Origin: an uncultured Kordiimonas sp.
GTDB taxonomy: Bacteria; Pseudomonadota; Alphaproteobacteria; Sphingomonadales; Kordiimonadaceae
NCBI GenBank assembly: GCA_947492375.1
Contig: CANLMI010000001.1
Span: 930,001 to 994,000 of the forward strand
Reading direction: 5' to 3'
DNA length: 64,000 bases
The translations under genes were made by a program, and so were the position numbers. The notes under the pieces were generated by a model. The model was not told where the DNA came from, did no database searches, and was given only the letters and a program-made list of their open reading frames with translations. Shown one piece after another: positions 1 through 64,000 of the stretch (the first letter of the stretch is position 1; each line of letters opens with the position of its first letter).

Positions 1-1540
1 TGGTGTCAGTATTTGTTGCAAAAATATTAAAACCGCCAGAAACACTACGGCCAAATAAATATGGCTCGGTAAAGTCCAAATTAACACTTTGTTGAAAGCT
101 TGATAACTGAGTGGAAAGTCCAAGAGACTGCCCTCGCCCTAGAAGGTTTCTTTGACGTATTGAAGCGTTAAAAATAAAGTTTTGTACGCTTGAAAAGCCT
201 GCACCAAGGTTTAATTCACCAGTTGCCTGTTCTTCAATACCAACATCTAAAACAAGCCGATCAGGTGTAGAGCCCGGTAATTGCTCAATTTCGATTTCGC
301 GGAAAAAACTAAGCCGGCGTAGACGGTTTTCGGATCGGTTCACAAGCGCTGAATTGAAGGCATCCCCTTCTTGCAGGCGGAGTTCACGGCGAACAACTTT
401 ATCGAGCGTTGTAACATTACCATGAATACGAATGCGTTCTACATAAACGCGCGGTGCATCCAATACTCTGAATGTAATACCAATCGATCTATCTTCACGG
501 TTACGATCAATCCGCGGCCGGATATCAACAAAAGCATACCCCAGCAAACCTGCCGCATTTGTTAAAGCCTCAATAGTTTGTTCAATTGCTTCGGCATTAT
601 ATGTCTGCCCTTTGCGCATCAAGAGAAAAGCTTCAAACAGAATTGGGTCTACATCACGAATTTCACTATCGACAGAAATATCACCAAATTGATATACTTC
701 CCCTTCTTCGACCGTAAAGGTAACAAAAAAGTCTTCGCGGTCCGGTGTTAATTCGGAAATGGCTGATACAACACGAAAATCTGCATATCCTTCATTCAGA
801 TAAAACTGTCGTAGAACCTGTTGATCATATGCCTGACGATCAGGATCAAAAGTATCATTCGAGCCAAAAATTTTCCACCAACGTGACTCTTTGGTCGCGA
901 GTACATCTTTCAGGTCGCCGTCGCTATATTGCTGGTTTCCAATGAAATTGATCTTACTGATCCGAGTTTTCGGGCCTTCTTGAATCTCGAACAAAACATC
1001 AACACGGTTCTGTTCTAGTTGAACCACTTTTGGTTCAATAATAGCTGCAAACCGGCCAGAATTTCTATAGAGCGCCAAAATTCGCTCCACATCAGCCCGA
1101 ACCTTCGCGCGTGTAAATATTGTCCGTGGGCGTAAACGCACTTCTTCCAGAAGTTCCTCACGGTCCAATCGCTTATTACCTTCAAAAACTACGCGGTTAA
1201 TGATTGGGTTTTCGACAACCTTAATAATAAGCGTGCCTTGTTGCTCGAGTATTTCAACATCCGCAAACAACCCCGTTGCAAAAAGATTTTTTGTGCTTTC
1301 ATTAATTTTAGCGAAATCAAATGGATCACCAGACCTAATAGTGAGGTAAGAAGCAACCGTTTCCGGCTCCACACGCTCACTGCCAATTACAGAAATTTGC
1401 CGGATTGTTGGTAACGCTTGCTCTTGTCCACCAGCAGGTTGCTGTGCAGAAACTAGACTGGTGTTCAAAGCCCCGAAAACGATTGAAGTACAAGCAACAA
1501 CAACCAGATAGAAATAATTTAACCGCAAAACTTTGCTCAC
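1..1540 (-). CDS. bamA: Outer membrane protein assembly factor BamA (3' end cut by window edge)
   Basis: BamA is the central subunit of the beta-barrel assembly machine in the outer membrane. About 513 N-terminal residues lie in the window. The frame opens with GTG at 1540; no ATG occurs between it and the in-frame stop near 1573. It starts with a signal peptide (hydrophobic run YFYLVVVAC, probable cleavage after VSA near residue 32), followed by POTRA-type repeats. At the window edge it enters the barrel, with the typical stretch RNLLGRGQ followed by a FTEPYLFG-like segment. The rest of the barrel is missing because the window ends. It sits directly downstream of rseP on the same strand, a conserved envelope-biogenesis order. 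Identity is confident; the start codon is less so because it is GTG. Confidence 0.93.
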   Translation of the reverse strand, partial: MSKVLRLNYFYLVVVACTSIVFGALNTSLVSAQQPAGGQEQALPTIRQISVIGSERVEPETVASYLTIRSGDPFDFAKINESTKNLFATGLFADVEILEQQGTLIIKVVENPIINRVVFEGNKRLDREELLEEVRLRPRTIFTRAKVRADVERILALYRNSGRFAAIIEPKVVQLEQNRVDVLFEIQEGPKTRISKINFIGNQQYSDGDLKDVLATKESRWWKIFGSNDTFDPDRQAYDQQVLRQFYLNEGYADFRVVSAISELTPDREDFFVTFTVEEGEVYQFGDISVDSEIRDVDPILFEAFLLMRKGQTYNAEAIEQTIEALTNAAGLLGYAFVDIRPRIDRNREDRSIGITFRVLDAPRVYVERIRIHGNVTTLDKVVRRELRLQEGDAFNSALVNRSENRLRRLSFFREIEIEQLPGSTPDRLVLDVGIEEQATGELNLGAGFSSVQNFIFNASIRQRNLLGRGQSLGLSTQLSSFQQSVNLDFTEPYLFGRSVSGGFNIFATNTDT

Positions 1541-1617
1541 TCTAATTATCAGTATACGTGCATTCGTATATTAAAAGTATAAATGCTCGTATAAACTATG
1601 TCCCGCCAGCAACTTAC

Positions 1618-2727
1618 CTATAGCACGATAGATTGCAAGTCATTCAGTGTTACAAACACCATAAAAATCAACATTAACGCCATTCCGGCGATATATCCCA
1701 CTTCCTGCGCCCGTTTTTGAAGCGGTGAACCCTTAATTGCTTCAACTAAATAAAACATCAGATGCCCACCGTCCAACACTGGAATCGGCAATAAATTTAC
1801 AATCCCCAGATTTATAGAAATCAATGCCAAGAATATAATAAAGTTCTGAAGTCCACGGCTCGCGGCTTCACCTGTCATTGTTGCGATTCGTACTGGTCCT
1901 CCCAGCTCTTTTACAGAGCGCAGGCCAACAATAATCTGGCCTGTTGTCGTAAAGATAGTACTTATAAGAGTACCAGTTTGACGTGCTCCTTCAGACAACG
2001 CACCAACAGGCCCTAGTTCTAGCCTCGTGCTTGGCCCGGATGTAACACCCAACACACCGTATGGGTAACGATTATCAAACCGATCTTCGAGATATGCTGT
2101 ATCAAGAATAACTTCTTGATCAAAAATTTCACCATTCCGTTCAATCTTTATAGATATCGGCTGATTAGGATATAGCCGAACAATCGGCGAAATATCTGTA
2201 AACCGCTTAACCTCTGTGCCATTCACTTCCAGAATACGATCATCTTGAAGTAAACCAGCCTTGTCAGCAGCCGATTCTTCCGCAACAGAACTTATCACCG
2301 GTTCTGAATATGATGTACCATACACAAAATAAAAACCCGCAAATACAATGATTGCGGCCAAAAGATTAATTCCCGGACCTGCAAATACAACTAAAGCACG
2401 TTGCCACACTGGTTTAAAATGAAAACATTCAGATTTTTCTTCATCCGACAACTCGTTTACCGAACTATCTGCATTGCTTGCACCGGATGCATCACCAAAA
2501 AATTTTACGTACCCACCAAGCGGCAGGGCGCATATTTTCCAACGAACACCGCGCTTGTCCGTCCAACCAACAAGTTCTTTACCAAAACCAATCGCGAAAG
2601 AGTCGATACGCACACCAAACAAGCGCGCAACACTATAATGTCCCCACTCGTGGATAAAAACCAAAATACTAAACCCTCCGATAAACGATAAAATCGTTAG
2701 GATGATACCTGGGGCTTCACTGTCCAT
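1618..2727 (-). CDS. rseP: RIP metalloprotease RseP (site-2 protease)
   Basis: This is an inner-membrane zinc protease that cleaves anti-sigma factors and remnant signal peptides within the membrane. The 369-residue protein has the zinc motif HEWGH at residues 26-30 in the first membrane helix and the second active-site motif VLDGGH near residue 315. A single PDZ-like region lies roughly at residues 120-215 between them. At this length it belongs to the shorter single-PDZ form; the E. coli protein of about 450 residues has two PDZ domains. It lies 28 bp downstream of dxr and 77 bp upstream of bamA, so it is probably in the same transcription unit. Confidence 0.95.
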   Translation of the reverse strand: MDSEAPGIILTILSFIGGFSILVFIHEWGHYSVARLFGVRIDSFAIGFGKELVGWTDKRGVRWKICALPLGGYVKFFGDASGASNADSSVNELSDEEKSECFHFKPVWQRALVVFAGPGINLLAAIIVFAGFYFVYGTSYSEPVISSVAEESAADKAGLLQDDRILEVNGTEVKRFTDISPIVRLYPNQPISIKIERNGEIFDQEVILDTAYLEDRFDNRYPYGVLGVTSGPSTRLELGPVGALSEGARQTGTLISTIFTTTGQIIVGLRSVKELGGPVRIATMTGEAASRGLQNFIIFLALISINLGIVNLLPIPVLDGGHLMFYLVEAIKGSPLQKRAQEVGYIAGMALMLIFMVFVTLNDLQSIVL

Positions 2728-2754
2728 CTTAATTAATACTCTTTCTTATTCACG

Positions 2755-3915
2755 TTACAGGCTATGTATAACTGATGTTGCCAGTATTCTTGCCTGCTCG
2801 TCAATTTCATACACATTTGCGACGGAATGTGGCGCTTTCATGTCAAACTTTGTTAATACTTCTTCTACAACCGAGGCTATATCAAGAAATCTGATCTTTC
2901 TATCAAGAAATGCGGCAACTGCAACTTCATTGGCCGCATTCAATGCCGCAGGCCTACTACCTCCGCTTAATAAGCTCTGACGCGCGAGCGCCAGGCAGCG
3001 AAATTTCTCAAAATCAGGATCGTTAAAAGTTAGCTTTTGCAGTTTTGCAAAATCCAACCGCATCGCCTTGGTTGGCAACCGATTAGGCCAATCCAAGCAA
3101 TAGGAAATTGGTGTTCGCATATCAGGTGAACCCATCTGGGCTAAAACACTTCCGTCAACATATTCCACCATCGAATGAATTACCGATTGCGGATGCACGA
3201 TCACATCAATTTGCTGCCGTTCAACAGGAAAAAGGTAATAGGCTTCGATCATCTCAAGGCCTTTATTCATCATGGTTGCCGAATCAACAGATATTTTCGC
3301 CCCCATATCCCAGTTAGGATGTGCGACGGCTTGCTCTGGTGTAACTTTCTCTAAGTCACACAGGTCTGTATGCAAAAATGGCCCCCCAGACGCTGTCAGG
3401 ATAATCCGGTTAACATGATGCGCCCGTTCCTGATCAAACACCTGAAAGACCGCATTATGTTCAGAATCAACAGGAAGCAATTTCGCGTTATGTCGCTGAA
3501 CTTCCTCAAGCATAAGATCACCAGCACAAACAAGGCACTCTTTATTTGCTAAAGCAATTGTCGCGCCGCGCCTGATTGCCGTTAATGTTGGCTTTAAACC
3601 AGCAGCACCGACAATAGCAGACATGACAACATCACTATCAGCTTGCGCAACTGCACAAATTCCTGTTTCACCAGCCAATACTTCGATCGAGGTTCCTGAT
3701 AAAGCGTTTTTCAATTCATTATATAATGCTTCATCACCAATAGCCGCGTATTGAGCCCCCAGGCATTTTGCAAGCCTTGCGAGTTCGGTAACATTTCTAT
3801 TCGCGGTAAGCCCGACAACATCAAATTTGTCGCTATGCTGCATAATTAAATCAACCGTGCTTAAGCCTATTGACCCAGTAGCACCAAGAATTGAAATAGT
3901 ACGTTTGTCACCCAT
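2755..3915 (-). CDS. dxr: 1-deoxy-D-xylulose 5-phosphate reductoisomerase
   Basis: Dxr converts DXP to 2-C-methyl-D-erythritol 4-phosphate with NADPH, the second step of the MEP isoprenoid pathway in the cytosol. The 386-residue protein has the nucleotide-binding loop GATGSIG at residues 11-17. The metal and substrate segment LLPVDSEHNAVFQ and the flexible-loop/active-site segment SVDSATMMNKGLEMIEA are both present. Length is normal for the family (about 390-400). It starts 5 bp after the end of cdsA. Together with uppS and cdsA it puts isoprenoid-carrier and phospholipid precursor supply in one operon with bamA and rseP. Confidence 0.97.
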   Translation of the reverse strand: MGDKRTISILGATGSIGLSTVDLIMQHSDKFDVVGLTANRNVTELARLAKCLGAQYAAIGDEALYNELKNALSGTSIEVLAGETGICAVAQADSDVVMSAIVGAAGLKPTLTAIRRGATIALANKECLVCAGDLMLEEVQRHNAKLLPVDSEHNAVFQVFDQERAHHVNRIILTASGGPFLHTDLCDLEKVTPEQAVAHPNWDMGAKISVDSATMMNKGLEMIEAYYLFPVERQQIDVIVHPQSVIHSMVEYVDGSVLAQMGSPDMRTPISYCLDWPNRLPTKAMRLDFAKLQKLTFNDPDFEKFRCLALARQSLLSGGSRPAALNAANEVAVAAFLDRKIRFLDIASVVEEVLTKFDMKAPHSVANVYEIDEQARILATSVIHSL

Positions 3916-3920
3916 AGCAG

Positions 3921-4754
3921 CTAGCCCAAAGCAAAATACAGAGCGAGAGCCAAGGCAGAAAACGGCGCTGCTGATACAATTCCATCAACACGGTCCAGTA
4001 TTCCACCGTGGCCCGGAATTAGCTCTCCAGAATCTTTAATATCAAACCGTCGTTTGATTGCACTTTCATACAAATCGCCAATCTGAGCGACTACCGCAAC
4101 AACCCCGCCTAATATCCACGTTTTCCCAATATCGCCCCAGGAAAAAACCAAAGAAAACAAGTATGAAATAATCATGGCAAGCAAGATGCCACCGGCAAGC
4201 CCTGCCCAGGTTTTGTTCGGGCTAATTTTCGGGGATAGTTTAGGGCCACCAATACCTTTTCCAGCGAAATACCCTCCAACATCCATGGCCCAAACATTCA
4301 AAAATATCCATAAAACCATAAGACCGTAATCATCAACCGACCTTAACCATGAGAGAGCAACTAATGCGCTGGACACATATGCACTGCCGAGAAAGGAATA
4401 ATAAAGCGTTTTATGTTTGTTTGATTTCGTTTTTACCGTCTCAATAAAAATACCAACCGCAAGTATGATACAGAGAACAATCACCAAAATCATCGGATTG
4501 GATAAAATCGCTTCGGATTTTGGTAATAGAACAAAAATCAGAGGGAATAAAACAACGGGCAATAGCGTAGCGACATCAACAAGTGGGTTTTGGCAGGATA
4601 CCATACGGTTCCACTCTAACATCATCAGCACCCCGCCTAATAATAACAGGCCGTAAAACCACCAACCGCCAAAATAGATCGCACCGATTACAGGTGGCAA
4701 AAGCGCCAATGCAGAAATAATCCGTTGAAGCAAATTTTTAGAAATGCCAGACAC
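3921..4754 (-). CDS. cdsA: Phosphatidate cytidylyltransferase
   Basis: CdsA makes CDP-diacylglycerol from phosphatidate and CTP in the inner membrane, feeding all phospholipid synthesis. The 277-residue protein is a polytopic membrane protein. The C-terminal family signature is clear: KRRFDIKDSGELIPGHGG followed by LDRVDG. An upstream SPKISPNKTWAG segment is also typical. The start is GTG at 4754, 7 bp after the uppS stop, with a weak AGGTG ribosome site inside the end of uppS. No in-frame ATG is close enough to replace it. Confidence 0.95.
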   Translation of the reverse strand: MSGISKNLLQRIISALALLPPVIGAIYFGGWWFYGLLLLGGVLMMLEWNRMVSCQNPLVDVATLLPVVLFPLIFVLLPKSEAILSNPMILVIVLCIILAVGIFIETVKTKSNKHKTLYYSFLGSAYVSSALVALSWLRSVDDYGLMVLWIFLNVWAMDVGGYFAGKGIGGPKLSPKISPNKTWAGLAGGILLAMIISYLFSLVFSWGDIGKTWILGGVVAVVAQIGDLYESAIKRRFDIKDSGELIPGHGGILDRVDGIVSAAPFSALALALYFALG

Positions 4755-4760
4755 TTTTAT

Positions 4761-5567
4761 TTACACCTGCTCTTTTGACAAAGTTTGGGCACTTACTTTG
4801 CTTTTTTCAGGGCGCGCACCAAACCGTCTGTCACGCCGCCCATATTCAGCCACGGCATCAAACAAATGCTGTTCGGTAAAATCAGGCCATAAAACATCTG
4901 TAAAATACAGTTCACTATAAGCAGCCTGCCAAAGCAGGAAATTAGAAAGCCTTTGTTCACCGCTGGTTCGCACTAATAAATCCGGGTCAGGTATCAAATG
5001 AGTTGAAAGCGCAGCCCCCAAGAGATCAGCAGAAATTTCATTTGGCCCTAATGTACCAGCAGCAACCTGATCAGCCAAACTTTTAACTGCGTTAATGATT
5101 TCCTGCCGGCTTCCATAATTTAACGCTATCACCAAATTCAAGCGGGTATTATTTTTCGTCAGTTCTTCAGCATCAATGATTAGCTGTTTTATTTCATTAT
5201 CCAGCGCTGAACGTTCGCCAATAACTCTCAGCCTAACATTCTCTTTATGAAGTTGTTTAATCTCACGCTTAAGGTAAAACCGCAGTAAGCCCATTAAATC
5301 ATGAACTTCGTCTTCTGGACGATTCCAATTTTCGGTTGAAAAAGCATAAAGCGTAAGAAATTCTACATCGCTTTTAATAGCGCCTGCAATCGCCTCTCTT
5401 ACTGCTTCAGAACCTTTTTTATGGCCGATTGAACGAGGAAGTTTACGGCTACTTGCCCAACGTCCATTACCATCCATAATTATGGCAATATGGCGCGGCA
5501 CACACAAGCTATTAACGGCTTGTGTGCTATCATTAATATCCACAGATGAAGGTCCATCTGTGGCCAT
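4761..5567 (-). CDS. uppS: Undecaprenyl diphosphate synthase (isoprenyl transferase)
   Basis: UppS adds isopentenyl units in cis to farnesyl diphosphate to make the C55 lipid carrier for peptidoglycan. The catalytic Asp is residue 32 in IIMDGNGRWASS. The C-terminal signature RTSGEQRLSNFLLWQAAYSE is complete. The 268-residue length includes a short N-terminal extension before the conserved core. It lies 2 bp after frr and 7 bp before cdsA, so translation is likely coupled. Confidence 0.96.
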   Translation of the reverse strand: MATDGPSSVDINDSTQAVNSLCVPRHIAIIMDGNGRWASSRKLPRSIGHKKGSEAVREAIAGAIKSDVEFLTLYAFSTENWNRPEDEVHDLMGLLRFYLKREIKQLHKENVRLRVIGERSALDNEIKQLIIDAEELTKNNTRLNLVIALNYGSRQEIINAVKSLADQVAAGTLGPNEISADLLGAALSTHLIPDPDLLVRTSGEQRLSNFLLWQAAYSELYFTDVLWPDFTEQHLFDAVAEYGRRDRRFGARPEKSKVSAQTLSKEQV

Positions 5568-5569
5568 AT

Positions 5570-6130
5570 TTAGACCTGCATGATCTCGGCTTCTTTGGTC
5601 TGCAAAGCAGAATCCACATCGCCTACGAATTTATTAGTGAGTTCCTGAATTTCATCAGCATACATTTTGTGATCATCTTCACTGATCAACTTATCTTTTT
5701 CAGCTTTTTTGAGCTGATCCATACCGTCACGGCGAACATTTCGCACAGCAATACGCGCTTGCTCGGCGTATTTTGCAGCAATCTTTGCGAGCTCACGGCG
5801 GCGTTCTTCATTTAACTCGGGAATTGGAATACGAACAAGTTGGCCATCAAGCATGGGGTTTAAACCAAGGCCTGAATTTCTAATTGCTTTTTCAACAGCA
5901 GAAACATTTGCCTTATCCCAAACTTGCACAGAGAGCATACGGGCCTCAGGAACAGAAACTGTCCCAACTTGGTTAATCGGCATATTCGAGCCATAAACAT
6001 CAACCATCACAGGATCCAACAAACTTGTTGAGGCACGGCCAGTTCTTAGGCCAGCAAACTCTGACTTTAAAGCTTCATTGGCGCCTTTCATACGGCGTTC
6101 AATGTCATCTAAATCAATATCTTCACTCAT
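5570..6130 (-). CDS. frr: Ribosome recycling factor
   Basis: RRF splits post-termination ribosomes together with EF-G. The 186-residue length is standard. Diagnostic segments are LRTGRAS near residue 28, the central [15 protein letters not shown] stretch and the C-terminal DELIQ-like helix ([10 protein letters not shown]). It sits between pyrH and uppS in the conserved alphaproteobacterial order, 67 bp downstream of pyrH. Confidence 0.97.
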
Positions 6131-6197
6131 TTTGTGTCCCCGAATTTATCTTCGAATATCTAATCATACCATTGTCATGTAGAGCACAGCTTCATTC

Positions 6198-6929
6198 TTA
6201 TGAAGCGTCGCTTTCTTTGACAATTGTGCAAATACCTTGTCCTTTTAACATATCCAACAAGCCATTTTCCGTATGAATTGAAAATACGACGATTGGAATA
6301 TTATTTTCGCGGCTCAAAGAAATTGCTGATGCATCCATCACTTTCAAATCCTGACGCAACACATCCATATATGTAAGTTCGTCATACCGAACAGCATTTG
6401 GATCAGTTTTGGGATCAGCGTTATATACGCCGTCAACCTGCGTACCCTTCAAAAGAGCATTACAGTTCATTTCAGCGGCTCTGAGAGCGGCTGCAGTATC
6501 TGTTGTAAAAAACGGATTACCTGTGCCTGCCGCAAAAATCACAACACGGCCTTTTTCAAGGTGGCGGATTGCCCGGCGACGAATATAAGGTTCGCTAACA
6601 TTTGCCATAGGGATGGCAGAAAGCACACGCGTATCAATGCCTTGTTGCTCAAGGCCATTTTGCATAGCTAGTGCGTTCATCACAGTCGCCAGCATCCCCA
6701 TATGGTCTGCTGTTGTACGGTCAATACCTTGCGCTGCACCTTTCAGGCCCCGGAAAATATTCCCGCCGCCACAAACAACACAAACTTCAGTGCCAATTTC
6801 AGTTGCTTGCTTGATGGCCGTCGATACGCGTTCAACAGTATCAGGGTCAATGCCAAATGCACCATCCCCCATAAGGGCCTCGCCAGATAATTTCAAAAGA
6901 ACACGTTTGTATTTAGGCTCTGATGGCAT
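6198..6929 (-). CDS. pyrH: UMP kinase
   Basis: PyrH phosphorylates UMP to UDP and is a hexameric amino-acid-kinase-family enzyme. The protein of 243 residues begins [20 protein letters not shown] chose 6929 because the family begins immediately before the [10 protein letters not shown] core; an ATG 30 bases upstream (6959) would add ten residues of no family similarity. The glycine-rich GGGNIFRG loop and the [12 protein letters not shown] segment are intact. About 190 bp separate it from tsf, with the tsf terminator between, so it probably has its own promoter in 6930-7064. Confidence 0.95.
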
Positions 6930-7064
6930 ATCAGCTACTACTCCCCTTTTATGAATCAACGTTCCAGTTTGGCCAATTTGCGGCAGCTTATCGCCTCAAG
7001 GCACAAATAGCTATGATCATTTTGACTAATTTATGTTGTTTTTGCGCCAAATCTGAAATTGGCA

Positions 7065-7103
7065 CAAAAAAACCCGGAACCTCATACAAGAATTCCGAGT
7101 TTT
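7065..7103 (-). terminator. Rho-independent terminator of rpsB-tsf
   Basis: On the minus strand AACTCGGAA (7101-7093) pairs with TTCCGGGTT (7079-7071), with one G-U pair and a 13-nt loop, followed by seven or more T. It begins about 20 bp after the tsf stop codon. Confidence 0.85.
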
Positions 7104-7121
7104 GATGATTAAAATTTTGCT

Positions 7122-8048
7122 CTATGCGCCAGAAACAGCAGCAACCTCAGCAGCAAAATCTTCTTCTTTTTTCTCTAGGCCATCGCCCATTTCCATACGA
7201 ACGAAACTTGTTAGTTCGATTGAAGTGCCAGCGTCTTTTGCTGCTTTCTCAATTACCTTACCAACTTTTGTTTCACCGTCGATTACAAATACCTGCTCAA
7301 GAAGAACAACTTCTTCGTAGTATTTACGCATGCGGCCAACGATCATTTTCTCAATGATGTTTTCTGGCTTGCCAGATTCGCGTGCTTTATCGATTTGAAC
7401 TTGTTTTTCACGCTCAACAAGCGTTGGATCAAGGTCATCAGTGTTAAGTGACGCTGGGTTTGCGGCAGCAATATGCATCGCAAGCTGTTTACCAAGCGGT
7501 GCCAAAACATCTTCGCCAGCATCTGATGTAAGACCAACAAGAACAGCAATCTTACCCATGCTATCAGCAGCAGCCCCGTGAAGGTAAGCGGCAACCATAC
7601 CTTTTTCAACTTCAACAGTTGCAGCACGGCGAATGTTCATGTTTTCGCCAATAGTAGCAATGTTGTCTGTAAGCGTATCAGCAACAGTTTTGTCTGAACC
7701 AGGGAACGCAGCAGCTTTGATCGCATCAACGTCTGTACCAGTGGTAAAGACAACATCAGCCAGTCCAGAAACAAAACCTTGGAACTGTTCGTTACGTGCA
7801 ACGAAATCAGTTTCAGAATTCACTTCAACCACAACACCTTTTGTGCCATCAACTTTAAAGCCAACAAGGCCCTCAGCAGCAACACGGCCAGATTTCTTTG
7901 CAGCAGCAGAAAGGCCCTTTGTGCGAAGCCAGTCCATTGCAGCTTCAACATTGCCGTCAGCTTCAGCAAGTGCTTTTTTACAGTCCATCATACCTGCGCC
8001 AGATTTTTCGCGAAGGTCCTTAACGAGAGCGGCAGTAATTTGTGCCAT
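7122..8048 (-). CDS. tsf: Translation elongation factor Ts
   Basis: EF-Ts exchanges GDP for GTP on EF-Tu. The 308-residue protein opens with the family N-terminal UBA-like domain ([16 protein letters not shown], about residues 10-26). It carries the TDFVARN segment that contacts EF-Tu near residue 80, followed by the dimerisation domain. It is 93 bp downstream of rpsB, the near-universal bacterial pairing. The pair ends at the terminator at 7065-7103. Confidence 0.97.
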
Positions 8049-8141
8049 TGGATATCTCCTTGAGGTATCTCAAAAATAAATTGAAGATAGGTTTTGGACT
8101 AGAAGTTAAAGCCCTCTAATCCAAAACGCTCGACTATGAAA

Positions 8142-8948
8142 TTATTCTTTTGCTTCTGCTTCTGCAGCTGGTGCTTCTTCAACAGCAGCTTCTGCGGCCG
8201 GGGCAACTGCTTCTTCAACAGGTGCAGCAGTTGCACCAAGGTCAACACCTTGTGCAGCAAGATCAGCTTGAATGCCGTCAAGAACAGCTTCAGCAACAAG
8301 ATCACAGTACAGGCGGATAGCGCGTGTCGCATCATCGTTACCAGGTACTGGGAAATCGATACCTTCTGGCTTAGAATTCGTATCAAGAACACCAATTACC
8401 GGGATACCAAGACGGCGGGCTTCTGCAATTGCAAGGTCGTCGCGAAGAGTATCAGCAACAAAAATAATGTCTGGTAGACCACCCATGTCCTGAATACCAC
8501 CAAGAGAAAGTTCAAGCTTGTCGCGCTGGCGAGTAAGCTGAAGTGTTTCTTTCTTAGTAAGACCAGTGTGCTCTTGGCCAAGACGCTCATCAAGCTGCTT
8601 AAGGCGTTTGATAGACTGAGAAATTGTCTGCCAGTTTGTAAGCATACCACCAAGCCAGCGGTGATTCACATAATATTGACCGCAGCGTTTCGCAGCGTCA
8701 GCAATGATTGGTGATGCTTGGCGCTTTGTACCAACGAAAAGAACACGACCACCGCCAGATACAACGTCACGAACAGCTTGTAGCGCACGTGTGAAATATG
8801 GAACAGTTTGTGAAAGGTCGATAATGTGAACACCATTACGGTCGCCAAAAATGAACGGAGCCATTTTAGGATTCCAACGGTGTGTTTGGTGACCAAAGTG
8901 AACGCCAGCTTCTAAAAGCGCGCGCATATCAACGACAGGCATTGCCAT
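8142..8948 (-). CDS. rpsB: 30S ribosomal protein S2
   Basis: S2 binds the back of the 30S head-body junction. The 268-residue protein begins with the expected [20 protein letters not shown] core. It ends in an alanine/glutamate-rich tail of about 35 residues ([17 protein letters not shown]), a low-complexity extension often seen in alphaproteobacterial S2. The ribosome site AAAGGAG lies about 8 bases before the ATG. Upstream is a structured leader (8964-9053) and a good promoter (9069-9097). Confidence 0.97.
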
Positions 8949-8963
8949 GATTGTTTCTCCTTT

Positions 8964-9053
8964 ACCGGTTATGCCTCCGCGAGTTGCGTTTCAAATCATC
9001 TCTGAAACACCGGTTGGACAAAACTGGAATTTGCCAGCATGGCCGAACTCGCG
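8964..9053 (-). promoter_or_regulatory. Structured 5' leader of rpsB-tsf, candidate S2 autoregulatory site
   Basis: Read on minus, CGCGAGTT (9053-9046) is the exact reverse complement of AACTCGCG (8985-8978), closing a loop of about 60 nt. Inside it GTTTCA (9008-9003) pairs with TGAAAC (8993-8988). The self-complementary hexamer ACCGGT occurs twice (9014-9009 and 8969-8964). The second copy lies just before the AAAGGAG ribosome site, so alternative pairing could mask it. S2 autorepression of rpsB-tsf is known in E. coli; applying it here is inference. Confidence 0.6.
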
Positions 9054-9068
9054 TGTGAAGTTGGCGCT

Positions 9069-9097
9069 TCTTTAGTCCTCTAATTGCCAAAGATCAA
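9069..9097 (-). promoter_or_regulatory. Housekeeping promoter of rpsB-tsf
   Basis: On minus, TTGATC (9097-9092) and TAAAGA (9074-9069) are separated by exactly 17 bases. They stand about 120 bp upstream of the rpsB start, so the transcript would begin with the structured leader. No competing match is as good in the 170-bp gap. Confidence 0.65.
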
Positions 9098-9120
9098 GGA
9101 TTTTTCTTGAAAAACTGTAA

Positions 9121-9930
9121 TTATTTCGGCCGTTCCGTCATTAATTCGCGCTCGGTCGCGCTAACAGTGCCAAATTCGCGGTGATTTGTAATCGAAACCT
9201 CCGGCTTGCCATTATTTTGGTGAATAATCGGTAATGTTCGTACAACAGGCGTTTGCCGTGCCATACGAACGGCTTCTCTTGCTGTTTTCGCCCGTGCAAG
9301 TTTCATCAAGTTCATGCGCGTCGGGAACATCAAGGGCACTTTATCCGCTTCCCAGTTATTCAACAGGTCAGACGGATTAACCCAGCGATGCGAGATCGCT
9401 TCATTACCGTCATGCTTGGCTTTCTGTCCGTTATGGCGTGCGATATAAAAATAGGTATCAAATCGTTTCGGCAGGTTTTCTGGCGTTACCCAGTGAGCAA
9501 AGGGTTCCAGACTTTTTGTATCGAGCATAATGCCTTGTTTGATTAAAGCCTTGCGAAAACCATTCCCTCCTCCCCGTTTTGCCATCATTTTACCGCTTGT
9601 TGATAAATCAGCCTTACCCACTCCAACAACATTATTTGTTACAAGGCAAATCCCAACCTCTTCATAAAGTTCACGGAGCGCCGCGATTTTATAGGCGGTT
9701 TCACGGTTCATACGAATATCACTCACTTGACGGCGCCACCGCCAAAGTTTCATATCATCGCCGTCAACTTTGCCGCCCGGAAAGACAAAAGCGCCAGGGG
9801 CAAACCGCATGGTTTTGGCACGTTCCATCATCAGAACCTCCAAACCAGCCGATCCATCACGAACAATCAAAATCGATGCGGATGGAAGCGCCGGTGCGAT
9901 TGATCGCAGTTTATCATTATCACCAGCCAT
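9121..9930 (-). CDS. NUDIX hydrolase, NUDT19-like
   Basis: This is a NUDIX-fold phosphohydrolase of 269 residues. After the N-terminal strand (ASILIVRDG) comes MRFAPGAFVFPGGKVDGDD. The catalytic RELYEEVGI half of the box follows only after an insertion of about 30 residues. That split box is the layout of the NUDT19/RP2p subfamily, whose mammalian members act on CoA esters; the substrate here is unknown. It starts 33 bp after the dnaE stop on the same strand and is probably co-transcribed with it. Confidence 0.85.
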   Translation of the reverse strand: MAGDNDKLRSIAPALPSASILIVRDGSAGLEVLMMERAKTMRFAPGAFVFPGGKVDGDDMKLWRWRRQVSDIRMNRETAYKIAALRELYEEVGICLVTNNVVGVGKADLSTSGKMMAKRGGGNGFRKALIKQGIMLDTKSLEPFAHWVTPENLPKRFDTYFYIARHNGQKAKHDGNEAISHRWVNPSDLLNNWEADKVPLMFPTRMNLMKLARAKTAREAVRMARQTPVVRTLPIIHQNNGKPEVSITNHREFGTVSATERELMTERPK

Positions 9931-9962
9931 CTATTGACCTTCCATTCTCATAGCTTTGTACT

Positions 9963-12900
9963 CTATATCTCTTCAACAAGCGCAACACCGATTTCGGCAG
10001 TAATCGCCTGCTTTAGTTCCGGCGTAACCTTATATCCGCCGGGCAGTCTAAACTCGGCATACCGTTTGCGCTCTGCCACCGGCACCTTAATCGTTACCTT
10101 ACCTTTACCGCCGCCTTTGCGGGATAATGCGGCTTGAACACCCGCAAAGGCATCAGCCTTATCGATTTCGATAAATAATCCCTTGGATGACTGCGCTGAC
10201 ACTTGCTCTAGCGATTCCAACCCCCGGTTTGACAAACGAACCGCATCATCGTCGTCCCGCTTTCTGATTTGCACAGTAGCAACGAGTGGCGCCCCCTCCT
10301 CTACGAGCGAGCGCGCGTACTCAAGATCATCCTCAAAAATCATCAACTCAAAAGCATCCGTTCGATCAGAAAGCGACAAGGCACCGAACTTACGACCCGT
10401 ATTTTTGGATGTACTTTCACGGTATCCAATAATTGCCCCTGCCATTCGAACTGTCTGACCAATCATGACAGCATCATTGAAGACCTCACGTGCTGGTACG
10501 ATACGTTCACGTTCCAAAATGGTTTCATAGCTATCGAGCGGATGGGCAGATATATAAAACCCAACGGCTTTACGCTCGTTTTGAAGGGTCTCGGTATCTG
10601 TCCACGGCTTTACGACAGGTAGTACAGGGCGATCAATTTCGCTCGCCATATCACCACCAAAGAGACTAACCTGATTACTTTCTCTTTCCTGCTGCACCCG
10701 CTGCGCCAATCGCATGACCACCTCAGCAGAGGCATGAGCCTGCGCACGGTCCGGCACAAGGCTATCGAAGGCCCCGGCTGCTGCGAGCTGTTCCATCTGG
10801 CGCTTGTTCATTAACTTGGGGTCAATACGTTCGGCAAAGTCGAACATATCCTTAAAAGGTCCATTTGCACTGCGCTCAGCAACAACGGCTTCCATCGCTT
10901 TCTCACCAACACCTTTAATCGCCGCGAGCGCATACCGCACCCCTTGATTATTACGGGTATCGCCTAGATCGCAGTAATCTTCGCTGGCCTTTTCCACGGC
11001 GAACACAACCTCGGATTTATTGATATCCGGAAGCATCATGGGTACTTCCATACGTTGAAGCTCTTGCTTAAAGAGCGCAAGCTTATCCGTGTTCCCCATA
11101 TCAAGCGTCATAATCGCCGCCATAAACTCAACCGGATAGTTCGCCTTAAGGTATGCTGTATGGTACGAAACCAAGGCGTATGCGGCGGCGTGTGATTTAT
11201 TGAAACCGTAGGACGCAAACTTGGTCACAAGATCAAAGATATAAGACGCTTTCTCGGCGTCAATACCGCGCTCAACGGCACCGTCGCAGAAGCGACCGCG
11301 CTGTTTGTCCATCTCTTCCTTGATTTTCTTACCCATCGCACGGCGCAGAATATCCGCCTCGCCGAGGCTATAACCTGACATAACCTGCGCGATCTGCATC
11401 ACCTGTTCCTGATAGATAATCACGCCGTTTGTCTCGGAGAGAATTTCCTCTAAAATTGGGTGTGGATATTCAACTTCTTCACGGCCGTGTTTACGGTCAA
11501 CATAGGTTGGAATATTATCCATCGGACCCGGGCGGTAAAGCGCCACAATCGCAATAATATCCTCGAAGGTATCAGGCTTCAGTCCTTTTAGGACTGCCCG
11601 CATACCCGTACTCTCAAGCTGGAAAATACCAGCAGCCTCGCCGCGCGATAACATTTCATAGGTAGACGCGTCATCAAACGGTACGGCGGCAAGGTCGATA
11701 TGGATATCGCGGTCTGCGATATATTTGACGGCGCGGTCAAGCACCGTAAGCGTTTTAAGCCCCAAAAAATCAAACTTTACAAGGCCCGCCTGCTCCACCC
11801 ATTTCATATTGAACTGGGTAACTGGCATATCAGATTTAGGGTCACGGTAAAGCGGCACCAGCTGGTCAAGCGGCCTATCGCCGATTACAACACCCGCTGC
11901 GTGGGTTGAGGAGTGAGCGTATAGCCCCTCAAGTTTAAGCGCGCGGTCCATCACCTTTTCTGTTAGCTCATCGGTATCGATTTCGCGCTGCAACCTCGGT
12001 TCGCTTTTAATCGCCTCCTCAAGCGACATGGCGTTACCCGGGTCATTCGGGATTAACTTGGAGAGCCTGTCAGTAACCGGATAGGGTTGTTGCATCACAC
12101 GGCCACATGCTTTTACAACGGCCCGTGCCTGCAATTTACCAAAGGTAATAATCTGCGCCACATGATCGTGGCCGTATTTATCCTGTACATATTTGATAAC
12201 GCGCTCGCGCTTTTCCTGACAGAAATCAATATCAAAGTCGGGCATCGATACCCGCTCAGGATTAAGAAAACGCTCAAAGAGAAGTGAGAATCGCAGCGGA
12301 TCAAGATCAGTAATTTTTAGAACCCACGCAACCACCGAGCCCGCGCCCGATCCACGCCCCGGCCCCACTGGAACATCATGGTCTTTCGCCCACTGGATGA
12401 AGTCTGCGACAATCAGAAAGTAACCCGGAAAGCCCATCTGGTTGATGATCCCAAGTTCGTAATCAAGACGGTCCCAATATTCCTTTTCCCAATCCTGATC
12501 CTTACCAGACTGTAAGTTTTCTTCCTTCGCTTTGAAATCAAGGCGCTCTCTAAGGCCTTTTACCGAGCTTTCTCGCAGCATATCAGCTTCTGATACATCC
12601 ATACCACGGGTATAATTAGGCAAAAGCGGATCAATGATATCAACTTTATAAGCACAGCGCCGTGCAATATTAATCGTATTCTCAATGGCCTCAGGCAAAT
12701 CGCTGAACAACTCAGTCATCTCTTCCGCCGTTTTAAAACGGTATTCCTTATTCAGTTTTCGGCGCTCGTTTTCAGCCACATACGTACTATCTGCGATACA
12801 CAAAAGCGTATCATGCGCCTGATACATATCAATGCTGGTGAAATATGGTTGGTTCGTCGCAACAATCGGTAAATTATGTTTGTAGGCGAGGTCCAGAAAA

Positions 12901-13475
12901 GTTTCCTCGGTTCTGCGTTCTTCCTCAAGATCATGGCGCTGAATTTCAATATAAAACCGCCCCTCGAACCTTTTCGCAAGCTCGAGCAAACATTCTTCAG
13001 CCTTATCATTTTGCCCAGCAAGCAGCAAAGAACCCACTGGCCCGCTATTGCCGCCACTGAGGCATATAAGGCCACCTGATAACCCATCAAACGCCTCGAA
13101 AGGCAATTGAACACCTTCCAGCGCGTCGCTTTCAAGGTGCGCACGTGACACAAGTTTCATCAGGTTTTGATACCCAAGCTCCGACTGCGCGAGCAAAATT
13201 ACCTGATCAGGTTCAACATATTTTTTCGATTTAGGATCAGTAACTTGATAAGGATTTTTAATGTGGAGTGACACGCCTATTATTGGCTGCACCCCCGCGC
13301 CTGTAGCACTTACAGAGAACTCAAGTGCAGAAAACATATTATCGGTATCCGTTACCGCAACGGCGGGCATCTTGTGACCCACACACTGTTTCACAAGGTC
13401 CTTAACGTGAATTGCCCCTTCTGAGAGCGAATATGCCGTGTGAACGCGTAAATGCACAAAGCCTGCGTGGCTCAT
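9963..13475 (-). CDS. dnaE: DNA polymerase III alpha subunit
   Basis: DnaE is the replicative polymerase catalytic subunit. The 1170-residue length matches DnaE1. The N-terminal PHP domain starts HLRVHTAYSLSEGAI. The catalytic palm carries GPGRGSGAGSVVAW and PDFDIDFCQEKRERVI, containing the metal-binding aspartates. A helix-hairpin-helix and an OB-type region follow in the C-terminal third (VRMAGAIIGYRESTSKNTG). No frameshift is seen across 3.5 kb. Confidence 0.98.
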   Translation of the reverse strand: MSHAGFVHLRVHTAYSLSEGAIHVKDLVKQCVGHKMPAVAVTDTDNMFSALEFSVSATGAGVQPIIGVSLHIKNPYQVTDPKSKKYVEPDQVILLAQSELGYQNLMKLVSRAHLESDALEGVQLPFEAFDGLSGGLICLSGGNSGPVGSLLLAGQNDKAEECLLELAKRFEGRFYIEIQRHDLEEERRTEETFLDLAYKHNLPIVATNQPYFTSIDMYQAHDTLLCIADSTYVAENERRKLNKEYRFKTAEEMTELFSDLPEAIENTINIARRCAYKVDIIDPLLPNYTRGMDVSEADMLRESSVKGLRERLDFKAKEENLQSGKDQDWEKEYWDRLDYELGIINQMGFPGYFLIVADFIQWAKDHDVPVGPGRGSGAGSVVAWVLKITDLDPLRFSLLFERFLNPERVSMPDFDIDFCQEKRERVIKYVQDKYGHDHVAQIITFGKLQARAVVKACGRVMQQPYPVTDRLSKLIPNDPGNAMSLEEAIKSEPRLQREIDTDELTEKVMDRALKLEGLYAHSSTHAAGVVIGDRPLDQLVPLYRDPKSDMPVTQFNMKWVEQAGLVKFDFLGLKTLTVLDRAVKYIADRDIHIDLAAVPFDDASTYEMLSRGEAAGIFQLESTGMRAVLKGLKPDTFEDIIAIVALYRPGPMDNIPTYVDRKHGREEVEYPHPILEEILSETNGVIIYQEQVMQIAQVMSGYSLGEADILRRAMGKKIKEEMDKQRGRFCDGAVERGIDAEKASYIFDLVTKFASYGFNKSHAAAYALVSYHTAYLKANYPVEFMAAIMTLDMGNTDKLALFKQELQRMEVPMMLPDINKSEVVFAVEKASEDYCDLGDTRNNQGVRYALAAIKGVGEKAMEAVVAERSANGPFKDMFDFAERIDPKLMNKRQMEQLAAAGAFDSLVPDRAQAHASAEVVMRLAQRVQQERESNQVSLFGGDMASEIDRPVLPVVKPWTDTETLQNERKAVGFYISAHPLDSYETILERERIVPAREVFNDAVMIGQTVRMAGAIIGYRESTSKNTGRKFGALSLSDRTDAFELMIFEDDLEYARSLVEEGAPLVATVQIRKRDDDDAVRLSNRGLESLEQVSAQSSKGLFIEIDKADAFAGVQAALSRKGGGKGKVTIKVPVAERKRYAEFRLPGGYKVTPELKQAITAEIGVALVEEI

Positions 13476-13519
13476 ACTATTCTCCGATAATCGAAACTGT
13501 TTTGCCTAAGTGGGTTATT

Positions 13520-13942
13520 TTAACGCCATACTGCCAGCATAGCGCCTGTTAGCATCATCGCAACAGCGAGATTGCCTGCATGGATTAAAAAATGTCTCAA
13601 GGTCCGGTCTTCAAAGGCATAGTTTGGGAAAGTGCCAGAACCCGCAATAAAAATAGCACCAAAAAGCCTCAGTTTCAAGCCGTCTAACCAGCCACTACCC
13701 GCGAAATTTGGTAATGTTAAAAATGCCGCCAAACCAAAGGATGTAATATTTGCCGCGATGAATGTTTTGATCATGGCAGGTGTTGGGCTTTTCCCCTCAA
13801 GGTCCTCTTGCGTAAGCTTCATTTCCTGAAGCCACATATTCCCGAAACCAATCGGAGAATACCAAAAAGCGCCAACAGCCATAAAGATAATACCGCCAAC
13901 AAATACAGCGAGATAATTAATCTGTGAAAGTACAATATCCAT
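13520..13942 (-). CDS. DUF1761 family membrane protein
   Basis: This 140-residue protein has four predicted membrane helices. Its N-terminus (INYLAVFVGGIIFMAVGAFWYSP) and a central GLAAFLTLPNF-like segment are typical of DUF1761, a family of unknown function. It has a strong GGGGAGGA ribosome site that abuts a perfect 16-bp palindrome at 13953-13968. It stands alone between lolD and dnaE on the same strand. Confidence 0.8.
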   Translation of the reverse strand: MDIVLSQINYLAVFVGGIIFMAVGAFWYSPIGFGNMWLQEMKLTQEDLEGKSPTPAMIKTFIAANITSFGLAAFLTLPNFAGSGWLDGLKLRLFGAIFIAGSGTFPNYAFEDRTLRHFLIHAGNLAVAMMLTGAMLAVWR

Positions 13943-13952
13943 CGAATCCTCC

Positions 13953-13968
13953 CCTATTCATGAATAGG
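13953..13968. promoter_or_regulatory. Perfect 16-bp palindrome before the DUF1761 gene
   Basis: CCTATTCATGAATAGG is self-complementary over its full length. It lies 10-26 bp upstream of the DUF1761 start, touching the ribosome-binding site. It could be an operator for a dimeric regulator or an RNA hairpin that hides the ribosome site; the sequence does not decide. Confidence 0.35.
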
Positions 13969-14026
13969 TATCACGATACACAGATATCAAGCCTTTCTCA
14001 AGATACGCCGTTAGAGCAATTGCCCA

Positions 14027-14698
14027 TTAAACAACCACATTGCCTTCACGTAAAATAAGCCTACGGTCCATTTTGTCAGCAAGGTTCATATCATGCGTTG
14101 CAATAAGCGCTGTCAGGCCCTCTTCTCGTACCAAATCAACGAACGCTTCAAACACCTTTACCGCCGTTACTTCATCCAGGTTACCCGTTGGCTCGTCTGC
14201 CAGTAACAAGGCTGGCTTTGTAACAATTGCCCGCGCAATTGCAACTCGCTGCTGCTCGCCGCCAGAAAGTTCCGCAGGAATATGATCGAGACGTTCCTTT
14301 AGCCCCATTTTGACAAGGATTTTTTCAGCGCGTTCAAGCGCGTCTTTTCTAGGGATACCTGCTATATCAAGGGCCAGCATAACATTTTCAATTGCTGTAA
14401 AATCAGGCAATAGATGATGAAACTGATAAACAAAGCCCAAATCACCTTTGCGGGCATTCGTGCGCTCGCGGTCATTGGCATCGCTTAATGTGCGATCATT
14501 AATAATGATCTTACCACTTGTTGGGTGGTCTAAAAGCCCTGCGATTTGAAGCAATGTTGATTTGCCCGAACCTGATGCCCCTACAAGTGCAACCAATTCG
14601 CCTTTATTCAAATACAGATCAACCCCTTTTAGAACATCAATCGTCTTATGGCCCTGAGTGAAAGAGCGTTTCAGGTTTTCAACTGTTAAAACTCGCAT
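14027..14698 (-). CDS. lolD: Lipoprotein-releasing ABC transporter ATPase LolD
   Basis: LolD powers extraction of mature lipoproteins from the inner membrane by the LolCDE complex. The protein of 223 residues has Walker A GASGSGKST near residue 40, the signature LSGGEQQRVAIARA and Walker B LLLADEPTGNLD. I chose the ATG at 14698, which has an AGAGAG ribosome site and begins MRVLTVENL. The longer frame from 14731 would overlap lolC by 23 bp with no family similarity. It lies 10 bp downstream of lolC. Confidence 0.96.
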   Translation of the reverse strand: MRVLTVENLKRSFTQGHKTIDVLKGVDLYLNKGELVALVGASGSGKSTLLQIAGLLDHPTSGKIIINDRTLSDANDRERTNARKGDLGFVYQFHHLLPDFTAIENVMLALDIAGIPRKDALERAEKILVKMGLKERLDHIPAELSGGEQQRVAIARAIVTKPALLLADEPTGNLDEVTAVKVFEAFVDLVREEGLTALIATHDMNLADKMDRRLILREGNVVV

Positions 14699-14708
14699 GA
14701 AATACTCT

Positions 14709-15956
14709 CTATTCGTACCGAAGAACGTCAACGGGATCGAGGCTTGCCGCCCGGCGCGCAGGGATAATTGTCGCTAACAGTGATAGAATAACAGCTAAAA
14801 CCACTGTTAAAACAGCCTCTACCCAATCAACTTCTGCTTTCATCTCAGTGATAAATCGAACTGATGGATCCCAAAGATTAAGACCAAAGAGGGTTTCGAT
14901 CCCTGTTTTGATAGCATCCAAATACGTTATGAACACAGCCGCGAGCAAACAGCCAGCTACGATACCGAGCCCACCAACAACCAATCCAACCGTTGTAAAA
15001 ACACGGGAAACCGCATCACGTTCAGCCCCCATCGTGCGCAGGATAGCAATATCAGCCGCCTTATCCTTCACCAGCATCAACAGGCTGGACGAGACGTTAA
15101 AAACCGCAACAACGATGATAAGGCCAACCACAATAAACATAATGATACGCTCGGTCTGTAGCGCGCCGACAAGCGATTGGTTGAAACTTTTCCAGCTCGA
15201 TACATAAAGGCCAGAGCCAACAACATCGCGGATACCGGCGAAATATTCGTCAACATCGTTTGGATCATTCAAGAACAACTCAAAATTATTGACCTTATCC
15301 TTTAAGCGGAAAAATCGCTGCGCGTCGCCAAGCGCCATGCCGATAAAACTCTCATCGAACGCATACACACCAATTTCAATAACCGCGACAACCGGATATG
15401 CCTTGCTTCTGGGTGCAGAGCCAAACGGTGTTGCAACCGAAGTCGGGCTTAAAATTTTAACATTGTCGCCAACACCAACGCCGAGTGTACGCGCCAACTG
15501 GTAACCGAGAACAACGCCGCCAATTTCATTTGCTAGTTTAAGGTCACCTTGCAATACTTTGTTTATGTTCAACTTATTTTCAATAAAAACATCATCAGGC
15601 AAACCACGAACCAACGCGCCGCGCGATTGCTGGCCGTAGGTAACCAGCACTTGTTTTTCAATGAAGGGAATAACTTTTGTAACGCCGTCAACACCGCGTA
15701 AATCGCTGCGCAATTCATCATAGCCTTCGATTTCGCCGCCATACCCCTGAACAATAACGTGTCCATGATACCCGAGAACAGATTCGAGGAGTTCAGCCCG
15801 AAACCCGTTCATCACTGACATAACAATCAAGAGTGCGCCCACACCAAGTGCAATCGCAACCATGGAAAGGATCGCCGTTAGTGAGATAAAACCATCCTTG
15901 CGGCGGCTTGTTAGATAGCGTTTTGCAATACGCCATTCATATCCACGCGCTATCAA
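14709..15956 (-). CDS. lolC: Lipoprotein-releasing ABC transporter permease LolC/LolE
   Basis: This is the permease of the Lol export system; Alphaproteobacteria usually have one LolC/E-type protein that works as a homodimer. The 415-residue protein has an N-terminal helix (about residues 25-50, SLTAILSMVAIALGVGALLIVMSVMNG in part), a periplasmic domain, and three C-terminal helices in a FtsX-like domain. The start is TTG at 15956 with GGAG 8 bases before it. It is followed directly by lolD. Confidence 0.95.
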   Translation of the reverse strand: MIARGYEWRIAKRYLTSRRKDGFISLTAILSMVAIALGVGALLIVMSVMNGFRAELLESVLGYHGHVIVQGYGGEIEGYDELRSDLRGVDGVTKVIPFIEKQVLVTYGQQSRGALVRGLPDDVFIENKLNINKVLQGDLKLANEIGGVVLGYQLARTLGVGVGDNVKILSPTSVATPFGSAPRSKAYPVVAVIEIGVYAFDESFIGMALGDAQRFFRLKDKVNNFELFLNDPNDVDEYFAGIRDVVGSGLYVSSWKSFNQSLVGALQTERIIMFIVVGLIIVVAVFNVSSSLLMLVKDKAADIAILRTMGAERDAVSRVFTTVGLVVGGLGIVAGCLLAAVFITYLDAIKTGIETLFGLNLWDPSVRFITEMKAEVDWVEAVLTVVLAVILSLLATIIPARRAASLDPVDVLRYE

Positions 15957-16032
15957 GCTTTATCTCCGGTCACATGTCTCTCCAATTATAGTTTCGCACT
16001 CAGGTGCTAAATATTTGTGGCATCATACAGGT

Positions 16033-17343
16033 TTAAGCTGCCATGCGCGCAACAATATCACCGAGCGCTACTTCTTCACGGTCACCAGTTGCGCGATTTT
16101 TAAGTTCTACAACCCCGTTTTCCAGGCCACGCGGTCCAACTGCGATCTGCCAAGGCAATCCAATCAGGTCCATATTTGCGAACTTACCGCCCGCACGTTC
16201 GTTTGTATCATCATACAACACATCAACGCCAGCGGCTTTAAGGTCAGTATAAAGCTTATCACACGCGGCAACACACTCTTCTTTCTTGGTATTCAGGCTG
16301 ATTAGGCCAACCTTAAAGGGTGCAACAGCCTCAGGCCAGATAATGCCGTTATCATCATGGCTCGCTTCAATGATACCACCAACTAAGCGAGACACGCCGA
16401 TACCGTAAGAGCCCATTTGAACAAAGGCGTTCTTACCATCTGGTCCTTGTACGCTTGCATTAAGCGGCTTGGAGTATTTATCGCCAAAGAAGAAAATATG
16501 CCCGACTTCAATACCGCGCCCGGTTTGCAGATCAGTGCCTGCAACATCACAGTCATCTTCGTTATGAATTTCATCAGTTGCTGCATAAAGCGCCGTCCAT
16601 TCATCCACTACCGGCTGAAGATCAGATGCCGGATCAGCTTCGATCATCGGATCGAGTTTTTCAAAACCTTTATGAAAGAAAACTTCGCTTTCCCCGGTAT
16701 CAGCGAGAATGATAAATTCATGGCTTAAATCGCCGCCGATTGGCCCTGTGTCTGCCCGCATTGGGATTGCGCGAAGGCCAAGGCGCGCGAAAGTACGCAA
16801 ATACGCGACAAACATAGCGTTATATGACTTCACACCCTCTTCAAGCGTCAGGTCAAAACTATAGTTATCCTTCATCAAGAATTCACGGCCCCGCATTACA
16901 CCAAAACGCGGACGGATTTCATCACGGAATTTCCACTGGATATGATACAGATTTATCGGAAGGTCGCGGTATGATTTAACTTCACGGCGGAAAATATCCG
17001 TGATCATTTCTTCATTCGTTGGACCAAACAACATACGGCGGTCATGCCTATCTTCGATACGAAGCATTTCCTTGCCGTAATCATCATAACGTCCGCTTTC
17101 TTCCCATAGCTCAGCAGGTTGAATTGTTGGCATCAACATCTCAACTGCCCCTGCCCGGTCTTGTTCTTCGCGGACGATCTGTTCGATCTTTTTCAATACT
17201 TTAAGCCCAAGCGGCAACCATGAATAAATTCCGGCAGCACCCTGGCGGATCATACCGGCCCGAAGCATAAGACGGTGCGAAGCAATTTTTGCTTCAGATG
17301 GGGTTTCCTTGAGCGTAGGTAAAAAATAACGGCTTAAACGCAT
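16033..17343 (-). CDS. proS: Prolyl-tRNA synthetase, short form
   Basis: ProS charges tRNA-Pro. At 436 residues it lacks the roughly 180-residue editing insert of the E. coli enzyme and goes straight from the class II motif 2 region ([20 protein letters not shown]) to motif 3 ([16 protein letters not shown]). This short form is usual in Alphaproteobacteria, so misacylated Ala-tRNA-Pro must be cleared by free-standing proteins. It is 76 bp upstream of lolC and probably the first gene of a proS-lolC-lolD unit. Confidence 0.97.
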
Positions 17344-17693
17344 GACGTTTGTTTTCTCTTAAATGTTTATAGTTTTACAATCGTTATGTTCTTTTGCCGC
17401 GAAGTGAAGGAAAGCGCAATTCGTTTTTCCCTCAATCACAATTATCTTGGAAAGAAAATTCATTTATCTAAGCCACCATAACGAATGTGACATCATAGCA
17501 ACATGTTACAGAAACAATCCATAAAACTCTCACATCATTGCATAATCTGTGGTGACTTTTAGGTAATGTCCGAATATCTTATTTTCATCGCTTGGACGTG
17601 ATCCAGGCTCAGGGAAGAAAAATTATCGAAGCGAAAAGCTTCTCAAAAGCAAGGCATTGTCCTTGCTTTTTTATTATCCAAATACTGCTTAAA
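17344..17693. other. 350-bp intergenic region between proS and the DUF1467 gene
   Basis: There is no convincing protein gene here. It holds the hairpin terminator at 17645-17672, preceded by a second short hairpin (GAAGC-GAAA-GCTTC, about 17629-17643). The promoter for proS must lie here, but I see no clean -35/-10 pair. A small plus-strand RNA ending at the hairpin is possible but unsupported. Confidence 0.4.
17645..17672 (-). terminator. Bidirectional-looking terminator after the nuo-birA-coaX-rnj-mce block
   Basis: AAAAGCAAGG pairs with CCTTGCTTTT around the loop CATTGT. It lies 22 bp beyond the stop of the DUF1467 gene, so it should end the long minus-strand operon. The T run is four long on minus and six long on plus, so it could also terminate a plus-strand transcript. 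Confidence 0.75.
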
Positions 17694-17945
17694 TCAGCGC
17701 GGTGCCCTAAAGGATATAATTTCACTATCAGCTAAAAAATAATATCCTGTCGTTAAAATAGCAGCGATCAAGCTGGTGTATAACGCCTTCTTCAACAAAT
17801 TCGGGTTAGAAGGCGCGCTTGGAACGGTTCCTTCTATAACCCCTTCTTCGGTTTCATTCTGCGCACGTACACCGATTGGAAGAGCTGCAAAAAACACCAT
17901 CCACCAAATAACCACATAAACCAGAATGATTGTAGCAATATTCAT
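17694..17945 (-). CDS. DUF1467 family small membrane protein
   Basis: This 83-residue protein has two membrane helices, at the N-terminus (IILVYVVIWWMVFFAALPIGV) and the C-terminus, joined by an acidic polar loop. The N-terminal helix and the following RAQNE segment fit DUF1467, a small alphaproteobacterial family of unknown function that normally follows mce, as it does here 2 bp downstream. It is the last gene before the terminator. Confidence 0.85.
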   Translation of the reverse strand: MNIATIILVYVVIWWMVFFAALPIGVRAQNETEEGVIEGTVPSAPSNPNLLKKALYTSLIAAILTTGYYFLADSEIISFRAPR

Positions 17946-17947
17946 AG

Positions 17948-18352
17948 TTAAACCTCTTCCAGCTCAACAAGAGTGCCGCAAAAATCTTTAGGGTGCAAAA
18001 ACAACACTGGCTTGCCGTGCGCGCCAATTTTGGGCTCGCCGTCTCCTAATATACGTGCACCTTCTGCAACCAGCTTATCACGAGCGGCGATAATATCTTC
18101 TACTTCATAGCAAACATGGTGCATTCCACCCGATGGATTGTTCGCAACGAACTTTGCAATCGGTGAGTTTTCACCCAAAGGCAAAAGAAGCTCAATCTTG
18201 GTGTTCGGCAGCTCGACAAAAACTGTAGTAACACCGTGATCAGGCAAATCAACTGGCTCTGACACATTTGCTCCGAGTATATTCCTGTATGTATTTGAAG
18301 CGGCTTCCAAATCAGAAACTGCAATCGCTACATGGTTCAAACGTCCAATCAT
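17948..18352 (-). CDS. mce: Methylmalonyl-CoA epimerase
   Basis: This enzyme interconverts (2R)- and (2S)-methylmalonyl-CoA, linking propionyl-CoA breakdown to the mutase. The 134-residue protein is a glyoxalase/VOC fold. His7 (RLNHVAIAV), the MHHVCYEV histidine and the C-terminal Glu in TLVELEE are the expected metal ligands. It lies between RNase J and the DUF1467 gene. No mutase or carboxylase genes are in the window. Confidence 0.92.
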   Translation of the reverse strand: MIGRLNHVAIAVSDLEAASNTYRNILGANVSEPVDLPDHGVTTVFVELPNTKIELLLPLGENSPIAKFVANNPSGGMHHVCYEVEDIIAARDKLVAEGARILGDGEPKIGAHGKPVLFLHPKDFCGTLVELEEV

Positions 18353-18383
18353 ATTAACTACCTAATTATCTATTCTATTATAC

Positions 18384-20057
18384 TTAAAGCTCAAGCTCGT
18401 CGCTGCGTGTAATCATAACTTCAACACCCGGGTTCTTACCAATCTCACGCCGTGTATAGCGTCTGATCGCAATTCTCACAGCCTCTTCAACCATGCCATC
18501 ACTTTCTCGCGCCCGCGCGCCTATATTTTCAATTGCTGTTTCCGCAGTATCCAGAATGACGTCATAGAAAGCATCATCATCGCAGCCTGAAATTCCTTTA
18601 ATCACGATCAACGGTTCAGCAGCCAAAGCATTATCATCAGTAAACACAAGGCTGACAATCACAAGGCCATTAACCATCAAGCGTTTGCGGTCAACAATCG
18701 CTGGATCATCAACAGATAAGACCGATTTACCATCAAGGGCAAGGCGACCATATGGCGCATGATCAATCAATTTCAGGCCATTTTCCTTGATTTCAATGAT
18801 GTCACCATTTGATGGCACAATTGTATGTTCGATCCCTAAAGTACGCCCAAATTCTGCATGGCGTTTCAAATGTCGTGCCTCTCCGTGGACAGGAATTAAC
18901 ATTTTGGGCTTCACCCAATCATACATTTTTCTGAGTTCCGCGCGGCCCGGGTGGCCAGACACATGAACAAAGGCATCCTTTTCAGTGACAATATTTATAT
19001 CACGCACTGAAAGCGTATTATAAAGGCTTCCCAAAACCAATTCATTTCCGGGAATCATTTTTGAAGAGAAAATTACAGTATCACCGGGAACAAGGCTGAT
19101 ATTCCGGTGATCACCCCGGGCAATACGGCTAAGTGCAGCACGGCTTTCACCCTGACAGCCTGTACAAGCAATCAACAATTTATCTTTAGGTAAATATTCC
19201 GCGTCTTCTTCACTAACAAGTGTCGGGAATTTTTTGAGGTAACCTGTTGCTTTTGCTGCCTTATAAATACGATGCATCGAGCGCCCCAAGAGCACAATCT
19301 CACGCCCACTTGCCTTTGCAACTTCGCCAATTGTTTCCAACCGTGCAACATTGGAAGCAAATGTTGTAATAACAACACGTCCCTCAATATCAGCAACCAG
19401 TTCCTTAAGGCTTGCCCGAACATCAGCTTCCGAACCAGACTCGCTCTCGTTAAAGACGTTGGTAGAATCGCCGACAAGTGCCAATACCCCATCTTCACCG
19501 AGCGCTTCAAGCGCCGTTGATGGGCAAACAGGACCAATAAGCGGATTATCATCCAGCTTCCAATCTCCTGTATGAAAAATTGTTCCTTTTGCTGTCTTTA
19601 TAACAATGCCGTGCCCTTCTGCCGTAGAGTGCGCAAGCGCAAGATACCTGATATTGAAAGGGCCAACATTAAAAGCATCATAATGATCAACAATGACCAT
19701 CGGCACATCATCAAGACCAGCCTCATTAAGCTTATCCTGAATGAGTTCAGCGGTAAAAGGCGTTGCATAAATAGGACATTGCAATCGCTCCCAAAGATGT
19801 GGGATCGCACCAATATGATCTTCATGGCCGTGGGTAACAACAAGACCGGCAAGCGCATCACGCTCATCTTCGATAAAATCAGGATCAGGAAAAATAAGAT
19901 CAACACCAGGCAACGCTTCCCCCGCGAACGCCATACCGCAATCCACCATCAACCACTTACCCTTGTGGCCGTATAAATTAAGGTTCATACCAATTTCACC
20001 CGAACCACCAAGTGGCAGGAAAATCAATCGGTTATCATCACGCTGCATATAAGCCAT
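18384..20057 (-). CDS. rnj: Ribonuclease J
   Basis: RNase J is a metallo-beta-lactamase/beta-CASP nuclease with 5' exonuclease and endonuclease activity in RNA processing and decay. The zinc motif HGHEDH is at residues 76-81. The beta-CASP part includes HVSGHPGRAELRKMYDWV and the later ligand region LIPVHGEARH. The 557-residue length is normal. The ordered neighbours coaX and mce match the usual alphaproteobacterial arrangement. Confidence 0.96.
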   Translation of the reverse strand: MAYMQRDDNRLIFLPLGGSGEIGMNLNLYGHKGKWLMVDCGMAFAGEALPGVDLIFPDPDFIEDERDALAGLVVTHGHEDHIGAIPHLWERLQCPIYATPFTAELIQDKLNEAGLDDVPMVIVDHYDAFNVGPFNIRYLALAHSTAEGHGIVIKTAKGTIFHTGDWKLDDNPLIGPVCPSTALEALGEDGVLALVGDSTNVFNESESGSEADVRASLKELVADIEGRVVITTFASNVARLETIGEVAKASGREIVLLGRSMHRIYKAAKATGYLKKFPTLVSEEDAEYLPKDKLLIACTGCQGESRAALSRIARGDHRNISLVPGDTVIFSSKMIPGNELVLGSLYNTLSVRDINIVTEKDAFVHVSGHPGRAELRKMYDWVKPKMLIPVHGEARHLKRHAEFGRTLGIEHTIVPSNGDIIEIKENGLKLIDHAPYGRLALDGKSVLSVDDPAIVDRKRLMVNGLVIVSLVFTDDNALAAEPLIVIKGISGCDDDAFYDVILDTAETAIENIGARARESDGMVEEAVRIAIRRYTRREIGKNPGVEVMITRSDELEL

Positions 20058-20078
20058 AAATACTGTCTATTTCTATCT

Positions 20079-20852
20079 TTATTGGTTACGGTCAAATATG
20101 AGCTTTAGACCTAAAAGCGTTAATTCACCGGAAACATGATCGATTGCCTCAGTGTGCTCTGCAAAAATAGGCGCAAGGCCACCTGTCGCCAGCACCTTCA
20201 TTTTCTGACCGTGCTCTAATTTTAAACGGCGGACCAGACCTTCAATCATACTAACGTAGCCCCAGAAAATACCGTGCTGCATTGCTTCTAATGTTGTTTT
20301 TCCAGTAACACGCGTATCTTTTGGTGCACTAATGGCAATTCTTGGTAGCTTTGCCGCTGCTTGATTAAGCGCCGAAAGTGAAAGGTTGATACCGGGACAA
20401 ATGATACCGCCAAGGTACGCACCGTCCTTGCCTACAATATCAAATGTTGTCGCTGTGCCAAAATCAACAACAGCCATCGGGCCACCGTATATCTCGTCTG
20501 CGGCAACGGCATTAACAAGCCTGTCTGCACCAACCTCTTCCGGGTTATCAACACGAACATCTACACCAAGCTTAACGCCGTCAGTTCCAACAACAATCGG
20601 TGTGCAATTAAAATATTTCTTACACAGCTGGCTAAGCGGCCAAACCACTTGCGGAACAACACTCGCGATAATGGCGCCAGTAATGATACTGATATCCCGG
20701 TCATGCAACGACATAAGGTTGCTAATCCAGACCATATATTCCTCAACAGTGCGTTGATCAGCCGTTGAAATACGCCACTGCTCTGCAATATCATCGCCGT
20801 CAATCAGAGCGAAAACTGTGTTTGTATTGCCAGCATCAATCGTCAACAACAT
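20079..20852 (-). CDS. coaX: Type III pantothenate kinase
   Basis: CoaX phosphorylates pantothenate, the first committed step of coenzyme A synthesis. The 257-residue protein has the N-terminal phosphate loop DAGNTNTVFALIDG (residues 6-19), the GADRLVNAVAA segment and VDFGTATTFD, all typical of the ASKHA fold of this kinase type. It lies 28 bp after birA and 21 bp before rnj. Confidence 0.96.
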   Translation of the reverse strand: MLLTIDAGNTNTVFALIDGDDIAEQWRISTADQRTVEEYMVWISNLMSLHDRDISIITGAIIASVVPQVVWPLSQLCKKYFNCTPIVVGTDGVKLGVDVRVDNPEEVGADRLVNAVAADEIYGGPMAVVDFGTATTFDIVGKDGAYLGGIICPGINLSLSALNQAAAKLPRIAISAPKDTRVTGKTTLEAMQHGIFWGYVSMIEGLVRRLKLEHGQKMKVLATGGLAPIFAEHTEAIDHVSGELTLLGLKLIFDRNQ

Positions 20853-20880
20853 TGAACAAACCCTTCACATTTACGAGGAG

Positions 20881-21678
20881 CTACGAACCAGCCTTAGCAG
20901 GAAATACATCGCCTGCATAAATTTTTACAATACCAGCATCTTCTGTTTGCACTTGAAGACCACCATCCTCAGCAAGCGAAATTGGTGTACCAATGAATGT
21001 TTCAGTTGCCGTACGTATCTCACGCGCTTCACCAAGCCCCCAGCTAACATTTGTCCATTCACGGTATGTACCTTGAGGCATCCTCACATCAAAGGCTTCA
21101 AGCCTCCTATACAAGCTATTCGCCAATGCTTTTATAGCTTCTTGCGGTGCTCTTGTTATGCCATCAAGCTCATCAAATAAAGACGTGGCAGAAAATGCTG
21201 CATCACTAGGATAATGCATTAAATTCACGCCAATACCAATCACAACATAGTCAAGTCTACCAGCGGCCTTAGCGCTACTTTCGATCAAAATACCAGACGC
21301 TTTTTTATTCGAGAGTAAAACATCATTTGGCCATTTACATCGCACGTTATTCGCCTGAACACCAAGGTCGATAAACATATCCCGAACAGCAAGCGCCGTC
21401 ATAAACGGGAGCGGCGCCAAATCAGCCAATCTAAGCGATGGTTTCCATAGCAAACTGCAATATAGATTGCCGGTATTCGAGGTCCAGACACGGCCGCGCC
21501 GCCCTTTACCCGCGCTTTGCTTACCAGCAATAACCCAAACGGCTTTCTCAAACGGTTCCGCACTTGCAATCTGAGCCGCGACAGCATTGGTACTATCGCA
21601 CTCATCATAAAAACGAGCCCTGATACCATTCGGCATCAGGGCTGTCCAATCTTCGTATGCTTGTATGTTGTCTGTCAC
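20881..21678 (-). CDS. birA: Biotin--[acetyl-CoA-carboxylase] ligase
   Basis: This enzyme attaches biotin to carrier proteins via biotinyl-AMP. The 265-residue protein has the catalytic segment GKQSAGKGRRGRVW, then KWPNDVLLSNKKASGILIE. It lacks the N-terminal winged helix of E. coli BirA, so it is a mono-functional ligase and not a repressor. The start is GTG at 21678, right after the nuoN stop (TAA-A-GTG), so translation is probably coupled. Confidence 0.94.
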   Translation of the reverse strand: MTDNIQAYEDWTALMPNGIRARFYDECDSTNAVAAQIASAEPFEKAVWVIAGKQSAGKGRRGRVWTSNTGNLYCSLLWKPSLRLADLAPLPFMTALAVRDMFIDLGVQANNVRCKWPNDVLLSNKKASGILIESSAKAAGRLDYVVIGIGVNLMHYPSDAAFSATSLFDELDGITRAPQEAIKALANSLYRRLEAFDVRMPQGTYREWTNVSWGLGEAREIRTATETFIGTPISLAEDGGLQVQTEDAGIVKIYAGDVFPAKAGS

Positions 21679-21679
21679 T

Positions 21680-23131
21680 TTAGAATATTAACGAACTTGC
21701 GCCCCATGCCGCAGCAGCCGTTAATGGTGCAATCAACAAATACCCAACTGGTGAATTCAATATCGCACTGACACCGATAACAGCAGACAGACTTCGTGAC
21801 CCAACAGGTTCAAACGCATCCACTGGTTCGTTAAAGAACATGATCTTGATAATATTCAGATAATAGAACGCCCCAACAACACTTGTTACCACACCAACAA
21901 CAGCAAGTGGGATCAAGCCAGCATCAACAGCCGCGAGGAATACATACCATTTACCGAGGAACCCAGCGAGAAGCGGAATACCAGCAAGCGAGAACATGAA
22001 AGTCGCAATAGCAATCGCCATCGGAAGGTTATTACGCGAAAGACCAGAAAGGTCTTCGATATCTTCAACCATACCATCAGCGCGGCGCATAGTAAGAATT
22101 GCAGCGAATGACCCAAGCGTCATTGTTAGGTAAATCGCAAGATAAATCAAAAGCGCTTCGATACCTTTTTCAGTGCCGGCAGCTAATCCCATCAGGCCAT
22201 ACCCAATATGACCAATAGAAGAATAGGCCATCAACCGCTTGATGTTTTTCTGAACAAGCGCAAGCAAAGCCCCTGCAATCATAGAAGCGAGCGAGATAAA
22301 GATCACAACTTGCTGCCATTCATGCTGCATTTCAGGAAATGCACTGATCATCACGCGAATAAAGAGGCCAAAGGCCGCTACCTTAGGAGCTGCGGCAAAA
22401 AAGGCCGTTACTGGTGTTGGAGAGCCTTCATAAACATCCGGCGTCCACATGTGGAATGGAACCGCTGATACCTTAAAGGCAAAACCGGAAATCATAAATA
22501 CCATACCAATAATAACACCGAGTGATGCATCTGCACCGCCCTTAAGCGTCTCAGCAAGAACATCAAAGTTCACGCTACCAGAGAAGCCGTAAATCAGTGA
22601 AATACCGTAAAGCAGCATACCGGAACTTAAAGCACCAAGTACGAAATATTTCAGACCAGCTTCGGTAGAACGTGTACGGTCGCGGTTCATTGCGGCTAAC
22701 ACATAAAGCGCCAAACTTTGTAGCTCCAACCCCATGTATAATGAAAGCAGGCTATTCGCCGATACCATCAACATCATACCAAGCGTCGCAAGAAGAATCA
22801 GAATTGGATACTCGAACTTTGCGATCTCATGGTCTTTCAAATAGTCACTTGAAATTAGCATGGCGATGCCAGAACCAATCAAAATCAATACCTTGGTAAA
22901 GATCGCAAAACTATCTGAAACAAACATATCATTGAATGTCAGCTGACGTTCGAAGCCAACTTGGTTCAAAAGAACAAAACCCGTGATCACAAGTAATGCT
23001 ATTGAAAGCATCGTTACTTGCGAAAAGCTTTTATTACCACGAAATACCCCAAACATAAGAAGGATCATCGAACCAATCGCCAGTGTCAGTTCTGGCAGTA
23101 CGGGAACAAGATTTGGAAGTTGTCCGGTCAT
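21680..23131 (-). CDS. nuoN: NADH-quinone oxidoreductase subunit N
   Basis: NuoN is one of three antiporter-like proton-pumping subunits in the Complex I membrane arm. The 483-residue protein has about 14 membrane helices. The proton-antiporter core is recognisable in VSAVPFHMWTPDVYEGSPTP and the VQKNIKRLMAYSSIGHIGY segment, which holds the conserved lysine. It ends the nuo series and is followed at once by birA. Confidence 0.97.
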   Translation of the reverse strand: MTGQLPNLVPVLPELTLAIGSMILLMFGVFRGNKSFSQVTMLSIALLVITGFVLLNQVGFERQLTFNDMFVSDSFAIFTKVLILIGSGIAMLISSDYLKDHEIAKFEYPILILLATLGMMLMVSANSLLSLYMGLELQSLALYVLAAMNRDRTRSTEAGLKYFVLGALSSGMLLYGISLIYGFSGSVNFDVLAETLKGGADASLGVIIGMVFMISGFAFKVSAVPFHMWTPDVYEGSPTPVTAFFAAAPKVAAFGLFIRVMISAFPEMQHEWQQVVIFISLASMIAGALLALVQKNIKRLMAYSSIGHIGYGLMGLAAGTEKGIEALLIYLAIYLTMTLGSFAAILTMRRADGMVEDIEDLSGLSRNNLPMAIAIATFMFSLAGIPLLAGFLGKWYVFLAAVDAGLIPLAVVGVVTSVVGAFYYLNIIKIMFFNEPVDAFEPVGSRSLSAVIGVSAILNSPVGYLLIAPLTAAAAWGASSLIF

Positions 23132-23144
23132 CGGATTCTCACTC

Positions 23145-24677
23145 CTAATGAGATGCCTGAGAAGCAGCAGTGGTGTTCACCTGCTCCTCGGCAACAATGG
23201 GGAAGTTTTTATCAATAAGGTTTGCAACAGATGCATGGATTGGCTCCAGGAAACTGTTTGGATACACACCCATCCAGATCACAACAGCAATCAATGGTGC
23301 AAAAATAACCTTTTCACGTAGGTTCAGGTCAGGCATTGCTTTAACGTCGTCTTTAGTGAGTTCGCCAAACAGTAAACGCCATACAAGATAAAGCATGTAA
23401 GCCGCACCTAATATAACACCGAAGGCTGCACCAAACGCGACCCAGCTATTATATGTAAACGCGCCGTTAAGAACGATAAATTCACCGACAAAACCACTTG
23501 TACCCGGTAGACCAATTGATGCCATCGAGAAGAAAACAAAGGTAACTGCATAGAGCTTCATATTGTTCGCAAGGCCGCCGTAACGCTTAATTTCACGCGT
23601 ATGTAAGCGATCATAGATCACACCTACTCCGAGGAACAAGGCGCCAGATACAACACCGTGGCTCAGCATTTGGAAGATCGACCCTTCGATACCGTTTGTG
23701 TTCAACACAAAAATACCAATCGTTACAAAGCCCATGTGCGCGACAGATGAATAAGCAATCAGCTTTTTAATGTCTTCCTGCACAAGCGCCACGAGCGAAG
23801 TATAGATCACTGCAATGATCGATAGGGCGAGAACCAACCAGGCAAATTCCTGTGTCGCCTCGGGGAACATCGGTAAACTAAAACGAAGGAAACCATAGCC
23901 GCCCATTTTCAACAACACACCAGCAAGGATCACAGAACCTGCCGTTGGTGCCTGAACGTGTGCGTCAGGTAGCCATGTATGAACAGGCCACATCGGCATC
24001 TTAACCGCAAATGAGGCAAAGAAAGCAAACCACAACCAGGTTTGAACATTCGGATCAAATCCATGCTCCATAAGCGCTGGGATGTCTGTCGTGCCAGCTT
24101 CGATAAACATATAAAGCACAGCAATAAGCATGAAAACAGAACCAAGGAGCGTATATAGGAAGAATTTAAAGCTCGCGTAAATCCGGTTCACACCACCCCA
24201 CACACCAATGATTAAATACATTGGGATAAGGCCGCCCTCAAAAAAGACATAGAAAAGGAAGATATCAAGCGCAGAGAAAACACCAATCATCAGCGTTTCC
24301 AACACGAGGAACGCGATCATATATTCCTTAACGCGCGTTTCAACAGCTTCCCAGCTCGACAAGATCACAATCGGCATCAAGAAAGCCGTCAGAATAATGA
24401 AAAGAACCGAAATGCCATCCACGCCAATGTAATAGCTGATGCTATCACCAATCCATTTGTATTTTTCAACAAACTGAAACTCGGCAGTTGAGTTATCAAA
24501 CCCTGCCCAGAGGAACATGCTAAGGATAAATGTAACAACAGTTGTCAAAAGCGCAACCTGGCGAATATTGCGTTTTTCAACATCCTTGTCAGGATTACGG
24601 ATCATCAGGATGAACAAGGCGCCAACAAGTGGTGCAAGCATCATGAGGGAAAGTAGATAGTTATCTAAGAATTCCAT
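23145..24677 (-). CDS. nuoM: NADH-quinone oxidoreductase subunit M
   Basis: NuoM is the middle antiporter-like subunit of the membrane arm. The 510-residue protein has the family segments VKMPMWPVHTWLPDAHVQAP and VQEDIKKLIAYSSVAHMGF. Its hydrophilic C-terminal tail is about 30 residues. It is 13 bp upstream of nuoN. Confidence 0.97.
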   Translation of the reverse strand: MEFLDNYLLSLMMLAPLVGALFILMIRNPDKDVEKRNIRQVALLTTVVTFILSMFLWAGFDNSTAEFQFVEKYKWIGDSISYYIGVDGISVLFIILTAFLMPIVILSSWEAVETRVKEYMIAFLVLETLMIGVFSALDIFLFYVFFEGGLIPMYLIIGVWGGVNRIYASFKFFLYTLLGSVFMLIAVLYMFIEAGTTDIPALMEHGFDPNVQTWLWFAFFASFAVKMPMWPVHTWLPDAHVQAPTAGSVILAGVLLKMGGYGFLRFSLPMFPEATQEFAWLVLALSIIAVIYTSLVALVQEDIKKLIAYSSVAHMGFVTIGIFVLNTNGIEGSIFQMLSHGVVSGALFLGVGVIYDRLHTREIKRYGGLANNMKLYAVTFVFFSMASIGLPGTSGFVGEFIVLNGAFTYNSWVAFGAAFGVILGAAYMLYLVWRLLFGELTKDDVKAMPDLNLREKVIFAPLIAVVIWMGVYPNSFLEPIHASVANLIDKNFPIVAEEQVNTTAASQASH

Positions 24678-24695
24678 TGGTCGACTTCCCTACCC

Positions 24696-26645
24696 TTAGT
24701 GCCCGGCAACCTGCGAACCGCCTTGTGACATAAACCATGTCACGGCGATAGCAAGCCCGATAATCATTGCGAATGCATAATGGTAAACATACCCTGACTG
24801 CAATTTCCTTGCACGCGCAGCAATACCTGCCACCAGCGCGGAAATACCATCAGGACCAAAGCCATCGATTGTTTTCTCATCGCCGCGTTTCCAGAGGAAA
24901 CGGCCAAGCCACAAGGATGGTTTGATAATTGCGAAATTGTATAATTCGTCGAAATACCACTTATTAAGCAGGAAGGCATAAAGGCCGTCCCACATCTCTG
25001 CTGTTTTCTTTGGCAGGTCTGTTTTGCGAAGATAAAAGATTGCTGCAATAACAAAACCCAGTACCATCATCACTGTTGGCGCCCACTTGGCTAAGCCATG
25101 AACATGGTGCGCTTCATCCAGAACGTCACCAGCAGATGTAACAATTGCACCGCTCCAGAACGTAAAGCGCTCTTCACCAACGAAGGCTTCATGGAAAAAC
25201 CAACCGGCAAAGACTGCACCAATCGATAACAAAATAAGCGGCACAAGCATCACGATTGGGCTTTCATGCGCATGATCAAATGTATGTTTGTCAGCACGTG
25301 TTTCGCCGTTAAATGTCAGGAATGCGAGCCGCCAGCTGTAAAAGCTCGTCATTAATGCAGCCAGCACGCCCATAATATAGGCGAAACTTGATCCGCCAGC
25401 GTGCGAGGCATATGCAGCCTCAATAATGATATCTTTTGAATAGAAACCCGATAGGAACGGAAACCCTGTTAAAGCAAGCGTACCAACCAACATTGCTGTA
25501 AAGGTGATCGGAATTTTCTTCATCAAACCACCCATTTTACGCATATCCTGCTCGTGATGCATCGCATGGATCACAGAACCCGCTCCAAGGAACAAGAGTG
25601 CCTTAAAGAAAGCGTGCGTAAAGAGGTGGAAGATCGCAGCACCGTATGCCGATACGCCGAGCGCAAAGAACATATATCCAAGCTGCGAGCATGTTGAATA
25701 AGCAATAACCCGCTTGATATCATTTTGTACAAGCCCAACAGTCGCGGCAAAAAATGCAGTAGCCGCACCAACAACAGTCACAACCGTCAAAGCATCCGGT
25801 GAATATTCAAACACTGGGCTAAAGCGCGCCACAAGGAAAACACCTGCCGTTACCATCGTCGCAGCATGGATAAGCGCTGACACAGGCGTCGGCCCTTCCA
25901 TCGCGTCAGGCAACCAAGTGTGAAGCCCAAGCTGGGCTGATTTACCCATTGCTCCAACAAAAAGAAGCAGGCTGATCACTGTAATCGCGTGATAATCATG
26001 GCCGAGGAAGCTAATTGTTGCATCCTTGTATGTTTCAACATTCGCGAAAATATCATCGAACACCGCAGTACCGAAAACCACAAAGGCCGCGAAAATACCG
26101 AGGGAGAAACCAAAATCACCTACACGGTTAACAACAAACGCTTTAATAGCTGCTGCGTTCGCGCTTGGCTTCTTGAACCAGAAACCGATCAACAGATATG
26201 ACGCAAGCCCCACGCCTTCCCAACCAAAGAACATTTGGACGAGGTTATCTGAGGTGACCAACATCAACATCGCAAAAGTAAAGAGCGACAAGTAAGCAAA
26301 GAAGCGCGGTTTGTGCGGGTCGTCAGCCATATAGCCCATTGAATACCAATGCACGAGCGCAGACACAGAATTCACAACAACGAGCATCACAACCGTAAGC
26401 GTGTCAATCTTGAGCGCCCAGTTAAATTCTAATGTACCCGATTTAACCCACTCAAGAACTGTGACAGTGTTAACTGCATTATGCAGCATCGCAACTTCGA
26501 TAAACACATACCAAGACATAACAGCCGATGCGCTTACCAAAATAGCAGTCACAAGCTGCGAAGCACGATCACCAATTTGGCGACCACCGATGCCCGCAAT
26601 TAAAAAGCCGATAAGCGGCAAGAAGACGATAGCTTTATAGATCAT
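24696..26645 (-). CDS. nuoL: NADH-quinone oxidoreductase subunit L
   Basis: NuoL is the distal antiporter-like subunit. The 649-residue protein includes the conserved [20 protein letters not shown] and [20 protein letters not shown] segments. The extra C-terminal region forms the lateral helix that runs along the membrane arm. The length is at the expected size. It sits between nuoK and nuoM. Confidence 0.97.
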
Positions 26646-26657
26646 TTTTTTACGTCC

Positions 26658-26966
26658 CTAGCCTTTCATCTGGTTAATGTCTTCGACAGCAATTGTGCCG
26701 CGTTTACGGAAATATATAACCAGTATCGCAAGGCCAATTGCCGCCTCTGCCGCCGCAACGGTCAGAACGAACATGGCAAATACCTGCCCCACAAGATCAT
26801 TCAGATGGGTCGAGAAAGCGACCAAGTTAATATTAACTGCAAGAAGCATCAGCTCCACAGACATCAAAATAATAATGACGTTCTTCCGGTTAAGGAAGAT
26901 ACCGAAAATCCCAAATACAAACAGGATTGCAGCAACCGTCAGATAATGCCCTAGCCCTATATCCAT
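26658..26966 (-). CDS. nuoK: NADH-quinone oxidoreductase subunit K
   Basis: NuoK is a three-helix membrane-arm subunit with two buried glutamates ([16 protein letters not shown] and AEAAIGLAI). I chose the ATG at 26966 ([11 protein letters not shown]): the AAGGA ribosome site is 9 bases upstream. The ATG at 26975 would lie only 1 base behind it. The protein is 102 residues, which is standard. Confidence 0.96.
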
Positions 26967-26978
26967 GGCATCCATTCC

Positions 26979-27614
26979 TTACCGTTGTTTGGAGGGGATT
27001 GAAACACCCTCGCCTTTTTCAACATCAACAAGCTCGAACGCTTCCTCAGGACGGCGTGCAACCTGCTTCGCAATATTCTGACGACGTACACCAGGGCGTG
27101 TGCGCAGTGTCAACACAATCGCACCGATCATTGCCACCAAAAGCACAAGGCCAGCCACCTGGAAGGCATAGATATAATCTGTATAAATAATTGCGCCCAA
27201 AGCTTCAATATTGCTAACGCCGTTACTCGCTGCAACAGGCGACGCCGCGTTACTTGCCACATCTGGGCCAAATTGCCACGCCGCACCGATCGTTATCAGT
27301 TCAACTGCAAGGATCAATCCGATCAGCGCACCAATCGGCAAATACTGAAGAAACCCTTGTCTTAGCTCGGTGAAATTGATGTCGAGCATCATCACCACAA
27401 AGAGGAACAGAACCGCAACCGCGCCCACATATACGATGATCAAAAGCATCGCGAGAAACTCAGCGCCCATCAGGACGAAAAGCCCCGCCGCGCTAAAGAA
27501 TGCAAGGATCAACCACAATACGGAATGAACCGGATTGCGCGCTGATATTACCAACAGGCCCGATGCCACGGTAATACTTGCAAAAAGCCAAAATGCCAAA
27601 GCAGGAAGTGCCAT
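26979..27614 (-). CDS. nuoJ: NADH-quinone oxidoreductase subunit J
   Basis: NuoJ is a five-helix membrane-arm subunit, here 211 residues. The segment AEFLAMLLIIVYVGAVAVLFLFVVMML is highly characteristic (the pi-bulge helix TM3). A polar C-terminal tail of about 40 residues follows. It lies between nuoI and nuoK with short gaps. Confidence 0.96.
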   Translation of the reverse strand: MALPALAFWLFASITVASGLLVISARNPVHSVLWLILAFFSAAGLFVLMGAEFLAMLLIIVYVGAVAVLFLFVVMMLDINFTELRQGFLQYLPIGALIGLILAVELITIGAAWQFGPDVASNAASPVAASNGVSNIEALGAIIYTDYIYAFQVAGLVLLVAMIGAIVLTLRTRPGVRRQNIAKQVARRPEEAFELVDVEKGEGVSIPSKQR

Positions 27615-27635
27615 TATTCTTTTCTCACCCCACCC

Positions 27636-28124
27636 TTATCTGTACGGCGCGTCGATGGCCAAATTGGCCGCAATCTCGCGCTCCCAGCGCTCACCATTGG
27701 CAAGCAACTTTTCTTTGTTATACATTAATTCTTCGCGTGTTTCGGTTGCGAACTCAAAGTTCGGCCCTTCAACAATTGCATCAACAGGGCATGCCTCCTG
27801 GCAAAAACCACAGTAAATACATTTTGTCATATCGATATCATAGCGCGTTGTCCGGCGTGAGCCATCTTCGCGGGGTTCTGCCTCAATCGTAATCGCTTGC
27901 GCTGGGCAAATCGCCTCACAAAGCTTACAGGCGATACAACGCTCTTCACCGTTCGGATAGCGACGAAGCACATGCTCGCCGCGAAAGCGCGGGCTAAGCG
28001 GCCCTTTTTCGTATGGATAGTTGATCGTTGCCTTTGGTCTGAAGAAATATTTGATCGACAACCAAAAGGCCGCGAGGAATTCCTTCAAAATCAGACTTTT
28101 AGCAGCTTGTGCAATAGCAGTCAT
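27636..28124 (-). CDS. nuoI: NADH-quinone oxidoreductase subunit I
   Basis: NuoI carries the two [4Fe-4S] clusters N6a and N6b that pass electrons to NuoB. Both ferredoxin motifs are intact: [12 protein letters not shown] and [13 protein letters not shown] chose the ATG at 28124, which follows AGGTGAT by 6 bases. A GTG three codons upstream (28133) overlaps that ribosome site. The protein is 162 residues. Confidence 0.97.
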
Positions 28125-28143
28125 AATAATCACCTACCCTCTA

Positions 28144-29175
28144 TTATTTGGGTATCAAATCGCCGTACACCCAAACACCGGCATACACGATTACTAAGAA
28201 TAAGGAGATCGGGAGGAATACCTTCCAGCCCAAACGCATCAACTGGTCATAGCGGTAGCGCGGTACAAATGCCTTCACCATCGAAATTGTCCAGAAGAAG
28301 AAGCCTGTTTTAATGATCAACCATAACCACCCAGGGATAAAGCTATCTCCCGGGATTGGAGACATCCATCCACCGAAGAACAAGATTGCCATCAACGCAG
28401 ACATCAACAAAATATTTGCATACTCACCGAGGAAGAAAAGCGCGAACGCCATCGAGCTATATTCAACCTGATAGCCCGCCACAAGCTCTGCTTCCGCTTC
28501 AGGAAGGTCAAACGGTGGACGGTTCGTCTCCGCAAGTGCCGAAATGTAAAAAATTACAAAAAGCGGCAGGAACATAATGAAGTGCCAGTTGAATATTGAA
28601 CCGCTCTGCGCCTCGACAATATCAGTCATATTCAAGGAGCCAACGTTCAAAAGAACCGTTACGATCACAAAACCGATTGATACTTCGTAGGAAACCATCT
28701 GCGCAGCAGAACGAAGACCACCAAGGAACGCATAGCGGCTGTTTGATGCCCAACCCGACATGATAATACCGTATACACCCAAGGACGAAATCGCGAGGAT
28801 ATACAGGATACCGACATTCAGGTCAGCAATCGCGAGATGCGGACCGAACGGCACAACAGCCCATGTAATAAGCGCAAGCGTAAAGGTCAGCATTGGCGCG
28901 ATAATAAAGATACCTTTATTAGCGCCCGCAGGAACGATCGTTTCCTTAAGAAAAAGCTTCAGACCATCGGCAAATGATTGCAAGAGGCCAAAAGGACCAA
29001 CCACGTTCGGACCACGGCGCATCTGAACCGCCGCCCAGATTTTCCGATCAAAATAAACCGCAAATGCAACACCGATCAAAAGCGGCAGCACAATCGCGAA
29101 AATAGAGGCAATGATAGCGAGGAAATACAGAAATTCACCTTCACCGCCAAATAGCGTGTAGAGAGCCTCAACCAT
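28144..29175 (-). CDS. nuoH: NADH-quinone oxidoreductase subunit H
   Basis: NuoH forms much of the quinone-binding site at the arm junction. The protein has 343 residues and eight helices, with [14 protein letters not shown] and [21 protein letters not shown] as hallmarks. I chose 29175 ([11 protein letters not shown]). The frame could be read upstream to 29253, but those residues overlap nuoG and have no family match. It overlaps the nuoG stop by 8 bp. Confidence 0.96.
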
Positions 29176-31222
29176 TGGTTCCCGTTGCCTCCTCAAATCC
29201 TTCGCCGCTGCGGGCTTCGATGCAGTCAGCCATAATATCTGACGTCCGTGCAATCGGGTTTGTTAAATAGAAGTTTGAAATTGCGTTTGTAATTTCACCA
29301 GCTTCGATATCGCCCTTAGTACCAAAATCACCCCACTCGGCGTCTGGCACTTCGTCAATCGCAGTGATATGCGGCACGGCTTCAACAAGCTTGAGGCGAA
29401 GTTGCCCAAGATTATCGTATAAAAGCGTGGTGCCAAGCACATCCGAAAGTGCGCGAAAGATTGTCCAGTCCTCGCGCGCGTCACCCGGCGCAAAAACAGC
29501 CTTCGCTGTCATCTGAACACGGCCTTCAGTGCTGATATAAGTACCAGATTTCTCGGTGTAAGCAGCAGCAGGCAAGATAACATCGGCGTTCTTAACGCCC
29601 TCATCACCGTGCGTGCCAACATAGACAGTAAAAGTATCTTTAAAGCATGACGTATCTAATTCGTCGGCGCCGAGCAAGAATACAGCCTTTATTTTACCGC
29701 CTTCAGCGTCAGACGTGATTGCATTAATCCCGCCTTCGCTTACAAGGCTAAGGTCAAGCGCACCGACGCGGCTTGCTGCTGTATGCAGAACATTAAAGCC
29801 GTTCCAGCCGTCTTTAATGCAATATTTATCGGCAATATCACGCGCCATTTTAAGGACGGCAGCACCATCTTTACCTTGAAGTGCGCCCTGCCCCACAAGG
29901 ATCATAGGCTTTTCAGCAGCTTTGAGCGCTTTTGAAATCTCATGACGACCACCGGTGATTTTGGAAATCAAGCTCGCGTCATTACCATATTCCTGAACCG
30001 GGTACGTAAGATCAACGGCTTCACCGATATTTGCAACCTTAAGGCCAAGATGGCGAACTGACTTGCGAATACGCGTATTCACAAGCGGCGCCTCTGCACG
30101 CGGGTTCGTTCCAATCATCAACAAATAATCAGCGTCTTCGATACCAGCAATAGAACTGTTCATCAAATAACCCGCGCGAACTGATGCATCGAGTGCAGCG
30201 CCGTCCTGCCGGCTTTCAATTCGGTTTGAACCAAGATTACCAAGCAAATCTTTCATAGCGTACATGGCTTCCATATCAGCCAAGTCACCAACCACACCAG
30301 CAATCTCATCACCCTTAACATCTTTAAGGCCTTTTTTGATTGCGTCAAATGCCTCAGCCCAACTTGCTTCCGTGAGCTTGCCGCCCTTGCGAACATATGG
30401 GCGATCCAGACGACGCTTTTTCAGGCCATCATAGACAAAGCGTGTTTTATCAGAAATCCATTCTTCATTCACATCTTCATGCAAGCGCGGCAGTATCCGC
30501 ATAACAGCAGCGCCCCGTGCATCAACGCGAATGTTTGAACCAACAGCATCCATCACATCGATTGATTCTGTGCTTTTCAGTTCCCAACTACGAGCTGTAA
30601 ATGCGTATGGCTTACTGGTCAGTGCACCAACTGGGCAAAGATCAATAACATTTCCTGACATCTCGCTATCAAGCATTCCGTCAAGATATGTTGTTACCTC
30701 AGTGTGTTCACCGCGCCATAAGGAGCCCATATCATCAACACCAGCGACTTCGGTAGAAAACCGAACACAGCGCATACAGTGAATACAACGCGTCATTGTT
30801 GTAGAGATCAGCGGCCCCATATACTTGTCTTCAACGGCGCGCTTATTTTCATCGTAACGGCTATCACCGCCACCAAACGCCATTGACTGGTCCTGCAAAT
30901 CACACTCGCCGCCCTGATCACAAATCGGGCAATCAAGCGGGTGGTTAATTAACAGAAATTCCATCACACCTTCACGTGCTTTTTTAACACGCTCGGTATT
31001 CGTATGGATAACCATCCCATCACCTGCCGGCATCGCGCAGCTTGCAATCGGTTTGGGTGCTTTTTCCATTTCAACAAGGCACATCCGGCAGTTACCAGCG
31101 ATTGAAAGCCGCTCGTGATAACAAAAGCGCGGGATTTCAACCCCAACTTCTTCGCAGGCCTGTAGAACCGTTGTACCCGGATCTACCGTAACTTCCTGAC
31201 CATCAATGGTTAGCGTAGGCAT
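29168..31222 (-). CDS. nuoG: NADH-quinone oxidoreductase subunit G
   Basis: NuoG is the large iron-sulfur subunit of the NADH-dehydrogenase arm. The 684-residue protein has an N-terminal 2Fe-2S domain ([19 protein letters not shown]), the [15 protein letters not shown] [4Fe-4S] segment with its histidine-type ligand region, TRCIHCMRC, and a long molybdopterin-oxidoreductase-like C-terminal domain. The length matches the alphaproteobacterial/mitochondrial 75-kDa type. Confidence 0.97.
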
Positions 31223-31243
31223 ATATTTCTCCTGGCCTCTCGC

Positions 31244-32524
31244 TTATTCAGCAGCTTTGGCATGATAACTATCGATACGCGCTTCCACTTCATGGCGGAA
31301 ATGACGCATCAAGCCCTGAATTGGCCAAGCGGCCGCATCACCTAGTGCACAAATTGTGTGCCCTTCGATTTGCTTCGTCACATCAAGAAGCATATCAATT
31401 TCTTCTTTGTCGGCACGTCCCTCAACAAGCCGTTCCATTACACGCCACATCCAGCCTGTGCCTTCACGGCACGGCGTACATTGGCCGCAACTTTCGTGCT
31501 TATAGAATTCGGATAATCGTGCAATCGCTTTAACAATATCCGTGGATTTATCCATCACGATAACAGCCGCAGTCCCAAGACCAGACTGCACATCACGGAG
31601 ACTATCAAAATCCATCAAGATTGTATCGCAAATCTCTTTGGGTAAAACCGGAACCGACGAACCACCCGGAATAACAGCAAGCAAGTTATCCCAGCCACCT
31701 CGAACACCGCCCGCATGCTTTTCAATGAGTTCCTTTAACGGAATGCCCATCTCTTCTTCGACATTACAGGGGTTATTCACATGGCCCGAAATACAAAATA
31801 CCTTTGTGCCAGTATTGTTCGGACGACCAAGGCCTGAAAACCAGCTAGCGCCGCGGCGTAAAATAGTCGGCGCAACTGCAATCGATTCAACATTATTCAC
31901 TGTTGTCGGGCAGCCCCACACACCAACATTCGCAGGGAATGGCGGCTTAAGACGTGGTTGGCCTTTTTTACCTTCCAGACTTTCAATCAATGCTGTTTCT
32001 TCACCGCAAATATAAGCACCTGCACCTCTGTGAACAAACACATCAAAATCATAACCAGAACCGCAAGCATTTTTACCCAAGAACCCTTTAGCCCGCGCCT
32101 CGTCTATCGCAGCGTCAAGAACCTCTGCTTCACGGTAAAATTCACCGCGAATATAAATATAGGCAGCAACAGCATTCATTGCAAAACCAGCGATCAAACA
32201 GCCTTCAATCAACTTGTGTGGGTCGTGACGCATTAAATCGCGGTCTTTACAAGTACCGGGCTCGCCCTCGTCAGCATTCACAACAAGATAGCTCGGGCGA
32301 CCGTCAGTTTCTTTCGGCATGAAAGACCACTTAAGGCCAGTTGGGAAACCTGCACCGCCGCGTCCACGAAGGCCGGATTCTTTCATCTCACTGATGATCC
32401 AATCCTTGCCTTTTCCAAGTAATTCTTTTGTACCATCCCAGTCACCACGCTTCATTGCAGCGTCAATGCCCCAGTCCTGCGTGCCGTATAGGTTGGTAAA
32501 AATGCGATCTTTATCAGCTAACAT
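31244..32524 (-). CDS. nuoF: NADH-quinone oxidoreductase subunit F
   Basis: NuoF binds NADH, FMN and cluster N3. The 426-residue protein has the [24 protein letters not shown] loop near residue 55. The N3 ligand motif [12 protein letters not shown] is in the C-terminal part. Its ATG shares one base with the nuoE stop codon (TAATG), indicating coupled translation. Confidence 0.97.
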
Positions 32525-33126
32525 TATTCAGCCTCCTTCGCATCAAAGTCTTTAAGCGTTGTCAAGCCACCCGCTGGTCCACTTGTCTGACGATCTATCT
32601 GCGGACCCGGTTTGACGTCTTCACCTTTGGCAAGCTTATCCAAAAGCGCCGTCATGGTTTCTGGCGTCAGGTCTTCAAAATAATCATCATTGATGGCTAC
32701 AGCAGGTGCGTTAACACAAGCCCCTGCGCACTCAACCTCAGAAAGTGTGAACATACCATCTTCGGTTGTTTCACCCTTGCTAATACCAAGGCGTTTCTTA
32801 CAAGCCGACATAATATCATCAGAACCACGTAACCAACACGGCGTTGTGCCACAAACCTGCACATGGTGTTTACCAACAGGCTTATGGTTATACATGGTAT
32901 AGAAAGTCGCAACTTCCTGAACTTTAATAGCCGGCATATCAAGATAATCAGCGATATATTCCATGATTTCAATTGTTACATGGCCACCATTTTGGCGCTG
33001 TGCAATATCAAGAAGTGGCATAACAGCACTTTGCTGACGCCCTTCAGGATATTTCGCAATATGATACTGCGCCTTTTTTTCATTCTCTTCAGACCAAGAG
33101 AAAGCAGTTATTGCTGTTTCGCTCAT
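32524..33126 (-). CDS. nuoE: NADH-quinone oxidoreductase subunit E
   Basis: NuoE holds the [2Fe-2S] cluster N1a. The thioredoxin-like domain shows the ligand pairs [10 protein letters not shown] and [11 protein letters not shown]. At 200 residues it has a C-terminal extension of about 35 residues that is predicted disordered ([18 protein letters not shown]). It overlaps nuoD by 4 bp (ATGA). Confidence 0.97.
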
Positions 33127-34301
33127 CGATCTACCTCACCAAACACTATATCCATCGCGCCGAGAACAGCCGGCGCATCCGCGAGCATGTGGCCGCGGCA
33201 CATAAAATCCATTGCCTGTAAATGTGCAAACCCGGGCGCCCTGATTTTACAGCGATAAGGACGGTTAGACCCATCAGACACCAGATAGACACCAAATTCA
33301 CCCTTTGGCGCCTCTACAGCAGCATAAACTTCACCTTCAGGCACCTTAAAACCTTCGGTGTAAAGTTTGAAATGGTGAATAAGCGCTTCCATTGATGTTT
33401 TCATCTCGGCGCGGCGCGGCGGTGCCACCTTATTATCAATTGATAAAACAGGGCCTTCGCGCATATCATTCAAACACTGACGGATAATTTTCAAAGACTC
33501 GCGCATTTCCGCAATCCGAAGCATAAAGCGATCATAACAATCGCCGTGCTTACCAATCGCAACCTGAAAATCCATGCGGTCATAAACTTCATATGGCTGT
33601 GATTTACGTAAATCCCACGGGATACCGCAACCACGAAGCATCGCGCCGGTGAACCCCCAATTAAGGGCATCTTCGACTGACACAACGCCGATATCTACAT
33701 TCCGCTGTTTAAAGATACGATTATCGATCAGCAGATCTTCCATATCCTTCAAAACACTCGGGAATGTCTCCGTCCATTTCATGATACGCTCATCAAGACC
33801 CTTAGGCATATCCTGATGAACACCGCCTGGGCGGAAATACGCAGCATGCAAACGCGCACCAGAAACCGCCTCGTAAAATTCCATCAGAATTTCACGCTCT
33901 TCAAAAAGCCAGAGAATCGGTGTCATTGCGCCAACGTCAAGCGCGTGCGTTGTAAGGTTAAGGATATGATTAAGAATACGACCGATTTCGCTGAATAATA
34001 CACGAATATACTGGCCGCGCTCTGGGACCTCAATTTCCATGAGCTTTTCAATCGCCATAACGAAAGCATGCTCTTGGTTCATCGGCGCAACATAGTCAAG
34101 GCGATCAAAGTATGGCATCGCCTGCAAATATTGCTTTTGCTCGATCAGCTTTTCCGTACCACGGTGCAAAAGACCAATATGCGAATCAACCCGTTCGATT
34201 ACTTCGCCGTCAAGCTCCATAACCATCCGCAAAACACCATGCGCTGCGGGGTGTTGCGGGCCAAAGTTCAAGCAATAGTTTTTAATATCGACTTCAGCCA
34301 T
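33123..34301 (-). CDS. nuoD: NADH-quinone oxidoreductase subunit D
   Basis: NuoD is the 49-kDa subunit that forms the quinone pocket with NuoB. It begins with the typical [15 protein letters not shown] segment and is 392 residues. It ends with FGEVDR, a family hallmark. NuoC and NuoD are separate genes here, unlike the E. coli fusion. Confidence 0.97.
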
Positions 34302-34924
34302 TATTTTGCCTCCGCCTCTTTCTCTTCAGCTTTTTCATCCCCCGGCAGAACGTATTTCGCGCTCTCCCACGGTGACATAAAGTCAAAGTTTCTAAATTCT
34401 TGAGTAAGTTTTACAGGTTCATAGACAACACGTTTTTCATCTTCAGAATAACGGCACTCAACAAACCCGGTTAGCGGAAAGTCTTTACGAAGTGGATGCC
34501 CCTGAAAACCATAATCGGTAAGCATACGGCGAAGATCAGGGTGCCCAGCAAAAAAGATACCATACATATCCCATGCTTCACGCTCAAACCAACCAGCAGA
34601 CGCAAAAACAGGAACAGCGCTTGGTACTGGTGTATCTTCATCTGTGTGAACCTTCACACGAATCCGCTGATTTAATTGAAGACTGAGGAGGTGATAAACC
34701 ACATCAAAGCGCTTAGCGCGCTCAGGATAGTCAACACCGCATACATCGATCAATTGTTTAAACATGCACTCTTGATCATCGCGCAAGAAAGTTAGAACTT
34801 TCTCAATCTGATCAGCACGTGCTTCAACAGTTAATTCGCCGTGAGCTACAGAAACCGCGCTTACCTCATTCTCGAGGCGCGCAGCGATATGATCGCCCAA
34901 ATCTTGCAAAGCCTTATTCGTCAT
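34301..34924 (-). CDS. nuoC: NADH-quinone oxidoreductase subunit C
   Basis: NuoC is the 30-kDa subunit of the peripheral arm. It contains [20 protein letters not shown] and [18 protein letters not shown], the family signature. I chose ATG 34924 ([10 protein letters not shown]); the alternative GTG at 34954 would add ten basic residues not seen in the family. The protein has 207 residues and a lysine/glutamate-rich C-terminal tail. It shares one base with the nuoD start. Confidence 0.94.
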
Positions 34925-35012
34925 GCGCTTTCGCGCTCCCTTATCTCGCAGCACAACCTAACCAACTGCTGCCATCATCATTGTTCGGCACACAATATGC
35001 CGAACATAATTC

Positions 35013-35588
35013 TTATCGATTAAATGTCGATGTTCGTCTGATTTTACGTTGCAACTGCAGAATACCATACAAAAGCGCCTCTGCACTTGGCGGGCAACCC
35101 GGCACATAAATATCAACAGGAACAATACGGTCACAGCCACGAACAACGGAATAACTATAGTGATAATATCCACCACCGTTTGCACAGCTACCCATTGAAA
35201 TTACATAGCGTGGCTCTGACATCTGGTCATAAACCTTGCGAAGCGCAGGCGCCATTTTATTTGTAAGCGTTCCCGCAACGATCATCACGTCACTTTGGCG
35301 CGGGCTTGCACGCGGTGCAATACCAAACCGCTCCATATCGTAGCGCGGCATGTTTGTGTGCATCATCTCAACGGCACAGCACGCCAAACCAAATGTCATC
35401 CACCACAGTGAACCTGTGCGTGCCCACGCAACCAAGTCTTCCAAGGAAGTTACGACAAAACCTTTTTCTGTAAGCTCTTCATTAAGACCATGGAAAAACT
35501 GTGTATCACCCGGGTTTGCGCCCGCCATTTCAGGGTTAGCAAACGGACCAGTCATAGGTGCTGATTTATTATCGCCAGCTACTCCCAT
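35013..35588 (-). CDS. nuoB: NADH-quinone oxidoreductase subunit B
   Basis: NuoB holds cluster N2, the last cluster before quinone. The ligands are visible in [22 protein letters not shown] and VPGCPP. I chose the ATG at 35588 because AAGGAG lies 7 bases upstream of it; the frame could be opened at 35609, deeper inside nuoA. The protein has 191 residues and overlaps nuoA by 10 bp. Confidence 0.96.
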
Positions 35589-35944
35589 TCTAACGCTCCT
35601 TTGTTCCACTCATACACAAAGCCTACGGTCAAAACGCCGAGGAAGATCACCATAGACCAGAATCCATAAATTCCGCTCTCTCCTAATGAGACAACCCACG
35701 GAAAAAGAAAGGCAACTTCAAGGTCAAAAATGATAAACAGAATAGCAACAAGATAGAAGCGAACATCGAACTGATTGCGAGCATCATCAAAGGCTTCAAA
35801 GCCACACTCGTAAGCAGAAAGTTTTTCACTATCCGGGTTTTGCTGCGCAACAAGAACAGCTGCACCGACAAATACAATCGATAATACGATAGCTATTCCA
35901 AGAAAAATCAGAATTGGTAAATACTGAATGAGTAATGACTCCAT
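35579..35944 (-). CDS. nuoA: NADH-quinone oxidoreductase subunit A
   Basis: NuoA is a three-helix membrane-arm subunit at the junction, here 121 residues. The segment [20 protein letters not shown] holds the conserved cysteine loop that gates quinone access. It is the first gene of the nuo operon, with GAGGAG 8 bases before the ATG. Confidence 0.97.
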
Positions 35945-35987
35945 GGGAGTCTCTCCTCGGTTATTGGCACGAATTACAGCGTTCTTT

Positions 35988-36017
35988 TATATAGGGAAAA
36001 CCAAACAGTAAAGTCAG
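35988..36017 (-). promoter_or_regulatory. Candidate promoter of the nuo operon
   Basis: On minus, CTGACT (36017-36012) and TATATA (35993-35988) are separated by 18 bases, about 45 bp upstream of nuoA. It is the best pair I see before nuoA, but AT-rich sequence here offers alternatives. Confidence 0.4.
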
Positions 36018-36187
36018 AATTTATATAAAACGCTATTTGCGCAGAACTATAGCGATATTAAGGAATAAGGCAAAGATTTGTTATAAAAATCAGCAGTTTA
36101 TGCGAATGATTATTATTAACACTCAATCATTTTTTCATGTGCCCTACATCGATAAAGAATCACAGGTATCCACGACCTGAAAAAGAC

Positions 36188-36226
36188 ACAAAAAAACGCA
36201 CCCAGATAATCTGAAGTGCGTTTTTG
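36188..36226 (-). terminator. Terminator of the first tRNA-Asp gene
   Basis: On minus, AAAAACGCAC and GTGCGTTTTT pair, with an inner CAGAT/ATCTG stem in the loop, followed by a T run. It starts about 9 bp after the tRNA CCA end. Confidence 0.85.
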
Positions 36227-36234
36227 TTCGCAAG

Positions 36235-36311
36235 TGGCGCGAGTGACGGGACTCGAACCCGCGACCCTCGGCGTGACAGGCCGATACTCTAACCAACTGA
36301 GCTACACCCGC
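36235..36311 (-). tRNA. tRNA-Asp (GTC), copy 1
   Basis: This is a 77-nt cloverleaf on minus with an encoded CCA end. The acceptor stem GCGGGTG pairs with CACTCGC. The anticodon loop CTGTCAC gives GTC for aspartate. The T loop is TTCGAAC. It is identical to the copy at 37248-37324. It lies inside a 105-bp direct repeat with its own promoter at 36331-36359. Confidence 0.97.
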
Positions 36312-36339
36312 GCATCGCTTGCGTGAGAGGTGTTTAAGG
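36235..36339. repeat. 105-bp direct repeat, copy 1 (contains tRNA-Asp)
   Basis: It matches 37248-37352 with a single mismatch (36316 versus 37329). The match starts exactly at the CCA end of the tRNA and extends 28 bp past its 5' end through the -10 box. Copies are 1013 bp apart. Confidence 0.9.
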
Positions 36340-36359
36340 CTATGCACCTCTTCTGTCAA
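36331..36359 (-). promoter_or_regulatory. Promoter of tRNA-Asp copy 1
   Basis: On minus, TTGACA (36359-36354) is 17 bases from TAAACA (36336-36331), which is 19 bp before the mature tRNA 5' end. The -10 element lies in the duplicated repeat; the spacer and -35 lie outside it. Confidence 0.75.
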
Positions 36360-36502
36360 TAATAGAATATCGTTTTTTTAAATTAATTTAACGAGAAGCC
36401 TAACCAAAGTAATTTTAAGTATTTCCAATCATAAAAAGGCATAAAAAAGCGCGCATGGTTCTTCAATACTTCACTCACGTCCAAACAGGTTGATTGAACC
36501 GG

Positions 36503-36552
36503 TCTATACCCCTGGCATTTCTATACCGCTGGTGTTTCTACACCCCCGCATT
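36503..36552. repeat. Degenerate 17-bp tandem repeat, three copies
   Basis: TCTATACCCCTGGCATT, TCTATACCGCTGGTGTT and TCTACACCCCCGCATT follow each other without gaps. They lie in noncoding DNA before the PadR relic. Confidence 0.7.
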
Positions 36553-36586
36553 CTCTTTCACTCGGTTTTGAGCTTCAGAACAATAG

Positions 36587-36769
36587 AAAGGCTCAGTTGC
36601 CATTTCGTGCACACCGATCATTTTCAAAATCCATCTGTTTAGTGATCTCGCAGCTTTACATGCAGCCATGCATAGCCATGCCCTGATGAAAGCCACCGAC
36701 CTAAAGCTGGGAACGCTTTACCCGATTTTGATGCACCTTACTGATCGCGGGTTTCCAAAAGCTGATTAG
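36587..36769 (+). pseudogene. Decayed PadR-family transcriptional regulator
   Basis: The frame 36587-36769 encodes HSHALMKATDLKLGTLYPIL followed by MHLTDRG before a TAG. This is the winged-helix core of PadR regulators (family form HGYALM...GTLYPILxRLxxRG). There is no start codon with a ribosome site, a stop lies just upstream at 36584, and the wing and C-terminal dimer helix are missing. What follows shows no PadR similarity. It is a relic and not a working gene. Confidence 0.7.
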
Positions 36770-37185
36770 AATTGGGCATTTGGTTTTCACTATGCTGGTT
36801 TTCAAAAGCTTCAACCTTGAAACTTTTTGGTTCACCAACTTTGGCCCCGCAATGGTTATGACAGCTATAGACAAATATGATCGGTCGAGCAGTTGGGTTC
36901 TAATCACCTCAAATGCACTGACGTTCTCCTTCATTTGCGCATTGGCATACTTGGCCCTGCAACTGCAAGTGTGGTTTGGCTGTATTTTATACGCAGACTT
37001 ACTCTTTTTGTCGCGCTTCAGGATAGCGTATCTACTTAGGCGAAACAGCAACACACCGCACACGTATCGAGTTATGTTTTACAGCAAAGCTCATAAGGCC
37101 ATATCAGCCCTGCGTTGCTTTTAAGAGCCCCTCTTTCAGACCTCTTTCAGGCCTATTTCAATCAGTGGAGATCTCCAGAAACCAG

Positions 37186-37215
37186 AAAAGGTCCGGTTAA
37201 AAAACCGAACCTTTT
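37186..37215 (-). terminator. Terminator of the second tRNA-Asp gene
   Basis: On minus, AAAAGGTTCGGTT pairs with AACCGGACCTTTT around a short T-rich loop and ends in T. It lies 33 bp after the tRNA end. Confidence 0.75.
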
Positions 37216-37247
37216 CAAGAACTTGCCTATTTTCTCTAAAAGAAAAA

Positions 37248-37324
37248 TGGCGCGAGTGACGGGACTCGAACCCGCGACCCTCGGCGTGACAGGCCGATAC
37301 TCTAACCAACTGAGCTACACCCGC
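37248..37324 (-). tRNA. tRNA-Asp (GTC), copy 2
   Basis: This is a 77-nt tRNA with encoded CCA and anticodon GTC, identical base for base to the copy at 36235-36311. The identity continues upstream to 37352 with one mismatch (37329). It is transcribed on minus from its own promoter. Confidence 0.97.
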
Positions 37325-37352
37325 GCATGGCTTGCGTGAGAGGTGTTTAAGG
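37248..37352. repeat. 105-bp direct repeat, copy 2 (contains tRNA-Asp)
   Basis: This is the second copy of the repeat at 36235-36339. The pair encloses the PadR relic, which fits either a duplication or an insertion that restored the tRNA. Confidence 0.9.
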
Positions 37353-37372
37353 ATAACAAGACATGATGTCAA
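37344..37372 (-). promoter_or_regulatory. Promoter of tRNA-Asp copy 2
   Basis: On minus, TTGACA (37372-37367) and TAAACA (37349-37344) are 17 bases apart, the same boxes and spacing as copy 1. The spacer sequence differs almost completely, so the boxes are preserved beyond the repeat. Confidence 0.75.
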
Positions 37373-37390
37373 TCACTGTTTTTATAAATT

Positions 37391-37798
37391 TTAAAAACTT
37401 TGACTTTTCACCGTTCCATCAAAATTTAAAGCATCGCGAATACGGATTTGCTGAATGCTTGAGAGCTCAGAAACCTCACAAAATTTATACTTTGAATGTT
37501 CACTACTTAAAATAATTTGGGCTGCCTGATGACTGAAAACACATCGAAAAATAAAAACATACGATTCGTACAAGGAATGATAACAAACACCTGTTAGCGC
37601 AGATATTGTAATGTCAATGCCGAGCTCTTCCCTGCATTCACGAATAACAGTCTCATGGGATGTCTCACCCCTTTCAAACGCCCCTCCCGGCAACCTCCAC
37701 CAAAATTCACCATAGTTGGCCTTCAACAGCAAAATATCATTAGTTACGTTTGTAATAACTGCATGCGCGCTTAATCTGTATCTATCATTAAAACCCAT
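37391..37798 (-). CDS. NUDIX hydrolase (small)
   Basis: This 135-residue single-domain NUDIX protein has the complete box GAFERGETSHETVIRECREELGI (residues around 38-60: Gly, the Glu of RGE, and RECREELGI). The substrate cannot be told from sequence. The WWRLPGG entry is typical of small NDP-sugar or nucleotide hydrolases. It lies 64 bp downstream of tRNA-Val on the same strand with no clear terminator between. It may therefore be read from the tRNA promoter. The serine-rich, lower-GC sequence suggests an accessory gene. Confidence 0.8.
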   Translation of the reverse strand: MGFNDRYRLSAHAVITNVTNDILLLKANYGEFWWRLPGGAFERGETSHETVIRECREELGIDITISALTGVCYHSLYESYVFIFRCVFSHQAAQIILSSEHSKYKFCEVSELSSIQQIRIRDALNFDGTVKSQSF

Positions 37799-37862
37799 AG
37801 ACTAAATACCAGCGCATATTGAAAAAGTTACGAAGATCAGAAAGTAAATTGAGATTGTGAAA

Positions 37863-37938
37863 TGGTGGGCGATGACAGGCTCGAACTGCCGACCCTCTCG
37901 GTGTAAACGAGATGCTCTACCAACTGAGCTAATCGCCC
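37863..37938 (-). tRNA. tRNA-Val (TAC), copy 1
   Basis: This is a 76-nt tRNA on minus with encoded CCA. The acceptor GGGCGAT pairs with ATCGCCC. The anticodon loop TTTACAC gives TAC for valine. The T stem is GGCAG/CTGTC. It lies 38 bp downstream of the second tRNA-Val and is probably co-transcribed with it. Confidence 0.97.
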
Positions 37939-37976
37939 ATTTCACGTAGATATATCTATAAGCCTTACTTATAGAA

Positions 37977-38052
37977 TGGTGGGCGATGACGGGCTCGAAC
38001 CGCCGACCCTCTCGGTGTAAACGAGATGCTCTACCAACTGAGCTAATCGCCC
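37977..38052 (-). tRNA. tRNA-Val (TAC), copy 2
   Basis: This 76-nt copy is the same as the one at 37863-37938 except for one T-stem base pair, GGCGG/CCCGTC-type instead of A-U. It is the promoter-proximal copy, with a candidate promoter 22 bp upstream. Confidence 0.97.
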
Positions 38053-38074
38053 ACATGATGATGTGGTGAGCGAG

Positions 38075-38103
38075 CTTTTAGAAATATTTAGCCTCGCTGT
38101 CCA
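38075..38103 (-). promoter_or_regulatory. Candidate promoter of the tRNA-Val pair
   Basis: On minus, TGGACA (38103-38098) and TAAAAG (38080-38075) are 17 bases apart, 22 bp before the tRNA 5' end. Confidence 0.55.
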
Positions 38104-38156
38104 GTACTAAATGATAAAAATACCGATAAATACCAAAAAAATTCACAGCAAGGGCA

Positions 38157-38191
38157 AAAGAAAACGGCCACGGTATCGCAACCATGGCCGT
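38157..38191 (-). terminator. Terminator of the HU gene
   Basis: On minus, ACGGCCATGGT (38191-38181) pairs with ACCGTGGCCGT (38174-38164) around a 6-nt loop, followed by TTTCTTTT. It starts 24 bp after the HU stop. Confidence 0.88.
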
Positions 38192-38215
38192 TCACTTTTT
38201 CAAACCAAGATAACC

Positions 38216-38491
38216 TTAGCTGTTCACAGCGTCTTTCAAGCCTTTACCAGCTTTGAATTTAGGCTGCTTAGATGCAGGAATATCGATCTCTTCACCTGTA
38301 CGTGGGTTACGGCCCTTAGTTGCTGCACGCTGTGCAACAGCAAAAGTACCAAAGCCAACAAGGCGAACTTCATCACCACCAGAAAGTGCGCTAGTGATTG
38401 AATCGAATACTGCGTCTACTGCTTTACCAGCATCAGCTTTAGAAAGGTCAGAAGATTCTGCAACCTTCGCAATTAGATCATTTTTATTCAA
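38216..38491 (-). CDS. hup: DNA-binding protein HU
   Basis: HU is the small nucleoid protein that bends DNA as a dimer. The 91-residue protein begins [11 protein letters not shown], and the DNA-binding arm holds [20 protein letters not shown]. The start codon is TTG at 38491, with AGGGGGA about 5 bases upstream, and no ATG in frame. The gene has its own promoter and lies after lon, the usual alphaproteobacterial position. Confidence 0.95.
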
Positions 38492-38549
38492 AATATCCCC
38501 CTATGGGTTGAAGCTATTGATTTCAGCATACCGCCGAAATGCGAATGCA

Positions 38550-38578
38550 GTTTAAAACTTAAAAAACCCATATGTCAA
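38550..38578 (-). promoter_or_regulatory. Promoter of the HU gene
   Basis: On minus, TTGACA (38578-38573) and TTAAAC (38555-38550) are 17 bases apart, giving a leader of about 50 nt. It lies between the lon terminator and the HU start. Confidence 0.65.
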
Positions 38579-38581
38579 AAT

Positions 38582-38608
38582 AAAAAACCGCAGAAAACTG
38601 CGGTTTTT
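38582..38608 (-). terminator. Terminator of lon
   Basis: On minus, AAAACCGCAG pairs perfectly with CTGCGGTTTT around a 4-nt loop, followed by a T run. It lies about 43 bp after the lon stop and separates lon from HU. Confidence 0.92.
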
Positions 38609-38650
38609 ACGATTTTTTTGCTTGTAATTTATTTGTTTTGGAACAAGAGG

Positions 38651-41068
38651 CTAATGAGTCGTAACTTCATCACCATCCAAAGACCCGTCAGAGCTGATTT
38701 CTGCAACGTTATCGAGTTCATCCCAGTCAACTGATTCAAGCTCCTGAACCAACGCATGACGCAATACTTCGTCAACTTCAGAAACCGGAATGATTTCAAG
38801 GTCTTTCTTCACATTGTCTGGAATATCAGCCAGGTCTTTTTCATTCTCTTGTGGGATCAAAACAGTCTTAATACCGCCGCGAAGAGCCGCTAAAAGCTTC
38901 TCTTTAAGTCCGCCAATAGGTAAAACCTTACCCCGTAATGTTACTTCGCCTGTCATCGCAATATCTTTACGAACTGCAATACCGGTTAGTACAGAAACCA
39001 TTGATGTACACATTCCGACCCCAGCGGAAGGGCCATCTTTCGGTGTTGCGCCCTCAGGAACATGGATATGAATGTCTTTTTTCTCGAATAACTTTGGATT
39101 GATTCCGTATTCGCCGCACCGGGAATGTACATATGACCGCGCTGCCTGAATTGATTCTTTCATCACATCACCCAGCTTACCAGTATGCTTAATCCCGCCC
39201 TTGCCTGGCACAACAATCGCTTCGATGGCTAAAAGTTCACCGCCAACTTCAGTCCAGGCAAGACCCGTTGTTAAGCCAATTTCGTCATTATCTTCAATTT
39301 CACCATAGCGGAATTTCTTAATGCCTAAATACTGGCCAACATTACGCGAGGTAACGGAAATCTTATCCTTTGACCCTTCAACAATTTCTTTCACCGCTTT
39401 ACGAGCCATTTTTGCGATCTCGCGCTCTAACCCGCGAACACCTGCTTCACGTGTATAATAACGGATTGCATCACGAACAGCACCGTCGGAGATCGACCAT
39501 TCGTCTTTTTTAAGCCCGTGATCCTTCACTTGCTTAGGTATCAGATGACGTTTTGCAATTTCGAGTTTCTCATCTTCTGTATAACCGGAAAGTTGAATAA
39601 TCTCCATTCGGTCCAGAAGTGGTCGTGGCATTTTCAATGAATTGGCAGTTGTAATGAACATCACATCTGATAAATCATAATCAGCCTCAAGGTAATGATC
39701 ATTGAACTTGCCATTTTGCTCCGGGTCCAAGACCTCAAGCAGCGCAGATGCCGGGTCACCCCGGAAATCCTGACCCATTTTATCAATCTCATCGAGGAGG
39801 AAAAGCGGATTACTTGTTCCTGCTTTCTTCATTGATTGCATAATTTTGCCCGGCATTGAGCCGATATATGTACGTCTATGCCCACGAATTTCTGATTCGT
39901 CGCGCACCCCACCAAGTGAGAAGCGAACGAACTCCCGCCCTGTCGCTTTTGCCAGAGACTTACCGAGCGAGGTTTTACCAACACCTGGAGGGCCGACAAG
40001 GCAAAGAATAGGGCCTTTTAGTTTTTTCGCGCGCTGTTGAACAGCCAAATATTCAACAATACGTTCTTTCACTTTCTCAAGGCCGTAATGTTCTGTATCC
40101 AGAACTTTCTCAGCTAACGTGATATCTTTTTTAACACGGCTGCGCTTACTCCAGGGAACGTTAAGCATCCAATCAAGGTAATTGCGAACAACCGTTGCCT
40201 CTGCTGACATTGGGCTCATCGACTTAAGTTTTTTCAGCTCCGCATGGCATTTTTCACGCGCTTCTTTAGTAAACTTGGTCTTTGCGATTTTTTCTTCGAG
40301 CTCTTGGATTTCCTCACGGCCATCATCGCCCTCGCCCAATTCTTTCTGAATGGCCTTCATTTGCTCATTCAGATAATATTCGCGTTGAGTTTTCTCCATC
40401 TGGCGCTTAACACGACCACGAATTTTCTTCTCGACTTGAAGGACGCTAATTTCATCTTCCATGAAATTAAAGACACGCTCCAAACGCTCCACCACAGAAA
40501 CACTGGACAGAAGCTGTTGCTTGTCATCAATTTTAAGCGCTAGATGCGACGCAATAGTATCCGCAAGCTTACTTGGGTCCTCGGTTTGACTGACGGTTGC
40601 CAGAACCTCAGATGGGATCTTTTTATTCAGTTTTATATATTGCTCAAACTGTGACACAACAGAGCGACACAATGCCTCAACCTCTTGATCGTCGGTTTCT
40701 TCAGCATCAACCACCTGAATCTTAGCTTCGAAAAATTCATCCGATTTCGTAAACTCTTCAATTCTGGCTCGCTGAAACCCCTCAACAAGAACCTTAACAG
40801 TTCCATCAGGAAGTTTAAGCAATTGAAGAACAGAGGCTACTGTTCCTATTTCAAATACATCTTCAGGAGCAGGATCATCTTCACCTGCGTCTTTTTGAGC
40901 GACCAACAGAATTTGTTTGTCTTTCGCCATTACTTCTTCAAGAGCAACAACCGATTTATCGCGCCCGACAAAAAGCGGCACAATCATATGAGGGAAAACG
41001 ACAATATCCCGTAATGGCAAAACAGGCAGCACATTATTGGTAATCGTCTTATTTGAAGCTTCAGACAT
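38651..41068 (-). CDS. lon: ATP-dependent protease Lon
   Basis: Lon degrades damaged and regulatory proteins. The 805-residue protein has an N-terminal substrate domain ([20 protein letters not shown]), Walker [16 protein letters not shown], and the serine-lysine protease domain with [11 protein letters not shown] (Ser) and [13 protein letters not shown] (Lys). I chose ATG 41068; the preceding TTG codon at 41071 would add one Met. It follows clpX. Confidence 0.97.
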
Positions 41069-41204
41069 CAAAAACTCTTATCTAGGATGGTTTAAACTGT
41101 GTTATTTTCTTTTTTTACGCACAAACTCAGCAAAACACCACGTTTAAAGCGTAAAAACATCATTTCATGCTATAAAAACAAGAATATATGGACTTAGGAA
41201 GGAA

Positions 41205-41226
41205 ATACGGGGTTTCAACCCCGTAT
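41205..41226 (-). terminator. Hairpin after clpX
   Basis: ATACGGGGTT and AACCCCGTAT form a perfect inverted repeat 22 bp after the clpX stop. The T tract behind it is weak (ATTTCC), so it may only slow transcription or protect the 3' end. Confidence 0.55.
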
Positions 41227-41247
41227 ATTTAGCTGGTAACGGTAAGT

Positions 41248-42519
41248 TTACGCAGGTTTACCTGCTTTTTCCAAACGTTCCGCAAAAATAAGTAAAGGAT
41301 TCGCCTTTCCTTCAATCACATCACCGTTCACCACAACTTCTTCTACATTCTCACTGCCAGGCAAATCGAACATTGTATCAAGAAGCGTGTTTTCCATAAT
41401 AGAACGAAGACCGCGTGCACCGGTTTTACGCTCGATTGCTTTATTAGCAACTGCCAGTAACGCATCATCTGTAAATGTCAGCTTGGTTTCTTCCATACCA
41501 AACAATGTTTGATATTGCTTCAAGAGCGCATTCTTTGGCTGTGACAGGATTTGGATAAGCGCATCTTCGTCCAAATCTTCCAAAGTTGCAATCACAGGCA
41601 AACGACCAACAAATTCCGGGATCAAACCAAACTTCAACAGATCTTCAGGCTCTGCGTCCTTAAAGAGTTCGCCTGTGCCACGATCGTCCGGGCCAGCAAT
41701 ACTTGCCCCAAAACCAATCGACTTACCCTGCATACGGTTAGAAATAACCTTATCAAGGCCAGCGAACGCACCACCACAGATAAAGAGGATATTTGTCGTA
41801 TCAACCTGCAAAAATTCTTGCTGAGGGTGCTTACGGCCACCTTGTGGCGGTACACTGGCAACAGTACCTTCCATAATTTTAAGGAGCGCCTGCTGAACAC
41901 CTTCACCGGAAACATCGCGGGTAATAGAAGGATTATCAGCTTTCCGGCTAATTTTATCAACCTCATCAATATAGACAATACCACGCTGGGCTTTCTCAAC
42001 ATTATAATCAGCAGATTGAAGAAGCTTCAAAATAATATTCTCTACGTCTTCTCCCACATAACCAGCTTCGGTAAGTGTCGTTGCATCGGCCATTGTGAAA
42101 GGCACATCAAGAATACGCGCAAGCGTCTGCGCCAACAATGTTTTACCACAGCCTGTCGGGCCCATAAGTAGAATATTTGACTTGGCAAGCTCCACATCGG
42201 AGTTACCTGAACTTGCATGATTAAGACGCTTATAGTGATTGTGCACAGCAACAGACAGTACTTTTTTAGCAGCGGCCTGCCCGATCACATAATCATTCAG
42301 AACTTCTAAAATTTCCTGCGGTGTTGGGACACCATCAGCACCCTTGGTTAGCGAGCCTTTGCTTTCTTCCTTAATGATATCATTGCAAAGCTCAACACAC
42401 TCATCGCAAATAAACACTGTTGGGCCAGCAATCAGCTTGCGAACCTCGTGCTGGCTCTTGCCGCAGAATGAACAATAGAGCGTGTTTTTTGTGTCGTTGT
42501 TACTCAACGTAATCACCAC
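41248..42519 (-). CDS. clpX: ClpX, ATP-dependent unfoldase of ClpXP
   Basis: ClpX recognises, unfolds and feeds substrates to ClpP; in Alphaproteobacteria ClpXP is central to cell-cycle control. The N-terminal zinc domain has Cys16, Cys19, Cys38 and Cys41. Walker A is [15 protein letters not shown] and Walker [11 protein letters not shown]. The ClpP-docking IGF loop appears as KSIGFGA. The 423-residue length is normal. The start is GTG at 42519; a TTG four codons in is the only nearby alternative. Confidence 0.97.
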
Positions 42520-42682
42520 TTTCTTATTTTATTACCTATCTAAACCGTATGGTAAACTGGTTAAAAAGGTACAAACAACTAAAATCTTTTTCAAAATATG
42601 TAACAAATCAAGTATTCAAAAGTTTACCACATATCTATTTGGTATCATTTACCTGAGCGTAATCTAAAATCAGCCTTTAAAA

Positions 42683-43309
42683 TCAAGCGCCTTTGATGTC
42701 TTCTCGTGTTGTATAAACTTCATCAACAAGCCCAAAATCTTTTGCTTCTTCTGCTGACATAAAGTTGTCACGGTCCATCGCAGCTTCGATATCAGCCAGC
42801 TTTTGCCCTGTGTGTTTTACATAAATCTGATTCAATCGCTCACGTAATTTTAAAATCTCACGTGCCTGAATTTCAATATCAGAAGCCTGTCCCCGTGCAC
42901 CACCAGATGGCTGATGGATCATCACACGTGCATTTGGAAGGGCATAGCGCATTCCCGGCTCACCAGCAGCCAGCAGAAGCGATCCCATCGAGCAAGCCTG
43001 GCCAATGCATATTGTTGCGACCTTTGGTCTAATATATTGCATTGTATCATACATAGCCATACCACTGGTTACGACACCGCCCGGAGAGTTAATGTAAAAA
43101 TTAATCTCTTTCTCTGGGTTTTCAGCTTCAAGAAATAATAACTGCGCAACAATCAAGCTGGAGATATGATCATCAACCTGACCCGTTAAAAAGATAATAC
43201 GATCTTTCAAAAGCCGAGAGTAAATATCATAGGAACGCTCTCCTCGGTTGGTTTGCTCAACAACCATTGGCACCAAGGCGTTTTTGAAAGTATCCATCAC
43301 GTCGTTCAT
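42683..43309 (-). CDS. clpP: ATP-dependent Clp protease proteolytic subunit
   Basis: ClpP is the 14-subunit serine protease chamber. The triad is Ser107 (GQACSMGS), His132 (MIHQPSGG) and Asp181, with the same spacing as in E. coli ClpP (25 and 49). The NSPGG turn is at residues 74-78. The protein is 208 residues and starts 163 bp upstream of clpX on the same strand. Confidence 0.97.
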
Positions 43310-43479
43310 TAAGGGCTCCTAAGTATTTTAGCGCATCTTATTAAATATAAAAAATCAAATGTAGCTTTAGCAAACCCCGGACAGCTTCATCAAGCAAATA
43401 TAGCGAAATCTTTTGAAGAGCGTATTTTAGTACGTCTATGTCTGAAGTTTGGACCATCTATATAGAAAGTAACAGGCAT

Positions 43480-43506
43480 AAAAAAAGGGGCAAAATGCCC
43501 CTTTTT
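43480..43506 (-). terminator. Terminator of tig
   Basis: On minus, AAAAAGGGGCA pairs with TGCCCCTTTTT around a 3-nt loop and continues into T. It lies 25 bp after the tig stop, so clpP is separately transcribed. Confidence 0.93.
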
Positions 43507-43530
43507 CAAATTCATACAAAAATTGTAGAA

Positions 43531-45060
43531 TTAATCGTCTTTCTTGGCTGCTTTTTTAGCTGGAGCCTTTTTAGCAGCAGCCTTCTTTGCAGGTGCTTTT
43601 TTTGTTTCAGCTTTAGTTTCTGCTTTTTTAGCAGGCGCTTTTTTTGCCGGTGCCTTCTTGGCAGCAGCTTTTTTCTTTGGCGCAGCTTTCTTGGATTTAG
43701 TTGGGTTCGCTTCTTCTTCATCGATTTCACGAACAGCTTTTTCAAGCTCGTCTCTGCTCACAGTTTTGTCAGTCAATTCAGCTTGCTCAAGAACAAAATC
43801 AACAACCTTTTCTTCAAAGATTGGCGCGCGTAGTTGTGCACGGGCTTCTTCATTTTGCTGATAGAATTCAAAAACCTGCGCTTCTTGACCCGGGAAGCGA
43901 CGAGCTTCTTCGATCATGCGCTGATTAACTTCCTGCTGAGTAACCTGAACATCATTTTTCATGCCGATCTCACTGAGAAGCAAACCAAGACGTACACGGC
44001 GCTCAGCAATTGCCTTAAATTCAGCAGCTTCAGCCTCATCATCAGGGCCTTCTTTGCCTTCGAAATCTTCTTCTTTGGCTTCACCCGATGCAATCATATC
44101 ACGCTTGATCTGTTCCCAAATCTGGCGGAATTCCATATCAACCATGCTCTCAGGTACGTCAAAGCTGTATTGATCAGCGAGTACATCGAGAAGCGCGCGC
44201 TTAAGATGCGCACGTGTAAGTGCCTGGTTATCTTGCCCCAACTGACCTTTAAGTGCTTCACGAAGAGCAGCAAGGTCATCCATACCAAGGCCTTTAGCGA
44301 GGTCATCATTGATCTCTGCTTCAGCAGGACGGCGAACTTCTTTCACAGTCACTGTGAACTCAACCGCTTTACCTTTAAGGTCTTCTGAATGGTATTCTTC
44401 AGGGAATGTTACGTTAACAAGAACTTCTTGTCCTGCTTTTGAGCCAACAAGCTGATCTTCAAAACCTGGGATAAATGTACCACTACCAAGTTCAAGCTGG
44501 AAGTCTTCACCTTTACCGCCTTCGAACTCTTCACCGTTTAAGCGACCGACATAATCGATAAAGACTGCATCGCCTTCTTTCGCTTTAACTGTCTTAGCAG
44601 CTTTCTTGAAAGTTTTTTGCTGTGATGCAAGACGCTCTAGTGCCTCATCAACGCTTGATTCTTCAACTTCTGCAACCCAGCGATCTAATGCAGGGGCCTT
44701 AAAGCCTTCAACATCAACTGTTGGCAGAATTTCAAGCTTAACAGTGTAAGAAAGGTCTTTACCGTCTTCATAGTCACCAAGATCGACATCAGGGCGAACT
44801 GCTGGACGGATTTCTTTTTCTTCGAAAAGCTTTGTTGTCGTTTCTTGAACAGTGTCTTGAATAACCTGACCTTTTGCACGGTCACCGTGCATACGACGTA
44901 GAAGTGAAAGCGGTGCTTTACCCGGGCGGAAGCCTTTGATTTTTGCAGTTGCACGGAACTCGGTTAGGATATTATCCAAACGCTCATCAAGTTCACCAGC
45001 AGTAACTACAATCTTAAATTCGCGTTTTAATCCATCATTCAGCAGTTCTTCGATCTGCAT
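43531..45060 (-). CDS. tig: Trigger factor with lysine/alanine-rich C-terminal tail
   Basis: Trigger factor is the ribosome-bound chaperone. The 509-residue protein has the ribosome-binding domain with IKGFRPGKAPLSLLRRMHG near residue 40, the FKBP-type PPIase domain (VFIDYVGRLNGEEFEGGKGE) and the helical C-terminal domain. Residues 457-509 form an added tail made of AAKKAPAKK-like repeats, ending KKDD. Typical trigger factor has 430-450 residues. The tail resembles histone H1-type tails and would be strongly basic. No frameshift is involved: the frame is continuous. Confidence 0.95.
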   Translation of the reverse strand: MQIEELLNDGLKREFKIVVTAGELDERLDNILTEFRATAKIKGFRPGKAPLSLLRRMHGDRAKGQVIQDTVQETTTKLFEEKEIRPAVRPDVDLGDYEDGKDLSYTVKLEILPTVDVEGFKAPALDRWVAEVEESSVDEALERLASQQKTFKKAAKTVKAKEGDAVFIDYVGRLNGEEFEGGKGEDFQLELGSGTFIPGFEDQLVGSKAGQEVLVNVTFPEEYHSEDLKGKAVEFTVTVKEVRRPAEAEINDDLAKGLGMDDLAALREALKGQLGQDNQALTRAHLKRALLDVLADQYSFDVPESMVDMEFRQIWEQIKRDMIASGEAKEEDFEGKEGPDDEAEAAEFKAIAERRVRLGLLLSEIGMKNDVQVTQQEVNQRMIEEARRFPGQEAQVFEFYQQNEEARAQLRAPIFEEKVVDFVLEQAELTDKTVSRDELEKAVREIDEEEANPTKSKKAAPKKKAAAKKAPAKKAPAKKAETKAETKKAPAKKAAAKKAPAKKAAKKDD

Positions 45061-45159
45061 GGCACAACCACTTTCTTTTCTTAAGGCTTAATCTTCGACG
45101 AAATGTTCTCGAATTCCCGATTAGCAGGAGACACATTTTATTTTCTTAAAGGACCCTGC

Positions 45160-45244
45160 TGGTGCGGGCGAAGGGACTTGAACCCCCACATCCGAAGATA
45201 CCAGAACCTAAATCTGGCGCGTCTACCAATTTCGCCACGCCCGC
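45160..45244 (-). tRNA. tRNA-Leu (TAG)
   Basis: This is an 85-nt class II tRNA on minus with encoded CCA. The acceptor GCGGGCG pairs with CGCCCGC. The anticodon loop TTTAGGT gives TAG. The variable arm is TATCTTCGGATG. It lies 100 bp upstream of tig on the same strand with no terminator seen between them. Confidence 0.97.
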
Positions 45245-45627
45245 ACTATTCAGAGTTACTTGATCTATAGCGATCAAAAGAACCTGAAACAGTTCCTTTT
45301 CCATCCAAAGCAGCGATTGCATTAGATGGGTGTTGGAGGGCTTATATTCAGGCTGAACGCGTTACACAAGTCTTTTTCTTTAATTTTTTATCCCAAAGGC
45401 CATTTTTTTTATCAAATTCGCAGAAATCAACAGGTTTCCACCCTCTATCTTTACACTTAACCATACTATTTCATCAGGAAGGCAATCATGAATAAGACAC
45501 CAAGAATGAATTAAAAAGCCAGATTCTCTTATTCGGTTTGGTTTCCCTGTTTAACCAGATTGCCTTGCCCGGCCAATTTGCCCTGCTAAAACAGATTACC
45601 CTGACAAGAAAGAGAGCACGCAATAAG
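45245..45627. other. 383-bp region between tRNA-Leu and the NAD(P)HX gene
   Basis: No credible protein gene. It contains an inverted repeat TTGATC-TATAGC-GATCAA (45257-45274 region) close to the tRNA, a possible distal minus-strand promoter (TTGTGT, 17 bases, TATAAG) about 100 bp upstream of the tRNA, T-rich low-complexity sequence near 45375-45415, and an 18-bp repeat at 45545-45603. Confidence 0.4.
45545..45603. repeat. Degenerate 18-bp tandem repeat, three and a bit copies
   Basis: Units CCCTGTTTAACCAGATTG, CCTTGCCCGGCCAATTTG and CCCTGCTAAAACAGATTA follow directly, then a fourth CCCTG. On minus one frame reads QGNL/QGKL every six residues but contains a stop. It lies just downstream of the NAD(P)HX gene. 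Confidence 0.7.
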
Positions 45628-47127
45628 TTACGGCAGAACTTCAATGAGCGTTTGCAAGAGATCAGATGCGATCATCCCCTTGCCTGCTTTCATTCCTGCC
45701 TGACTATGCAACCATACAGCAGCACACGTTGCTTCAAAAATTGGCATTCCCTGAGCAATCAATCCAGTCGTAATACCTGCAAGCACATCACCTGTACCGC
45801 CAATTGATAACCACGCGGGCGCGCAAACATTAATTGCAGCACGGCCATCTGGTGCTGCAATAATCGTTGATACCCCCTTAAGAGCAATAACTGCTCCCGT
45901 TTTCTTGGCCGCAAGCTTCACTGCATTCAACCGGTTCTCTTCAAAAGGTAATTCAGGAAATAATCGAGTGAACTCACCCTCATGTGGTGTAAACACAATT
46001 TCCTGACGGCCAAATGACTGTAACTGCAGCAAACGTCCTGCGAGGGATGACAAAGCATCAGCATCTAAAACCAGCTTTTTGTTTTTCTTGAGTGTTTCAA
46101 AGATAAGTTCAGCCGTTTTTTCATGAACCCCAGCCCCTGGCCCCAACAAGACAGTATTGATACGCTTGTCAGACAGCATCCCCATAAACCCAAAATTCGA
46201 GTCCATCCGGCGAACCATAACATCTGTTAAGGTTGAAACCTGAACGTTGTATGTCTCACTTGGTGCAGCAAGCGTCACCAAGCCTGCACCAATACGAAGC
46301 CCTGCGAGCGATGCCAGCCGCGATGCCCCAAGCGCAGGCTCCCGACCGCCAAGCACGAGCATATGGCCACGATCATATTTATGACTATAAGGCCCTGCAT
46401 GCGGATAAAACGCGCTCCAAAGCGCAGGATCATTCTCAAAAACAACAGGAGGGTTTCCATCAAAGAATTCTGCTGATAGCCCAATATCCGCGATACGGAT
46501 GTGCCCTAACCCACCTGATATAAACCGGCCAGGCGCAATTAAATGCCCTGGCTTTCGGCAAGTAAATGTTATTGTTGCGTCCGCGATAAAGCATATATCG
46601 CTATATTGACAACCAGTGTCCGCATTCAGGCCGCTTGGAACATCAATCGATATTCTAAAAACATCACTATCGTTTGACGCACGAATAATATCGGCATACT
46701 CACCGTCAATCGGCCGCGATAACCCAACCCCGAAAAGCCCATCAACAACAATAGCCGCTTCCTTGATGCGAGCAGGATCAAATCCATCAACACTACCCGT
46801 CCACTTAAGAGCCATAGAACTTGCTTCAGCGCTATTTAGTTCCATATCACTTTCTGATCGCATGATATGAACACGGTAGCCCCAATCAAGCAGATAACGT
46901 GCAGCAACATACCCATCACCGCCGTTATTACCCGGCCCACACAGAATAATAATTTCATCGGGGAAGTTTTCAGGCTTGTCAGCATAGTCAACAACTGTTT
47001 CTGCAACAGCACGACCAGCCTGCTCCATTAAATCGGCCAAAGACTGACCATTAGCAACAGCCCAAGCATCAGCCGCCTGCGATTGTTCAGCAGTCATTAA
47101 ACAATGATTCGCAAGAGTCGATTTCAT
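45628..47127 (-). CDS. nnr: Bifunctional NAD(P)HX epimerase/dehydratase
   Basis: This enzyme repairs hydrated NAD(P)H. The N-terminal half is the epimerase (YjeF_N) with ILCGPGNNGGDGYVAARYL near residue 65. The C-terminal half is the ADP/ATP-dependent dehydratase with LVLGGREPALGASRLASLAG and the catalytic-type loop SIGGTGDVLAGI. The protein has about 499 residues from ATG 47127. A GTG two codons upstream (47133) has a better-spaced GGGAG site and may be the true start. Confidence 0.94.
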   Translation of the reverse strand: MKSTLANHCLMTAEQSQAADAWAVANGQSLADLMEQAGRAVAETVVDYADKPENFPDEIIILCGPGNNGGDGYVAARYLLDWGYRVHIMRSESDMELNSAEASSMALKWTGSVDGFDPARIKEAAIVVDGLFGVGLSRPIDGEYADIIRASNDSDVFRISIDVPSGLNADTGCQYSDICFIADATITFTCRKPGHLIAPGRFISGGLGHIRIADIGLSAEFFDGNPPVVFENDPALWSAFYPHAGPYSHKYDRGHMLVLGGREPALGASRLASLAGLRIGAGLVTLAAPSETYNVQVSTLTDVMVRRMDSNFGFMGMLSDKRINTVLLGPGAGVHEKTAELIFETLKKNKKLVLDADALSSLAGRLLQLQSFGRQEIVFTPHEGEFTRLFPELPFEENRLNAVKLAAKKTGAVIALKGVSTIIAAPDGRAAINVCAPAWLSIGGTGDVLAGITTGLIAQGMPIFEATCAAVWLHSQAGMKAGKGMIASDLLQTLIEVLP

Positions 47128-47231
47128 AAGCACCCATATCTCCCTATACCCGGAGCAGGACTTTATCAAAAGAAATTTGAACGCAAAGTGCTTATTAAAA
47201 AAAAATGTAAACTATTGATTGATATAAATAA

Positions 47232-47798
47232 TTAAAAATCTTGTGTAGTAATGCCCTGACCTTGATTATCAAAATCAACCATCAATTGCCATCCATCAAT
47301 ACCATTTGAACGATTCGTATCACGTTCAAAAATTAATAGAACTCGACCATGAAAATACTTAGTCTCATCGCCCTTTTGCGGTACCATAACCTGATATTTA
47401 CCCGCGATATACCCTATATCACCGTTTATGCTAACTAACTCTTCCTGAAAGTCGATGCGTGTATCGGGGCCTGCAATAAACTGACGTTGATAGTTATCTT
47501 TAATGGCATCCACACTTGTTTGAAGCTTACTGCCATTATTTGCGTAATAGATTTGCGGGCTGTACAGCTTGAAGAGAACATCGATATCTTTACTATTGTA
47601 CGCCTTAAGCCAAGCCTGCATCAGGCTGCGAATTATAGTCTCATCCATATCAGAAGCCTTATTTATATCGACATTGTTTATCGTGGTTTTATCGGCGGGG
47701 TACGCATTAACAGCCTTTTCGGAACTGAAAATTGCAGCAAACAAAGCAACTAAACCAAAAAGAAATGCAAATATAGCTTTAACAGCCGCGTATTTCAT
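47232..47798 (-). CDS. NTF2-like (SnoaL/DUF4440-type) secreted or anchored protein
   Basis: This 188-residue protein starts with a hydrophobic helix (AIFAFLFGLVALFAAIFSS, residues 9-27), either a signal peptide or an anchor. An NTF2-like fold follows: helix SLMQAWLKAYNSKDIDVLFKLYS, then strands ending with WQLMVDFDNQG. Such domains often bind small ligands or act as peptide-binding partners, with no fixed function. It is separated from nnr by 60-100 bp and shares its strand. The function is unknown. Confidence 0.7.
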   Translation of the reverse strand: MKYAAVKAIFAFLFGLVALFAAIFSSEKAVNAYPADKTTINNVDINKASDMDETIIRSLMQAWLKAYNSKDIDVLFKLYSPQIYYANNGSKLQTSVDAIKDNYQRQFIAGPDTRIDFQEELVSINGDIGYIAGKYQVMVPQKGDETKYFHGRVLLIFERDTNRSNGIDGWQLMVDFDNQGQGITTQDF

Positions 47799-47873
47799 AT
47801 TTCACCATGTATTAAGATAAATTCAATTGTACCGAGCTTAAAGAATTTAATCATACCCGGTAAACACACAAAT

Positions 47874-47905
47874 AAAAAAGCCCGGCTAAAAAATAGCCGA
47901 GCTTT
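47874..47905 (-). terminator. Terminator of tRNA-His
   Basis: On minus, AGCTCGGCTA (47903-47894) pairs with TAGCCGGGCT (47888-47879), one G-U pair, 5-nt T loop, then a run of T. It begins 9 bp after the tRNA. Confidence 0.9.
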
Positions 47906-47911
47906 AAAATA

Positions 47912-47989
47912 TGGGGCGAATGACCGGATTTGAACCGGCGACATCCAGAATCACAATCTGGCGCTCTAACCAACTGAGCTACACCCGCC
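47912..47989 (-). tRNA. tRNA-His (GTG)
   Basis: This tRNA lies on minus with encoded CCA. The acceptor GCGGGTG pairs with CATTCGC, and the extra 5' G-1 (47989) faces C73, the histidine identity pair. The anticodon loop TTGTGAT gives GTG. Length is 78 nt with G-1 and CCA. Confidence 0.97.
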
Positions 47990-48008
47990 ATGAAAAAATT
48001 GTGGCGCC

Positions 48009-48037
48009 TATTTATGCCTAAGCCACTTGTTCGTCAA
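48009..48037 (-). promoter_or_regulatory. Promoter of tRNA-His
   Basis: On minus, TTGACG (48037-48032) and TAAATA (48014-48009) are 17 bases apart, about 20 bp before the tRNA. The -35 lies inside an inverted repeat, CACTTG-ACGAA-CAAGTG (48040-48024). Confidence 0.7.
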
Positions 48038-48243
48038 GTGGGAACTTTAACAATCCTGTAATTATTCATTTCCTCTCAAAAAAAGAAAGGCTAAAATTTT
48101 ATCAGGCTATCACTTTATATTACTGCCTGTTTTTTGAGCAAATGCCCATTTTCGCATCATATAAATGATCAAACTTTAGCCGTCCCTATCATAAACTTAC
48201 GAATACCTTAGCAGATAACATAAATTAGCCATACCCAATTAAA

Positions 48244-48259
48244 TGGCATAACATATGCT
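48244..48259 (+). promoter_or_regulatory. Sigma-54 promoter of glnB-glnA
   Basis: TGGCATAACATATGCT matches the -24/-12 consensus TGGCACG-N4-TTGCW: the GG and GC pairs are exactly 10 bases apart and TGGCA plus TGCT are retained. Transcription would begin near 48270, leaving a leader of about 66 nt before glnB. NtrC/RpoN control of glnBA is established in other Proteobacteria. Confidence 0.7.
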
Positions 48260-48329
48260 TAACAAACTTTAAATTTGGCATAATTTCGACTGAACACTTT
48301 AATTGGTAATCTCTTCTACATACCTATGA

Positions 48330-48674
<345 letters not shown>

Positions 48675-48755
48675 GACCACTTCAGTTTAAAGCCATTAGC
48701 TTAATCGCTACATCCAGCATTTTTGAATACCATACTATCAAACAGGAAGATTATA

Positions 48756-50180
48756 ATGTCTAAATATACCAACCTATCATCAGAAGACTTCTTAAAGCTT
48801 ATCAAGGATACTGATGCAGAATGGGTGGACCTACGCTTCACTGATCCAAAGGGTAAATGGCAACATCTTACAATGGCAGCCGATGTTATTGACGAAGATA
48901 TGCTTGAAGAAGGCTTTATGTTTGATGGTTCTTCCATTGCAGGCTGGAAGGCAATCAACGAATCCGATATGATTTTGATGCCTGATACAAATTCTGTAAC
49001 AATTGACCCATTTACAGCAGACGTAACGCTCGTCATCTTCTGTGATGTATTAGAGCCCGCAACTGGTCAGCCATATGACCGTGACCCACGTTCAACAGCG
49101 AAAAAGGCCGAAGAATATCTTAAATTCTCAGGTGTTGGCGACACGGCATACTTTGGCCCAGAGCCAGAATTTTTTGTCTTTGATCATGTTCAGTTTAAAT
49201 CTGATTACTCTGGCGCAATGTATAAAATTGATGACATAGAAGGCCCTTACAACTCAGACCGTGAATATGACGGCGCAAACTATGCTCACCGCCCTCGCGT
49301 AAAAGGTGGTTATTTCCCTGTAGCACCTGTTGACAGTCTTGTTGATGTTCGCGGTGAAATGGTGAAAACCATGAAAGAGATGGGCCTGAAGATGGACAAG
49401 CACCATCACGAAGTTGCTGCATCACAGCACGAATTGGGCATGGAATTCTCAACGCTCACCAGCACAGCGGATAACGTGCAGATCTATAAATATGCAACAC
49501 ACCAAGTTGCCCATACATATGGTAAAACAGCAACGTTTATGCCCAAGCCTGTTGCAGAAGATAACGGCTCTGGCATGCACACGCATATGTCGATCTGGAG
49601 AGAAGGTAACCCGCTTTTTGCCGGCAGTGGTTATGCTGATCTGTCAGAGCAAGCGCTATACTATATCGGTGGTATCATTAAGCATGCGAAAGCGATTAAC
49701 GCCTTCACCAATCCATCAACAAACAGCTACAAACGTCTTGTTCCTGGTTTTGAAGCGCCAGTGCTTCTTGCATATTCAAGCCGTAACCGTTCGGCTTCAT
49801 GTCGTATTCCATATACTGCAAGCCCGAAAGCCAAGCGTGTTGAAATCCGCTTCCCGGACGCAACAGCAAATCCATATCTTGCTTTTGCAGCGATGCTGAT
49901 GGCTGGCCTTGACGGTATTGAAAACCGCATTCATCCGGGTGACGCTATGGACAAAGACCTTTACGCGCTTCCACCAGAAGAGCTGAAAGATGTTCCAACA
50001 GTTGCTGGGTCACTTCGTGAAGCGCTCGAAGCATTGGATGCTGACCGTGACTTCCTTAAGAAAGGTGATGTCTTCACTGATGATCAAATCGATGCATATC
50101 TCGACCTTAAGTGGGAAGATGTTCATCGCTTTGAAATGGCGCCGCACCCAATTGAATTTGATATGTATTACAGCGCATAA
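48756..50180 (+). CDS. glnA: Glutamine synthetase, type I
   Basis: GlnA makes glutamine from glutamate, ammonia and ATP as a dodecamer. The protein has 474 residues from ATG 48756, which follows AGGAAG; the frame could open at 48723 but that adds no family sequence. The beta-Grasp N-domain ([14 protein letters not shown]), catalytic [16 protein letters not shown] and the adenylylation loop [10 protein letters not shown] with its Tyr near residue 400 are present. The regulated tyrosine means activity is probably tuned by GlnE and P-II. Confidence 0.97.
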
Positions 50181-50212
50181 TATATAACCAGACAATTAGA
50201 ACCTACCCATTA

Positions 50213-50239
50213 AGGTGCCTGTTTTCAGGCGCCTTTTTT
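50213..50239 (+). terminator. Terminator of glnBA
   Basis: AGGTGCCTG pairs with CAGGCGCCT (one G-U) around TTTT and is followed by TTTTT. It begins 33 bp after the glnA stop. Confidence 0.93.
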
Positions 50240-50371
50240 CTGTCTTTCTAATTTTTGCGATAATTTCATTAAAAATTAGATTTGTTTACATTTTAAAAAG
50301 AACTGAGCACTAATCTGTGATCTAAAGATTATATAAAACGAATAATGATAAAAATATTTTAGGTACACCGG

Positions 50372-51010
50372 ATGCACATCGATTACACAGCAGAGCAAAA
50401 GGCACTCCAGTCAAAGCTCGCTGAGGCAAATATTAACCCAACCAGTTTTTTAGCAACTGACTATCTCAATCATTTCAATGAAATCGTCATGTTGATGGAA
50501 ATGGTTCCTGATATGCCTGATATCGCGGAAGAAACCTATGAATGGCAGCCGAAAAGCTATCCACAGCATTTTGCAGATAGCGGTTTTACAGCCAAAGACC
50601 TTGCAATCGATGCATTCGAAAAAGCGCCTAATGTTATCAGAACACGGTTTGACAAAGTTTGCGGCGACATTGACGAGCTTGTTTTGAAAACTATCGAAGC
50701 CCTGAAGCTTGTGAACGCTCCGGAACGCGGCCTATCGCCTCAAGCCAGTGAATTTATTCGCAGCCGTATTTCAGAGATACAACACCTCTTAATGCTCTTA
50801 AATCAAGTCATCCACGGCAAACTGGAAGACGCTGACACAAGCACTGGCCCTGATATCGGTGCTGATACTGGTGCAAATTCTGGTGCAGGCACTGGCATTG
50901 ATATGACACCAGAAATCGATGAAGAGGCAGCGATGGCGGCTGCAATGCTCGAAAGCACAGACGAAGAAGGCGCGCAAAGCCAGGAAGATATCGACAAGCT
51001 TTTCGATTAA
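50372..51010 (+). CDS. Uncharacterised protein ending in a FliM-like CheY-binding motif
   Basis: This 212-residue protein has no family I can name with confidence. The first 150 residues are mostly helical and soluble (FDKVCGDIDELVLKTIEALK, then SRISEIQHLLMLLNQVIHG). Residues 155-180 form a low-complexity Asp/Gly/Ala/Thr linker (IGADTGANSGAGTG). The tail is acidic and ends SQEDIDKLFD. That ending resembles the SQxEIDALL peptide at the N-terminus of FliM, which binds phosphorylated CheY. A chemotaxis or response-regulator role is inference; no chemotaxis genes are nearby. It is a single gene after the glnBA terminator. Confidence 0.65.
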   Translation: MHIDYTAEQKALQSKLAEANINPTSFLATDYLNHFNEIVMLMEMVPDMPDIAEETYEWQPKSYPQHFADSGFTAKDLAIDAFEKAPNVIRTRFDKVCGDIDELVLKTIEALKLVNAPERGLSPQASEFIRSRISEIQHLLMLLNQVIHGKLEDADTSTGPDIGADTGANSGAGTGIDMTPEIDEEAAMAAAMLESTDEEGAQSQEDIDKLFD

Positions 51011-51206
51011 TTAAAAAAACTATACTAAGACCAAACTGATTATTTTAATTTAATCACGGCCCTCTGATATTTGGCATATATTACGTCAAAATTTTAGATG
51101 CACTTGAACCGTGGTATTATGATTGCCCAATTTCTGCGCCCTTTACTTATTATTATCTACCCTATCCTGTTTAGCCATTAAGGCAACCATGTTTCTTTTT
51201 CCTCAT

Positions 51207-51878
51207 CTAAACTTTTATTGGGCCGTACATACCAGTATTGATAAGCGCGTTCCAAATGGTCTTGATTACTTGACCTGTTTCTTGATTTATAAATAGAGAC
51301 GAGCGCGCGCCATTTGGCTTGCCTAAAAAATAGGGTCGCATAATTTCCCATGTTTCAGCTACATCAGAATGACGCCAACAATGGAGTTCCTTTTCTAACA
51401 AAAGCGGAATTGCCAGTGATTTTGGAATCGTGCCATCAAGTAACAATGGCTTATACCATTCACACTTCACCAACACAGGGAATGTTCCAGCTGCATAAAG
51501 TTCAACATCTAGTTTTTCTGCGGCTATTGAGGCAGCAGGGTTGGGGCGAAGCGCGCCAACAGAAGTCAACACTTTGTTTTGTTTTTCTTCAGTGTAAGGA
51601 CAGGTCACAAACCCACTGGCAAAACAAACTGTGTGATCTAACCCAGAATAACCACACTCACTGCTTGGATATATCACTGGACAATAATCATCATCATTAT
51701 CAGCAACCAATGGATGCCACGAAGGATAAGTGTCGACAACCGGCCCATATGTATCAATTAGATCGAGCACAAACTCTTTGCGTTGCTCTCTTTCGCTTCC
51801 TCTGAGTCCTTTTGGTATTAGATATTGTAAAGCACTTTCTTCATTGCTTCTCTTAGATTCGTCTGCTCTGAAGGCCAT
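51207..51878 (-). CDS. Orphan conserved-looking protein, unknown function
   Basis: I do not know a function for this 223-residue protein. The start at 51878 follows GGAGAG by 7 bases. It is soluble, without a signal peptide or membrane helix. Distinct segments include LGPVV-like YGPVVDTYPSWHPLV, SSECGYSGLDHTVCFASGF, DGTIPKSLAIPLLLEKE and SSLFINQETGQVIKTIWNALI. Several Cys, His and Trp sit in these blocks, and the composition looks like a folded enzyme or binding protein. It stands alone in low-GC DNA with noncoding sequence on both sides, which suggests acquisition by transfer. Confidence 0.7.
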   Translation of the reverse strand: MAFRADESKRSNEESALQYLIPKGLRGSEREQRKEFVLDLIDTYGPVVDTYPSWHPLVADNDDDYCPVIYPSSECGYSGLDHTVCFASGFVTCPYTEEKQNKVLTSVGALRPNPAASIAAEKLDVELYAAGTFPVLVKCEWYKPLLLDGTIPKSLAIPLLLEKELHCWRHSDVAETWEIMRPYFLGKPNGARSSLFINQETGQVIKTIWNALINTGMYGPIKV

Positions 51879-52332
51879 TAACTCTCTCCGCAAAAACATT
51901 AAAAATTACAACTATGCATTAAATATAGTTTTTATGCATGAAAAATCAATAATTTGTTTTCATTTTGAAGTTCATAGCGTTAAATCAGGAGCATTAATGT
52001 TAGCAGATGCGTCTTCCCATAGTGCTAATTCAGCAAAAATTTGATTTAATGAATTTCCGTCTTGGTGCGCCATTTCCGTAATATCACAACCATCTAACTC
52101 CAGTGGGGGTGTTGAGAATTTTGTGTTAAGCTCGCACCCAACTTTTTTGATGAAAGTTCCCTAGGACGCGCCTTTAAAACGTAAGTTTGGAAAGAGGTTA
52201 TCTTCTGAACAATATAAACCGTAGCCTTGATGATCAGGCCAATAGTAATTTTTCTATCAAAATTATTGCACCGATTTGATATAATACCCCCTATTCGCAA
52301 GAAAAGATGCCATAGAGATAGAATACATTTAA
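51879..52332. other. 454-bp AT-rich region with a small open frame
   Basis: It holds the promoter region of the orphan gene and an open minus frame 51972-52160. The sequence between is AT-rich with no terminator or repeat I can support. Confidence 0.4.
51972..52160 (-). pseudogene. Small open frame or gene remnant
   Basis: On minus a 62-codon open frame runs from a TAG at 52163 to a TGA at 51972. From its only ATG (52073) it encodes 33 residues, including DGNSLNQIFAELALWEDA, which reads like real protein with an amphipathic helix. The upstream codons (TPPLELDGCDITE) also read like protein but lack a start. There is no good ribosome site. It may be the 3' end of a truncated gene. Confidence 0.3.
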
Positions 52333-52596
52333 TCAAACGACCATCTTGAACTCTTCACGGTCTTCAAGGATCCGGCTGGAAAGCACTTTCACCATATGCG
52401 GTTGGTCTTCGCGCTTTAAACTAACCAGCGGAAAATGGCTTGATTTTACTTTAGTGACCTTATCAACAATCCATATCGGTATTTCGCTTGCAGTCGATTT
52501 AAACCTGTCCCCCACTTCAATGGCCCGGTATTCATTATCTTCACTAGAAAAGAAATTGCTTACGTCTTTAAATATCTTCGTATTTTTCGCTTGCAT
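52333..52596 (-). CDS. Small uncharacterised soluble protein
   Basis: This 87-residue protein has no domain I can name with a function. The pattern VGDRFKSTASEIPIWIVDKV, then HFPLVSLKRED and a C-terminal SSRILEDREEFKMV reads as a small beta-rich domain, similar to short hypothetical proteins in other Alphaproteobacteria. The ATG is preceded by AAGGGG at about 10 bases. It is divergent from parE. A real gene is likely from codon pattern and length; its role is unknown. Confidence 0.6.
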   Translation of the reverse strand: MQAKNTKIFKDVSNFFSSEDNEYRAIEVGDRFKSTASEIPIWIVDKVTKVKSSHFPLVSLKREDQPHMVKVLSSRILEDREEFKMVV

Positions 52597-52735
52597 GATG
52601 TTTGCCCCTTCATGAGCGCTCTATTACGCTAAAAAAATCTTAATTTTCCCTTAACTTGCAACGCCAGCATTCATACTATCCATAAATAAACATACTATAT
52701 ATTGTAATTATTTTCAATCTTTATGCCATATATAG

Positions 52736-54778
<2,043 letters not shown>

Positions 54779-54850
54779 CTTCTGTATTTTCTGCGATTAT
54801 GCACATGCGCTTGTGCCTATAATGTCGCGCCGCCACTGCTATTTAACAGT

Positions 54851-54878
54851 ATCAAGGATATTTACGCATATCCTTGAT
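54851..54878 (+). terminator. Perfect inverted repeat after parE
   Basis: ATCAAGGATAT pairs fully with ATATCCTTGAT around a 6-nt loop, 73 bp after the parE stop. The following T content is poor, so it is a terminator or RNA-stability hairpin of uncertain strength. Confidence 0.5.
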
Positions 54879-54941
54879 TGACTTTACGGTCATTAAACCT
54901 ATGCTGCGCCACAACTTTGATCAATAATTGGTAGGAAACCT

Positions 54942-56177
54942 ATGGGATTTGACATCCTCGGACTTGGTGAAAAAACATTATCTGCTGTCGCTGATGCTGG
55001 CTATAACGAGCCAACACCTATTCAAGCGCAAGCAATACCTCAGGTTCTTATGGGCCGTGATATTCTGGGCATCGCACAAACAGGCACAGGTAAAACTGCC
55101 TCTTTCACGCTTCCAATGATTGATATTTTGGCTGAAGGCCGGGCACGCGCGCGCATGCCACGCTCTCTTATCCTGGAACCCACCCGCGAACTTGCCGTTC
55201 AGGTTGCTGAAAACTTTGAGAAATACGGTAAAAACCATAAGCTTTCGATGGGGCTTTTGATCGGCGGTGTTAATTTCGCTGATCAGGAAAAAGCATTAGA
55301 CCGCGGCGTTGATGTATTAATCGCAACTCCAGGTCGCCTGCTTGATCATTTTGAGCGTGGAAAACTTTTATTGACCGGCATCGATATCCTCGTTGTTGAT
55401 GAAGCTGACCGTATGCTTGATATGGGCTTCATTCCAGACGTTGAAAAAATCTGTGAGAAGATTTCAAAGAAACATCAAACGCTTTTCTTCTCGGCAACAA
55501 TGCCGCCGCCAATTCAGCGCCTTACTGAACAGTTCCTTGATGACCCGCGCAAGATCGAAGTTGCCCGCGCATCAACAACAGCAAAAACAATCAAACAAAC
55601 ATTAGTTACCGTAGGACCACGCGATAAACGCAAGGCCCTGCGTAAGTTGATCAAAGACGAAGATGTTAAGAACGGTATCATTTTCTGTAACCGTAAACGC
55701 GATGTGAAAGAAGTTTATGCTTCGCTTGCACGTCATGGCTTTAGTGTTGGCCAGCTCCACGGTGATATGGAACAACGTGAACGCCTCTCTGTTCTTGCTG
55801 ATTTCAAAGAAAACGCAATCCAATTATTGGTTGCCTCAGACGTTGCTGCGCGCGGCCTTGACGTGCCAGACGTAAGCCATGTGTTTAACTTTGATGTGCC
55901 AAGCCACGCAGAAGACTATGTTCACCGTATTGGGCGTACAGGCCGGGCGGGGCGTGAAGGTTCTGCCTTTACAATCGCAACGAAATCGCGCGACGATAAT
56001 AAATACGTTGATGCCATTGAAAAAATGACCGACGAAAAACTCCCGCGTATCACAATGGACCTGACACCGCCAAAACCAAAGCTTGCAAAAGATGACCTTC
56101 CGATGAAGCCGTTTGTTGGTATGGGCCCATGCATGCCAGCCTTTCTTGCAAAGCCAGTCTTAAACAGAAGCAGATAA
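54942..56177 (+). CDS. DEAD-box RNA helicase (RhlE-like)
   Basis: This is an ATP-dependent RNA helicase of 411 residues. Motif I AQTGTGKT is at residues 45-52, PTRELA near 80, TPGRLLD near 129, DEAD at 153-156, SATMPP, and the C-terminal HRIGRTGRAGREG. It matches the RhlE branch but ends soon after the core, with only a short tail (LPMKPFVGMGP), so it lacks the long basic tail of many RhlE proteins. Confidence 0.93.
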   Translation: MGFDILGLGEKTLSAVADAGYNEPTPIQAQAIPQVLMGRDILGIAQTGTGKTASFTLPMIDILAEGRARARMPRSLILEPTRELAVQVAENFEKYGKNHKLSMGLLIGGVNFADQEKALDRGVDVLIATPGRLLDHFERGKLLLTGIDILVVDEADRMLDMGFIPDVEKICEKISKKHQTLFFSATMPPPIQRLTEQFLDDPRKIEVARASTTAKTIKQTLVTVGPRDKRKALRKLIKDEDVKNGIIFCNRKRDVKEVYASLARHGFSVGQLHGDMEQRERLSVLADFKENAIQLLVASDVAARGLDVPDVSHVFNFDVPSHAEDYVHRIGRTGRAGREGSAFTIATKSRDDNKYVDAIEKMTDEKLPRITMDLTPPKPKLAKDDLPMKPFVGMGPCMPAFLAKPVLNRSR

Positions 56178-56234
56178 GCCCAGCTTATCATATCTTGACA
56201 GGATACGCTTCTCTCAGTCTAATACATATTAATC

Positions 56235-56261
56235 AAACCCATTACCGTGCGTAATGGGTTT
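56235..56261 (+). terminator. Terminator after the DEAD-box helicase
   Basis: AAACCCATTAC pairs perfectly with GTAATGGGTTT around CGTGC and is followed by CTTA. It starts 57 bp after the helicase stop and runs into the 5' side of the next gene. Confidence 0.65.
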
Positions 56262-56285
56262 CTTATGACAGCGTGGGAGCTTTAT

Positions 56286-57071
56286 ATGTCAGACTATGAA
56301 ACCATTTGCCTCGAACTCGATCAAAACCTCGCTGTTCTGACTTTTAATCGCCCACAAGCTATGAATGCACTTACGGCTAAAATGAAGGAAGAAATTCTTC
56401 AGGTTATCCGTCACATCGGCAATCCAAAATCAGGTGTTCGTGCGCTTCTTATTACTGGCCAGGGTAAGGGATTTTGCGCTGGTGCTGATTTAGCCGAAAG
56501 TATCCAGAGAAAAGTTGATTCTGGTGCAAATCTGATCGATAATTATCACCCTATCATGCTGGAATTAACAAGCCTGCAAATTCCCGTCATTAGTGCCGTA
56601 AACGGCGCAGCAGCCGGTGCAGGAATGAGCCTTGCCATATCCGCTGATATTGTTCTAGCGGCAAAATCAGCATACTTCCTTCAGGCTTTCGTCAATATCG
56701 GCTTATGTCCCGATGCAGGTAGCACGTATATTTTACCGCGCTTAATCGGCGAGGCACGTGCCCGTGCCATGATGATGTTAGGTGAAAAAGTTTCCGCTGA
56801 AACCGCAAAAGAATGGGGCATGATTTATGATGTTTATGATGACGATGAATTAATGACGATTGCCCGCGGTATGGCAGACAAAATCGCCAACGGCCCTAGC
56901 CTTTCGTACGCAGGCATTAAAAAACTTATTTCTGTGAGTGCTCGCAATGGATATGCCGACCAACTTCAGGCAGAAGCACTCGTTCAGCGAATGGCAAGCA
57001 GCTCAGGCGACGCATCAGAGGGTATTCATGCATTCCTTGAAAAAAGGAAGCCCCTGTTCAAAGGTTGTTGA
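56286..57071 (+). CDS. Enoyl-CoA hydratase/isomerase family protein, PaaG-like
   Basis: This 261-residue crotonase-fold protein starts at ATG 56286 with GGGAG 7 bases upstream. The oxyanion-hole segments are GFCAGADLAES and NGAAAGAGMSLA. The later stretch LCPDAGSTYILPRLIGEARA and EWGMIYDVYDDDEL is closest to PaaG-type isomerases. The catalytic Asp of PaaG is represented by the GLCPDAGS motif. No other phenylacetate genes are near, so the substrate is uncertain; a beta-oxidation role is equally possible. Confidence 0.85.
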   Translation: MSDYETICLELDQNLAVLTFNRPQAMNALTAKMKEEILQVIRHIGNPKSGVRALLITGQGKGFCAGADLAESIQRKVDSGANLIDNYHPIMLELTSLQIPVISAVNGAAAGAGMSLAISADIVLAAKSAYFLQAFVNIGLCPDAGSTYILPRLIGEARARAMMMLGEKVSAETAKEWGMIYDVYDDDELMTIARGMADKIANGPSLSYAGIKKLISVSARNGYADQLQAEALVQRMASSSGDASEGIHAFLEKRKPLFKGC

Positions 57072-57161
57072 TATTGCCTTTATTTTTGCACGCTTTGTAG
57101 GTATTGAATGATTTAGCGTAGAAAATACGCAAGATTAACACTCAGTACACAGGTTCTTAAT

Positions 57162-57944
57162 TTGCCGAATCCCTTTGCCATCATTGGTCGTGTCTTTTTA
57201 TCAGCGCTCGCTGAAATCGGGCGCATTGCCACCTTTACCGGACATAGCTTAGCAAGCATTATTGTTCCTCCGATTTATTGGCGCTCAATATTGGGCCAAA
57301 TGTGGCTCATAGGCTACAATAGTTTACCTGTAGTTGGCTTGACTGCCCTTTTTACAGGTGCCGCGCTTGCACAACAAATTTTTGTCGGAGGTAGCCGCTT
57401 TAACGCTGAAAGCGTTGTACCCGGCGTTGTCGTTATTGCGATTGTCCGCGAACTTGGCCCCGTACTAGGCGGGTTGATGGTTGCAGGCCGCGTTTCAAGT
57501 GCGATGGCCGCAGAGTTGGGCACCATGCGTGTTACCGAACAAATCGATGCGCTTGTTACCCTTTCAACCGACCCTTTTAAATATCTGATCGCCCCGCGAC
57601 TGATAGCAGCAACAATCACACTGCCTGTTTTAGTGCTTGTTGCCAATATTATTGGTGTTCTTGGCGGCTATATCATTGGCACGGGCCGTTTGGGCCTTAA
57701 TCCGTCAACCTACTTGCAAGTGACATCAGACTTTCTAGAGCAAAGTGACGTGATCTCATCAATGGTTAAGGCTGGTGTTTTTGGCTTTATTATCGCGCTT
57801 ATGGGCAGTTATCATGGATACAACAGTAGCGGCGGTGCCCAAGGTGTTGGTAAGGCAACAACAAATGCTGTTGTCTCTGCCTTCATAACAATCTTGCTCG
57901 CGAACTTGATTATCACCGTTATTGTTTTTGGGGGCGCGTCATGA
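57162..57944 (+). CDS. mlaE: MlaE-type phospholipid ABC transporter permease
   Basis: MlaE is the inner-membrane permease of the system that moves phospholipids between inner and outer membranes. The 260-residue protein has about five helices. Hallmarks are TGAALAQQIFVGG, VRELGPVLGGLMVAGRV and MAAELGTMRVTEQIDAL. The start is TTG at 57162 with a weak AGG site; no ATG lies upstream in frame. It overlaps mlaF by 4 bp. No mlaD, mlaC or mlaB gene follows. Confidence 0.94.
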   Translation: MPNPFAIIGRVFLSALAEIGRIATFTGHSLASIIVPPIYWRSILGQMWLIGYNSLPVVGLTALFTGAALAQQIFVGGSRFNAESVVPGVVVIAIVRELGPVLGGLMVAGRVSSAMAAELGTMRVTEQIDALVTLSTDPFKYLIAPRLIAATITLPVLVLVANIIGVLGGYIIGTGRLGLNPSTYLQVTSDFLEQSDVISSMVKAGVFGFIIALMGSYHGYNSSGGAQGVGKATTNAVVSAFITILLANLIITVIVFGGAS

Positions 57945-58723
57945 GCAATCAATCAAACAAAATGATAGCCCTTCAAAATGTTCATAAAAAATTCGGCAAT
58001 AAATCCGTTTTGAACGGTGTAAACCTATCGGTAGATCGCGGTAAATCGCTGGTTATCATTGGCGGGTCTGGTTCGGGAAAATCCGTGACCCTTAAATGTG
58101 TTCTCGGCTTACTACAGCCTGACACTGGCGCTATTCAGGTCAACGGTAATGAGACCACAACAATGAGTAGCCGCGAACGTAAAAAAACACTCGCGAGCTT
58201 CGGCATGCTTTTTCAGGGGGCCGCGCTTTTTGATAGCCTGCCTGTTTGGGAAAACGTTGCCTTTGGCCTTATTCAAGGAAAAGGCCTCAATAAAAAAGAT
58301 GCTAAAGAGATCGCCGTTGAAAAACTTCGCCGTGTTGGCCTGACACCAGATGTCGGCGAACTATCGCCCGCTGAACTATCGGGCGGTATGCAAAAACGCG
58401 TTGGCCTTGCCCGCGCTATTGCAGCAGAACCCGAAATCATCTTCTTTGATGAACCAACAACAGGTCTGGACCCAATCATGGCTGATGTAATCAATGATTT
58501 GATCGTTGAATGCGTACAGGATTTGGGGGCAACCACCATGACGATCACCCATGACATGGCAAGTGCTAGAAAAATTGCTGATAATATTGCAATGTTGTAT
58601 CAAGGTAAAATCATATGGGATGGCCCCAAGAGTGATATCGATCAAAGCAATAATGAATATGTCGAACAGTTCATTCACGGTAGCGCCCAAGGCCCTATCG
58701 AAATGGATGTATTTAGAGCATAA
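57941..58723 (+). CDS. mlaF: MlaF-type phospholipid ABC transporter ATPase
   Basis: MlaF is the ATPase partner of MlaE. The 260-residue protein has Walker A GGSGSGKSVTLK, signature LSGGMQKRVGLARAIA, Walker B IIFFDEPTTGLDP and the switch His in TMTITHDMAS. The ATGA overlap couples it to mlaE. The C-terminal tail is short. Confidence 0.95.
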   Translation: MSNQSNKMIALQNVHKKFGNKSVLNGVNLSVDRGKSLVIIGGSGSGKSVTLKCVLGLLQPDTGAIQVNGNETTTMSSRERKKTLASFGMLFQGAALFDSLPVWENVAFGLIQGKGLNKKDAKEIAVEKLRRVGLTPDVGELSPAELSGGMQKRVGLARAIAAEPEIIFFDEPTTGLDPIMADVINDLIVECVQDLGATTMTITHDMASARKIADNIAMLYQGKIIWDGPKSDIDQSNNEYVEQFIHGSAQGPIEMDVFRA

Positions 58724-58794
58724 GCTGAAGTTACCATTGATTAGAAACATCGTTACCACAAGATAACAGCAGATCAATTTACCGGGGAAGTCAA

Positions 58795-60165
58795 TTGGCG
58801 AAACAATCCAAAAGCTTTGTTTGCAGCAATTGCGGTAGTGCCTATACCAAATGGCAAGGCAAATGTGATGATTGCGGTGAATGGAATACACTCGCTGAAG
58901 AGCAAGCAAGTGTATCTGGTTCCCCAAAAGGGCTAAGTAATAAAAAAGGCCGGACTGTCGACCTTGTTTCCCTTGATACTCCGCCTGTTGAGGCACCGCG
59001 TATCCTCACTGGTGTTGGTGAATTTGACCGCGCACTCGGGGGCGGTTTGGTTCCCGGCAGCGCCATTTTAATCGGCGGTGATCCCGGTATTGGTAAATCA
59101 ACAATCCTCTTGCAAGCGCTTGGTAAACTCGCAAAACAAGGGGAAGATTGCATCTATTTTTCTGGTGAGGAAGCAACAGCCCAGGTTCAAATGCGCGCCA
59201 AACGCCTTGGCCTTACAGGTGCGCCCTTGAGGCTTGGCTGCGAAACGAGCCTCCGGGATATTTTAACGACTCTCGATAGCGGTAGGCCGCCAAAGGTCGT
59301 TGTTATTGATTCTATTCAGACATTATTTGCTGATCATGTTGATTCAGCCCCCGGTACGGTTACGCAGGTTCGTGTTTGTGCGCATGAGCTAATCAGTTAC
59401 GCCAAGCGTAAAGGCACCGTAATGCTGATTGTGGGACACGTTACCAAAGACGGCCAGATCGCAGGCCCACGTGTTTTGGAACATATGGTCGATACTGTCC
59501 TGTATTTTGAGGGCGACCGTGGCCACCAATTCCGCATACTGCGCGCTGTTAAAAACCGCTTTGGCGGTACGGACGAGATTGGTGTTTTTGAAATGACAGG
59601 GGGCGGCCTCTCGGAAGTAACAAATCCATCTGAGCTGTTTCTTTCCGATCATAATGCGCAGGAACCCGGCTCTGCGGTTTTTGCAGGGTTAGAGGGCTCC
59701 CGCCCTGTTCTCGTTGAAATACAGGCACTTGTTGCCCGCACATCGGCTGCGAACCCACGCCGCGCTGTTGTTGGTTGGGATTCTGGCCGCCTTGCCATGG
59801 TGCTCGCGGTTTTAGATGCGCGCGCTGGCCTCGGGCTCGCAGGCTGTGATGTATACCTGAATGTTGCTGGCGGCCTTAAAATAAGTGAGCCAGCCGCTGA
59901 TATGGCAGTAGCAGCGGCACTGGTATCCAGCCTTGCACAAGTTTCAATGCCAGAAGAAACCGTTATTTTCGGCGAAATCAGCCTTTCAGGCGATACACGC
60001 GGTGCGGCGCAAAGCGAAGCACGCCTTAAAGAAGCCTCAAAACTCGGCTTTACTAAAGCAATTGTACCTAAGGGTAAAAAGAATATAACAAGCGATATAA
60101 AACAAGAACATATCGCAAAAGTCAGCGATCTGGTTGCCATGTTCATGCCTGATCAGTTAGACTAA
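58795..60165 (+). CDS. radA: DNA repair protein RadA
   Basis: RadA drives branch migration in recombination intermediates. The 456-residue protein has the N-terminal zinc ribbon Cys10, Cys13, Cys24, Cys27. Walker A is GGDPGIGKST, the RadA-specific KNRFG motif is present (VKNRFGGTDEIG), and the C-terminal part is Lon-protease-like. The start is TTG at 58795 with a strong GGGGAAG site 6 bases upstream. Confidence 0.96.
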   Translation: MAKQSKSFVCSNCGSAYTKWQGKCDDCGEWNTLAEEQASVSGSPKGLSNKKGRTVDLVSLDTPPVEAPRILTGVGEFDRALGGGLVPGSAILIGGDPGIGKSTILLQALGKLAKQGEDCIYFSGEEATAQVQMRAKRLGLTGAPLRLGCETSLRDILTTLDSGRPPKVVVIDSIQTLFADHVDSAPGTVTQVRVCAHELISYAKRKGTVMLIVGHVTKDGQIAGPRVLEHMVDTVLYFEGDRGHQFRILRAVKNRFGGTDEIGVFEMTGGGLSEVTNPSELFLSDHNAQEPGSAVFAGLEGSRPVLVEIQALVARTSAANPRRAVVGWDSGRLAMVLAVLDARAGLGLAGCDVYLNVAGGLKISEPAADMAVAAALVSSLAQVSMPEETVIFGEISLSGDTRGAAQSEARLKEASKLGFTKAIVPKGKKNITSDIKQEHIAKVSDLVAMFMPDQLD

Positions 60166-60198
60166 CCATACAGCAATAACTTATAAGGATAGCCCTTG

Positions 60199-60882
60199 AT
60201 GGAACTTGAAACCCTGACAGCATTTGATGTCGCCGTTCTGGTTATTATCGGATTATCCACATTATTTGCCTTTGGTCGTGGTTTCACGACTGTTGCGCTT
60301 TCCTTTGGCGCATGGATCGGTTCTCTCTTTGCGACAGTTTTTGGTTTCACGCTCGCAAAACCCTATGGCCGTGAATATATTTCCCCGCCAGAACTTGCAG
60401 ATATCATCACGCTTGCCGTTATTTTCTTCCTGTCGCTCTTCATCCTAAAACAAATCGCAGAATGGATTGGCGGCATGGTAAAAGACAGCCCTGTTGGCTT
60501 GCTCGACCGATCACTCGGCGCGCTATTTGGCCTTTTGCGCGGCATGGTTATTATCTCGATCGCGTATCTGGGCTTCAGCAAAATTTTCAACGAGGATAAC
60601 TCGCCTGAGTGGGTGCAAACGGCACAGACACGCCCGCTTGTTGCATGGGGTGCCAATATGGTTGAAGGATTTGCACAGAGAATGCTCGGCGAAGATACAA
60701 AATCGATTGGCACAGATTATGTGGACCGAGCCGCCAAGGCAATTCCAAACCAGTTTTTAACCGACCAAGCAGAACAAGCCGCAGCCAAATACCTAAAAGA
60801 TCAACGCAAAGACCTTGAGGACCTGATATCTGATGTTTCTGAAGATGATAGAGGTTCTCAAAAGGGTGATAACAACAATTAA
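60199..60882 (+). CDS. cvpA: CvpA family membrane protein
   Basis: CvpA proteins have four membrane helices and are linked to colicin V export, envelope integrity and purF expression. This 227-residue protein has helices at about 10-30, 35-52, 70-92 and 108-128. The conserved segment is GLLDRSLGALFGLLRGMVII. The C-terminal 90 residues are polar. I chose ATG 60199; a TTG sits one codon upstream. It lies between radA and purF, as is usual. Confidence 0.92.
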   Translation: MELETLTAFDVAVLVIIGLSTLFAFGRGFTTVALSFGAWIGSLFATVFGFTLAKPYGREYISPPELADIITLAVIFFLSLFILKQIAEWIGGMVKDSPVGLLDRSLGALFGLLRGMVIISIAYLGFSKIFNEDNSPEWVQTAQTRPLVAWGANMVEGFAQRMLGEDTKSIGTDYVDRAAKAIPNQFLTDQAEQAAAKYLKDQRKDLEDLISDVSEDDRGSQKGDNNN

Positions 60883-60997
60883 ACCCTGCTTACAAATACC
60901 CAACAAAATGTCGTGTAAGTTCATTTTCTGCTAGGCTTATTCGCTTACAGAAGATATATCGTGCTTCATAACGGTTAACATAGTTGCAGGATGAGTT

Positions 60998-62479
60998 ATG
61001 ACCGACTTTAAGACCTCGCTAACCACCAATCCATTTGACGATGACAAATTGAGGGAGGAATGCGGCGTTTTTGGCATATTCGGCACACCAGATGCCACAG
61101 CACACTGCACCCTCGGCTTGCATGCTCTTCAACATAGAGGGCAAGAAGCTGCAGGTATTATTACTTATGACGGTAAAACATTTCATTCAAAACGCGTTTT
61201 GGGCCATGTTGCCGACAATTTTACCAGCAAAGAAATCATTGACCAATTGCCCGGTGATGCAGCGATTGGCCATGTAAGATATTCAACAACCGGCGATACT
61301 GTTCTGAGAAACTGCCAACCACTCTTTGCAGAATTTGCCTCAGGCGGTTTCGGCGTTGCCCACAACGGCAACCTCACGAACGCATATCACCTTAGAAAAT
61401 CGCTTGTTCGTCGTGGTTCTATTTTCCAATCAACATCTGATACCGAAGTTATCATTCACTTGATAGCGACAAGTAAATTTAGAACACTACTTGATCGTTT
61501 CGTTGATACACTGCGCCAATTGGAAGGCGCATATTCACTTGTATCGCTCACAAGTGAAGGCCTTATTGGTGTGCGTGACCCTCTCGGTGTGCGCCCGCTT
61601 GTTCTTGGTAAGCTTGATAAATCATACATTCTTTGCTCTGAAACATGCGCGCTTGATATTATCGGCGCTAAATATGTCCGGGATATCGAGCCCGGTGAAC
61701 TTGTTATCATTACAGAGAAAGGCATCGAAAGCCTGAAACCGTTTCCTGAGAGCAAACCTCGTCCTTGCATATTCGAGCATGTTTATTTTGCCCGCCCCGA
61801 TAGTTATATGGATGGTATGAGCGTTTACGAAGTGAGAAAACGCATTGGCGCTGAACTGGCGAGAGAAAACCCGGTGGACGCTGATGTCGTTATTCCTGTA
61901 CCGGATTCTGGCACGCCAGCCGCCATCGGCTATGCACAGGAATCAGGTATTCCTTTTGAGCTTGGTATTATCCGCAATCATTATGTTGGGCGGACCTTTA
62001 TTGAACCGAGCGATCAAATCCGACATTTTGGTGTGAAACTAAAGCACAATGCCAACCACTGGCACATTAAAGGCAAAAAAGTTGTACTGGTAGACGATTC
62101 GATTGTTCGTGGTACGACTTCTATGAAGATTGTAAATATGGTTCGTGAAGCGGGGGCCACGGAAGTACACATGCGTATTGCATCACCGCCAACCGCCCAT
62201 AGCTGTTATTACGGCGTTGATACACCAGAGCGCCAAAAGCTATTAGCGGCGCGTATGGATGTCGCTGCCATGCAAGATCATATACACGCAGATTCGCTCG
62301 CGTTTCTGACAATAGATGGGTTATACCGCGCTGTTGGTGAAGCTGAAGGACGCAACCAGCAATGCCCAAAGCATTGTGATGCCTGCTTTACCGGTGAGTA
62401 CCCAACATTTCTAACTGATCAAAGCGAGAAAGAAAACGATAAAGATCAGTTGAATCAAATCGCCTCAACAGGCTCATAA
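60998..62479 (+). CDS. purF: Amidophosphoribosyltransferase
   Basis: PurF transfers the glutamine amide to PRPP in the first committed step of purine synthesis. The 493-residue protein has its catalytic Cys22 in REECGVFGIFG after a 21-residue propeptide that must be removed. The PRPP loop is VVLVDDSIVRGTTS. Cysteines in RPCIFEHVYFARPDS, HSCYYGVDTP and KHCDACFTGEYP fit the [4Fe-4S] ligand set of the B. subtilis type. It follows cvpA after 115 bp. Confidence 0.96.
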   Translation: MTDFKTSLTTNPFDDDKLREECGVFGIFGTPDATAHCTLGLHALQHRGQEAAGIITYDGKTFHSKRVLGHVADNFTSKEIIDQLPGDAAIGHVRYSTTGDTVLRNCQPLFAEFASGGFGVAHNGNLTNAYHLRKSLVRRGSIFQSTSDTEVIIHLIATSKFRTLLDRFVDTLRQLEGAYSLVSLTSEGLIGVRDPLGVRPLVLGKLDKSYILCSETCALDIIGAKYVRDIEPGELVIITEKGIESLKPFPESKPRPCIFEHVYFARPDSYMDGMSVYEVRKRIGAELARENPVDADVVIPVPDSGTPAAIGYAQESGIPFELGIIRNHYVGRTFIEPSDQIRHFGVKLKHNANHWHIKGKKVVLVDDSIVRGTTSMKIVNMVREAGATEVHMRIASPPTAHSCYYGVDTPERQKLLAARMDVAAMQDHIHADSLAFLTIDGLYRAVGEAEGRNQQCPKHCDACFTGEYPTFLTDQSEKENDKDQLNQIASTGS

Positions 62480-62493
62480 GAATAGAGATAAGA

Positions 62494-63243
62494 ATGTCTG
62501 ACCAAGCTAACAAACCTCTTGAAGGTCGCCTTGCCCTTGTTACAGGGGCGTCACGTGGTATTGGGCGCGCTGTTGCTCTCAAGCTGGCTGAAGCTGGCGC
62601 TGACATTATCGCGGTTGCGAGAAACCGTTCACAAGGCGCGCTTGAAGAGCTTGATGACCGCATCCGAGAGTTTGGCCAGAATTGCACCATAGCCCCGCTG
62701 GACCTTAAGCAAGGTGACATGATTGACCGCCTTGGCGGTATGATTTACGAGCGCTGGGGCAAGCTGGATATTCTGGTCGGCAATGCAGGTATCCTTGGCC
62801 CTATATCACCACTTGGGCATGTATCTCCAAAAGACTGGGATGAGGTATTCACTGTAAATGTAACAGCAAACTGGCGTCTTATCCGGTCAATGGACCCGCT
62901 TCTTAAATTATCCGATGCAGGACGTGCAATTTTTGTTTCCTCTGGTGCAGCGAGCAAAAACAAACAACATTGGGGCGCTTATGGTGCGAGCAAAGCAGCG
63001 TTAGAACATCTGATAAAAACGTATGCCGCAGAATGCTCAATCAACACTATTAAAGCCAATCTGATCGACCCCGGCCCTATCCGCACCCACATGCGGGCGC
63101 AAGCAGTTCCCGGTGAAGATCCGAATAGCTTGCCAACATCAGATCAAATAGCACCGCTCTTCATCGAACTTGCAAGCCCACTCTGTAACAAGCAAGGCGA
63201 AATCGTTAACTTTTATGATTGGGCAGGCATCAAACGACGTTAA
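62494..63243 (+). CDS. Short-chain dehydrogenase/reductase
   Basis: This 249-residue classical SDR has the NAD(P) loop TGASRGIG at residues 17-24, NAG at 97-99 and the active pair Tyr163/Lys167 in YGASK with Ser149 or Ser150. The Asn at SKNKQHW is unusual but away from the site. It starts 15 bp after purF and is probably co-transcribed. Substrate unknown. Confidence 0.88.
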   Translation: MSDQANKPLEGRLALVTGASRGIGRAVALKLAEAGADIIAVARNRSQGALEELDDRIREFGQNCTIAPLDLKQGDMIDRLGGMIYERWGKLDILVGNAGILGPISPLGHVSPKDWDEVFTVNVTANWRLIRSMDPLLKLSDAGRAIFVSSGAASKNKQHWGAYGASKAALEHLIKTYAAECSINTIKANLIDPGPIRTHMRAQAVPGEDPNSLPTSDQIAPLFIELASPLCNKQGEIVNFYDWAGIKRR

Positions 63244-63284
63244 TTTATAAGATTAATAAAATTAATTAACCATTTGATATATCA

Positions 63285-64000
63285 CTACCTTTCCAGTGCA
63301 TACCCGCGCTCATGCTCAACTATATGCCATCCGGGATTAAGCTCTAACGTCCATTTATCATTATTAATGACAAGCTCACCGTTTTCTTCAACTGCTTCAA
63401 CATAAATCCACGGCGGGCGCGGCCCCATCATTGCGCCACCTGTTGCATGTAAACTACCCCAGTCGTCCGATATTTCCATTTCCTGAAATACCCGCCCATC
63501 TGTACCAAGAGACACAACAGAACTGGGATCCATACGGAAACCGCTTGCTGTTAATACAAGAACTTTACCGTCAACAAACCGCGCACGGTACTGCGCCCGC
63601 TCATTATCCAAAGTCCTTTGGCGCTTACTTTCAAACTCAAAGGACGCATAATAGCCAAACGGAGTTGTTGCCGCCTCAAAGTTTGCATCACTCAATACAC
63701 TTTCATCAAGATGCGACGCTTTAGCGTAGGTATCAGCAAGGTCGTACTGACCAGAAAAATTGTTTCGCCAATTTGGGAACTCTTTGTCGAGCAAAATGGC
63801 CCATGCAGGCGTTGTGAAATAAGCAAAGTCATGTGCATATGTTTCACGCGCTACCAAGTCTGGCATTCGGTTCGCAATGAATGCGGCAAACTCGCTATCT
63901 GATTTCGTTAGTTTGTGCCCGGTATATTCAGGGATGCCTTCATATAACTGCCAATAACGTTCAGCCCGAACAGCTCGTTCATCACCAACTAGTCGTTTTG
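63285..64000 (-). CDS. C-terminal part of an unknown protein (5' end beyond the window)
   Basis: The frame stays open to the right edge, so the gene starts outside. About 238 residues are visible. Near its visible start is ERYWQLYEGIPEYTG, a stretch resembling the downstream Glu region of some HExxH metallopeptidases, but the HExxH itself is not in view. The remainder holds a hydrophilic domain ending LNPGWHIVEHERGYALE. I cannot assign a function; a peptidase is a guess. Confidence 0.6.
   Translation of the reverse strand, partial: KRLVGDERAVRAERYWQLYEGIPEYTGHKLTKSDSEFAAFIANRMPDLVARETYAHDFAYFTTPAWAILLDKEFPNWRNNFSGQYDLADTYAKASHLDESVLSDANFEAATTPFGYYASFEFESKRQRTLDNERAQYRARFVDGKVLVLTASGFRMDPSSVVSLGTDGRVFQEMEISDDWGSLHATGGAMMGPRPPWIYVEAVEENGELVINNDKWTLELNPGWHIVEHERGYALER

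Follow-up and report, generated by a model that had tools for sequence, protein, structure and literature searches.

A C-terminal FliM/CheZ-type peptide in a candidate CheY-docking protein family of the Alphaproteobacteria

The gene, its product and its neighbours

The window, a 64,000-nucleotide stretch of the genome of an uncultured Kordiimonas sp., contains at positions 50372-51010 a gene for a protein whose C-terminus reads ...SQEDIDKLFD. The gene, its parts and its nearest named neighbours are as follows.

48723..50180, + strand: glnA (glutamine synthetase), the upstream neighbour (Pfam)
50212..50235, + strand: terminator-like hairpin with a T tail, after glnA (one found; shuffled sequences give a mean of 0.8, sd 1.1)
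50372..51010, + strand: whole gene of the candidate CheY-docking protein, which has no name; ATG start, 212 aa plus stop, with the same start Met in many homologues
50372..50821, + strand: helical domain, residues 1-150 (AlphaFold model); T29-D30-Y31-L32-N33-H34 opens helix 29-44, and W58, Y63 and H66 are conserved
50822..50980, + strand: acidic disordered linker, residues 151-203, of varying length
50981..51007, + strand: FliM/CheZ-type peptide QEDIDKLFD, residues 204-212, named from sequence resemblance and conservation
52742..54778, + strand: parE-like gene, downstream, named from a reading of its sequence

In an AlphaFold2 model computed with six sequences, residues 1-150 are all-helical, with block pLDDT values of 83-95; the predicted helices span residues 7-18, 29-44, 49-56, 63-69, 75-84, 87-113, 116-119 and 123-147. 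This agrees with the first-pass annotation, which had called the body helical from the letters alone. The acidic flexible linker that it had placed before the peptide is present in this protein: residues 151-203 include 14 Asp or Glu, no Lys or Arg, and 27 Gly, Ser, Thr or Ala among 53 positions, and the pLDDT falls below 50 across residues 153-186 and 189-201. As a general trait the linker did not stand. Its long acidic form is an elaboration in some members, and in two Azospirillum copies it is nearly absent, with the peptide almost directly after the bundle. The peptide region itself is a short predicted helix (residues 204-209, pLDDT about 60).

The hairpin behind glnA may make the 50372-51010 gene a separate transcription unit, but a count of one against a shuffled mean of 0.8 is weak on its own. 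Between the gene and the parE-like gene lies an open reading frame of 230 aa on the opposite strand (51207-51899, -); it has no Pfam match, and none of the 85 fetched loci of at least 4 kb holds a match to it.

The genome context in relatives, which had been proposed as a check on a CheY-related role, was examined, and the neighbours are not chemotaxis genes. Among 25 loci (L031-L055), some of them from the same genomes, glnB and glnA occur in 23 and a parE-like relative in 15, counted as presence in the locus and not as strict adjacency. No widely common neighbour of the homologues was found in loci from the class. These contain 67 directly adjacent same-strand ORFs; 50 were scanned, together with one methyl-accepting chemotaxis protein (MCP) gene in locus L186 that was known beforehand. 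MCP domains are present in two of these 51 ORFs among the matches listed, one found and one put in; MCP adjacency is treated as chance. The L186 gene (L186:2770-4518, genome G422), which lies upstream of the homologue, is an odd combination in its own right: a single frame in which GIY-YIG and UVR matches precede an MCP signalling domain. In loci L177, L181, L182 and L183, sensor histidine kinase genes adjoin the homologue on the opposite strand. With glnB-glnA and parE-like neighbours in the order and mixed ones in the class, the context gives no clear support.

Distribution of the family and of its terminal peptide

The genome itself contains one match to the 50372-51010 protein at E up to 0.001. 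Of 59 relatives in the order, with the window's own genome counted among them, 48 gave a homologue in a search with the single protein (E up to 1), and in each of these E was below 1e-20. One holder with a species name is Eilatimonas milleporae (Kordiimonadales). A profile of 41 sequences extended the family to 71 of 385 genomes of the class, from many alphaproteobacterial families, so that a factor limited to 'this lineage', as the first-pass annotation had put it, proved too narrow a description. Eleven of 72,556 plasmid records carry a homologue; all are Azospirillum, on large replicons, and many are without annotation. One annotated Azospirillum copy is labelled a hypothetical protein. A homologue search of viral contigs gave none that could be confirmed.

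Conservation of the C-terminus was assessed in 118 homologues, one sequence per genome (48 from the order and 71 from the class, with the window's genome counted once). The pattern Q..[IV]D.[LIMYF] lies inside the last 14 residues in 94 of the 118 and inside the last 40 in 104; when the last-40 tails are shuffled, only 0.2 of 118 have it in the last 14. The FliM-like character of the last ten residues is borne out by sequence. This docking-type peptide has the form Q-(D/E/A)-(D/E)-I-D-x-L-F.

Fourteen homologues are without the pattern in their last 40 residues. Four of these are technically incomplete: G019 has a frameshifted end, G023 and G040 run into a contig end, and G084 is interrupted. 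Homologues without the terminal motif had been named beforehand as what would count against a CheY-related role; they do occur, as 10 of 114 intact sequences, and are the exception and not the rule. By eye, the motif is clearly lost or degraded in seven of the ten (G088, G127, G219, G266, G298, G369 and G415), and the other three (G126, G322 and G396) have a near-motif.

At the other extreme, the pattern matches at least twice in 13 homologues. In G250 and G342 the first match seemingly lies in the last bundle helix, which leaves 11; by reading of their tails, ten of these have two copies of the peptide and one has three. A C-terminus with three tandem docking-type peptides is that of L037:5912-6679 (G058). 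Two further sequences are unusual. The homologue at L178:4945-5319 (G355) has 125 codons and keeps the terminal peptide although the last bundle helices are missing, through either an internal deletion or an assembly error. The end of the gene in loci L025 and L033 (G019, MAG JAALKD010000007.1) diverges past about residue 150, probably by a frameshift in the MAG.

The motif is rare as a protein ending. Within the window it ends one of 135 ORFs of at least 100 aa, namely 50372-51010. In fetched loci of at least 8 kb the count is 70 among 3339 ORFs, defined from stop to stop with a minimum of 100 aa and including spurious frames. By reading, 64 of the 70 belong to the 50372-51010 family, two are CheZ, both of which had been fetched as such, and four are unrelated, for a background near 0.12%.

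At the DNA level, the peptide was sought with the pattern CARRMNGANATHGAYNNNMTN, which encodes Q-[KNTDEA]-[DE]-I-D-x-[LIM] with Leu as CTN only. It matches six times in the 3.94 Mb of the window's own genome and never in the reversed control. The six sites are the 50372-51010 gene, the genes for FliM and two CheZ proteins, and two open frames of 29 and 31 codons; among ORFs of at least 100 codons, the pattern is therefore common only to FliM, CheZ1, CheZ2 and the 50372-51010 gene. As CARRMNGANATHGAYNNNMTN misses Leu codons TTA and TTG and several residues, this list of such peptides is incomplete; DQSSIDALL inside CheZ2 is an example. FliM has LDQDEIDSLLGF near its start, and CheZ1, encoded beside FliM, ends in NSQDEIDAILASFDF. 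CheZ2 (328 aa) directly follows a 128-aa receiver (cheY-like) protein and ends in VSQDDIDALFG. Both CheZ proteins match PF04344 and retain QDLTGQ or QDITGQ. In the receiver-CheZ2 gene pair (L207:8232-9602, own genome C2), the internal DQSSIDALL and the terminal SQDDIDALFG amount to two peptides on one phosphatase. A stricter pattern ending in L-F gives two matches in the own genome, the 50372-51010 gene and CheZ2, against one in the reversed control.

In seven further genomes CARRMNGANATHGAYNNNMTN matches 47 times, and 30 of these loci were retrieved and read. In these 30, every match in the final 13 residues of a frame that codes for 100 aa or more belongs to the 50372-51010 family or, by coordinates, to CheZ; the rest fall in FliM, at internal sites of other frames, in one frame of 29 codons and, in G020, at the end of one of 78 codons. 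Among the 17 matches outside the loci read, six fall by coordinates in FliM, CheZ or the 50372-51010 family.

Co-occurrence with CheZ, FliM and CheA

Genomes were searched for FliM, for CheZ (called present at E up to 0.001) and, in 16 cases, for CheA; the tests treat genomes as independent and ignore their relatedness. In the 385 genomes of the class, CheZ is present in 65 of 71 holders of the 50372-51010 family vs 83 of 314 others (odds ratio 30, Fisher p 4e-25), and FliM in 64 of 71 vs 149 of 314 (p 6e-12). Among FliM-positive genomes of the class alone, CheZ is found in 61 of 64 holders vs 76 of 149 others. Within the order, CheZ accompanies the gene in all 48 holders, vs three of the 11 other genomes, and FliM in 47 of 48, vs six of 11, and in two of these six the match is weak. 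None of the six genomes of family f5 in the order (G032, G038, G044, G049, G053 and G057) has the 50372-51010 gene or CheZ; FliM is absent from four and a weak match in two, and a CheA-type domain is present in five.

FliM was not detected in seven class holders (G101, G127, G170, G181, G219, G266 and G369), nor CheZ in six (G084, G088, G127, G143, G170 and G219). Of the FliM-less holders, G127, G181 and G369 have a CheA dimerisation domain, which was not detected in G101, G170, G219 and G266. The peptide tail is gone or degraded in five of the holders that lack FliM or CheZ (G088, G127, G219, G266 and G369), kept in four (G101, G143, G170 and G181) and unreadable in G084. It is thus kept without detectable FliM or CheA in G101 and G170, and without detectable CheZ in G143 and G170. 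Counted by genome, with G084 left out, the tail is unclear in four of seven FliM-less vs three of 63 FliM-positive holders (Fisher p 0.0012), and in three of five CheZ-less vs four of 65 CheZ-positive holders (p 0.006). Placed on the tree, motif loss and loss of FliM or CheZ are not significantly associated, with just two or three usable independent pairs; this count leaves out G019, G023, G040, G084 and G027, a genome that is 76% complete and in which FliM was not found.

Could the peptide bind a receiver other than the flagellar CheY, such as the one encoded next to CheZ2, and act in a pathway that does not control the motor? The only other strict-pattern match in the own genome is CheZ2, which sits behind its own receiver gene, and G101 and G266 have CheZ and the 50372-51010 family with FliM and CheA not detected. 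The presence of FliM in 64 of 71 holders, and the degraded peptide of G266, speak against such a pathway, and we consider it unlikely, if worth keeping in mind. A tail that arose by coincidence, on a protein unrelated to CheY, would suit the metabolic neighbourhood in the order and the mixed neighbours in the class. It would sit badly with the conservation of the peptide, its restriction to FliM and CheZ, and the co-occurrence described above, and is very improbable.

The helical body and a possible action on CheY

In the body, D30, Y31, N33, W58 and Y63 are identical in 118 of 118 homologues, and N36 (116/118), H66 (115/118), E37 (114/118) and H34 (112/118) are near-invariant. The invariant body residues persist in the peptide-less homologues of G127 and G219, so that the bundle may also serve a separate function.

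No family in Pfam or NCBIfam covers the 50372-51010 protein or the other members. Sequence searches against solved structures gave nothing below E 0.08, and Foldseek on the model gave no specific fold match (best E 0.51). VIA-align listed talin, ApoE and designed bundles with a best Z score of 8.4, which by the tool's own description is common for helical models; no relationship to these is claimed. A histidine phosphotransfer (HPt) identity was rejected on the histidine: the best candidate, H34, is another residue in six homologues, and for comparison with the four-helix HPt fold both structural searches list generic helical bundles. A metal site at H34/H66 is weakened by the variation of both residues.

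The likeness to CheZ (PF04344), including the receiver-adjacent paralogue, lies in the layout: a helical body, a flexible linker and, by sequence resemblance, a C-terminal Q-x-[DE]-I-D-x-[LI]-[LF] peptide. PMC7750401 describes CheZ as an N-terminal helix, a four-helix bundle, a linker and a C-terminal helix, and gives the C-terminal CheY-P binding region as conserved between the CheZ of E. coli and that of an alphaproteobacterium. Homology of the bodies, by contrast, was rejected. At E up to 1, PF04344 finds no match among the 41 members, and hhalign of these members against 29 CheZ sequences, a comparison of the kind that the first-pass annotation had recommended, produces an alignment over the last 20 columns only (probability 77.9). 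That annotation had also seen no CheZ active-site motif, and rightly so: QDxTGQ, the DxxxQ catalytic site of CheZ, is absent from the 50372-51010 protein, and the conserved columns of the 118 homologues do not form it. With FliM the protein shares the peptide type, which is N-terminal in FliM and C-terminal here; neither the protein nor the 41 members match the FliM domain (PF02154) at E up to 1. The FliM N-terminus is the target of CheY and may tether it for a second contact, according to PMC7355467. CheC and CheX phosphatases share an acid-x-x-amide pair on a helix, D30-x-x-N33 in the present family. They have an alpha/beta fold, in contrast to the all-helical model of the 50372-51010 protein.

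This pair is the basis for a reading of the protein as a new CheY-P phosphatase unrelated to CheZ, in which the peptide would dock CheY-P and D30-x-x-N33 would place the attacking water. According to PMC3510030, CheY phosphatases need an acid plus an amide, as ExxN in CheX and DxxxQ in CheZ. Both residues of the pair are invariant and lie on predicted helix 29-44, and the order of bundle, linker and C-terminal helix is that of CheZ (PMC7750401). However, the pair is equally invariant in the peptide-less G127 and G219, D30 stands at a helix start and may be structural, and two CheZ that retain QDxTGQ are already encoded in the own genome. D30-x-x-N33 may allow a phosphatase role and does not establish one; we treat it as a lead and regard such activity as rather unlikely. 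The broader proposal of a widespread, undescribed class of CheY-P phosphatases, with a bundle unrelated to CheZ, CheC/CheX/FliY and Rap, a convergent DxxN plus docking peptide, and a place beside CheZ in the same cells, is unlikely too.

The bundle might instead act with no chemistry at all, as a passive sink or localiser that keeps CheY-P at the pole, the membrane or another protein. Several bundle residues are near-invariant and no enzyme family matches, and the two or three peptides of 11 homologues would suit a buffer. Against this, the present analysis points to no partner or place, and the idea is a tentative one, at clearly less than even odds.

The preferred reading, to which we assign a probability of roughly 0.7 on the grounds of sequence, is that the 50372-51010 protein is a soluble CheY-docking protein that works beside CheZ and FliM and tunes CheY-P. 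The first-pass annotation had proposed a new CheY-recruiting factor. That role gains indirect backing from the peptide shared with FliM, CheZ1 and CheZ2 and from the co-occurrence with CheZ and FliM; the restriction to one lineage has to be given up. The holders are mostly flagellated alphaproteobacteria, and on the best reading of the data the family is laid out like CheZ but is not CheZ. Because the protein carries the same CheY-gripping peptide as the flagellar switch and CheZ, its probable target is the signal that directs swimming. No description of the family was found among the literature matches listed, and a literature match to the peptide letters gave nothing relevant.

A possible course of events starts with the C-terminal peptide, which would form a short helix in the groove of (phospho-)CheY that also takes the peptides of FliM and CheZ. 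Captured CheY would then be tethered by the linker beside the helical domain, and FliM, both CheZ paralogues and the 50372-51010 protein would compete for CheY-P. The lifetime or availability of CheY-P would probably be altered, and the swimming bias tuned. We infer CheY binding, a preference for CheY-P and an effect of the bundle, be it sequestration, relocation or dephosphorylation.

Azospirillum is a laboratory model of chemotaxis, and the presence of a homologue there makes deletion and binding tests simple. The docking peptide also offers a genome-wide route to listing candidate CheY partners. If CheY is bound, many alphaproteobacteria would gain a further class of peptide-docking CheY protein besides FliM and CheZ.
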